IMG/VR virus record: IMGVR_UViG_3300027734_000180
Location: 1-35,010 of that record
Direction: 5' to 3' (one strand)
From: a virus
DNA length: 35,010 bases
This document shows positions 1-35,010 of the stretch, in pieces. The stretch's first letter is position 1, and every line of letters begins with the position of its first letter. The position numbers were made by a program, and so were the translations under genes. Below the pieces are notes generated by a model that saw only the letters and a list, made by a program, of their open reading frames with translations, did not search any database and had not been told where the DNA came from.

Positions 1-182
1 AGGCGATCTGTGTTGAGCAGATCCGTCTTGGCTTTGATTGCTGAGATGTTGGCCGAAGGGATGTCTCCGGTTGCTGCTGGCGATGCAGGGAGATTGTCGG
101 TTTTTGTTTTGATGGCCGCGATGTTCGCGCTTGGGATGTCGCTGACGGCTGCCGGGCTTGCTGGCAGATTGTCCGTTTTTGC
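1..182 (-). repeat. 75-bp coding repeats (KTDNLPASPAA units) in the fibre gene
   Basis: Two full units and the start of a third encode KTDNLPASPAA(V/T)(S/G)DIPSAN followed by I(A/S)AIK(A/T). The period is 25 residues (75 bp). The units differ at several third positions, so they are not a recent exact duplication. Such repeats in fibres probably form a coiled or trimeric shaft whose length can change by recombination. Confidence 0.8.
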
Positions 183-2030
183 TTTCACTGCGGCAATGTC
201 GCTGTTTGCTGGCGCTGTGTAGGCCGATCCCGCAAGGCGGCTTGAAATGGTCGTATCCAAGTTGGCCAGCTTAGTCGAATTGGCATCCATCTCGGCGCGG
301 ATTTGAGCGGGTGTGACTGATGCGGGTGCGTTGGTCAATGTCGTGACGGTTGCCAGCGTTCCCGAAGGCGAGAGCCTCGATGAGATTGCGGCATCGATGC
401 GCCCGGTAACGGTGTTTGTGAGGCCGACATCGGCAAGGGCCGTGTCAGTTTCCGCGTTGACTTGCGCGGCGGTGAGGGTTGATCGACTGGAAACTGCGGC
501 GTCGAGATTAGCAAGTTTGACGCTGTTGGCGTCCAATTCCTGCCGTATTTGAACTACATTTGGAACCGTGGGCGCATTCGTGAGCGTTGTCGCGGTATCC
601 ACAAGCCCGCCGGTGATGGTGCGGCTGGCGGCTCCCCACACTGCCGAGGCCACGGCAGCGGGATCGAGGGCGGCTGTGCCGGTTGTCTGCATCGTCGCGC
701 CTGTGCCTGCGGTTGCGCTGTGCGTAGCAGGGACAACGAATGTCACCGATGTGCCAGACACCACCGACGCGATGGTGTAGGTGCTGTTCCACTCGGAGTT
801 TGATGCGCCGGTGACGGTGATCTGGTCGCCGACTACCAATGGGTAGCTGTAGGCCAGCGTTGCCGTGGCAGTCGTGCCGCTGCGAGTGGCAGTAAATGGC
901 ATGCTTGGCCCGTAGTTGACCGAGAGCGACACCGATCCGCGAGCTGGGAGTGTGAGGCGTCCGGTTTGCGAGTTCCCGATACCGTATGCTACGCCGTTGC
1001 GGACATCGGTTGGAGCGGCTTGGTTTAATGCGGTCGAGTTGTCGGCCGTGAACATATCAACATATGTTCCTGTCCCATTTAAAGAATAACGTGTTTGTGC
1101 ATTGATTGGAGTGGTTTGCAAAATAAATGCAGGTGCAAATACAGGGAGCCGCCCGTTGATTGCTGAAATAAAACTACAATTTAGACGTAAAGATCCGCCT
1201 GCGCTTGATGATATTGCATGTTGCGCGGAGGACGCTGTAAGGATTCCATTTAATACGGTAATTGTAGCTGATGCAGATGTGTTTACAAGGGCAGCCGTTG
1301 TTGACCCGCCTGCTAGGTTTCCAGTGACATTTATGATTCCTGCTCCGACATTTGAAATTGGAGCGCCTCCTGCAACTGAGTTTCCTGTTGCAGAGCCTGA
1401 GTAGTTAATAATTCCTGCGCCTGAATTATGTATTGCATTTTGGGACTTTGTAACGATCAAATTTCCTTGAACAGTGCATGTCCCTGTGCTTGAATTTAAG
1501 ATACTACCCGCAGAGGCACTTCCATAATTATAGCCTTCAACATTTCCTAAAATAGAAATTGTGCCTGACGATGAATTGTTAATTATTCCAGGTGTGCCAT
1601 TCGAAATTCCAATATTCACATTGCCAGTTATTGAAACGGTTCCGCTGCCTGAATGAGTCACAGGTGCGGTGTTGTTTGCTCCCACGCTCGAATTTGCATT
1701 TATGTTGCCAGTTATTTGAAAAGTTGCCGTTCCATTTATTTGAAGTGTGGAGGGAGCTGAACCTGTCGCATTGTGCCCAATGTTTGCCACAATGTTAAAA
1801 TTCGAATTAGCTACAAAGCCTCCTAATGCTGCCGCTGATGTCCCTCCACCAACGAACGATGCGGTGAGTGCGGCATTGGTGATGAGAGCGACATCGACAT
1901 TTTGGTCTATAGTGACCGTGAACCCATTTGAATAAATGTTGTGACCTTCGCCATTGGGAGGCACTGCCCCGCCACCCCATGTTGCTCCTGCTGACCAGTT
2001 GCCGTTTGCTACTGCGCGATAGTTAGCCAT
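1..2030 (-). CDS. Large tail fibre/spike-like protein, 3' end beyond the window
   Basis: The frame opens at an ATG at 2030 and was still open at every stretch I translated down to the left edge, giving 676 visible residues without a stop. The N-terminus (MANYRAVANGNWSAGATWGG) leads into about 200 residues of short Gly/Asn/Ser/Thr repeats of the type GNxNxxxxxG, suggesting a parallel beta-helix. A mixed region follows, then two copies of a module containing TNAP..V..IR.E.DANS.KLANLD, then 25-residue KTDNLPASPAA repeats at the edge. Low-complexity repeat architecture next to other fibre genes suggests a receptor-binding fibre or spike. No catalytic motif is seen, and the missing C-terminus could hold a collar or chaperone domain. 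Confidence 0.75.
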   Translation of the reverse strand, partial: MANYRAVANGNWSAGATWGGGAVPPNGEGHNIYSNGFTVTIDQNVDVALITNAALTASFVGGGTSAAALGGFVANSNFNIVANIGHNATGSAPSTLQINGTATFQITGNINANSSVGANNTAPVTHSGSGTVSITGNVNIGISNGTPGIINNSSSGTISILGNVEGYNYGSASAGSILNSSTGTCTVQGNLIVTKSQNAIHNSGAGIINYSGSATGNSVAGGAPISNVGAGIINVTGNLAGGSTTAALVNTSASATITVLNGILTASSAQHAISSSAGGSLRLNCSFISAINGRLPVFAPAFILQTTPINAQTRYSLNGTGTYVDMFTADNSTALNQAAPTDVRNGVAYGIGNSQTGRLTLPARGSVSLSVNYGPSMPFTATRSGTTATATLAYSYPLVVGDQITVTGASNSEWNSTYTIASVVSGTSVTFVVPATHSATAGTGATMQTTGTAALDPAAVASAVWGAASRTITGGLVDTATTLTNAPTVPNVVQIRQELDANSVKLANLDAAVSSRSTLTAAQVNAETDTALADVGLTNTVTGRIDAAISSRLSPSGTLATVTTLTNAPASVTPAQIRAEMDANSTKLANLDTTISSRLAGSAYTAPANSDIAAVKAKTDNLPASPAAVSDIPSANIAAIKTKTDNLPASPAATGDIPSANISAIKAKTDLLNTDR

Positions 2031-2032
2031 AA

Positions 2033-2317
2033 TTAGAGTCCTTTCGAGAGGATGAATTTTTGGAGTGCCGCACTGATTTCAGCAACGGCAGTGAGTGTGG
2101 GTTCGTCGGAGCCGGAGAGGGAGCCGAGGGCGATGTTGACGGACTGCTCTTGCGCCTGCTCTGGCTCGCCGCCCTCGACCAAACGCGTGGGGATGAATCG
2201 GGCTGCGATGGACGCATCTGGCGTGCCATCTGGTAGATACTTACCATTGATGGCGAGGTTGAGGCTGTAACGGTCAAACGATTTGCCGTCGATTTGAATT
2301 GGGTTGGTAGCTGTCAT
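2033..2317 (-). CDS. Small virion-associated protein of unknown function (94 aa)
   Basis: A 94-residue ORF begins MTATNPIQIDGKSFDRYSLN and ends two bases before the large fibre gene starts. It is soluble-looking, with no signal peptide or membrane segment. The N-terminal half has a short beta-rich look (SLNLAINGKYLPDG). The C-terminal third (LTAVAEISAALQKFILSKGL) looks like an amphipathic helix. Its place between two fibre-type genes suggests a fibre accessory or assembly protein. I do not recognise the family. Confidence 0.65.
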   Translation of the reverse strand: MTATNPIQIDGKSFDRYSLNLAINGKYLPDGTPDASIAARFIPTRLVEGGEPEQAQEQSVNIALGSLSGSDEPTLTAVAEISAALQKFILSKGL

Positions 2318-2318
2318 A

Positions 2319-2687
2319 TTATGAGTAGGTTAGAGATTCTTTGTTCGACCACGCGCCGGTGGCCGATTGCTCCGAGACGACATCGCCTGCGGAGTTGGTG
2401 GTGATGCGGTAAATTGTCCAGGCGGTGGAGTCGTCTGGTTCGCCTGTTGCGGGGTAGTCGTCCCAGGCTAGGCGGCCGATGTAGAGGTTCGCTCCGTCTA
2501 CGGCGTGGAGGAGTTGGTAGTCCGATGGGTCGCGGGGGCGGGCTAATCTGAAAACTTCGTTGGTGTGGTCTTTGCTGTAGAGGCGGCGGTCGGCGAGGTT
2601 GAGGGCGAGGGAGCCCTGGGCCACTTGCGCGGCGGTGGGCACTCGGCCTGGAACCGTGGTGCGAAGGAGCTGTATGACCGTGGCCAT
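2319..2687 (-). CDS. Fibre-related protein with GxLALNLADRRLY motif (122 aa)
   Basis: The N-terminus (PTAAQVAQGSLALNLADRRLYSKD) matches a pattern common at the start of phage fibre proteins: a PTaaqL..GElaiN..dg.lY motif followed by a charged loop. The 362-aa fibre upstream has a comparable stretch ([19 protein letters not shown]), so the two may share a virion-attachment fold. The rest contains two Trp-rich segments. It ends one base before the 94-aa gene and is preceded by an AT-rich direct repeat and a hairpin. Probably a short fibre or fibre adaptor. Confidence 0.65.
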   Translation of the reverse strand: MATVIQLLRTTVPGRVPTAAQVAQGSLALNLADRRLYSKDHTNEVFRLARPRDPSDYQLLHAVDGANLYIGRLAWDDYPATGEPDDSTAWTIYRITTNSAGDVVSEQSATGAWSNKESLTYS

Positions 2688-2697
2688 TTAGGAAATT

Positions 2698-2722
2698 TTA
2701 AGTTTTAAGGATTAAGTTTTAA
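2698..2722. repeat. AT-rich 11-bp direct repeat TTAAGTTTTAA x2
   Basis: TTAAGTTTTAA occurs at 2698-2708 and again at 2712-2722, 14 bp apart, just upstream of the minus-strand 122-aa gene. It may be part of a promoter or a protein-binding site. Function is inferred only from position and AT-richness. Confidence 0.45.
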
Positions 2723-2738
2723 TAAAGGGGCCCCGTGG

Positions 2739-2770
2739 AGCGATGGCGCGGGATGAACCGCGCCACCGCT
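2739..2770 (-). terminator. Terminator-like hairpin after the 362-aa fibre gene
   Basis: A GC-rich inverted repeat has arms 2739-2751 and 2758-2770 (13 bp with one mismatch, perfect GGCGCGG/CCGCGCC core) and a 6-base loop. On the minus strand it lies about 20 bases after the fibre stop. It is followed by GGGGCCCC and then TTTATT, a weak U-rich tail. It could be an intrinsic terminator or partial attenuator within the tail operon. Confidence 0.45.
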
Positions 2771-2789
2771 GTGGGGAGGGAGGGGAACT

Positions 2790-3878
2790 TTAGAAAGTTC
2801 CTCCATCGACGGTGATGTTGTCGATGGTGACACCGCTGATGCTGCCGCCTGTGATGGCGACATTGTTCGCGGCTTGGACGGCGATACTGCCGAGGCCGAG
2901 CGTGGTGCGGGCATCGGAGGCGGAGGCGTCGTCGATGAGGCTGCGGCCGTAGCTCGAGAGGTCAGCAGTGCTGAACTGATCCGCGCCGGTGGCGTAGATA
3001 ACCTTGTCGGCAGCTACGGTGACTCCTGCGATGGCGGCGAGGGTGCCGTCGTAAGCCTGGACATTGGTGCCAATGGCGAGTCCGAGGTTTGTGCGGGCGG
3101 CCGAGGCGTCGGTGAGGTCGCTGAGGTTGCTGGACTTGACGAGCTTGGTGCCCAGGGCGGTGGTTACGGTCGTCGCGTAGTTCGCGTCATCGGCGATAGC
3201 GGCGGCGATTTCGTTTAGCGTGTTGAGGAGGTCGGGAGCGCCATCAACGAGGTTGCTGACTGCGGTGTCGACATAGCCTTTGGTGGATGCGTCGCTGGAG
3301 GCCGAAGGCTCGGCAAGGCCGGTGATCTTCTGGCTGTTGAGCGAAACGGACGCGGTTGGCGCGGCCATTTGGTCAAGGCGGCTGGAGCGGACCTGTGTAT
3401 CAAAGTCGGAGACTTTGGACGCGGTGAGCGTGGGGATGTCGCTGGCGGCGAGGTTCGCGCCGACGGTGACGCGGCCTTTGGCGTCCACGGTGACTTTGGT
3501 GTGCGTGCCTACTGAGACGCCGCTGTTGGCCAGAGTGGCGGAGATGGAGGCGTTGGCCGAGCCGTTGAAGGCAGAGGCTGTGCCTGTGACATCGCCAGTG
3601 AGCGAGATGTCGCGGGCAGTCTGGAGCACGGTGGCTGTGCCAGCGTTGCCAGAGACGGAACCGGTGATGGTGTCGGAGAAGGTTTTGACGCCTGCGACGG
3701 TCTGTGCGCCGTCGAGCATGACGACTGCGCCACGGCCTGCTACTTTGTCTATCGTGGTGCCATTTCCGAGGTAGAGAACCTCGTCCACTTTGTTATAGGC
3801 TGGCTCGCCTGCAAGGAGGCTGGATGGGGCTCCGGCTGCGCCGGTAAGTCTGCGTTTGATGCGAATATTGGAGGGCAT
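2790..3878 (-). CDS. Tail fibre protein (362 aa)
   Basis: A 362-residue protein with an N-terminal virion-attachment-like segment ([20 protein letters not shown], then LYLGNG). It continues with fibre shaft repeats rich in Thr, Ser, Ala and Gly, including [15 protein letters not shown] and [20 protein letters not shown]. Two related units, [17 protein letters not shown] and [19 protein letters not shown], match the phage tail repeat seen in many fibres. The C-terminus is short beta-rich sequence ([16 protein letters not shown]). It lies in the fibre cluster downstream of the adaptor gene. The family is clear from composition and repeats; the receptor is unknown. Confidence 0.85.
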
Positions 3879-3916
3879 ATTTTTAATGTTTTGGGGGTTG
3901 TTACTGCGGGGTAGTC

Positions 3917-4189
3917 CTAAAACTCACCGCCGTCCGAATCGGCGACAATGGGCTGGTAGGAAAGTGTGGGTGGGTCCCATCGGTATGGGAGGTTGCTGTC
4001 GGCAGCAAAATAGATGCGGGCGACGACGCCCTCGGCAGGGAAGGCAGCGAGATTGTCAAAGCGCTGCACATCGTCGAAGTCGCTCGGGATGAGATCGCCA
4101 GAGAGTTGGCCTGATGAGTCGAGCTGCGCGTTTTGCGCAGTGGTCGAAATCATGCTGCCGGTCAGTGGATCAAAGGCAATCTGTCCCAT
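3917..4189 (-). CDS. Small tail-region protein of unknown function (90 aa)
   Basis: The ORF extends upstream to 4261, but the start at 4189 ([14 protein letters not shown]) is preferred because it falls right after the stop of the preceding gene and removes an Arg-rich, unrelated leader. The 90 residues end in [22 protein letters not shown] short stretch ([14 protein letters not shown]) resembles the small beta motifs in fibre-tip or bacteriocin-like phage proteins. No catalytic residues or membrane segment. Function unknown; context suggests a tail or fibre component. Confidence 0.6.
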
Positions 4190-4190
4190 G

Positions 4191-4478
4191 TTATGCGAAA
4201 GGCGGAAACTGAATAAACGAGCCGGAGATCGAGGCGTTATCCGTAGTCGGCGTGCCGCCAAAGTAAGTAACTTTCACGCGAGCCACCGCTGTGCCGCCGA
4301 AAGAATACTGCGTGTAGTCGGTGTTATTTGTGGAGCCAACACGCACGATGCTGAAGGCATCGTAAAGAGGAAGAGGAAAACCTGTGGTGACTCGCAGAGC
4401 CCCATCAGGAGTGGCTTGGACTGGTTGCACGATGCCTGAGGAGGAACGGGCGGCGATCTGAATTGTGGGGTTACTCAT
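4191..4478 (-). CDS. Small tail-region protein of unknown function (95 aa)
   Basis: The 95-residue ORF begins MSNPTIQIAARSSSGIVQPV and is followed after one base by the 90-aa gene. The sequence is beta-rich with Ser, Thr and Gly (YTQYSFGGTAVARVKVTYFG), typical of small virion components. No motif was recognised. A short spacer with an eight-base C run (minus strand) separates it from the adaptor gene upstream. Its position between adaptor and fibre genes suggests a tail role. Confidence 0.65.
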   Translation of the reverse strand: MSNPTIQIAARSSSGIVQPVQATPDGALRVTTGFPLPLYDAFSIVRVGSTNNTDYTQYSFGGTAVARVKVTYFGGTPTTDNASISGSFIQFPPFA

Positions 4479-4518
4479 GTCGTTATTTTTATTATGGGAG
4501 AGGGTGTCAAGGGGGGGG

Positions 4519-5466
4519 TTATTGGAAGCTGGCGGAGTAGCGGCGCAGCTCGCCTTTTCTCAACCACGCATCGTCCATGCGCTGTTGCAGGATGCCTTCG
4601 GCGCGGGAGAACTGGTAGTTGGCCTTGTCCATCTGGCCGTCCTCCGAAAGCGTCTCGGCGAGTGCGTAGAACTTGAGGTAGTCGGCGAGGAAGGCGGGGA
4701 TGCGGTGGCGCAGCCAGAACTCCTCATTCGTCGGGAGATTGCCGGTCGTGTCAGAGATAGCCTCGTAGCAATCGCCGGTGGTGTTGTAGAAAACGAGGTC
4801 GCCAGCGGAATAGGTGTTGGAGGAGTTGAAAGAAGTCGCCGTGAAGCGGGGCTGAGGCAGCGAGAACTCCACATACACCGGACCCGAGACATAGTTCTCG
4901 TCAATGATGACGAGCCTGTCGCCGGTGATGACAAACTCCAACTTCTGTGTGACGGCATACTCGCTTGGTTTGTCAGCGTAAACCGCGACAATATTACCGA
5001 TAGGCGTCTGGCCTGTCTGGATGAGCGGAATGTAGGGCAACGCATCCTCGGCAGCCTCGTTGCCGGAATCCTCGACATAGGCGGCCGTGGCGCGGTCGTT
5101 CCACGCCACATTAAGCGCGGTGTCGATATTGGAAACCTCGCCGCTTGTCGTGGTGCTCACCCGCTTAATGCGCCACACAAGGTCGGAAAATTCCGATCCC
5201 TGCACAGCGCGGCCAATGTAGGAGGTGGTGCCCTGGTAATCGTGCTCGTAGGTGTAGCCGCCCTCGGCAAAACCAGTGCCCAGCACAACACGCTTCTCGG
5301 TGTAGTTTGTCTCCGGCCAATCAAAGAAGGTCCAAGCCGTCGCGGCAGCGGTGGTGAGATACTCGGCGAGCGCGGAAGCCTGCGAGGCCATGAGCGGCTG
5401 GTCGGGGTCGATGCCCATGCGGGAGATCACGCCATCGCGGACGGTGCGGTAGGGCGTGGCCTTCAT
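4519..5466 (-). CDS. Candidate head-tail adaptor / tail structural protein (315 aa)
   Basis: A 315-residue protein starting 4 bases inside the portal gene (ATGA overlap), so it is translationally coupled to the portal. The N-terminal 60 residues look helical (TVRDGVISRMGIDPDQPLMA, then ASALAEYLTTAAATAWTFFDW), as in podoviral adaptor/connector proteins that follow the portal. A middle segment with YSAGDLVFYNTTGDCYEAIS, LPT and a later Trp resembles a carbohydrate-binding (CBM5/12-like) module. The C-terminus is helical and basic. Adaptor is inferred from position and N-terminal character. A baseplate or sugar-binding tail protein is the alternative. Confidence 0.6.
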   Translation of the reverse strand: MKATPYRTVRDGVISRMGIDPDQPLMASQASALAEYLTTAAATAWTFFDWPETNYTEKRVVLGTGFAEGGYTYEHDYQGTTSYIGRAVQGSEFSDLVWRIKRVSTTTSGEVSNIDTALNVAWNDRATAAYVEDSGNEAAEDALPYIPLIQTGQTPIGNIVAVYADKPSEYAVTQKLEFVITGDRLVIIDENYVSGPVYVEFSLPQPRFTATSFNSSNTYSAGDLVFYNTTGDCYEAISDTTGNLPTNEEFWLRHRIPAFLADYLKFYALAETLSEDGQMDKANYQFSRAEGILQQRMDDAWLRKGELRRYSASFQ

Positions 5467-7544
5467 TGCGGGCCTCCTTGCATTTCCTCGGCGACTTTTT
5501 GGAGGCCGGGCTGGGCGCCGACGCGGCCGATTTGCGCGTTTTGCTGTTGTTGGACTTGGAAGCTAAATGACTCCATGCGGGCGTTGAGCATGGCGGCGAA
5601 AATTTGATCCTGCTGGAGGCGTTGCTGGATGGCCGGGTTGCTCTGCACGATGTTTTGCAGGGTTTGCAGGCGGAGCTGGAAATTCTGGCCTTCGCCTTTG
5701 AGCGGCGGCTCGGTGCCGGCGGCGATTTTCGTGAACTGGACCTGCTCGTCGTCGATCTCTTGCTGAGAGGCGGCCTCGGCGTCGCGGATGAGGAGCTCGG
5801 AGAGATTGGGGTCGATGGAACCGAAGAGGAATTTGACGAGACCGGCGCGGTCTATGACTCCTTGCGTATCCAGGGGGATGAGCTGGGTGAGCCCTTGCAG
5901 CTTGATTTTGAGGGCCTCGGAGTCGAGCGTGCGGGCGTCGAAGTCGAGGCGGAGGTCGTATTTGCCTTGGATATCCTGGCGGCTGGCGCGGAAGGGGGTG
6001 GGTAGGCCGCCGGCGACTCGCACGAATTGGATGTCGTCGAGGTATTGTTGGCAGAGCTGGAAGGTCTGGCCGAGGATGAGGGCCATGTCGGCGAGCCAGG
6101 TATCGACCAGATCCTGCTGGGCGAGGAGAGCACGCTGCGGGGCCATGTCGGCGCGGGGGATGCCGAAATATTCATCCACATCGCGACGGGTGGCGGCTTC
6201 GATTTCGATGGTGCCCATGTCGTTCACCGGAGGGGCCATCCATTGGAATTCGCCGGGGCGACGCTCTGGGAGCTGCTTGGCGGGTCCGAGGACGATTTCC
6301 AATTTGCCTCGGTTGGCGGGGACTTTTAGGGGAGGGAGAATGGTCAAACTGGCGCGATCACTGCGGTAGTCGCGCTGCACCTTGATCTCGCTCTGCTGGG
6401 TGGCGACGAGCTCTGGCACGCCTCGGGCCTCGATGAGCGGGCGGCTGGTGCGTTCGAGGGGTAGCTCGATGAAGGGATACTGCCCGTGCTCGTAGCCCAT
6501 GGCCTCGGACTTGGCGACACGGTCTACGACGCTGGGCTGGATGTGGGTGCAGATGACCTCCATGGCGCCGATCTTTTCGTTCCACTTTTTCTGATAGACG
6601 CGCCAGACCTCGATCATGTCGCGGTCGTCGGAAAGCAGGAATGTATCGGTGATGCGATACATGTTGCGCCCGGTGCGGCGAGAGATGCCTTTGTGCTTCA
6701 CAGCCTCTTCGATCCAGCGGGGGTCGTAGTCCTCGGTGATCTCTCGCTCGCGGAGCTCGTCCTCGCGGAGGAGTTCGCGGCAGGCGATAAAAGGAGCCCG
6801 CTGGAGGTCGTAGGTCGAGGGCGGGAAGATAATGTCCTCCCACGGCTCGTAGGCTTGCCAATCGGGGAGGTTCTCGAAGATGTAGGGCGAGTCGTATTCA
6901 AACGCTCCGGTCTCGCGGAGCTTGCGGACATTGGCTGCGGTGCCTTGGCCTGGAAGCAGGAGATCCATCTCGCGGGCGACTGCTTCTTCCTGCGTGGGGT
7001 CGAGGATGGCCTCGATGATGAGGGCGAGCTGGGGGTCGCCGGTCTCCATGTATTGCATCTGGAGAGACTCAAGCGTAAAGGTGAGTTTTTCGTTGCGAGT
7101 GGTCCGGCGCCAGAAGACGCCCATCACGGCGAGGCCGTAAGTTTCTCGGATGTTTGCGGCAAGTTCGATTTCGCGCTTGGTCATGGCGGCGCAGTGCGAA
7201 TTGAGGATCCACTGGATGACGGTCTCGACTTTGCGGCCGGCCATGATGTCGGTCGTCTCGGTAGGCATGACGGCGAGACGGGCGCGGGTGAAGGAATTCT
7301 TCATAAGCCGCACGCGCTCGTTGATGAGCATGTCGGAAAGGCGGATTCGGGAGTCGGAGGCACCATCCCAAGGGAATGCGTTTTTGCCGAGGTTCGACGA
7401 GTATTTGCGGCCGGTGTCGTCTTGTCCTGGCCAGAGGCAGAAGCGCTGGTTATAATTGAGATTCTTGCGCGACCAGTAGTTCGCTGCGTCGGTCTCCGCT
7501 TCTTCGACCAAGCCGATGATTTCTGAGATGTCCGAGGATTTCAT
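5463..7544 (-). CDS. Portal protein (693 aa)
   Basis: The start at 7544 (MKSSDISEIIGLVEEAETDA) gives a 4-base overlap with the upstream gene and drops a nonsense leader from the longer frame. The protein is long and largely helical, with a conserved-looking YSSNLGKNAFPWDGASDSRI segment near the N-terminus. Regions such as YDSPYIFENLPDWQAYEPWE and PFIELPLERTSRPLIEARGV are typical of portal clip and wing domains. The C-terminus is Gln-rich and coiled (QNIVQSNPAIQQRLQQDQIF), as in long P22/T7-type portals with a barrel extension. Size and place between capsid and adaptor support a podovirus-like portal. No single motif proves it. Confidence 0.78.
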   Translation of the reverse strand: MKSSDISEIIGLVEEAETDAANYWSRKNLNYNQRFCLWPGQDDTGRKYSSNLGKNAFPWDGASDSRIRLSDMLINERVRLMKNSFTRARLAVMPTETTDIMAGRKVETVIQWILNSHCAAMTKREIELAANIRETYGLAVMGVFWRRTTRNEKLTFTLESLQMQYMETGDPQLALIIEAILDPTQEEAVAREMDLLLPGQGTAANVRKLRETGAFEYDSPYIFENLPDWQAYEPWEDIIFPPSTYDLQRAPFIACRELLREDELREREITEDYDPRWIEEAVKHKGISRRTGRNMYRITDTFLLSDDRDMIEVWRVYQKKWNEKIGAMEVICTHIQPSVVDRVAKSEAMGYEHGQYPFIELPLERTSRPLIEARGVPELVATQQSEIKVQRDYRSDRASLTILPPLKVPANRGKLEIVLGPAKQLPERRPGEFQWMAPPVNDMGTIEIEAATRRDVDEYFGIPRADMAPQRALLAQQDLVDTWLADMALILGQTFQLCQQYLDDIQFVRVAGGLPTPFRASRQDIQGKYDLRLDFDARTLDSEALKIKLQGLTQLIPLDTQGVIDRAGLVKFLFGSIDPNLSELLIRDAEAASQQEIDDEQVQFTKIAAGTEPPLKGEGQNFQLRLQTLQNIVQSNPAIQQRLQQDQIFAAMLNARMESFSFQVQQQQNAQIGRVGAQPGLQKVAEEMQGGPQ

Positions 7545-7873
7545 TGGACGACGATGGTCGGCTTGGCGGTGGTGGTAACGACGGTGTGGGGGTTGGCCTT
7601 TTTGAATTCCTCGCGGAATCCTTTGTCCTTCCAGCAACCGGGCAGGAGGTTGTTCCAGTAGATGTAGGAATCGAAATCGACGCTCATGGTGTGCTGGCCG
7701 ATACCGTCCACCGTGCTGCGGGCTGCGGCGATGCGGTCGCTGGCGGCTTTGATCCGCTGCTGGCGCATCTCGGCGTCGACCATGGAGGCGTGCCAGCCGG
7801 TGCGGAGTTCCTCAGTGACCATCGGGGCGAGGTCACCAAGATCGGCTTCGAGTTCTACTGCGAGGTCGGACAT
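7541..7873 (-). CDS. Small protein between capsid and portal genes (110 aa)
   Basis: A 110-residue ORF beginning MSDLAVELEADLGDLAPMVT and ending in an ATGA overlap with the portal start. The first 60 residues look like a continuous helix with heptad character (RQQRIKAASDRIAAARSTVD). The rest is aromatic and basic. A 70-nt nested hairpin separates it from the capsid gene. Candidates by position are a decoration or head-completion protein or a portal chaperone. I do not recognise the family. Confidence 0.65.
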   Translation of the reverse strand: MSDLAVELEADLGDLAPMVTEELRTGWHASMVDAEMRQQRIKAASDRIAAARSTVDGIGQHTMSVDFDSYIYWNNLLPGCWKDKGFREEFKKANPHTVVTTTAKPTIVVQ

Positions 7874-7885
7874 TTAGAAAGTTGT

Positions 7886-7955
7886 CCCGCATTGGGAGGG
7901 GCGCTCAGGGTTTATCTGGAGGGTGGTGAGCGCCCCTCCGTAGGGCCTATGCGGG
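7886..7955 (-). other. Nested stem-loop between capsid gene and next gene
   Basis: An inner perfect 13-bp stem pairs 7895-7907 with 7927-7939 (GGAGGGGCGCTCA with its complement, 19-base loop). An outer 7-bp stem pairs 7886-7892 (CCCGCAT) with 7949-7955. On the minus strand it lies just after the capsid stop and before the 110-aa start. It lacks a U tract, so it is more likely an attenuator or an RNA-stabilising structure for capsid mRNA than a classic terminator. Confidence 0.6.
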
Positions 7956-7965
7956 GGAGGCTGTA

Positions 7966-8982
7966 TTAGGCAGTCGGTGCGAACTTGCCGAGAGCCAGAG
8001 GGCTCTTGACGCACAAAGCGCAGATCGCGTCCACAATGCCGCGTGGTCCACCGCCACGGTCTTCCAGCTCTTGGAAACGGGGCTTGCGATTGTAGCGGAG
8101 CTCGACCATGTCCATGTCGAGGACATAGCCACGGCCGTTTTGAACGGCGGCTGCGTTGACGGCTGCGTCAGCGGCCAGGAAGAGCGATGGGATGAGCTCG
8201 AGAGTGCCGAAGTCGCCCTCGAAGATATCCACCGTCGAGACGATTTTGTTCTCGTCCTTCTGGTTCAACACGCGGATCGCGCTGGCGACATTCGTCGAAG
8301 CAAACTGCGTTCTCGTGAAGGATGTGAACTGGCGCTTGAGCGTCGGTCCGCAAACGAGGCTGTAGGTCGAAACCTTGCCGGTCTGGGAGTAGATGCTCTG
8401 GAGCATGTCCTGGATGTTGTTCTCGGTGAGCGATGCGGTCGCAGTCGCGTTGATCGATCCGGTGGGTGTGCGGTAGTTGGCGTTGACGGGGAGGTCGGAC
8501 TGAGCGCCGTTCTGGATCCACTTGCCGAGGCCACGGGTGAGGTAAGCGTTGGAGCCGGATTGCTCGCGGGACTCTTGGTCCGAGCAGAAGGTGGCTTCCA
8601 TGTCGCGCTTGAGCATCTCAAGGCTCTTGCTGACGGCGCGGGCCATTTCTTTCTTTTTGCCGATTCCTGCTACTTCGGAAACGGTATTTGCCAGATCATC
8701 TACACTCGGGACGCGCCGATACTTCTGAATGCGGGCCGAGAGGAGCACGCGGTTCGCGGCTTGGTCTTCGTAATCGGAAGCGGTGACATCCGAGTTGGAG
8801 AGCACACCGGCGAGTGTTGGAGCGCCGAAGGCGTCAGCTTGCCATTGTGTCAGGGGGTTGATGGGTTCTGAGCCCTTTTTCGCCATGGAGACGACGGGGC
8901 ATGATTTTGCGTCTACGACCGCGATGAGGTCGGAGAGGTCCTGGCGGATGCCAGTCTGGGATGTGATGAGTGTTGCGGGCAT
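7966..8982 (-). CDS. Major capsid protein, SU10-like (338 aa)
   Basis: The start at 8982 (MPATLITSQTGIRQDLSDLI) is chosen because the upstream extension is a Pro/Asn-rich leader and fibre-free capsid families of this type begin near such a segment. Family-like features, from memory of the SU10 major capsid group (DUF5309-type), are QDLSDLIAVVDAKSCPVV at the start, RVPSVDDLANTVSEVAGIGK and ALEMLKRDME-type helices (here SKSLEMLKRDMEATF). A C-terminal EGDFGTLELIPSLFL segment leads to VELRYNRKPRFQEL. It follows a scaffold-like gene by 37 bases. An eight-to-nine base C run and no clear Shine-Dalgarno precede the start, odd for what should be the most abundant virion protein. Confidence 0.85.
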   Translation of the reverse strand: MPATLITSQTGIRQDLSDLIAVVDAKSCPVVSMAKKGSEPINPLTQWQADAFGAPTLAGVLSNSDVTASDYEDQAANRVLLSARIQKYRRVPSVDDLANTVSEVAGIGKKKEMARAVSKSLEMLKRDMEATFCSDQESREQSGSNAYLTRGLGKWIQNGAQSDLPVNANYRTPTGSINATATASLTENNIQDMLQSIYSQTGKVSTYSLVCGPTLKRQFTSFTRTQFASTNVASAIRVLNQKDENKIVSTVDIFEGDFGTLELIPSLFLAADAAVNAAAVQNGRGYVLDMDMVELRYNRKPRFQELEDRGGGPRGIVDAICALCVKSPLALGKFAPTA

Positions 8983-9019
8983 TGTGTTAAGGGGGGGGTG
9001 TTGGTTTGGATTTGGGGGG

Positions 9020-10042
9020 TTAGAGCGCTCCTTCAAGGAACGCGGCGATGTCGTCGGTTTTGAGTGCGGATCCTCGAGTGAGCAGGTTTCTGGCTCCTTC
9101 GCGGTTCGCTATGTCTTGGGCGGGCACTCGGGCACCTTTTGCGGGACTCGGCGGATTGCTGGCTTTCACGGGGGATTTCGACTCGGTCTTGGACGATGCA
9201 GCTTTTTTCTGGGCGGCTTCGGCACGGGCGAAGCGGAGCTTCATGCCTTCCATCGCGTCTCCTACGATCATCTCCAGTTGAGGGAGACCTTTGAGGTAGG
9301 GGTGCGCTTTGATGGTGGCCAAGAGGCTTTCGTGCTCTTGGGTGCCTGCCTTGAAGAGGGCCGGGTAGACGGCCTTGGCTTCGTTGAGGACCATGCTGCG
9401 CTGCGAGATCCATTCCTTGCGCTTGGGGGCGTGCTCGGTGAGGAGCTCGTCGGCGGTGGCGAGGTATTCACGAACCTGGGAGGGCTCGTAGTAGACATCC
9501 TCGCCGGCGGCATTCTGGACGGTGCCGCCTTCCAAATTCTTGATGGCCCAAGCGCGGATTTTCTTCGCGGTAGCAACTCGGTCTTCGAGTTGCTCGGGCG
9601 TTTCCACATCGGCGAGCGGGTCGCTCGCAGTGGGGGTAACTTGGATGGGAACGGTGGCGTCGAGTTTGGCTCGCAGCTCGCTGACCTCGCTCTCGAGGGT
9701 CTCGGCGCGTTCTTCAGCTTCGCGGCGTTTGGCCGTTATCTTGTCAATGCGCTTGAGGAGCTTCTCGGGGACGGGGTTCTTTTCCTCTTCCGGCTCGGCG
9801 TCGTCTTTGTCCTCTTCGGACTCGGCGTCGCTGTCGTCGTCAGTTTCTTTGTCGGTATCCTGTGAAAGATCAGTTTCCGCTGAGGCGTCCTCCGTCTCGG
9901 TGGCCTCTGGCTGCGCTTCTGGCGCGGCTTCGGTCTCCTCGGCGGCGGGTTGTTCCTGCGGGGTTACCTCTTCGAGATCGAAGCCGATTTCGGCTGCAAT
10001 GTCGGAGAGCGTCATTGGGGTGTCTTGTGTGTCTGTCGTCAT
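9020..10042 (-). CDS. Scaffold-like protein (340 aa)
   Basis: Start at 10042 (MTTDTQDTPMTLSDIAAEIG) rather than the longer frame to 10144. The N-terminal third is extremely acidic (runs of Glu, Asp, Ala, Thr). Then comes a coiled-coil segment (EKLLKRIDKITAKRREAEER, continuing through ETLESEVSELRAKL) and a helical C-terminus ending in a basic linker and LKTDDIAAFLEGAL. The acidic-plus-coiled-coil build and its position just before the capsid gene fit a capsid assembly scaffold. A 299-base non-coding stretch precedes it and could hold a late promoter. No protease domain is visible. Confidence 0.75.
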   Translation of the reverse strand: MTTDTQDTPMTLSDIAAEIGFDLEEVTPQEQPAAEETEAAPEAQPEATETEDASAETDLSQDTDKETDDDSDAESEEDKDDAEPEEEKNPVPEKLLKRIDKITAKRREAEERAETLESEVSELRAKLDATVPIQVTPTASDPLADVETPEQLEDRVATAKKIRAWAIKNLEGGTVQNAAGEDVYYEPSQVREYLATADELLTEHAPKRKEWISQRSMVLNEAKAVYPALFKAGTQEHESLLATIKAHPYLKGLPQLEMIVGDAMEGMKLRFARAEAAQKKAASSKTESKSPVKASNPPSPAKGARVPAQDIANREGARNLLTRGSALKTDDIAAFLEGAL

Positions 10043-10205
10043 GGTAATCCAACCAAGTGGGTCAGTGCCTTCTGGGGCGAGCGGCACAGGGGCTCGTTGA
10101 AATTCAGAATGACGACAGAATTCTGGAAATCTATAGAGCCGCACCCAAAGCGGCAGAAACAGGCATCGACCGCCCTATAACGGCAGAAAAAAGCGAGGGG
10201 ATTTG

Positions 10206-10232
10206 ACCACAGAGGACACAGAGGACACGGAG
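10206..10232. repeat. Short tandem AGGACACAG-type repeat
   Basis: Two 9-bp units, AGGACACAG and AGGACACGG, are preceded by ACCACAG. I recall this simple motif as a dispersed intergenic element in some environmental bacterial genomes (Verrucomicrobiota and Planctomycetota among them). That link is from memory and untested. It lies in the only sizeable gap of the late region. Confidence 0.6.
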
Positions 10233-10291
10233 TTATTAGAATTTGGCGAGCAGTTCAAGCGTGACTTGTGTTTGCACGGTTTTTTCTAATC

Positions 10292-10319
10292 GTTGAAAAA
10301 AGAAGGCTGTTTTTTCAAC
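10292..10319. repeat. Perfect AT-rich inverted repeat (GTTGAAAAAA arms)
   Basis: Arms 10292-10301 (GTTGAAAAAA) and 10310-10319 (TTTTTTCAAC) pair perfectly around an 8-base loop, about 22 bases beyond the stop of the 94-aa gene at 10342. Reading leftward it could work as a weak terminator, because one arm is U-rich, or as an operator. The stem is AT-rich, so termination is uncertain. Confidence 0.5.
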
Positions 10320-10341
10320 ATTGGGATACCACTGAAGTTTT

Positions 10342-10626
10342 CTACATTTTCTTGCTCGCTTCGTTGATTCGCTGGAGGAGGTCGGACTCAAGGCCGCGCA
10401 GGGCGTCGAGGGCGCCGGCGCAGTGGGCGAGCTGGCCGTGCTCGGTGGCGACCTTGATGCTGCCGACTAATTCGACGGCGTCGTCGATATGGTCGCGGAG
10501 GACTTGGAGGACTGCTTGCACGACGAGCGGCTTGCTGCCTGGCATGCACAGCGCGGTCGTCATGTCGTCTTCGTCGAGGCGGTCTGGGAGGATGTAGCGG
10601 GTGGTGGTTTTTTTTAGGTTGAACAT
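10342..10626 (-). CDS. Small helical protein of unknown function (94 aa)
   Basis: The frame runs open to 10959, but the part upstream of MFNLKKTTTRYILPDRLDED is the shadow of TerL. The start at 10626 lies four bases past the stop of the HTH gene. Most of the sequence looks like two or three amphipathic helices (VVQAVLQVLRDHIDDAVELV, then ALDALRGLESDLLQRINEAS). No known motif. Position at the end of the packaging operon, before the scaffold gene, suggests a packaging or head accessory protein. Confidence 0.6.
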   Translation of the reverse strand: MFNLKKTTTRYILPDRLDEDDMTTALCMPGSKPLVVQAVLQVLRDHIDDAVELVGSIKVATEHGQLAHCAGALDALRGLESDLLQRINEASKKM

Positions 10627-10630
10627 AGGG

Positions 10631-10822
10631 TCAGGCGAGTTGGAATTTTTTGATGATGGCTGCGAGGGAGAAGGTGTGGCGTTTCTGCCGAGGTGCGGGC
10701 AGCGGGTGCAGCAGGCCGACTTCGATGTAGGTCTTGTAGGTGCGCTCCGAAATGCCGAGGAGGTCCATAACATCGCGCTTGCGGAGCGTGCGGCGTTTAA
10801 TAGGCACCTCCTCCGGTGACAT
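10631..10822 (-). CDS. Small HTH protein, MerR/excisionase-like fold (63 aa)
   Basis: The reading frame is open further upstream inside TerL, but an AGGAGG Shine-Dalgarno seven bases before the ATG at 10822 fixes this start. The first half (RTLRKRDVMDLLGISERTYK, then TYIEVGLLHPLPAP) is a helix-turn-helix with the wing pattern of HTH_17/MerR-like proteins. The C-terminus ends IIKKFQLA. It overlaps the last 26 bases of TerL. It could be a late regulator or a DNA-binding packaging accessory. The fold is fairly clear; the role is inferred from place only. Confidence 0.7.
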   Translation of the reverse strand: MSPEEVPIKRRTLRKRDVMDLLGISERTYKTYIEVGLLHPLPAPRQKRHTFSLAAIIKKFQLA

Positions 10823-12407
10823 TGAGCTTTCCTCCTTCCACATTGCCGACTCCAGAAGTGAGGAGGTAGCGGAGGCAGTCGATGGGGTCTTTGCTGGCGC
10901 CTTTCTGGCCGTCGGTGCCGGTCCACTCCTTGAGGGCCCAGATGGTGTTGGTGCAGCACTCGGAGATATAGAGCCGAGGCGCGTTGGTGTGGTCGATGGG
11001 TGCTTCTTCGTCATAGTAGAGTGCGTTGTTGATGAGGCCGACGCCTTCCTCGATGTTCTCGCCAGGGCAGGATCGGAAGGACATGCCGACATCCTCGAGT
11101 TCCTCGAGGAGGGTGGTGGATTGCTCGCGGGTGCCGGCAACGGTGGTGTTGGCATACCTTGAGTCTATCCAGCGCTCAAAAATCTTGACCCCGTCGAGGG
11201 CTTCCATGCGTTCGATTTCGGCCTTGTATGCGAGCAACCCATACCCGAAGGATTTCTGCCCTTCGCCTGCTTCGCCGTCGGCTTTCTTGCCGCTGGAGAT
11301 CGCCCACGGCCCGGCGTAGCCGACGCCTTCGATGTAGGTATCGGTCTGCGGCCACTCGCGGTAGACCCACGCCCGCTCGGCGGCGTCCACTCGGATCCAG
11401 AGCATGAACCAATTCTTCCCGCCCGCAGGGTCGCAGAAGAGGTAGTTTGTGCCTTCCTTAGGAATCTGGTCGGCCTTGACGACATGCACCGACTCTCTGA
11501 AGCGGGGGAAGCGTGTAGCGGCGGCTTTGACGGGGACGCCGTAGGCGCGGCAGAGGATTTTTTCTCGCGGTTGCTTGGCGAGCTCGGTCTTCATGCGCCC
11601 GTAGCCTGCCCACGGGTTGTTTTTGGTCTGGAAATAGCAGATGCCGGCGTGCCGGGTGACGCATTCCTGCACGACGGGGACTTTTTCAAATCCCTTGCCG
11701 CTTTTTCTCGGCAAAAGCTCGGCATCGCACTCCTCGAGTGTCTTGGCGCCTTGGAGATAGTTTTTTACCGTAGGCGAGTAGCCTTCGATGGGGGTGAAGG
11801 TGACGAGGAGGATGCCATTTCGGTCGAGAAGGCGGAATCTGATGGTTTCGAGCCAGTCGAGGGGCACCAATTCGTCGCACCAGGCGAGATCGATCTCACC
11901 ACCCTCGATTGTCGTGATGTCCTGGGCGTAATTTCGGAACCACACCTGTGATTTGTTCGGAAGGACGGCGGTATTTTCGGAAAAACCGTTTTTTTGCGTG
12001 TAGCTGATGTTGGTGATCTTGCTGCGCTTGGCCGTTCGCAGCTCGGCGGGCATGAAATTCCACACGATGGGCTGCTGCATGCTAATGCTGTTGTCGTTCG
12101 TCGTTTGAAAGCACCACACTCGACTGGCTGGCTTGTCCAGTAGGGTGCGGACGACCATTTTCCCCGCCCATGTGGACTTGCCGGAGCGGTTGCCGCCGAG
12201 CACCAACAGGTCGCGGTAGCGCTTGGCGATTTTCTCGGCCTTGGTCCAGTGCTCGGGCTCGTAGCCGTAGCGGATGGGATCCTCTTTTTCTAAAGAAATG
12301 CGGCGTTCCCTCTCCTCAAGGAGGGCCCTCGCCGCCTCGAAGTCGGAAACGAAAAGCTCAGGCGGGATAAATGGCAGCAGCGGGTGGGCGGTTTGCGTGA
12401 ATGTCAT
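10797..12407 (-). CDS. terL: Terminase large subunit (536 aa)
   Basis: Start 12407 (MTFTQTAHP) gives a 4-base ATGA overlap with the upstream zinc-finger gene. The ATPase half shows Walker A GGNRSGKST (about residues 71-79), Walker B IDLAWCDE (172-179) and coupling motif VTFTP (202-206). The nuclease half has acidic motif YLFCDPAGG (Asp near 326) and a second Asp in RWIDSRY (near 415), as expected for the RNase H-like packaging nuclease. Length is normal for TerL. It pumps DNA into the prohead through the portal. The 3' end overlaps a small HTH gene by 26 bases. Confidence 0.95.
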   Translation of the reverse strand: MTFTQTAHPLLPFIPPELFVSDFEAARALLEERERRISLEKEDPIRYGYEPEHWTKAEKIAKRYRDLLVLGGNRSGKSTWAGKMVVRTLLDKPASRVWCFQTTNDNSISMQQPIVWNFMPAELRTAKRSKITNISYTQKNGFSENTAVLPNKSQVWFRNYAQDITTIEGGEIDLAWCDELVPLDWLETIRFRLLDRNGILLVTFTPIEGYSPTVKNYLQGAKTLEECDAELLPRKSGKGFEKVPVVQECVTRHAGICYFQTKNNPWAGYGRMKTELAKQPREKILCRAYGVPVKAAATRFPRFRESVHVVKADQIPKEGTNYLFCDPAGGKNWFMLWIRVDAAERAWVYREWPQTDTYIEGVGYAGPWAISSGKKADGEAGEGQKSFGYGLLAYKAEIERMEALDGVKIFERWIDSRYANTTVAGTREQSTTLLEELEDVGMSFRSCPGENIEEGVGLINNALYYDEEAPIDHTNAPRLYISECCTNTIWALKEWTGTDGQKGASKDPIDCLRYLLTSGVGNVEGGKLNVTGGGAY

Positions 12408-12655
12408 AGGGTGGCGAGCTTGTCGTTGATGCGGGTGAGCCAATCGGAGGGCTTAGGCTTGGCCTTGCGGGCGCGTTTGGGGCGCTTGGTGGGCTTGGTC
12501 GCGGTTTTCTTCGCCCAAGGGAAGGGGCCGAGGTGCGAGACCTCGGCGGTGTTGAAACGGTGGCCGTTCTCACACCGGCGCCGACGAATAAACCCATCGC
12601 CAACAGAACGGCAGGAGACGACGCGGGTGGTAGATTGGCAGGTCGGGCAGGTCAT
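12404..12655 (-). CDS. Zinc-ribbon protein with NrdR-like N-terminus (83 aa)
   Basis: The N-terminal 45 residues carry CPTCQS, then RRRRCENGHRF, a C-x2-C...C-x2-H/C zinc-ribbon like the start of NrdR repressors (GFIRRRRCENGHRFNTAE). The ATP-cone that follows in true NrdR is missing. Instead there is a Lys/Arg/Pro-rich tail (KKTATKPTKRPKRARKAKPK) suited to DNA or RNA binding. ATGA overlaps join it to the gene before and to terL after. It could assist DNA packaging or regulate. It is not a functional NrdR by domain content. Confidence 0.7.
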   Translation of the reverse strand: MTCPTCQSTTRVVSCRSVGDGFIRRRRCENGHRFNTAEVSHLGPFPWAKKTATKPTKRPKRARKAKPKPSDWLTRINDKLATL

Positions 12656-12948
12656 TTGGTGGCCTCCCTGCCGTAGATCGCGTTTTGGAGTCTGTGATAT
12701 TCGCTGTTTATCAATATAAAGCAGCCGATTGGCAGTTGTTTGTTGATCGCAACCAATAGGCGACTCGCTGCGTCATGGACTTTTTGGTGGTCTTTATAGG
12801 CTACCCATTCGCCGGCTGGGATAGCGGATCTGGCCTCGTCGCGCTCGCGCTCCAAGCGTTTAGCTGTATCGGCGGGAACCCAGTGTTTATCTCCGTCGAT
12901 CCCTCTAATTCTTGTCATAAAAGCATCCGTCTCAGGCGTGTCACTCAT
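12652..12948 (-). CDS. Small phage protein with SDTPETDAF start (98 aa)
   Basis: Begins MSDTPETDAFMTRIRGIDGD and contains AKRLERERDEARSAIP, a pattern I have seen often at the start of small phage ORFs of unknown function (SDTPETDAF... followed by LERERDEAR). The C-terminal half is mixed helix (AASRLLVAINKQLPIGCFIL). It is joined by ATGA to the zinc-ribbon gene downstream and overlaps the 61-aa gene upstream by 8 bases. No function can be assigned. Confidence 0.75.
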   Translation of the reverse strand: MSDTPETDAFMTRIRGIDGDKHWVPADTAKRLERERDEARSAIPAGEWVAYKDHQKVHDAASRLLVAINKQLPIGCFILINSEYHRLQNAIYGREATK

Positions 12949-13126
12949 CGCTGGCCTCCTCCTTTAACTGATCAACGAAATCCCACGCCTGCTTTGCTCG
13001 TAGGTCGAAATACCTGGCAAGCAGGTGCGCCACGCCTTGGAGAGTGGTCTCCTCTCCGGTGCAGAACTCCTCTACCAAGCAGGCGATCTGTCCCAGCATT
13101 GCGCTGTGTTTTTGTTCCTCGCTCAT
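12941..13126 (-). CDS. Small ORF of unknown function (61 aa)
   Basis: A 61-residue acidic, helical protein (MSEEQKHSAMLGQIACLVEE, continuing with FCTGEETTLQGVAHLLARYF). No motif recognised. It starts at an ATGA overlap with the 92-aa gene upstream and runs 8 bases into the next. Conserved tight packing supports that it is translated. It belongs to the packaging transcript by position. Confidence 0.6.
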   Translation of the reverse strand: MSEEQKHSAMLGQIACLVEEFCTGEETTLQGVAHLLARYFDLRAKQAWDFVDQLKEEASDE

Positions 13127-13401
13127 CGCTCATACCCCCCGTGCAACAAAGCATTCGTCTTGGGCTTCACCGCCACCAACGCCCCGCCGGCGTCCACTCC
13201 CACCAAGACCGGCTCGTTCGCCCGGTAGAATGCATTCGACCGCACCTGCACATTCACCACCTCCCCGTCGAGGTCCACCCGCAACACACGGGGGTTCTGC
13301 GGCTGTCTCCCAGGCGCGGCCTTGCCCATCCTCGGCCACTCAGGCGGCATAGGCGGTTGATCTTGTTTTGTTTCTTGCTTGTTAGGTTGCTGTTTTTTCA
13401 T
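13123..13401 (-). CDS. Small ORF of unknown function (92 aa)
   Basis: The frame extends upstream to 13767 but that part shadows the terminase small-subunit candidate. The ATG at 13401 (MKKQQPNKQETKQDQPPMPP) is the sensible start. The N-terminal 35 residues are Lys/Gln/Pro-rich and look disordered. The rest is a small beta domain (RVLRVDLDGEVVNVQVRSNA, then FYRANEPVLVGVDAGGALVA), perhaps an OB- or SH3-like barrel. It ends with an ATGA overlap. Function unknown. Confidence 0.6.
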   Translation of the reverse strand: MKKQQPNKQETKQDQPPMPPEWPRMGKAAPGRQPQNPRVLRVDLDGEVVNVQVRSNAFYRANEPVLVGVDAGGALVAVKPKTNALLHGGYER

Positions 13402-13546
13402 AAAATTTTTCGGGGGCTGGACGAGTGGGGGTAATTTTGCGGAGCCAGCGAACCGACCCCCCTCCCCCCCCTGTCGGGCGATTATTGGTTGATAACTTCT
13501 GATAACACCTAGAATAGATAGTGAGCTTGGGTTGATTTGCAATGAC
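13402..13546. other. Gap with a stray copy of the iteron sequence
   Basis: No gene seen. The 14-mer GTAATTTTGCGGAG at 13431-13444 is identical to 14720-14733 inside the iteron cluster near the helicase. A pyrimidine-rich run follows at about 13457-13471, then two TGATAAC repeats near 13490-13505. This is the leader of the small-gene/packaging transcript, and the shared 14-mer may be a binding site for the same protein. Confidence 0.5.
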
Positions 13547-14344
13547 TTACTCGGACGCGTCAGAGTCGGGCTTATTTTTAGGGCCGTTATTGAGACTGAG
13601 CGGTGGTTTTGAAACGGGGGCCTGCGCACTGCTACTGGTTCCTGACGGGGTTTCGAACTCATATTCGCCATCGATGGCATCGACTTGTTTGGGGATGGAG
13701 TTAATGAGTTCTTCAAAGGACAATGCATTGATCTTGTTGTGGATGCTGATGGTGAGCTGCGCTGCACCTTCGGAGTCTCTGAGCTTGTCTTGAGCTGTCC
13801 CGAGGATGAAGTTGAGCTCGGCGGGTTTCATCTTGGCGAGTTGCATGGGGTTCCCGAGCATGTCAACAAGTGCATCGGATGACAGCCTGGCGATCTCTCG
13901 GAGGCGATTGGTGCGGGCTTGAGCTTCCTTCTCTTTGGTGTCGGGATGGTTAGCGATGATGCGATTGATGACAGGGACAGCGACACCAAGCTTGGTATTG
14001 ATGGTTGTGACCGTCATGCCCATCAGGAAGAACTCGGCGACGAGATCGCACATCTGTCGGAACTGGGTTGACATGGCATCCCAGTTGACCGTTTCCTCGC
14101 ACGCTGCGGCCTGTTGTAGGGCTTTTTCCAGCTTGTTGGGCTGTGACCCTTGCTCAGACTTAATCGCGGCCTGTGCACGCCTCTGGAGCTTCCATTGCAC
14201 GGCCTCCTCGTAGTCCATTGGGCATCCGGCATCGAACCACTGGGTGGCTGTCTGGACGCTGACTTGGAACTCGGTGGCCAGCTTGGTGGCGATGCTGTGC
14301 TTGGTTTCTGGTTTAGCGGATCGTTTGGGTTTGATGGGTTTCAT
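13547..14344 (-). CDS. Candidate terminase small subunit (265 aa)
   Basis: The start at 14344 (MKPIKPKRSAKPETKHSIAT) forms an ATGA overlap with the 89-aa gene; another ATG lies four codons upstream. The N-terminal region is basic, followed by a helix-turn-helix (IATKLATEFQVSVQTATQWF, then DAGCPMDYEEAVQWK), the layout of Nu1-type small terminases. The middle is helical (a second HTH-like MTVTTINTKLGVAVPVINRI). The C-terminal third contains a helix pair and an acidic, Ser/Pro-rich tail. Four small ORFs separate it from terL. Small-terminase call rests on the HTH, size and placement, with no specific signature. Confidence 0.6.
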   Translation of the reverse strand: MKPIKPKRSAKPETKHSIATKLATEFQVSVQTATQWFDAGCPMDYEEAVQWKLQRRAQAAIKSEQGSQPNKLEKALQQAAACEETVNWDAMSTQFRQMCDLVAEFFLMGMTVTTINTKLGVAVPVINRIIANHPDTKEKEAQARTNRLREIARLSSDALVDMLGNPMQLAKMKPAELNFILGTAQDKLRDSEGAAQLTISIHNKINALSFEELINSIPKQVDAIDGEYEFETPSGTSSSAQAPVSKPPLSLNNGPKNKPDSDASE

Positions 14345-14610
14345 GGGCGTGGGCATGGGCGTGGTGATTTCCAATTGCTGGCCTCGACGACGAGTCGCCG
14401 GGCTTCTTCGGCGGAATGCCAGTAAATCTCCTGCTCGGAGATATCTCGGGTGTATTCTGGGGGCTCGATGTGGTTGAGCGCCCAGCGAAGGGATGACGCG
14501 AGGTCTGAAGCAAGCCGACAGGTGTGGGTGATGCCTGGGTGATCTTGCCATTCGCGGCCGCATGCTTGGCAGCCGATGTATGGGTCGTGTTGTTTTTTGG
14601 GGGTGTTCAT
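14341..14610 (-). CDS. Small Cys-rich protein of unknown function (89 aa)
   Basis: The start at 14610 (MNTPKKQHDPYIGCQACGRE) has a GGAG motif about 9 bases upstream; an ATG 15 bases further up is possible. CxxC (CQAC) plus a later Cys (HTC) could bind zinc. A C-terminal helix (SAEEARRLVVEASNWKSPRP) ends at an ATGA overlap with the small-terminase candidate. Its ribosome site (GCGGAG) is complementary to the CTCCGC-type repeats that this mRNA leader would carry. Confidence 0.65.
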   Translation of the reverse strand: MNTPKKQHDPYIGCQACGREWQDHPGITHTCRLASDLASSLRWALNHIEPPEYTRDISEQEIYWHSAEEARRLVVEASNWKSPRPCPRP

Positions 14611-14616
14611 GTGGTT

Positions 14617-14792
14617 GCTCCGCATAATCTATTTTGCGGATTTCGATGGTTGGAAATGACCCCTCCGAAAAATTACTCCTCCGCAAAACAATCCCCCCTT
14701 CTTAGGGGGATTTGCGGAGGTAATTTTGCGGAGGTCATCCATGCTCCGCAGAATTGGAATATTGCGGAGGTTTTGCGGAGGTTTTGCGGAGG
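14617..14792. repeat. TTGCGGAGG iteron cluster, candidate replication origin
   Basis: Direct copies of TTGCGGAGG lie at 14712-14720, 14726-14734, 14762-14770, 14773-14781 and 14784-14792; the last three are spaced exactly 11 bp, one helical turn. Inverted copies are CCTCCGCAA at 14678-14686 and CTCCGCA at 14618-14624 and 14744-14750, with degenerate ones at 14633 and 14662. The cluster fills the gap after the RepA-like helicase gene. Phased iterons beside a helicase gene are typical of a replication origin; a regulatory role is the alternative. Confidence 0.65.
14671..14725. other. Long imperfect hairpin inside the iteron cluster
   Basis: A 55-nt inverted structure: AATTA/TAATT at the base, then CCTCCGCAA/TTGCGGAGG (14678-14686 with 14712-14720), then ATCCCCC/GGGGGAT at the top. 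There are small bulges on the left arm and a loop near CTTCTTA, about 21 paired bases in all. It may act in single-strand initiation, in origin opening, or as an RNA structure in the mRNA leader. Confidence 0.6.
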
Positions 14793-14806
14793 TAGTAAAA
14801 ACATAT

Positions 14807-16315
14807 CTATGCGGCGGCTTTCTGTGGGTGAGTGTGCTTGTCTAAGACCCGCTTGATGGTGTCGTGAGAGACATTGTATTTTTTCTTGGCGGCAGCATAA
14901 AAACCTTCGGTATTGGCTGGCCACTTGGCGTGCATAGTCAAGACCTCGAGTTCTTGCAAATCGTTGAGTGCTGGCGGTCTGCCTGACTTACCTTTCGACT
15001 TACCCTCTTCTTGGGTCTCCTCGGGGAGTTCTGCGACTTCCCAGTGTAGTCCCTTATCGGCGTGCTTGATGACGATGTCCGTGGTCGGGTGGCCGTGTTT
15101 ATCGACTACGGCGGCGCGGTTGCCACGCTTCGCCAGGAGAACCTTGAAGATTCCTTCGTGCTTGGTGGTCTGGAGCACGCAGATGGCGCGAGCCCAGTTC
15201 GTCAGCTCACTGGAGCCGAGGCCGATGTAGGCGTAGTCATTCGCGTTCCAGTGCGCCCGGCTCTTGCTGTCGCTCTGTGGCTTGCCGGTGTGGTGACTCC
15301 ACACCCATGCGAAGTTGTGCTCGAAGGCGAGCGGGTTGCAAAGCTCGCGCAGGAAGTGACTGGCCACAGCCTGTTGGGAAATGTCGTCGCCGATGAATGA
15401 GAGCAGTGGATCCCCGTATACCAGATCGAACGGCCCATGCTTCGCGATCAGCTCGCGGATGACCTCGATGAATGCCTCGCCGGTCTGTGCTGTGACCCGA
15501 GCAAAAACTATGTTTTGCTTAAGAATGTCACTTGCTTCTTTTTCTGTCATGCCGCTTTTCAGAACAACATGATGCATTACACCTTGCACAACTTCAGCCA
15601 TGTCGCCGAAATCGTTCTCAGCCTGCACGAGCAGGCACTTGAGTTTCTGCTTGGGCATCATTCCAAAGAATGGTAATCCCAAGGCCCAGGTCATTGCCTG
15701 TTGCAGTGTGTAGGAAGATTTGCCGATGCCCGACTGCCCGAGGAGGAGAAGTTGCCCGCCACGGCACAGCCAGCGATTACCCACCAAGGTGCTGCTGTCA
15801 TCCTCCGCCTTGTATTTCCAAAGTTGTTGAAAAGTGTGCATCTCCACGCCAGCCATGGCCGACTTTGGCTTTGCCAGGAGTTTTAGCTCCTCGAGCGCCT
15901 CGGCCACAGGCATGCTACCATCTGCCAGATTCCGGCCGATTCGGGTTGCTTTGCGGGCATTTGAGGCGGTTGCAATATCGGCCAGGTATTCGGCAATAAT
16001 GGCACCGCCCGCTGGGTTGAATGCCAGCGAGGTGTCAGCCAGCACCACACCATCCTGCCAAGAAACCATCCCGGCGGCCTTCGCCTCGGCCTCGGCGAGC
16101 TTCAGCCAATACGGCTCCCGCTCGATGGCCTCAAGGATCGTCGTGCCGACTACAGCCTTGCCAGCGTGGTGGAGCCTGTGTGCGGCGGCATAGTAGAGCC
16201 CATTCAGTGTTGAGGCGAATGCCTCCGGCTCCACGACCGCCGACTTCGGCACGCCGGCGAATCCAGCGACACTAATATAGCCGACGACGGCGCTCTCTTT
16301 CTCAGGATATTGCAT
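14807..16315 (-). CDS. RepA-like hexameric helicase / AAA ATPase (502 aa)
   Basis: The N-terminal 150 residues are helical and resemble the DnaB N-terminal region (TTILEAIEREPYWLKLAEAE, then AIIAEYLADIATASNARKAT). The ATPase core has Walker A GQSGIGKSS (193-201), CLLVQAENDFGDM with the acidic residue after beta-2, and FDLVYGDPLLSFIGDD as Walker B. AWVWSHHTGKP is the His-containing strand typical of RSF1010 RepA/AAA_25 proteins. The C-terminus has a Gly/Ser/Lys linker and an HTH-like segment (KKKYNVSHDTIKRVLDKH). It probably unwinds DNA at the adjacent iteron cluster. TAATG joins it to the methyltransferase. Confidence 0.85.
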   Translation of the reverse strand: MQYPEKESAVVGYISVAGFAGVPKSAVVEPEAFASTLNGLYYAAAHRLHHAGKAVVGTTILEAIEREPYWLKLAEAEAKAAGMVSWQDGVVLADTSLAFNPAGGAIIAEYLADIATASNARKATRIGRNLADGSMPVAEALEELKLLAKPKSAMAGVEMHTFQQLWKYKAEDDSSTLVGNRWLCRGGQLLLLGQSGIGKSSYTLQQAMTWALGLPFFGMMPKQKLKCLLVQAENDFGDMAEVVQGVMHHVVLKSGMTEKEASDILKQNIVFARVTAQTGEAFIEVIRELIAKHGPFDLVYGDPLLSFIGDDISQQAVASHFLRELCNPLAFEHNFAWVWSHHTGKPQSDSKSRAHWNANDYAYIGLGSSELTNWARAICVLQTTKHEGIFKVLLAKRGNRAAVVDKHGHPTTDIVIKHADKGLHWEVAELPEETQEEGKSKGKSGRPPALNDLQELEVLTMHAKWPANTEGFYAAAKKKYNVSHDTIKRVLDKHTHPQKAAA

Positions 16316-17736
16316 TAAATAAGTTCCTCTATCAAAACGCGAAAAGCGCGCTCTGCGGTGGCAGGCACGACTCCGTTGCCGAGGAGTCGAAGTTCGTCGG
16401 TTCGATTGTCACAGGCGACTTGCAGCTCGGCATAACCCAGCCCACCGGCAGCCCCATTAAGGTCTCCACCCAGCGCGGGTTGAGCTTGCCGCTCTGCGTC
16501 CTCTCCACCATCGGCGTGAGTTCCTTGTATTCCCGCTCCTCGTTGCCCCTGCCGCTCTTGTGGTCGCGTGCTGTGGGCGTTCCCCATTCCTTCATGTCCC
16601 TCCCCAAGCATTTCTGGTTGCTTGTTAGCTCCGTCCTCGCTCCCTCGATATGGTCGCTCGCTTGAGGAGTTGCCCAAGCCTTCGGTGTCGCCCCTACTTG
16701 GTTCTGTAGGTAGATTTGCGTTGAGGTGTTCTGGTTCTTCTCCTCTGCTACGGACGGAGTTCGCCACATTTTCTCCTGCTCCCTCGCTTGCTCGATCAGT
16801 GTCAGCCCCTGCCTCGGAGTGGTCTTGTTGGGTCTCGTTGAAGTCCCGCTGGTGCGTGGAGTCACCCAGTTCTCCTCTGCCTTCACCGCACCCGCCAGAT
16901 AAGTCCCCGAGTTCCCGTTCGGGCCGCTGCTCTCTATGTCCGGCGTGTGGGCGGTTATCGTTGGCCACAACCCTTGGCGGCTCCCATCCGTGCTGGGCTT
17001 CGCCGGGGCGGGAAGGCCAAGCTCCCCACGATTCGCCATTGCTGACAGACTCTGCCCCATCTGCCCCTTGTCGAATAAGCCAGCCTTCTCCGCTTCCATT
17101 GCACAATGTGTTGGCCAATTCGCCGCATCCTGCGTCACCACCGCGCATAGGTAGCCCTTGCCCAGCATGTGGTCGTGACTCTTGGAGCCAATCGGCCCAG
17201 TGTCCTTGTATTCGCTGGCTCTTATCGTAGGCCAAGATAAAGACCCGCTTGCGCTGGTGAGGTGCGCCGACTTCAGACGCACTGAATATTCCCCACGCCG
17301 CTTTGTAACCGATTGATTCCAGCTCTCCAATGACTTCTCGGAGTCCGAGGGAGATGTGTCCTTCGACATTTTCAAATACGCAGAGTTTGGGTCGCAGAAT
17401 CCGAATTCCGTCTGCGATAAATGGCCAGAGGTGGCGAGGGTCGTCTGTGCCGAGGCGCAGTCCGGCGTTACTGAAGGGCTGGCAGGGATAGCCCCCAGTG
17501 AGGATGTCCACGCGGTCACGAAACTCTGCCCATGGGAAGGATTTAAGATCCGTCCAGATAGGTGCTGCGTCCATGAGTCCCGCTTCCATTTTTGCGACCA
17601 AGTTCGCGCACGCGAAGGCTTCGATCTCACAAAGAGCGACCGTGCGCAGATTTCGGATAACTCGGTGGAGTCCAAGCTCAATGCCGCCGTATCCGGCACA
17701 AAGGCCGAGGTGTGTAATTGTTTTGGGAGTATCCAC
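16315..17736 (-). CDS. C5 cytosine-specific DNA methyltransferase (473 aa)
   Basis: The only available start is GTG at 17736 (in-frame TAA at 17749-17751). Motif I is GLCAGYGGIELGL (11-23). Motif IV is GGYPCQPF with catalytic Cys 85. Motif VI is FENVEG (ENV 122-124), and motif VIII is QRKRVFI (161-167). The last motifs appear at the C-terminus as LRLLGNGVVPATAERAF (about 449-465). The 270 residues between are not a normal target-recognition domain. They are polar, Gly-rich and carry a recurring [LVM][AG][ND]-[ST] motif (ELANT, VVAND, ELGDS, NVANS, GLGNS, GMGNA). Probably modifies phage DNA against host restriction. Nearly all of it overlaps a second open frame. Confidence 0.92.
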   Translation of the reverse strand: MDTPKTITHLGLCAGYGGIELGLHRVIRNLRTVALCEIEAFACANLVAKMEAGLMDAAPIWTDLKSFPWAEFRDRVDILTGGYPCQPFSNAGLRLGTDDPRHLWPFIADGIRILRPKLCVFENVEGHISLGLREVIGELESIGYKAAWGIFSASEVGAPHQRKRVFILAYDKSQRIQGHWADWLQESRPHAGQGLPMRGGDAGCGELANTLCNGSGEGWLIRQGADGAESVSNGESWGAWPSRPGEAQHGWEPPRVVANDNRPHAGHREQRPERELGDLSGGCGEGRGELGDSTHQRDFNETQQDHSEAGADTDRASEGAGENVANSVRSRGEEPEHLNANLPTEPSRGDTEGLGNSSSERPYRGSEDGANKQPEMLGEGHEGMGNAHSTRPQERQGQRGAGIQGTHADGGEDAERQAQPALGGDLNGAAGGLGYAELQVACDNRTDELRLLGNGVVPATAERAFRVLIEELI

Positions 17737-17738
17737 AT
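16332..17738 (-). CDS. Second open frame overlapping the methyltransferase, +1 register (468 aa)
   Basis: The ATG at 17738 sits two bases before the methyltransferase GTG (ATGTG), seven bases after AAAGG, so it has the better-placed start of the two. It stays open for 468 codons. It shows its own periodic motif W-x-T-P/I: SWPTIRASEYKDTG, NWPTH, LWPTITAHTPD, NWVTPRTSG, MWRTPSVAEE, AWATPQASDH, EWGTPTARDHKSGRG. It then ends with LNPRWVETLMGLPVGWVMPS. I recall this WPTP...LNPxWVExLMGxPxGW pattern from phage proteins annotated alongside cytosine methyltransferases. Real dual coding is my reading; a family search is needed. A +1 frameshift fusion product is another option. Confidence 0.6.
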   Translation of the reverse strand: MWILPKQLHTSAFVPDTAALSLDSTELSEICARSLFVRSKPSRARTWSQKWKRDSWTQHLSGRILNPSHGQSFVTAWTSSLGAIPASPSVTPDCASAQTTLATSGHLSQTEFGFCDPNSAYLKMSKDTSPSDSEKSLESWNQSVTKRRGEYSVRLKSAHLTSASGSLSWPTIRASEYKDTGPIGSKSHDHMLGKGYLCAVVTQDAANWPTHCAMEAEKAGLFDKGQMGQSLSAMANRGELGLPAPAKPSTDGSRQGLWPTITAHTPDIESSGPNGNSGTYLAGAVKAEENWVTPRTSGTSTRPNKTTPRQGLTLIEQAREQEKMWRTPSVAEEKNQNTSTQIYLQNQVGATPKAWATPQASDHIEGARTELTSNQKCLGRDMKEWGTPTARDHKSGRGNEEREYKELTPMVERTQSGKLNPRWVETLMGLPVGWVMPSCKSPVTIEPTNFDSSATESCLPPQSALFAF

Positions 17739-17740
17739 TT

Positions 17741-18178
17741 CTATTCCTTTACATCCCCCGCATACACCGCCACAGCCAGCGCCGCCCACAGGTGGGCGCG
17801 CATGCCGTAGGTTGCGCCGGGGTTCTTCTTTGTGCCCTGCGGCCCGAGGCGGTCGATGAGCGCCTGCCGAACATTGGCGTCCTTTGCCCTGGGAGAGTGG
17901 CAGAGGTGGAGTTTAGCATCGCGCCGGTAGACTAAGCGTGGCTCCACCCGAGCCACTTCCACAAATCTCCCGATCCATACACAGGTCTCGAAGACCTCCT
18001 TGCCCACCGCCATGCCGTAGCTTGCGATCATCTCGCAGGCCACGGCGTCATACTCGCGGCCGATGAGGATTTGGCGGATCTCCGCATTCGGCAGGTGGTC
18101 GGCCTCGAGGATGCGGCGCCCGTCCCAAAGGACAAACGCCGTCTCGGTAGTGCCGGGATCGAGGGCAAGGATGGTCAT
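17741..18178 (-). CDS. RuvC-like Holliday junction resolvase (145 aa)
   Basis: RNase H-fold pattern: MTILALDPGTTETAFVLWDG gives the first Asp (D7) on strand 1. VACEMIASYGM provides a central Glu (E49). The C-terminal part has KDANVRQALIDRLG and AHLWAALAVAVYAG, matching phage RuvC-type resolvases, although the last catalytic Asp position appears as His. It would cut branched DNA made during recombination or before packaging. It is joined by ATGA to the upstream gene, and its TAG stop lies two bases before the methyltransferase-locus start. Confidence 0.82.
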   Translation of the reverse strand: MTILALDPGTTETAFVLWDGRRILEADHLPNAEIRQILIGREYDAVACEMIASYGMAVGKEVFETCVWIGRFVEVARVEPRLVYRRDAKLHLCHSPRAKDANVRQALIDRLGPQGTKKNPGATYGMRAHLWAALAVAVYAGDVKE

Positions 18179-18381
18179 CTTTTCTGTTTCGTTAAGTGCC
18201 AGCCCTTACATATGATGCAGTGGTAGGCTCGCAGGTATTCTGGTGGGTTTTTCTCCGAGGCCAGCCGCCTTGCTAAGAGCGCGGCGGCCATTTCTTTTGT
18301 GTCGTAGCGTTTCTTCTTGAGGCACATGCAGCGGCGAGCATTGAAATTGCACGCTTCTGTGACTGGCCGGTTCCAGATCAT
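18175..18381 (-). CDS. Small zinc-finger-like phage protein (68 aa)
   Basis: Contains CMCLKKKRYDTKEMA near the middle and YHCIICKGWHLTKQ at the end. This C-x-C ... C-x2-C-x2-WH layout matches a family of small phage zinc-binding proteins (CKKKRY...A...aYrCp.C.gWHLt) that I have often seen near resolvase or recombination genes. It overlaps the RuvC-like start by ATGA. Molecular role unknown; nucleic-acid binding is likely. Confidence 0.75.
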   Translation of the reverse strand: MIWNRPVTEACNFNARRCMCLKKKRYDTKEMAAALLARRLASEKNPPEYLRAYHCIICKGWHLTKQKR

Positions 18382-18384
18382 GCC

Positions 18385-18612
18385 TCATTCCAACTCCGGT
18401 AGGTTCCTGCGCACCGACTCGCCTCTCACCCATTCGCGGATGCGCTCGATGGTGCTCTCGTCGAGGTCTGCAAACGCGCCGGCGCCGTGCTTGAGACGGC
18501 TCCGGCACTCTTGGTCCAGTTCGTTAAGCACCAACAGGGCGTCGAGGCCTGCTTGCGCGTAACGCATCTCCGCCGAATCTTCCGGCAGGTCGAATTCAAG
18601 GAAGCCCTTCAT
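18385..18612 (-). CDS. Small acidic phage protein of unknown function (75 aa)
   Basis: Starts MKGFLEFDLPEDSAEMRYAQ, a recurring opening in small phage proteins (FLEFDLPE...). The rest is helical (LDALLVLNELDQECRSRLKH) and ends in GESVRRNLPELE. It begins two bases after the SSB-like gene ends and is followed after three bases by the zinc-finger gene. Lies in the recombination block; exact job unknown. Confidence 0.7.
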   Translation of the reverse strand: MKGFLEFDLPEDSAEMRYAQAGLDALLVLNELDQECRSRLKHGAGAFADLDESTIERIREWVRGESVRRNLPELE

Positions 18613-18614
18613 AA

Positions 18615-19121
18615 TCAGAACGGGATGTCGTCTCCGTCAGCGACTGCCGCAGGTTTCACCGCAGGCTTGGTTACAGGTCGAGCTACTGACTTGCCCGAGA
18701 GGAACTCGGCACGCTCTTCGCCGTGCAGGTAGTATTCGATGAAGTTCCAGTAAATGCCTTCCTTGTCGCCCGGCTTGTCGCCGATCATGGCAACGACCTC
18801 GCGTGTCTCGCAGGATTCCGCTGTGAGTTCAGCATCGCCCTCGAGCACTGCCTCGCCCGAGGAGGCGCGGAAGGCGTCGATCTTCCACCCGCTCTTTGGG
18901 GTGAAAACAAGGTAGTCGCGGATCTCCGGCCCTGTCTTGCCATCCGGCAGCATGACTTTGAGCACCAGCTCGATCATTGGGTTTCCGCCCGAGCCATCCG
19001 GCTTGCGCTTGCTGGTCTTCTCCTCTGCTGTGAAAACTTCACACTTATAGACCCCCGGCTCGACATGGTATTTATTGCCGCTCCGCGGCGCTTCTGGTTT
19101 TTTTGCTATATATGTAGGCAT
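18615..19121 (-). CDS. Single-strand DNA-binding-like protein (DUF669-type, 168 aa)
   Basis: An N-terminal OB-fold-like domain (GVYKCEVFTAEEKTSKRKPD, MIELVLKVMLPDGK, GWKIDAFRASSGEAVLEGDA) matches the DUF669 type of phage proteins. After a flexible Ala/Lys/Pro tail it ends in DGDDIPF, the acidic tip by which SSBs recruit partner proteins. It would coat ssDNA for the annealing/recombination system next door. Placed between the nuclease gene and small ORFs in the same transcript. Confidence 0.8.
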   Translation of the reverse strand: MPTYIAKKPEAPRSGNKYHVEPGVYKCEVFTAEEKTSKRKPDGSGGNPMIELVLKVMLPDGKTGPEIRDYLVFTPKSGWKIDAFRASSGEAVLEGDAELTAESCETREVVAMIGDKPGDKEGIYWNFIEYYLHGEERAEFLSGKSVARPVTKPAVKPAAVADGDDIPF

Positions 19122-19199
19122 AATGTTTGGTCTGCGTTTTTTGGGATGCGCAGCCCCCCTTGTCTCCTGCCCCCGGTGTTCACCAGGTTGGCGAAGAAA

Positions 19200-20228
19200 T
19201 TATTTGCTCTTGGTGACTTTGACCTGGCGAAGTTGTTTGCTGCTGGTGCCGGTGCGGATGAGACCCTCCGGCGGGTTCGTCCCGAGCATCGCCGAGACCC
19301 ACTCGCGGAATTTGGTGCCGGTCATCTTGCCGCCCATGACCTCGATGACCTGTCCGAGCGGAGCGTTCCCCTCCTTCACGGCCCAAGCGATGCCCTCGAT
19401 GTCCACATATTCGCGGCCTTTCACATCGGTGAGCTTCCAGCCGGGTATCTCGGCGCCTGTCTCGAGGCGAGCACGCATGAATTTCTCCACCGGCTCGGCC
19501 ACCAGCTTCTCGGCCATCTTCCATTGGGCGAAAAATTCCCCCATCCGCTCGGGCGAATCCATAATGGTGCCGAGGATCGTTTCGAGCGTGGTAACAGGCG
19601 TGGTCACCATCGCCAACCCAGCCTCCACAGGCTTCACAACGGCAGGGCATGTGTTTTGATTGGCACACCAGCCGCAGTAGTCACACGCTCGAGGCTCCGC
19701 GGACGGGTCATTCACCTCCGCAATAATGCGTTCCACGATCTGCTTGGCCTGCTCCAGCGTGAATCGGTAGCTCTTCACCACCTGCTGGTCGCAGTAGAGC
19801 ACATGCGCAGCGTAGTCCTGCTCAAAGTTCTTGTGCATCATGGCGTAGCAGTAGGCTGCGACCTGCTCCATGTATCCGCGTAATTGCCCTGTCTTCAAAT
19901 CTGCCACCCAGCCGAGCTTCTCACAGAGCGCATCGGCCGTGCCGACATGGGCGATGCCCGGCGTATGCATGGCCAAGTATTCCTCCCGAGCCTCGATGGT
20001 GCCCGTGCGCTTGTAGTCCTCCATAAGGGCGACCGCCCACTCCACCGCTGGGCGGTCCTCCGCCGGCAGCGCGTCGATCTTGGTGCGGTCGCCCTGCAAC
20101 CCCAAACGAAATGCCTCGTCCATCACCGTGCCCCGCTGGGCAGCCGGACCGGCATCGCCAGGAGTCGGGGTAAATTTTGGGCAGGCCGCCAGCTTCGGCA
20201 ACATGCTGTGTCGTATATTAGATGTCAT
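19200..20228 (-). CDS. Cas4/RecB-like PD-(D/E)xK nuclease (342 aa)
   Basis: The nuclease signature runs GTADALCEKLGWVADLKTG (Asp near 99 and 110, Lys 112), followed by YMEQVAAY (the QxxxY of RecB-like nucleases). CDYCGWCANQNTC (Cys 182, 185, 188, 194) with an N-terminal Cys 16 (AACPKF) gives a Cas4/AddB-like iron-sulfur set. It resembles DUF2800-type phage nucleases. It probably resects DNA ends to make ssDNA for the SSB-like and Sak4-like proteins. It overlaps the 87-aa upstream gene by 11 bases. Confidence 0.85.
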   Translation of the reverse strand: MTSNIRHSMLPKLAACPKFTPTPGDAGPAAQRGTVMDEAFRLGLQGDRTKIDALPAEDRPAVEWAVALMEDYKRTGTIEAREEYLAMHTPGIAHVGTADALCEKLGWVADLKTGQLRGYMEQVAAYCYAMMHKNFEQDYAAHVLYCDQQVVKSYRFTLEQAKQIVERIIAEVNDPSAEPRACDYCGWCANQNTCPAVVKPVEAGLAMVTTPVTTLETILGTIMDSPERMGEFFAQWKMAEKLVAEPVEKFMRARLETGAEIPGWKLTDVKGREYVDIEGIAWAVKEGNAPLGQVIEVMGGKMTGTKFREWVSAMLGTNPPEGLIRTGTSSKQLRQVKVTKSK

Positions 20229-20481
20229 AATGCTTTTTGTTGATGTGTTTTGAATAATTTCTTCCTGTCTTTCTTCCTCGGGAGGCTAAGAACCTGTCGC
20301 AGGCGGCGTTGATCTCATCGCAGCTCGAGACCGAGAGGTAAGGGCCCAAGGCGCGGATGTCGCTGTGCGAGTAGGTCTCGTAGCGCAGGCGCCGTTGAAT
20401 CCCCCCATCGGGGGAGATTTTGAGTTGAAACAACCCAACATCCTCCCCCAGCACCTCGCGACACGTGCGCTCGACGCTCAC
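20218..20481 (-). CDS. Small GTG-started protein of unknown function (87 aa)
   Basis: The frame opens further upstream, but GTG at 20481 overlaps the recombinase stop as GTGA, the same coupling used across this operon, so it is the best start. Sequence: SVERTCREVLGEDVGLFQLK, then DGGIQRRLRYETYSHSDIRA and ALGPYLSVSSCDEINAACDR. It mixes beta and helix and ends basic (GRKTGRNYSKHINKKHYDI). No family recognised. It separates the Sak4-like gene from the nuclease and may be an accessory to them. Confidence 0.6.
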   Translation of the reverse strand: MSVERTCREVLGEDVGLFQLKISPDGGIQRRLRYETYSHSDIRALGPYLSVSSCDEINAACDRFLASRGRKTGRNYSKHINKKHYDI

Positions 20482-21428
20482 GCAGCCTTTTTGGCAACAG
20501 CCTGGAGGAAATCCTCCGGTCGTTTCTCCACCTGCGCCAAGAACGATGGCGGCATATCTCGCCAAGTCTGCCCCTTGGTGATTTTGCCCGTCGAGAGGCA
20601 CCAGGCATTCACATCCGCCTCATGCGGATCGAGGTAAACGGCAAGAGCTTCTTTGGTTTCCTTGTGCTCACGGCCAAGGATTTCGACTGCAACCGCCTTG
20701 GCCGGAGCCTTCACCGCACCGAAAAGCGAGGAAATGCTGGCAAATTCCAGCGGCAACTCATCCGCCAGCTCCGAGCGAGTCTTGGCGTCGTAGGCCGCCG
20801 TGTGCGTAGTATAGAGCACCCGCTCCTTGCCGCCTCGGCCCTTTGCCTTGCCAGATTCCGACTCCACGATGCGGGTTTTGAAGTTAAGGAAGAACAAGTG
20901 GTCCACCCATTCCTTCACCAACGGCGAAGCCTGCTTCGTCAGCTTCAGCTCGTAGCGGTCAAATGCCTGCACCTGATCCGGCGGCTCTTGTCTTTTCACA
21001 TGAGCATGGCCGACCAAAACGACATGGATGCCCGCATCCACAAGCCGGTCCAGATCATTGAGGAAGCGAGCCATCCGCTCTGCCGCCATGGTGAAGCCCT
21101 TGCCGTAGGGAATCTCCTCGAGGCTTTTGATCTTCTTCTGCTCACACAGATCGGAGTGGTTCAGCCGCTCCGCCCAGTCGATAGAGTCGAGCACCACCGT
21201 CTTGTAGCCGTAGCTACCCGAGGCCAGCTCCTTGACCACCTCCAGCAGTTCCGTCCAAGTCTTTACCTCCTGGCGCGGCACATCCAAGTGAGCCGACCCC
21301 TTCTCCACATCCAAGAAAACTGGATCTGGCATCCTCGCGGCCAGCGTAGTCTTGCCCACGCTCTCGACCCCATAAAAACAGACCCGCTGGGCCCGCTGTA
21401 TCTTACCTGTTACTATGTTCAGTTTCAT
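20478..21428 (-). CDS. Sak4-like recombination ATPase (AAA_24, 316 aa)
   Basis: Start at 21428 (MKLNIVTGKIQRAQRVCFYG) instead of the longer frame. Walker A is YGVESVGKTT (about 19-28). FLDVEKGSAHLDV follows as in AAA_24 proteins (acidic residue after the strand), and KTVVLDSIDW (76-85) is the Walker B. VVLVGHAHVKR is the sensor strand. This is the layout of phage Sak4-type single-strand annealing/recombination ATPases, which usually sit beside SSB and exonuclease genes, as here. A RecA-like nucleotide-binding role without annealing is the alternative. Confidence 0.82.
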   Translation of the reverse strand: MKLNIVTGKIQRAQRVCFYGVESVGKTTLAARMPDPVFLDVEKGSAHLDVPRQEVKTWTELLEVVKELASGSYGYKTVVLDSIDWAERLNHSDLCEQKKIKSLEEIPYGKGFTMAAERMARFLNDLDRLVDAGIHVVLVGHAHVKRQEPPDQVQAFDRYELKLTKQASPLVKEWVDHLFFLNFKTRIVESESGKAKGRGGKERVLYTTHTAAYDAKTRSELADELPLEFASISSLFGAVKAPAKAVAVEILGREHKETKEALAVYLDPHEADVNAWCLSTGKITKGQTWRDMPPSFLAQVEKRPEDFLQAVAKKAA

Positions 21429-21432
21429 AAAA

Positions 21433-21582
21433 TTAATCCTCGTCATCAAATTCTTCCCAGCGCCGGCGGCGCTCATTGCTATTGCGTAGCTGCTGCCGCA
21501 CGCTGTCTTGCCCGAGCAGGTAGCAGGCGATGCAGGAGCCGAGAGTCAGCACCGCGATAGAAATGGCCAGCGTGGCGCTCAT
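21433..21582 (-). CDS. Tiny single-span membrane protein (49 aa)
   Basis: Start at 21582 (ATGA overlap with the upstream gene). MSATLAISIAVLTLGSCIAC followed by YLLG forms one membrane span. The tail is strongly charged (NSNERRRRWEEFDDED), probably cytoplasmic. It might be a small anti-host or membrane-anchoring protein. A holin/spanin role is not supported because it sits in the early operon with no endolysin. Confidence 0.6.
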   Translation of the reverse strand: MSATLAISIAVLTLGSCIACYLLGQDSVRQQLRNSNERRRRWEEFDDED

Positions 21583-21773
21583 GCCTCCTCCTTGAGTGGT
21601 GGAAGCGGGAACGGCATCCAGTGCGTCACCGCTATTTCTACTTTTCCAGCACTCAGCCACCGCCAATCTTGGCCGTCGTGGTAGCCAGCTTCGACATGCC
21701 CATCTTCGGTGTGAATAATCACATCGGTGTCGCTATCCGGCATCGATGTGCCAACATGCTGCCAGGCGCTCAT
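21579..21773 (-). CDS. DUF551-like small protein (64 aa)
   Basis: Short protein with MSAWQHVGTSMPDSDTDVII, then VEAGYHDGQDWRWLSAGKVE and a closing VTHWMPFPLPP. The W...MP.....V......Y.....W.......THW.PLP.P pattern is that of DUF551, a small phage/prophage family of unknown function. ATGA overlaps on both sides place it in the leftward early operon. Confidence 0.8.
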   Translation of the reverse strand: MSAWQHVGTSMPDSDTDVIIHTEDGHVEAGYHDGQDWRWLSAGKVEIAVTHWMPFPLPPLKEEA

Positions 21774-22036
21774 TTTACGGACTCCTCCACCAGTTGAGTC
21801 TTGACCTGCACCTTAGCCACAGGCCTCACGCACGCCTTCTGCTCCAAAATGAGCATCTGCCCCGCGCAGTCTACTTCCCTGTCATTCAGCGGCACCTCGC
21901 TCGCGGTAAACCACGACTCGAAATCCTCGCGGATCCAATCCTCCGCATCCTTTCGCGAAGTGAACGGCCCCGTAGCCTCCTTCGTCCCCACCGACGAAGA
22001 CAGCGACTCAGTATCAATAACCCACCAAGCGCTCAT
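21770..22036 (-). CDS. Small early protein of unknown function (88 aa)
   Basis: The frame is open to 22288, but ATG at 22036 (MSAWWVIDTESLSSSVGTKE) has a strong GGGGAGG site just upstream and an ATGA overlap with the gene before. The first part recalls a small beta domain with a WI.DF.SWF segment (DAEDWIREDFESWFTASEVP). The C-terminal half has two Cys (VDCAGQM, KACVRPV). No known family. Possibly host takeover or regulation. Confidence 0.65.
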   Translation of the reverse strand: MSAWWVIDTESLSSSVGTKEATGPFTSRKDAEDWIREDFESWFTASEVPLNDREVDCAGQMLILEQKACVRPVAKVQVKTQLVEESVK

Positions 22037-22155
22037 CGTGCCTCCCCCCATGTGGTGACCCAGTAGGTTGCGACTCCCAGCACAAGGGCTGGGCCAACAG
22101 CGCGGGCAAATTCCCACGCGAACTGCATATTCCTGACGATGGTTTCGTGTTCCAT
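22033..22155 (-). CDS. Tiny single-span membrane protein (40 aa)
   Basis: I translated this myself: MEHETIVRNMQFAWEFARAV, then GPALVLGVATYWVTTWGEAR, stop. One membrane-spanning segment covers about residues 19-36. The stop overlaps the next start (ATGA), and the stretch that encodes its C-terminus is also the ribosome site of the next gene. It is below usual annotation cut-offs. Together with the 49-aa protein it makes two small membrane proteins in the early operon. Confidence 0.55.
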   Translation of the reverse strand: MEHETIVRNMQFAWEFARAVGPALVLGVATYWVTTWGEAR

Positions 22156-22160
22156 AAAAA

Positions 22161-22313
22161 TTAACGCTCCAGGCAGACATGCGTGGCCTGCACGCGGTGC
22201 TTGATAAAAAACTTGGTCTTCGCGTCGACAAACCCAGATGCTTCGACCATCCAGCGGATTGGTCCAAGGACTCGGCAGAAGCCCTCACACAGGTAAAGTC
22301 GTGGCGTCTTCAT
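22161..22313 (-). CDS. Tiny basic protein of unknown function (50 aa)
   Basis: Translated by eye: MKTPRLYLCEGFCRVLGPIR, then WMVEASGFVDAKTKFFIKHR, then VQATHVCLER and TAA. Starts inside the excisionase-like stop (ATGA overlap). Small, basic, with three Cys. It reads like a real beta-rich mini-protein, not random sequence, and the coupling supports translation. Function unknown. Confidence 0.55.
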   Translation of the reverse strand: MKTPRLYLCEGFCRVLGPIRWMVEASGFVDAKTKFFIKHRVQATHVCLER

Positions 22314-22483
22314 TCCTGGACCCCCTTCTCAACAGCCGCGTCGAGCTCCGAGACCTTCAGTAAAGTGGAACCGCCAAATTTGTAGAATTTGAGAAGCCCG
22401 GCCCGCTTCTTGTTGTAAATAGTGCTGAGTGAGACTGAGAGGTATTGGGCCGCTTCCTCGGGTCTCAAATATCCCGGCTTCAT
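22310..22483 (-). CDS. Excisionase-like HTH protein (57 aa)
   Basis: Sequence MKPGYLRPEEAAQYLSVSLS, then TIYNKKRAGLLKFYKFGGST, ending ELDAAVEKGVQE. YLRPEEAAQYLSVSLSTIYN..K is the winged-helix HTH_17/excisionase pattern (recognition helix about 16-26, wing near KFGGS). An AGGAGGG Shine-Dalgarno lies eight bases upstream. It probably directs excision with the integrase 1.2 kb away or acts as a small regulator. It follows the RHH gene with an ATGA overlap, so both are made together. Confidence 0.75.
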   Translation of the reverse strand: MKPGYLRPEEAAQYLSVSLSTIYNKKRAGLLKFYKFGGSTLLKVSELDAAVEKGVQE

Positions 22484-22641
22484 TTCGAGGCCCTCCTTTT
22501 TGACTCACGCTCCCGCATTATTTTCACCGCTTGGGAAACCAACCGGCTGACTGGAGTTCCTTGCTCCTCCGATTTGTTTTTCAAGTAACCGAGGAGGTCC
22601 GCCGGTAGACTCACGCTTGTTCGCTCATACTCTGTATGCAT
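22480..22641 (-). CDS. Ribbon-helix-helix regulator (Arc/CopG-like, 53 aa)
   Basis: Translated by eye: MHTEYERTSVSLPADLLGYL, then KNKSEEQGTPVSRLVSQAVK, then a basic tail IMRERESKRRASK. The pattern TSVSLPADLL (ribbon), helix 1, then TPVSRLVSQAVK (helix 2) is the ribbon-helix-helix fold. It is the first gene of the leftward operon. A CATAC/GTATG palindrome overlaps its first codons and two more lie just upstream, so it may control itself and the divergent gene. It could be the Cro- or repressor-like half of the switch. Confidence 0.7.
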   Translation of the reverse strand: MHTEYERTSVSLPADLLGYLKNKSEEQGTPVSRLVSQAVKIMRERESKRRASK

Positions 22642-22673
22642 GGCTCATATCGGTATGAGCGATCATACTTATG
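22623..22673. promoter_or_regulatory. Three CATA..TATG palindromes, candidate operators
   Basis: Site 1 is CATAC-TCT-GTATG at 22626-22638. Site 2 is GCTCATA-TCGG-TATGAGC at 22643-22660 with perfect 7-bp arms. Site 3 is CATA-CT-TATG at 22664-22673. They cover the start of the leftward RHH gene and its upstream region. Short, evenly placed palindromes are typical of RHH dimers binding cooperatively. Confidence 0.65.
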
Positions 22674-22829
22674 GACAAGAAATATTTTTTCCGAGGGTCA
22701 AGTAAGGTGTTTCCCTACCCTATTTTTTTTCTTGACATCCGCATGAGGACTGGATTTGCGGGCGAAGAAAAATTTTCATGCAAAAATAAAAAAATTGCTC
22801 TGAAGCATACTCGGTATTACTGATGATGC
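22674..22829. promoter_or_regulatory. Divergent control region between the two RHH genes
   Basis: A-rich non-coding stretch between the leftward and rightward genes. A TTGACA at 22732-22737 faces right, but the base stretch 17 bp away (TTTGCG) is a poor -10, so I do not claim a promoter. CATAC-TCG-GTATT at 22806-22818, sharing TCGGTAT with operator site 2, lies 11 bases before the rightward start and may be a fourth operator. Confidence 0.5.
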
Positions 22830-23156
22830 ATGAGTGATGAAGAAAAATTCAAACGCCTAACAATTACTTTGCCGCCGGATTTGCTTGATTGGGTTAAGCA
22901 GAAAAAAAAAGAACTGGAGATTGCAGACCGCCGCGTGAGCACTTCTGTAAGCGCAATCATTGCCGATGCTGTTGCTGAAATGCGCACACTGGATCAGTCT
23001 GGCAAATTGGAAAAATCTGAAATATCTGCGCAAAAATCTTCAAGCAAACCGTCAAATATCCAACGCGGTGTTGGTGCCAATATAGCGAATCTGTCAGAGC
23101 ATTTAGGCTCTGGGCCCTCAACTCGTATGACGGGACGTTCCCCGAAAACTGGATAG
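22830..23156 (+). CDS. Ribbon-helix-helix regulator, rightward (108 aa), repressor candidate
   Basis: MSDEEKFKRLTITLPPDLLD, then a Lys-rich helix (WVKQKKKELEIADRRVSTSV), then SAIIADAVAEMRTL: the RLTITLPPDLL ribbon and the STSVSAIIADAVAEM helix give an RHH fold. A polar tail of about 50 residues follows (KLEKSEISAQKSSSKPSNIQ). It is the first of only two clear plus-strand genes and lies divergent to the leftward RHH gene, so it is the best candidate for the lysogeny repressor. No cI-type HTH repressor is seen. A toxin-antitoxin or other local regulator remains possible. Confidence 0.7.
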   Translation: MSDEEKFKRLTITLPPDLLDWVKQKKKELEIADRRVSTSVSAIIADAVAEMRTLDQSGKLEKSEISAQKSSSKPSNIQRGVGANIANLSEHLGSGPSTRMTGRSPKTG

Positions 23157-23189
23157 CAGAAATCCACGACCTCACCACCCACGCGGAAT

Positions 23190-23207
23190 GGGGGGGGGGG
23201 GGGGGGG
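23190..23207 (+). repeat. 18-G homopolymer tract upstream of the lipoprotein gene
   Basis: Eighteen consecutive G at 23190-23207, ending 46 bases before the lipoprotein ATG. In many bacteria such tracts change length by slippage and, if between promoter elements, switch a gene on and off. The length shown may also be affected by sequencing error. Confidence 0.8.
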
Positions 23208-23253
23208 TGTAGTTATTCCATTGTTATTGTTTGCTTTACAACACGCATAAGAC

Positions 23254-23643
23254 ATGAAAACATTATTCATACTCATCTGTCTCACACTCGTCGGCTGCGC
23301 CACCAAAAGCACCATCGACCTCGAGGCCAGCAAACGCGAATTGGAAGCCAAGTTCAGCGACCGCACCGTCGAGATCCACACCCTGCCCTACGGCTCCATG
23401 ATCGACCTCAACGGCGATGTCGTCGGCATCACCCCCTGCACCCTCGAGCTCAAGCGCTGCTACCAAAACGGCTGGCCCCTCAACGGCAACCCCGTCCAAA
23501 TCCTCCGCGCCCGCTTCTGGGACGGCACCGCCCAAGAACAACATTTTTTCACCACCGCCACCCCACCAAAAAAAGTCGCCTTCATTCACCCGCACGCCCA
23601 CCTATACCGCAACCCGCAGCCGCTCGCTCTCACGCAGCGGTAG
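23254..23643 (+). CDS. Lipoprotein with PEGA-like segment, candidate lysogenic conversion gene (129 aa)
   Basis: MKTLFILICLTLVGCATKST shows a lipoprotein signal peptide with lipobox LVGC (Cys 15). The middle segment (GSMIDLNGDVVGITPCTLEL) resembles a PEGA domain, a surface beta module. The tail is Pro/Thr/His-rich and ends TQR. It is on the plus strand, against the phage transcripts, behind a poly-G tract and convergent with integrase (stops 1 base apart). That is the profile of a moron expressed from the prophage, for example to alter the cell surface or block superinfection. Function is inferred. Confidence 0.75.
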   Translation: MKTLFILICLTLVGCATKSTIDLEASKRELEAKFSDRTVEIHTLPYGSMIDLNGDVVGITPCTLELKRCYQNGWPLNGNPVQILRARFWDGTAQEQHFFTTATPPKKVAFIHPHAHLYRNPQPLALTQR

Positions 23644-23644
23644 G

Positions 23645-24685
23645 CTACAGCTCCCACCACTTCGCCGCATCGCGGCGTGAGACCAGATTCGCGTAGGTCT
23701 CGTAAAGCAGGCGCGGAGATGTCCCCATCAGGAATGCCGTCTTGGTTGCATCCTTGTAGTGAGCCAGGTGGTAGCTTGCGAAAGAATGCCGCAGGCAGTT
23801 GTCAGGCCATTTCAACGTCATCACGCCTGACGGCGATGCGCTTGGCTCCACTCCAATCACTCGGCAGGCTTCGCGGATGACCGGCTTCCACCGTTTCACC
23901 GAATACCCATCCACCAGCGCCTTGTCTGCGTCCCTGCGTGGCATGTGGCGCTTGAGCGGCTCATAGATGTTTGCACTGCGAGGCCGTGCCGCCTCCCCCT
24001 GCTTGGCGTCCTCGTGCCGAATCACGATCTCGTCGTATTCCCAATCAATAGCTGATGCCGGGATCGAAAAAATCTCCCGCGTCCGCAAGCCAGCAAACGC
24101 ACCGGCGACAAGCCACGCCTTGAACCATTCCGGCCACTCGTGATCGAGGAGCGCCCGCATCTGGTCAACCGTGAGGATCGGCAATCGTGCGCCTTTATCT
24201 TTCTTCGGTGGAGCGTCGGCAAAAGGACTGTCCCGCACAATTTTTTTCATGGCAGGTGAAGAGAAAAAATCTCGGCACACTGCAAAAACATTGAACCTCC
24301 CGCGAGTCGTGAGTGGCAACTTGTCCACCCACCGCCGCATCTCCTCTGCATCGAGGTCTTCCGGCTTCTTTGCTCCATGCGCGTCCGAGAGCTTCGATAG
24401 CGCCCATTTCAACTGACGCAAAGTCACCGGCTCCACTTCCACCGACTTCTTTGCCAAGAATGCCGCAGCAAAATGCCCCGTCGTCTCCCCTGCCTCCGCT
24501 TTTGAAGGAATTGCCCCCGTGTGCGCCAAAGAAAAGACAAGTTCCGCATGTGCCTTGTTCGCGTCCGATTGGTCCTGAAAAAACATCCGCCGCCGCTTCC
24601 CTCCATTCATTGCTTTTGGAACATCAATCACCCACCGCGCCATCTTACGGTCGAACCGAGGAATCAGTGTTTTTAGATTAGCCAT
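23645..24685 (-). CDS. int: Tyrosine recombinase / integrase (346 aa)
   Basis: Start at 24685 (MANLKTLIPRFDRKMARWVI); a TTG start 54 bases upstream is possible. The N-terminal arm-type domain is basic. The catalytic domain shows AGLRTREIF (Arg 201), a candidate Lys in EDAKQG (228), then WPDNCLRHSFASYH (Arg 299, with Asn where the usual HxxR His stands). MGTSPRLLYETYANLV (nucleophile Tyr 331 or 328) lacks the usual GH. The end (SRRDAAKWWEL) recalls integrases I associate with Verrucomicrobiota-type genomes. It recombines attP next door with a host tRNA gene. It is convergent with the lipoprotein gene. Confidence 0.92.
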   Translation of the reverse strand: MANLKTLIPRFDRKMARWVIDVPKAMNGGKRRRMFFQDQSDANKAHAELVFSLAHTGAIPSKAEAGETTGHFAAAFLAKKSVEVEPVTLRQLKWALSKLSDAHGAKKPEDLDAEEMRRWVDKLPLTTRGRFNVFAVCRDFFSSPAMKKIVRDSPFADAPPKKDKGARLPILTVDQMRALLDHEWPEWFKAWLVAGAFAGLRTREIFSIPASAIDWEYDEIVIRHEDAKQGEAARPRSANIYEPLKRHMPRRDADKALVDGYSVKRWKPVIREACRVIGVEPSASPSGVMTLKWPDNCLRHSFASYHLAHYKDATKTAFLMGTSPRLLYETYANLVSRRDAAKWWEL

Positions 24686-24986
24686 GTCAATACATTGACA
24701 TCCATTGACACTTTTGCAAATTCTTCCAATTTTTTGCAATCGCCTTCAATCACCGCCAACCCGCATCCAGTCTACCTCTGCGGGCATTTTGCACATTCTT
24801 GCATTGACACTCAAAAGAGCGGAGGAGGTGGGATTCGAACCCACCTTCGCTCCTAATGAAAATGTCAACGATTGACACTTTTTGGATTTTTGGCACCCGC
24901 TCAGTAGAGGGAAAAAGGCCAAAAAGGTAGGTTTTGACTCCAACTCCCCTCCCAGTAAAAGTGTCAATGATTTTGGTGCATTGACA
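24685..24986. repeat. Eight ATTGACA / TGTCAAT motifs around the attachment site
   Basis: Copies: TGTCAAT at 24685-24691 and 24962-24968; ATTGACA at 24694-24700, 24704-24710, 24803-24809, 24871-24877 and 24980-24986; TGTCAAC at 24863-24869. They are found on both sides of the tRNA-like core, and several form short inverted pairs. They are probably arm-type sites for integrase or excisionase, and could also auto-regulate int, whose start codon touches the first copy. Confidence 0.65.
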
Positions 24987-25071
24987 TTTTTTCAATTTTT
25001 TTCGACCTGTAAATTTTTACATTTTTCGGGCGACCCGCAGGCGGAGGCGGAGATGTTTTGGGGGTTGTGAC
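24686..25071. other. Attachment (attP) region, no gene
   Basis: This 386-base stretch between integrase and the polyvalent protein gene has no convincing ORF. It contains the tRNA-like 3' end and the ATTGACA repeats. It is AT-rich at its right end (24985-25025). Phage genes lie on both sides, so it fits attP of a circular or virion genome, not attL/attR. Confidence 0.65.
24820..24850 (-). other. tRNA-Ser-like 3' end (T-arm plus acceptor strand), attP core
   Basis: On the minus strand a perfect T-arm GTGGG-TTCGAAT-CCCAC (24844-24828) is followed by CTCCTCC (the 3' acceptor strand) and a G at the discriminator position (24820), as in tRNA-Ser. No D-arm, anticodon arm or 5' acceptor strand is found upstream. 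This is the fragment an integrating phage carries to restore a tRNA gene. CCA is not encoded. The Ser identity is inferred from discriminator and T-arm only. Confidence 0.75.
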
Positions 25072-28000
25072 CTACTCTTCATCTTGCTGTGACACGGCGG
25101 CAGCGGCAATCGGGATTCCGAAGTAAGCCAATTCGGCAGGGTTGATCCCAGATTTGCGTTTCCACGGCTGACCTGGAGCGGGAGTGGAGGCGTATCCGGC
25201 TTTTTTGTTGGCAGCAAATGCCGAGGCGAGTTGCCTGTCATTGAGGGCGGGAATTTTTTCCAGACCAGGGAACATGGCTTCATGTGGTTCCACGCGGCCT
25301 CTGATGCGATCCCATAAAGTCCATTGTGCCGGGAAAATTTCGATGCCTATTGATTTTGCACGCTCGGCATTGATCTCCAGAGCCAGTCTGTATGCTTCGG
25401 ACATGACTTGAAAATCCTTGGGTGTTTGAACCCATTCTACGCCTTGGATTGATGCGGGAAGGTTGGGATTCACGCTTCCATCTTTCATCTGATACTTTGC
25501 CTTACGACTGCCCATGGCGGCAAACACGGCCTCGTTGACGAAATCTTTGACGCGGTCTGCGCCGAAGATTTCTGCTTGGCCGAGCACATCGTCCAGCGTG
25601 TCTGCCTTGAGTGCGGTGGGGTCAGGCAGGTTCTGCATAGCCGTGGCCTTTTCTTGTTCTGCTGCTGCCTTGGCTTTTTCAGTTTTCGCTCTACGAATTT
25701 TGGCGTCAGCTTTTCTGGCGGTGTCTTTGGATTCTGTGACGAGATCGTTGAATCGTTTCACAACAATTCCTTCAAACCTGCCGCGTATGTCGGGGTTGTT
25801 GAGAAGTTCGTCGCTGAATGCTCTGGCCATGTGGCGGTCCATAGCGGAAATGCCAGCATTCAACGGATCTTGCCAGACTCCGCCGAAGGATGCCGTTTTG
25901 GTTCCAAGACCGGACACCTGTGTGGTGAGCTTGTCTACAAAGTTTGCCCAAGATTCTTTGGGTTTTTTGATAAAGAAATCAGGATTCTTGTGGAACATTT
26001 TTGCGGCTATTACGATATTGGACAAGTCCACCGAAATGCCGATGCCGAGACCACCGCTCTTGGCGGCGGTAAATCCAAGTTCTTTTTTGAGCCGTTCATT
26101 GACTGCTTTGCGCTGATCCTTGGTAGGATTGTCTGGAAGGAGATCGGCGAACTTTTTGATTTCGTCCATTGAGCCAAATCTCATACGAGCTTGGCCAAAT
26201 TCATTTGGAAGTAGTGGTGAATTCGGAGATAGCATTCCGAAAAGGATGCCATTGAATTTTTGCACCTTGTTTCCTCGATCTGGCGTCATGGTGCGGGCCA
26301 GCTTGGCTGTGAGTTGCCCGTGCAAATCAACAGGCAGAGTTCTTACATCTACCGCGTTGGCTTTGAGGTGGAGGAGGTCGTAGTAGGTAAACTTTCCTTC
26401 AAGTCCACCGGGTATTTGCGCCACAGGTCTTCCCAGCTCATCCACAATGTTGGAGATTTTACTGATAGGGCCAAGGTTTCGGACACCGAATTCTTTACCA
26501 AACGCTTCAAATTCTTGCGGGCTCCATTGCGCTGGCTCTTTGCCTTTGTATGTGATCGTGCCGTCATTTGATACCTCCGCCTTTCCCGACACGGTAGCAC
26601 TGCGTCTCGGTAATGCACTAGATATTTTGTCCCGCCCCGCATCCGGCATGGCTTGGCCTTGGGGATTGTATAAGGCGTCTTCTGTGGCTTTGGGTAATGA
26701 TATGAGCCGGTCTCGAGAGTAGCCGGAAAGATCATTCATGTCAGTGATTGGAGATAATGACAGCTCGTCACCCATTTCGTGAGCTCCCCACATGCGATCT
26801 CCGTCGGACCAACGGCGGGCGACATCGATTGCGCTGGATGGTTGTTCGCCGTGTTTTTTTAAAAAAGAGGACAACTGCCGATCTGTCATTTTTTCGATTG
26901 GCTTTAGAGGTTTTGGTCCGCTCGGCATTGCCTGCCCTGGCAGGTCTCTTGACAAGTTTGGAAGCGGGGTGGCTACCTCGGGAAGGAGGTTTCCGTTGGC
27001 TTTGTCGTAGTCGAAATGGAAGCCGGTGCGGCCTGTGGGAGCTGTGGTATCAAGGCGGTCGAGGCGGAATTGTTTGATGGCGCTGCTGGGGCCGGCGATT
27101 TTGCCGCTGAAGGGGTTTGCGGCTTTGTTGATGTTGGTGGCGATGCCGATGAGGGAGTTGATGGCGTCGCGGCGTTGCTCGCCGATTTTGTTGGAGCCGG
27201 GTAGGTCTTGGCGGTGGTTTTCCATCCACTGCTTGAGATCGGCCTCGATGGCGCGAAGGTCGTTGTTGTAGAGGCGGCCGATGGTTGGGTCTCCGGCGTT
27301 GATGGCTTTGATGGCGCGGTTGCGGAATTGCGTGAGATCGAGGACGGAGGCGAGGAGGTTGCCTTTGCTGGTGAGTTCCCAGCCCCAGGGGATGACTTCT
27401 CGAGTGATGGCTTCCAGATTGCCGAGGTTTTTGATGCGGAAGGCACCGGTGTCTCCAGAGCCTATGGCGTGGTAGCGGGTCATCATGGATTCGCCATTGG
27501 CGGCAGCGGTCTCAAATTGTCGCGCAAAGGCACGCTGGTGCTGGGCAAAGCCGTTGAGAAAATCAAACTGCTGCGGAAGGATGCGGCCTCGGACCGTGAC
27601 TCGTCCATCGGCAGTTTTTTTAGGGCCGAGATTTGGATCTGTGGCAGGCATGAGTTTGGAGCCTGCGAGCGCTTTGACTTGCTGCTGGCGCTTGGCGGTC
27701 TCGGCATTAATGTCGCGCTGGTCGCGGAAGACGGCTTGGCCTGTAGCCGGATCGATGCGGGCGAATTCGTTAGCCATGACGCCGCCGTAGTCGTGGAAGG
27801 TAACTTGCGGGTTGTTGACGAGGTCTTGGGGGCGGGCTGCGGGAGCTACGCGGACGCCTCGGGCTTTAGTCTGGTCTGGATGGTTAATCCAATCTCGGTA
27901 GTTGTTGAGATACTGGCCGAGTTGTTTTTTAAGGACAGGATCGGTGGCGAGTATGGGATTTGCCTTGAAGAGCGGGTCTGGCTGCCCGGTTGCCGGGTCG

Positions 28001-30441
28001 ATGCGCACGCCGGAGATGGAGAGGGCGTTGGCTTGGGCGCCAAGGAGGTTTTCCATACTGCCAAGCCACGAACCGTCCGCAGGGAGGTTGCGGCGTATGG
28101 CGGCAAAGTCCATAGATTGGCTGGCTTGACGGAAGTCCTCGGCGAAAATCTCGTCGCGTGCCCAATCGAGGGGGTCGATGTCGCCTCGGAGCATGCCGGA
28201 TTGGCCGAGCTCATCCATCTTGGCGCGGATCGATGCATCTGAGACGGGGAGAGTTTGCCCAGGGAATTTTGCGGCATTTTCATTTTGAATGATTGCGCTC
28301 GCATACTCGCGGGCTCTGGCTTCGACGCCTACTTGCGTGTAGCGGCGTGTGGTGAAGGCACGAATCGCATCGGCTTGAGCGCTGCCAAGGGCTCCGGACT
28401 TGATGAGAGCGTGGCCGAGTTCGTGGGGGACGATGCCGTCGCGTTGAGCCTCGAGGTTGAGAAAAACACGGGCTTTTTCTCCTGGAGGCGCTTGGACGAA
28501 AAGACCAGCAGCGCCGGCTCCTCCAAGGGCTTGGGTGTTGGTGTCGAAGTCGGCTTTGTTGAGCGGGACAAATTGCACCTTGTCGCGGAAAAAGCCTTGC
28601 ATCGAGGCGAGGTCTCCCAGTTGTTGCGGCGAGTAGGTCTGTGCCAGTTTTGCGACATCGCCACCAGCGAGCTCGACATCCATAAACATGCGGGCGGTGT
28701 CTGAGGCTCTGGCTTCAGCGCGGCGTTGTTGCAATCCAGTGAATCGGTTGACGGCTCCGCCAAACGCTCCAAAGCCAGCGCCGAGGCCGAGCATGTTGGC
28801 GGCGGCTTTTTCTTCGTCGGCATTGAGTGCGAGGGCTACGAATGGAGCGTTTGCCGCAGCGCCTTTCACTGCGCCACTTGCCACAGCAGAGGTTCCTCGC
28901 ACGCCTTGCACAATCAGCGGATTGGATAGGGCGTCTGCAACGGCACGCGTTTGCGGCCCAAGGCGGGGATCCGCAGCCAATCGAGCCGGAGTGGACTCGA
29001 TAGGGCGGAAGCGTGTTGGATTTTCCAAGACCTCACGCACAGGAGAAAGCTCGGGGAAGGCTTTGAGCTTTGCTGCTACGGATGCCTGGGCGATGTCATC
29101 AAATCCCTCAGCAGGGTTGGCCGCTACACGAAGGATAGTGGAGGTGGGTCCAGCGACTTTTTGCACATTGCGCAGCGTGCCGAGTCCTAATTTGTAACCT
29201 ACATATGCACCACCTATGAAACGAGCCGCATCCTGTGCTTGAGACAATACCGGCACATCGGTGTCCAGGCCAAAAACTCCTCCACCGATGCCGCCTGCTG
29301 CTGACCACTTGGCGATCTTGACTTGGTTTTCTGGCGAGATGCGGGTGCCTTTCTGAATGATCTCTTGAAATCTGGCGGCACCTGCTTCCATGCCTTCGAT
29401 GCCTCTGGCGGCAGCGCGTTCCATGATGCGGGCGCCACCAGCTCCGACTTGTTTAGCCAAGCGTGAGGCACCCAGAGTCTTGGCGCCTGCGCCAAAAGGA
29501 ATGGCCATGGTGGCGATATTGGTGGGCTCGAGCAAACCGCCGGCGATGTCTGAGGTAGCCTGCATGGGTTGCTCTGTTTGATTCCGACCTGTGACAAGGC
29601 TTGTCACAAACTCCGTTGGCGCCGTGGTATTGGCGACCCATTCCTCGAGCTCTTTCTGCCGTGACCGCTCCATAACGAATCGGTCGAATTCTTCATCCTT
29701 GAGGTCTTCCGGCGTCACTGGGCGAATTGAGCGCCCCTGCTCTGCGGCGAGCATTTGTTGTCCTGCTAAACTCTCCTCAGCAGATCGGCCTGTGGTGCCA
29801 TAGACAAACTCTCCGGTTTGCTCGTCGCGCCCGATAGGCTCTGGCGCATTGGCTTGGCGAATCCAACGGGTGACATCGTTGGTGTTGCGCCAAGATTTCT
29901 TGGCTGTGGCTTTGAGTGTGGCCGGTGATGTAGCAAGAAACTCTCCGGGGTCGTCTACGATTTCGTGATAAGTTGTTCCAATGGTTTGCAGGAACTGGCC
30001 TGCGCCAGTGGCCGCATTTTCCAAGAGACCGGGGATTTTTCCTTCGGATTTTAGGCGGGCTTTGAGTTCTTTTGCTTGGAAATACTCGTCGCGGGTCGGG
30101 ATGTAGGTCGGATCGTCGTAAACGGAGGCGACTATTTTTTGATCCAAGTCATCAGTGGAGAATTCCTTTGCCTTTTCAGCCTGCTCGAGGAGGTCAATTT
30201 CCTCGGTGGTGTATTCGCGGGCCTCAAGCTGGGCGACGGGTCCCATGGCGGGTCCACGGGCAGGAAGAGCCCCCTCCCCGGTGATCAGTCCGGGTGAGCC
30301 TGTCTGTTCAGGCGCTCGGCTTGCGGCGATTGCCGTAGAGGTGTTCGGGGGTATGGGGGCGTCCTGCACCGGCAGCTCGGCGGCTGCCAGGGCATCGAGT
30401 TCGTCGGAAGTGAATTCTTTAACGGGGGATCCAGTTGCCAT
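25072..30441 (-). CDS. Giant polyvalent/internal virion protein with zincin motif (1789 aa)
   Basis: ATG at 30441 is chosen; a GTG nine codons upstream is possible. N-terminal repeats KEFTSDELDAL, REYTTEEIDLL and KEFSTDDLDQ are seen. A hydrophobic Gly/Ala-rich region (SDIAGGLLEPTNIATMAIPF, KWSAAGGIGGGVFGL) comes before residue 450. HELGH at about 673-677 (RDGIVPHELGHALIK) is a zinc metallopeptidase motif. Near 1505-1540, SGLGTKTASF and MDRHMARAF recall a helix-hairpin-helix/DNA glycosylase core. A Lys/Ala coiled segment follows. This fits phage polyvalent proteins, injected with the DNA to protect or process it. Domain functions are inferred. Confidence 0.75.
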   Translation of the reverse strand: MATGSPVKEFTSDELDALAAAELPVQDAPIPPNTSTAIAASRAPEQTGSPGLITGEGALPARGPAMGPVAQLEAREYTTEEIDLLEQAEKAKEFSTDDLDQKIVASVYDDPTYIPTRDEYFQAKELKARLKSEGKIPGLLENAATGAGQFLQTIGTTYHEIVDDPGEFLATSPATLKATAKKSWRNTNDVTRWIRQANAPEPIGRDEQTGEFVYGTTGRSAEESLAGQQMLAAEQGRSIRPVTPEDLKDEEFDRFVMERSRQKELEEWVANTTAPTEFVTSLVTGRNQTEQPMQATSDIAGGLLEPTNIATMAIPFGAGAKTLGASRLAKQVGAGGARIMERAAARGIEGMEAGAARFQEIIQKGTRISPENQVKIAKWSAAGGIGGGVFGLDTDVPVLSQAQDAARFIGGAYVGYKLGLGTLRNVQKVAGPTSTILRVAANPAEGFDDIAQASVAAKLKAFPELSPVREVLENPTRFRPIESTPARLAADPRLGPQTRAVADALSNPLIVQGVRGTSAVASGAVKGAAANAPFVALALNADEEKAAANMLGLGAGFGAFGGAVNRFTGLQQRRAEARASDTARMFMDVELAGGDVAKLAQTYSPQQLGDLASMQGFFRDKVQFVPLNKADFDTNTQALGGAGAAGLFVQAPPGEKARVFLNLEAQRDGIVPHELGHALIKSGALGSAQADAIRAFTTRRYTQVGVEARAREYASAIIQNENAAKFPGQTLPVSDASIRAKMDELGQSGMLRGDIDPLDWARDEIFAEDFRQASQSMDFAAIRRNLPADGSWLGSMENLLGAQANALSISGVRIDPATGQPDPLFKANPILATDPVLKKQLGQYLNNYRDWINHPDQTKARGVRVAPAARPQDLVNNPQVTFHDYGGVMANEFARIDPATGQAVFRDQRDINAETAKRQQQVKALAGSKLMPATDPNLGPKKTADGRVTVRGRILPQQFDFLNGFAQHQRAFARQFETAAANGESMMTRYHAIGSGDTGAFRIKNLGNLEAITREVIPWGWELTSKGNLLASVLDLTQFRNRAIKAINAGDPTIGRLYNNDLRAIEADLKQWMENHRQDLPGSNKIGEQRRDAINSLIGIATNINKAANPFSGKIAGPSSAIKQFRLDRLDTTAPTGRTGFHFDYDKANGNLLPEVATPLPNLSRDLPGQAMPSGPKPLKPIEKMTDRQLSSFLKKHGEQPSSAIDVARRWSDGDRMWGAHEMGDELSLSPITDMNDLSGYSRDRLISLPKATEDALYNPQGQAMPDAGRDKISSALPRRSATVSGKAEVSNDGTITYKGKEPAQWSPQEFEAFGKEFGVRNLGPISKISNIVDELGRPVAQIPGGLEGKFTYYDLLHLKANAVDVRTLPVDLHGQLTAKLARTMTPDRGNKVQKFNGILFGMLSPNSPLLPNEFGQARMRFGSMDEIKKFADLLPDNPTKDQRKAVNERLKKELGFTAAKSGGLGIGISVDLSNIVIAAKMFHKNPDFFIKKPKESWANFVDKLTTQVSGLGTKTASFGGVWQDPLNAGISAMDRHMARAFSDELLNNPDIRGRFEGIVVKRFNDLVTESKDTARKADAKIRRAKTEKAKAAAEQEKATAMQNLPDPTALKADTLDDVLGQAEIFGADRVKDFVNEAVFAAMGSRKAKYQMKDGSVNPNLPASIQGVEWVQTPKDFQVMSEAYRLALEINAERAKSIGIEIFPAQWTLWDRIRGRVEPHEAMFPGLEKIPALNDRQLASAFAANKKAGYASTPAPGQPWKRKSGINPAELAYFGIPIAAAAVSQQDEE

Positions 30442-31318
30442 TGGGTTGTTGAACGAAAGTTTGGCCACGAATGACGCGGGTGGCGGGTTGCTGGGGTTGT
30501 GCGGGGGCGGCTTGAGGTGCGGCTGTTTGCGGGGCTGTTTGAGGTGCGGTGGCAGGTCCGCCCATGCCTTCGATGCGGGCCTTGGCGTCGAGGAGGTATT
30601 CCTTCCAGATTGTGTCGTTCTGGTGCAGGCGGGGGCTCATGCTTTTGAGGAATTTGAGTTCGTCCTGAGAAACGGGCTTGAGGAATTTTGTCAGTTCCAA
30701 GACATCATTGTTGACGAGGCGCTCAAGCTCGGCGCGTTGAGCGGCGCGTTGGTCATTGGCTCCACCGGCATCAAGCATGGCTCCGGCTGTGCCGTCCCAC
30801 TTGCCCACAAGGTCTGTCAAAAGCGTTGAGTTTGGGCCTGTTGGGGCTGTGTATTTATTGATTTTTTCGAGGACGAGCTGCTTGCGTGTGTTGAGCTCTG
30901 CCTGCTCTTTAGCCTTGGCGATGGTCTCCTGCTCAAGCTTGCCGATATCAAGTTGGGTTTTGCGGGCCGACAACTGAGCTGCGTCTGCTTGGGCTTGGGC
31001 TTTTGGCGAGTTGCGCTCGTCGAGCATTTTCTGGATTTCCATGACGCGGGTAGCAGCGGCTTCTTGACTTGGCAAAATGCCTTGCGTCTGGATTTCGTGA
31101 ATCAATTGGCGGATGGCGGGGGGCTTGGCATCGTATTCCTCTTGGGTCTGGGCGTTCAGCACGGACCAGTCGAAGGAGAGTCCCTTAGCAGCGCGGGGTT
31201 GAGCTACAGGAGCCGCTTGTTGAGACATGTCCATTTCCGCCATAGGCCGGGTGAATGCCGCGAGGTCTTCATCCGTGGGCTGCTGGGGCAGTGCCGGGTT
31301 TTGGTAAAGGGTAGACAT
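30419..31318 (-). CDS. Virion-associated coiled-coil protein (299 aa)
   Basis: Begins MSTLYQNPALPQQPTDEDLA. A long central coiled coil (about 90-160: MEIQKMLDERNSPKAQAQAD and KTQLDIGKLEQETIAKAKEQ) is followed by a helical domain (LTKFLKPVSQDELKFLKSMS) and an Ala/Pro/Gln tail ending VQQPNGNWIPR. Its stop overlaps the polyvalent start by 23 bases. The GQTFVQQPNGNWIPR type of ending occurs in other large phage internal proteins. Probably an ejection or internal core protein working with its giant neighbour. Confidence 0.65.
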   Translation of the reverse strand: MSTLYQNPALPQQPTDEDLAAFTRPMAEMDMSQQAAPVAQPRAAKGLSFDWSVLNAQTQEEYDAKPPAIRQLIHEIQTQGILPSQEAAATRVMEIQKMLDERNSPKAQAQADAAQLSARKTQLDIGKLEQETIAKAKEQAELNTRKQLVLEKINKYTAPTGPNSTLLTDLVGKWDGTAGAMLDAGGANDQRAAQRAELERLVNNDVLELTKFLKPVSQDELKFLKSMSPRLHQNDTIWKEYLLDAKARIEGMGGPATAPQTAPQTAAPQAAPAQPQQPATRVIRGQTFVQQPNGNWIPR

Positions 31319-31320
31319 AG

Positions 31321-31857
31321 TTATCTTGCAGGGGTTGCCGGGGAGGTTTTGATTTGCGGGTTGAAGTTGTATGGCGACGCTGGGGCTAGATTGGTTGCTG
31401 GTGCTGGATTAGCCGATGGGCTGATGGGGACTTGGTTTACAGGAACTTGGTTCTGCATAGACTGCCTCTGTCCAAATCCTTGAATCTGCGCGGCGAGGTA
31501 TTGATTTTTGAGGGATTGATCAAACATGGCTTGCTTGGGAACGATCATTCCTTGTTTTGCGCCAAGGGACATTTTGCTGAATTTGTCGAGCTCATCTTGG
31601 GACATAAGAGGGGTTTTCCCGTCCATACCTGGCGTTTGGGAAAACTGATTTGCCATCTGATCAAGATACTCGGAGGTCATCTTGTTTTCGGCGGCTTTGC
31701 TGAGGGCTCCCGTGATGCCGCCTGCCAGATTTGTCACGCCATCGGTGATACCTTTAGCCAGGGCTTCGTTGCCAGCTGCTTTGATTTCGGCGCTGCGGGT
31801 TTGGTAACCGGCGAGAATTTCGCCGGAGCGGTCGTTGACTGAGGGGTTGTATGGCAT
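31321..31857 (-). CDS. Virion-associated protein of unknown function (178 aa)
   Basis: The N-terminal half (YNPSVNDRSGEILAGYQTRS, GITDGVTNLAGGITGALSKA) looks helical and Gly/Ala-rich, then becomes polar with Gln-rich and Pro/Asn/Ala-rich tail (PVNQVPISPSANPAPATNLA). It ends two bases before the 299-aa gene. Alternation of helical and disordered Pro/Gln regions matches internal virion or ejection proteins. No known motif. Confidence 0.6.
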   Translation of the reverse strand: MPYNPSVNDRSGEILAGYQTRSAEIKAAGNEALAKGITDGVTNLAGGITGALSKAAENKMTSEYLDQMANQFSQTPGMDGKTPLMSQDELDKFSKMSLGAKQGMIVPKQAMFDQSLKNQYLAAQIQGFGQRQSMQNQVPVNQVPISPSANPAPATNLAPASPYNFNPQIKTSPATPAR

Positions 31858-31861
31858 GGGA

Positions 31862-32155
31862 TTAAGTGGGGAGGTTTTTGGATTGGCGGGCTTCTATGCA
31901 GAGTGGGCTGCCAGGCTGGAAGGACCGGCAGGCGGATGGGCGAGCATGATATATTGTGCAGGCGACTCCTCGGCCCACCTCGCCACGGAGGGCGATGCAG
32001 CGTCCGCAGGGGTCGGTTTTGAGCAGGGGGTAATCTGTGCGGAGGTAGTCGGCAGGGATGCCGGTGGCGTCGGAGCGGTCGCGCTTGAGCACGGGCCAGC
32101 TCCAACGGTGCGAGCAACATGCGCCACACCGTTGACAGTCGTATTGGAATTCCAT
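31862..32155 (-). CDS. CxxCxxCC (YkgJ-like) metal-binding protein (97 aa)
   Basis: Start at 32155 (MEFQYDCQRCGACCSHRWSW) gives the N-terminal C-x2-C-x2-CC cluster (Cys 7, 10, 13, 14) followed by CGRC, a further Cys in GVACTIYHARPSACRSF, and PLC. This is the YkgJ/UPF0153 zinc-or-iron-chelating family pattern. It lies wholly inside the out-of-register end of the PAPS-reductase-like frame. Placed with a PP-loop enzyme, it could help a metal-dependent modification of nucleic acid or sulphur chemistry. Exact activity unknown. Confidence 0.78.
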   Translation of the reverse strand: MEFQYDCQRCGACCSHRWSWPVLKRDRSDATGIPADYLRTDYPLLKTDPCGRCIALRGEVGRGVACTIYHARPSACRSFQPGSPLCIEARQSKNLPT

Positions 32156-32988
32156 GTGTGTTTGAAGCCTTGCTCTGGGATGGCGTTGTCTTCGTAGGGG
32201 GCGAGGTGGGCGATGCTGTTCACCTCGCTGCGGAGCTTGGGGCACCACACGGGGGCGGAGAGGTGGCGGTTCACGCAGTTCCAGCAGATCGGGTAGTAGT
32301 CGGCGTTGTGGCTTTTATCCTGTTTGTGGCCCCACTTGCCGGAGGCGCGGTCGTAGCGGGTGGGGTCCATCGGGACGCCTTCGGTTTCGAGGTAGGCGAA
32401 GATGTCGTCGTCGGTCCAATGCCGCATGAGGAAAAGCTGGGTCGGGCTGTCATCCACACGGCGGACATCCTGGGCGAGTGGGACGCCGCCTTTGATGAGA
32501 TCGACATCGGCGCTCTTCTGTCCGTGGAATGCGGCGTCCCACGGCCAGTTGAACGAGCCGGTGGGTCGCTGGAGGACATCGGTGAGGCCGCACAGGTAGG
32601 GCTCGCCTTCCTTGGGGTGCTCGGTGCCGAGGCTAAGGACGAGGGCGCTGTGGTGGCCCCATTGGTAGTATTTGAGGAAATCGAAACGGGGTTCGCCGGT
32701 CTCGATGTCGAACCCATCCTGGATGGCGATGCGGCCGGGGGCGTAGTCGTAGAGGGTCAAGTCCCACTCGCGGGCAAGCAGGTCGCTGTGGGCGTAGCGG
32801 TGGCGGAAGCGGGGCTCGCGCCATTGGACGCAGGGGAGCCGCACGCCGAGCTTGAAGATGAGGAGGTGCAGCATGGCGGTGCTGTCCTTGCCTCCGCTCC
32901 ACAGGACGACGGGGTTGCGAAATTCCCGCAACCAATACTCGGCACGGGTCAGGGTTTCATCGACGAGGTTTTGCAGGTGCTGGTTCAT
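31894..32988 (-). CDS. PP-loop PAPS reductase-like enzyme with odd C-terminal extension (364 aa)
   Basis: VVLWSGGKDSTAMLHLL (PP-loop S31-S36) and the downstream W/R/Y-rich segments match phage proteins of the PAPS reductase/adenine nucleotide hydrolase family. CWNCVNRHLSAPVWCPKL gives a Cys set. Through residue 278 the frame looks real. At 32152-32154, TGG stands where TGA would end it with an ATGA overlap to the YkgJ-like gene. The 86 extra residues (NSNTTVNGVAHVARTVGAG and on) are low-complexity Ala/Pro/Ser/Thr, the out-of-register reading of that gene. Likely a lost stop; a true fusion is less likely. Joined by TAATG to the gene upstream. Confidence 0.82.
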   Translation of the reverse strand: MNQHLQNLVDETLTRAEYWLREFRNPVVLWSGGKDSTAMLHLLIFKLGVRLPCVQWREPRFRHRYAHSDLLAREWDLTLYDYAPGRIAIQDGFDIETGEPRFDFLKYYQWGHHSALVLSLGTEHPKEGEPYLCGLTDVLQRPTGSFNWPWDAAFHGQKSADVDLIKGGVPLAQDVRRVDDSPTQLFLMRHWTDDDIFAYLETEGVPMDPTRYDRASGKWGHKQDKSHNADYYPICWNCVNRHLSAPVWCPKLRSEVNSIAHLAPYEDNAIPEQGFKHTWNSNTTVNGVAHVARTVGAGPCSSATAPTPPASLPTTSAQITPCSKPTPADAASPSVARWAEESPAQYIMLAHPPAGPSSLAAHSA

Positions 32989-34049
32989 TAAATAGCAAGA
33001 GCGGTCATGCCGAGGACCATGCCGCCTGCGGCCATGCCGGAGCCCATCATGGAGTTTTGGGAAGCGCCTGCGGTCGCACCGGCCTGCAAGGCTGCGCCTT
33101 GGAGGGAGGCTTGGTTGTTTTGGAAGCTGTTGTAGCGGGAGTCGAGCATGTTGGCGTTGAAGCTGGCGACATTTCCGGCCATCTGGTTGGCGGAGTTGTA
33201 GGTGTTGCCGATCATCTGGCCGCTTTGGCCGAGGGTGCTGGAGCCCATGCCTGCGCCGGGAGCGAGGGCGCGGGCGTAGGGGTCGATGGTAATGTTGGCT
33301 CCAGCGAGGCCGGTGCGGAGGTTGGCCTGGGCGAGGCGTGTGTTGGCGCTTTGCCCGAGGATATTTCCTACGAGGCCGAGGCGGTTTTGCCGATTGCTGA
33401 CGAGCATTTGGTTGGTTGAGCCTGCGAAGTTACGGCGGTCGGCTTGGCGCTGGCTGGCGTAGGCTTCGCGGTTGAGGATTTCGGCGGCAAGGGCTCCTGT
33501 GCCTGCGCCGAGGCCACGGGCAGCCATGCCAGCGCGGGCTTGCTGGGTGGCTTGGCGCTCTTGCTCGGGGCTGAGGCTGCGGCCGAGTTGGAGTTCGTTG
33601 CTGGCTTGACGCTGTAGCTCGCGCTCGATGTCGGTGCCTTGCAAATCTCCGGCAGCGGTGTAGCCGAGCTGGTCTGTGTAGTCGGCGACGGATTGAAGGT
33701 CGTCTGCTTGCTGCCCGGCGGCGATGAGCTGGTCGGTGGCGCGTTTTGTGTATAGGTTTGGCGCGGCGGTGCCGACGGTTTCTTCAGCGATGATTTTGCC
33801 TTTTGCGTCAACCTTGTAGCGTTTGATTGAACCGCCATCTTGGCTGAGATTGGCTGCAATGTTTGAGACGGTGCCAAGCTGGAGGGCTTCTTGGGTGGGA
33901 TACGCCTCGGCTTGCGCGGCAACCTGATCGCGGAATTGCTCCTTAGCAGCACCGCTGGATTGCGCCATGAGCGCATTGTAATCAATCGGCTGCGCCTGTG
34001 GCGGCGGCGTCTCTTTCTTGGGCTTGCTGCCCCCTCCTCCGCCGCCCAT
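32988..34049 (-). CDS. Virion-associated protein, candidate ejection protein (353 aa)
   Basis: The Gly-rich start MGGGGGGSKPKKETPPPQAQ is followed by helical repeats rich in Gln/Ala (LQRQASNELQLGRSLSPEQE, RQATQQARAGMAARGLGAGT). A Ser/Asn/Gly/Met-rich C-terminal half follows (GQMIGNTYNSANQMAGNVAS) and the protein ends in GMAAGGMVLGMTALAI, a hydrophobic tail. This combination occurs in internal virion/DNA-ejection proteins of podovirus-like phages. It begins at TAATG with the 121-aa gene and ends at TAATG with the PP-loop gene. The role is inferred. Confidence 0.6.
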   Translation of the reverse strand: MGGGGGGSKPKKETPPPQAQPIDYNALMAQSSGAAKEQFRDQVAAQAEAYPTQEALQLGTVSNIAANLSQDGGSIKRYKVDAKGKIIAEETVGTAAPNLYTKRATDQLIAAGQQADDLQSVADYTDQLGYTAAGDLQGTDIERELQRQASNELQLGRSLSPEQERQATQQARAGMAARGLGAGTGALAAEILNREAYASQRQADRRNFAGSTNQMLVSNRQNRLGLVGNILGQSANTRLAQANLRTGLAGANITIDPYARALAPGAGMGSSTLGQSGQMIGNTYNSANQMAGNVASFNANMLDSRYNSFQNNQASLQGAALQAGATAGASQNSMMGSGMAAGGMVLGMTALAI

Positions 34050-34414
34050 TAAGACACCCTCCCTTCAACAAGGCCGACGCGGCGGGCGAGTTTGGACCAT
34101 GGGTAGGCGTGTGGCTGGAAAGAATTGCGGCGGTGCCAGATGGCCCATTCTTGGGGGTGCGTGGCGACGCGGAGAAATTCGCGGACTGGGTTCGCGTGGC
34201 CGACCGAGGCGGCGAGCTCGACGAACCAGGCGTTTGGGGGGAGGTCGTAGGTCATAGTGTTAGTAGCCGGGGAGTAGTGGATTTCGTGGGCGAGGAGGAA
34301 GACTTGCGGGGTGTTGAAAACGAGGCCGTGCGCCATGTGCCAGGCGAGGAGGGACTCGAAGGGTTCGGTGGTGTTGTCGTCATGCCAGTTGCGGGCGCGT
34401 TCCCAGGGGAGCAT
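34049..34414 (-). CDS. Small tail-region protein of unknown function (121 aa)
   Basis: ATG at 34414 gives a TAATG overlap with the collar fibre upstream; another ATG five codons up is possible. The protein (MLPWERARNWHDDNTTEPFE, then LLAWHMAHGLVFNTPQVFLL) is rich in Trp, His and aromatic residues. It ends basic (YPWSKLARRVGLVEGRVS). A short Trp/His-rich phage tail protein by context; no family recognised. Confidence 0.6.
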   Translation of the reverse strand: MLPWERARNWHDDNTTEPFESLLAWHMAHGLVFNTPQVFLLAHEIHYSPATNTMTYDLPPNAWFVELAASVGHANPVREFLRVATHPQEWAIWHRRNSFQPHAYPWSKLARRVGLVEGRVS

Positions 34415-35010
34415 TAGGCTTTGATGCAATACAACATGGCGATGTTGCGCGGGCGGGTTTCATTTGCGGTGCGGGGCGTTCCATTAGTTCCATCTGTTGA
34501 AGGATCTCCAATTCCAGTTGTTGTATTATTGACGGTCGGCGATCCTCCTTGAAACCAGTTTGAGGACGCGCTTGTTATTAGAAATGTATTCGAGAGCAAT
34601 GAATGCCTATGGCCTTGGAAAGCATCATTTTGTTTTGCTCCAAATGCGCCAGCCGTAGCGACACCATCCGATCCCGCTCCTCTTACAAATGATGCACGCA
34701 AGTCGGGCACGCGAAAATGCGTTGTGCCAGTGCCGCCTGCTCCATTTGTCTCTCCATAAATAGTTCCAATCACAGCAAATAATGCGGCGTATATCCCTGT
34801 CTTGGAATACTCATTCCCGTTGGCTTCAAGCCATCCACTTGGAGCTGAGTTCATGGCAAAAGCCATCACCGCTCCAGTTGGGACAAGAGTGACACTGGCA
34901 TTGAGTTTTTCTTGTGTTACAGCTCCATTTGCAATTTTAGTGTTTGTAACAGCATCATTTGCAATTTTAGTGTTTGTCACAGCGTCCGTTGCAATCTTGA
35001 ATTTGTCACG
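34414..35010 (-). CDS. Tail fibre with collar domain, 5' end beyond the window
   Basis: The frame is open to the right edge; 198 residues are visible. Immediately inside, TDAVTNTKIANDAVTNTKIA repeats (10-residue units of the fibre shaft) lead to VPTGAVMAFAMNSAPSGWLE, the signature opening of a phage tail-collar domain (PF07484-type), then FRVPDLRASFVRGAG. RPRNIAMLYCIKA is the usual C-terminus of that domain. It is the distal part of a fibre. It lacks a start and the left-edge fibre lacks an end, so the two may be halves of one gene. Confidence 0.88.
   Translation of the reverse strand, partial: RDKFKIATDAVTNTKIANDAVTNTKIANGAVTQEKLNASVTLVPTGAVMAFAMNSAPSGWLEANGNEYSKTGIYAALFAVIGTIYGETNGAGGTGTTHFRVPDLRASFVRGAGSDGVATAGAFGAKQNDAFQGHRHSLLSNTFLITSASSNWFQGGSPTVNNTTTGIGDPSTDGTNGTPRTANETRPRNIAMLYCIKA

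Follow-up and report, generated by a model that had tools for sequence, protein, structure and literature searches.

Overlapping reading frames in phages that likely encode the two chains of one C5 cytosine DNA methyltransferase

Introduction

When C5 DNA methyltransferases are divided, naturally or artificially, with the break after motif VIII and before the recognition domain, the parts reassemble (PMC3404938, PMC5944983). In the naturally split M.EcoHK31I (PMC3404938; see also PMC3439449), the large chain contains motifs I–VIII and X and the small chain contains motif IX, and the gene for the small chain is reportedly nested within that for the large chain but in a different reading frame (Lee et al., NAR 1995). 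In M.AquI, one chain has the catalytic motifs I–VIII, its partner has motif IX and the distal recognition region, and motif X belongs to the smaller chain. Another protein concealed in a methylase gene is the ShiLan domain, an out-of-frame HNH endonuclease within a phage methylase (PMC11855218). The multispecific C5 methyltransferases of Bacillus phages have tandem, exchangeable recognition modules of ~40 residues. Long overlaps between two genes on the same strand are regarded as rare among bacteria and phages, and one member of such a pair is dropped by most gene callers.

The locus described here lies in a 35,010-nucleotide stretch of viral DNA (IMG/VR record IMGVR_UViG_3300027734_000180, positions 1 to 35,010; hereafter "the window"). 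We consider it likely (with a probability of ~0.85) that this locus is an overlapping gene pair for two chains, A and B, of one C5 cytosine DNA methyltransferase, with expression, complex formation and methylation being inferred. The principle of the split is not new, since M.EcoHK31I (and M.EaeI; YGGCCR) likewise has motifs I–VIII and X in one chain and motif IX in the other. However, the recognition domain of M.EcoHK31I is predicted to be in its large chain, whereas here it appears to lie in B as a multi-cassette array; codon-position data assign the constrained middle of the locus to B, although there are no recognition data. Furthermore, unlike in M.EcoHK31I, B spans nearly all of A, from a start 2 nt further upstream, and the context is a phage rather than a restriction-modification system. 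The window resembles M.AquI in its separation of motifs I–VIII from the distal recognition region and motif IX, but encodes motif X in chain A. As with ShiLan, a second protein is concealed in the other frame of a phage methylase gene; yet ShiLan is a homing insertion, whereas B is inferred to be a piece of the enzyme itself. The Bacillus phage enzymes are single chains, unlike the window pair, and the likeness drawn here is one of modularity.

We found no published account of the phage overlap in the open-access literature that we searched, with most subscription journals being outside its scope. Within that literature, the following are apparently unreported: how widespread the arrangement is in phages, an almost complete overlap that begins at a shared start, the array of cassettes in B, and a series of forms that range from partly to fully overlapping or fused.

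Results and Discussion

Two open frames at the window locus

Both frames are located on the minus strand, and share their start region as follows.

16315..17736, minus strand: frame A, C5 DNA methyltransferase catalytic chain, 473 aa, GTG start at 17736
16332..17738, minus strand: frame B, +1 overlapping open reading frame, 468 aa, ATG start at 17738
17736..17738, minus strand: ATG of B overlapping the GTG of A (ATGTG)
17745..17749, minus strand: Shine-Dalgarno AAGGA ahead of both the A and B starts, identified in the sequence

An earlier note, made from the sequence alone, had described two open frames starting at GTG 17736 and ATG 17738, in the same ATGTG and behind one Shine-Dalgarno. That description held: both frames are open for ~467 codons, and their 3′ ends lie within ~17 nt of each other. 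The third frame contains 21 stops and the antisense frames are full of stops. The overlap is real, with ~1.4 kb kept open in two frames. Codons of B begin at position 2 of the A codons, so that A1=B3, A2=B1, and A3=B2. The proposal that one 1.4-kb segment encodes two proteins is borne out to the extent that both frames are maintained; translation of both is inferred.

The rest of the window is that of a phage, with terminase, major head protein, Sak4-like and RuvC-like genes. It also contains a 1798-codon open reading frame on the minus strand (25072-30468), which matched none of the PHROGs.

The overlap recurs in phages and prophages

A scan of IMG/VR with B identified 65 loci, most of them similar over most of B, and all but a handful had both frames in the same phase. 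In these relatives, B is open across all of A and there are many stops in the third frame. The locus was also present in further phage records, namely those of Paenibacillus, Burkholderia, Salmonella, Klebsiella, Xanthomonas, Pseudomonas, Lactobacillus, Bacteroides, and Acinetobacter phages and of cyanophages. Based on profile classification, A and B overlap in phase +1 in 256 of the 263 retrieved phage loci. Clustering these 256 by A identity leaves 155 groups at 90%, 35 at 70%, and 10 at 50%. In these 256 loci, a median of 296 codons is open in both frames, and the third frame has a median of 15.5 stops (minimum 6). The seven exceptions comprise L129, where the end of B is in the A frame, and six loci in which nothing matched B, namely Gordonia phage Gudmit plus five stretches that terminate inside the first part of A or shortly beyond it. 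In L129 (2416-3393), the motif IX segment and the B tail are read in the A frame and motif X in the third frame; this implies an indel (or a sequencing error) near motif IX in this copy.

A scan of GTDB genomes, using as query a peptide near the C-terminus of B, gave 80 loci from many phyla, all 80 of which overlap A in +1. The same phase was found in three of three E. coli prophages. As controls, two ordinary C5 methyltransferases showed no such overlap. A small E. coli plasmid methyltransferase (L264), considered as a possible relative of EcoHK31I, lacked the B frame.

In every locus where both regions are present, B is accompanied by the A gene. The earlier note had likened B to stand-alone phage proteins near methyltransferases; this did not hold, as wherever both regions were retrieved, such a protein proved to be frame B of an A/B locus. 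An apparently stand-alone B of an Acinetobacter phage (L076), together with similar database proteins, was rejected for this reason once a profile search had found A overlapping it in +1. The note had also held that the overlap would be refuted if the second frame had no homologues, or if substitutions among relatives preserved the methyltransferase frame only. Neither refutation succeeds: B has relatives along its entire length, and selection acts on B in the middle of the locus and on A at both ends, as described below.

Codon positions assign the ends to A and the middle to B

Across relatives, the shares of differences at A1/A2/A3 are 0.30/0.16/0.54 over motifs I–VIII, 0.56/0.21/0.23 in the middle, where A1 is the third position of B, and 0.14/0.02/0.84 over motif X. 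In neighboring genes, 0.52-0.76 of differences fall at position 3 (some of these values coming from few pairs). Substitutions are thus A-coded over motifs I–VIII and motif X, and B-coded between them, and this A-B-A pattern of constraint recurs in three further clades (four in all).

Both frames also remain open to an extent for which synonymous codon choice does not account. Synonymous shuffling of A codons predicts 2.4 B stops in the N-terminal region and 2.9 in the middle, or ~5.3 per locus; none was seen in any locus once four mis-set upstream starts were discounted. Conversely, synonymous shuffling of B codons predicts 7.2 A stops in the middle, and none was seen in 44 of 44 loci. The B residues opposite motifs I–VIII show no excess conservation (0.678, vs. 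0.668 under A-synonymous permutation). Strong residue-level selection on B within motifs I–VIII is therefore unsupported, and the N-terminal third of B has only been shown to be kept open, not to be conserved.

These data bear upon the possibility that B is an untranslated open frame that results from base composition and the codon use of A. In its favor, a G+C content of 0.58 favors long open frames. Against it, the third and antisense frames are stop-rich, shuffles give ~5 stops, and the +1 frame of ordinary C5 methyltransferases contains 14-28. The codon-position data, which show B-type constraint across the middle in four clades, contradict it directly, and we regard this explanation as all but excluded.

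By sequence, chain A is a catalytic chain without motif IX or a recognition domain

The following features of chain A were located.

17470..17487, minus strand: motif IV, PCQPFS, with the catalytic Cys85 (sequence and A alignment)
17365..17373, minus strand: motif VI, ENV (sequence and A alignment)
17242..17259, minus strand: motif VIII, HQRKRV (sequence and A alignment)
16966..17019, minus strand: conserved island WPSRPGEAQHGWEPPRVV in the A spacer (invariant residues in the A alignment)
16360..16383, minus strand: motif X, LGNGVVPA (A3 share of substitutions 0.84; confident C-terminal helix)

The Pfam PF00145 match in A (E=8e-33) is limited to residues 10-177, which correspond to motifs I–VIII, and the motifs by which that family is recognized, I, IV (PCQ), VI (ENV), and VIII, are all present. 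Among the PHROGs, A matches phrog_363 (E=7e-55), and its last 27 residues, comprising motif X, match the end of phrog_1008 (positions 293-319). Motif X is thus in the same chain as motifs I–VIII, and is conserved, A-coded and helical. An AF2 model of A has a confident catalytic core (residues 7-171), a disordered stretch (~187-445), and a confident helix (446-472) that contains motif X. M.HaeIII (E=1.5e-11) and M.HhaI were the top structural matches when this model was submitted to Foldseek. Motif IX and the recognition domain are absent from chain A, the middle of which is a disordered, B-coded spacer; by sequence, A alone is not a complete single-chain C5 enzyme.

Within this otherwise unconstrained spacer, the island WPSRPGEAQHGWEPPRVV faces conserved B residues, and is apparently constrained in both frames.

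Chain B contains W-x-T cassettes and a motif-IX-like element

Two features of chain B occupy the part of the locus that encodes the A spacer.

16485..17234, minus strand: B cassette array, seven W-x-T units (17234, 17117, 16967, 16868, 16766, 16676, 16586), in the B-coded middle
16437..16484, minus strand: motif-IX-like element LNPRWVETLMGLPVGW, invariant in B alignments

In frame A, the array region is the low-constraint spacer that is disordered in the A model. Residues 270-436 of B match positions 75-280 of phrog_1008 (E=1e-21), and other nested B chains match the same profile at 1e-28 to 1e-33. The profile, that of a DNA methyltransferase, runs on into motif X, and is divided between the two frames in the window: B covers 75-280, whereas motif X of A covers 293-319. 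The invariant LNPxWVExLMGxPxGW of B resembles motif IX of ordinary C5 enzymes (as in L268: LTPRECERLQGFPDDYTDI), and LNPxWVEWLMGxPxGW sits at the place of motif IX in C5 methyltransferases, with the W-x-T cassettes ahead of it. The designations "target recognition" and "motif IX" are inferences from the position of these parts, from likeness in sequence, and from the fused relatives. Neither Pfam nor the PDB gave a match for B. An AF2 model of B alone (41 sequences) had low confidence (pLDDT 51), which was too low for it to be used in a fold search.

Of the motif claims in the earlier note, the placement of LNPRWVETLMGLPVGW after the W-x-T-P motifs was correct. Seven copies of W-x-T-P had been counted; strictly, there are only four (WVTP, WRTP, WATP, and WGTP), the other three copies being WPTI/WPTH, and the number seven holds for W-x-T. 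The recurring [LVM][AG][ND][ST] motif noted in A is present as LAYD, LANT, VAND, LGDS, VANS, LGNS, and MGNA. However, the argument that periodic motifs in both frames are hard to obtain by chance fails as independent evidence, because one and the same TGGNNNACN DNA underlies both sets, with each A motif being read one base earlier. As B codes the middle, the A motif is the echo.

In 47 loci of the window clade, B contains 199 W-x-T/S units with a median length of 36 aa, which fall into 93 families. Twenty-six of these families are common to at least three loci, in varying combinations, and cassette order differs in 3 of the 48 locus pairs that have two or more shared families. The cassettes look like recombining, swappable recognition modules, an inference made without recognition data.

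Initiation of B and the proposed two-chain enzyme

In 47 of 61 loci, the ATG of B lies 2 bases upstream of the GTG of A (ATGTG), and in another nine it starts 5 bases upstream of an A ATG. In the Acinetobacter-type clade, 50 of 50 loci have the B ATG 4 bases downstream of where A begins, a position for which A-synonymous codons predict 44%. B of the C72-type clade starts inside A, and is preceded by a Shine-Dalgarno in 81% of cases vs. 38% under the A-synonymous expectation and 13% at random positions. A Shine-Dalgarno ahead of the shared start was detected in only 29% of members of the window clade. As the loci are related, these start and ribosome-binding-site probabilities are indicative only, and binomial values overstate independence. 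Three clades nevertheless give B its own start by different routes, and independent translation is therefore favored over frameshifting.

The frameshift alternative, also raised in the earlier note, is that translation starts in A, shifts to B by a programmed +1 event after motif VIII, and perhaps returns before motif X, so as to generate one fused methyltransferase. It is consistent with each segment being constrained in one frame only (A for motifs I–VIII, B in the middle, A for motif X) and with the fused, single-ORF relatives of actinophages. However, it does not require B to be open over motifs I–VIII (2.4 stops expected per locus), or A over the middle (7.2 expected). Moreover, B has its own conserved start, with a ribosome-binding site inside A in one clade; no slippery stretch near motif VIII is conserved among the relatives; and two shifts in opposite directions would be needed. 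We consider the frameshift very unlikely, and of the two options put forward in the note, the overlapping pair is supported and the frameshift join is not.

A further alternative is that A and B act separately and merely share DNA, B being, for example, a regulator or an anti-restriction protein. There are no interaction data, and B has no Pfam match, which leaves room for this idea. Against it, A is without motif IX and a recognition segment, which B supplies; B-like segments occur in one polypeptide with motifs I–VIII and X in Gudmit (L079) and Mycobacterium phage Aggie (L351); and the A gene is alongside B wherever both regions are present. Here too, we find little to recommend the alternative, which we judge very unlikely.

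In the two-chain reading that we prefer, both chains would be initiated from one Shine-Dalgarno by overlapping initiation, without a frameshift. Chain A would contribute the SAM-binding and catalytic motifs I–VIII and the C-terminal motif X, linked by the long disordered spacer, and chain B would supply what A lacks, namely a target-recognition region (W-x-T cassettes of ~36 residues each) and motif IX (LNPRWVETLMGLPVGW). The two would come together as a single enzyme, in the manner of known split C5 methyltransferases. The A spacer would then be the shadow of the B cassettes, and the N-terminal third of B largely the shadow of the A catalytic domain. The likely role would be to shield phage DNA from restriction. 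What has been shown is that both frames are maintained, that selection is opposite in different segments, and that B starts are conserved; translation of both frames, assembly, recognition by B, methylation, and the anti-restriction role are inferred.

A bolder reading is that this is an ancient, obligate overlap, in which catalytic and recognition chains are locked in two frames in phages of many bacterial phyla, cassettes recombine with both frames remaining open, and the overlap itself is selected (for example, for co-inheritance or co-expression). We put this forward tentatively, finding it easier to doubt than to accept.

Split and fused forms in actinophages

In Gudmit and Aggie, motifs I–VIII, PTP units, a LNPRWVETLMGLPVGW-type element, and motif X are all found in one open reading frame. 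In contrast, Mycobacterium phages Kampy, KittenMittens, and Dylan (L349, L350, L352) have a short A limited to motifs I–VIII, the end of which is overlapped in +1 by a B that carries the PTP units, the motif-IX-like element, and motif X; this is the distribution of AquI, with IX and X both in B. The LNPRWVETLMGLPVGW-type element directly precedes motif X in L079, L351, and the mycobacteriophage B chains. Similarly, phrog_116 unites A-type motifs I–VIII (206-379) with B-type motifs IX–X (409-489).

In Aggie 53 (L351, 947-1462, +1) and Gudmit 58 (L079), a B-like N-terminal part is still open in +1, and the recognition region, IX, and X are in the A frame. It is possible that an indel exchanged the frames, as the arrangement would suggest.

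Annotation of the locus

The A/B overlap is found in hundreds of phages and prophages, and annotation usually shows one of the two genes. Both nested genes are annotated in two deposits (Paenibacillus phage Bloom 56/57 and Xanthomonas phage PhiXhv-28); elsewhere, only B is annotated (as in Pseudomonas phage PMG1, L071), or only A. The pair is easy to spot from the C5 motifs in A, and the W-x-T cassettes and LNPxWVEWLMG in B. If the two-chain reading is correct, many phage C5 methyltransferase entries in databases represent half an enzyme, and specificity predicted from chain A alone would use the wrong chain. The link to an assayable enzyme also makes the origin, translation, and upkeep of overlapping genes testable.

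Some open copies are annotated as pseudogenes: in E. coli Ec1117 (L265, 589-1758), the RefSeq pipeline lists an A/B locus that is open as a pair of pseudogene fragments ("missing C-terminus" and "missing N-terminus"). Finally, the B chain of L066 shares its terminal peptide, PQDLCLPLEF, with a gene that lies upstream in L067 (3107-3751), which suggests a duplicated or recombining 3′ end.
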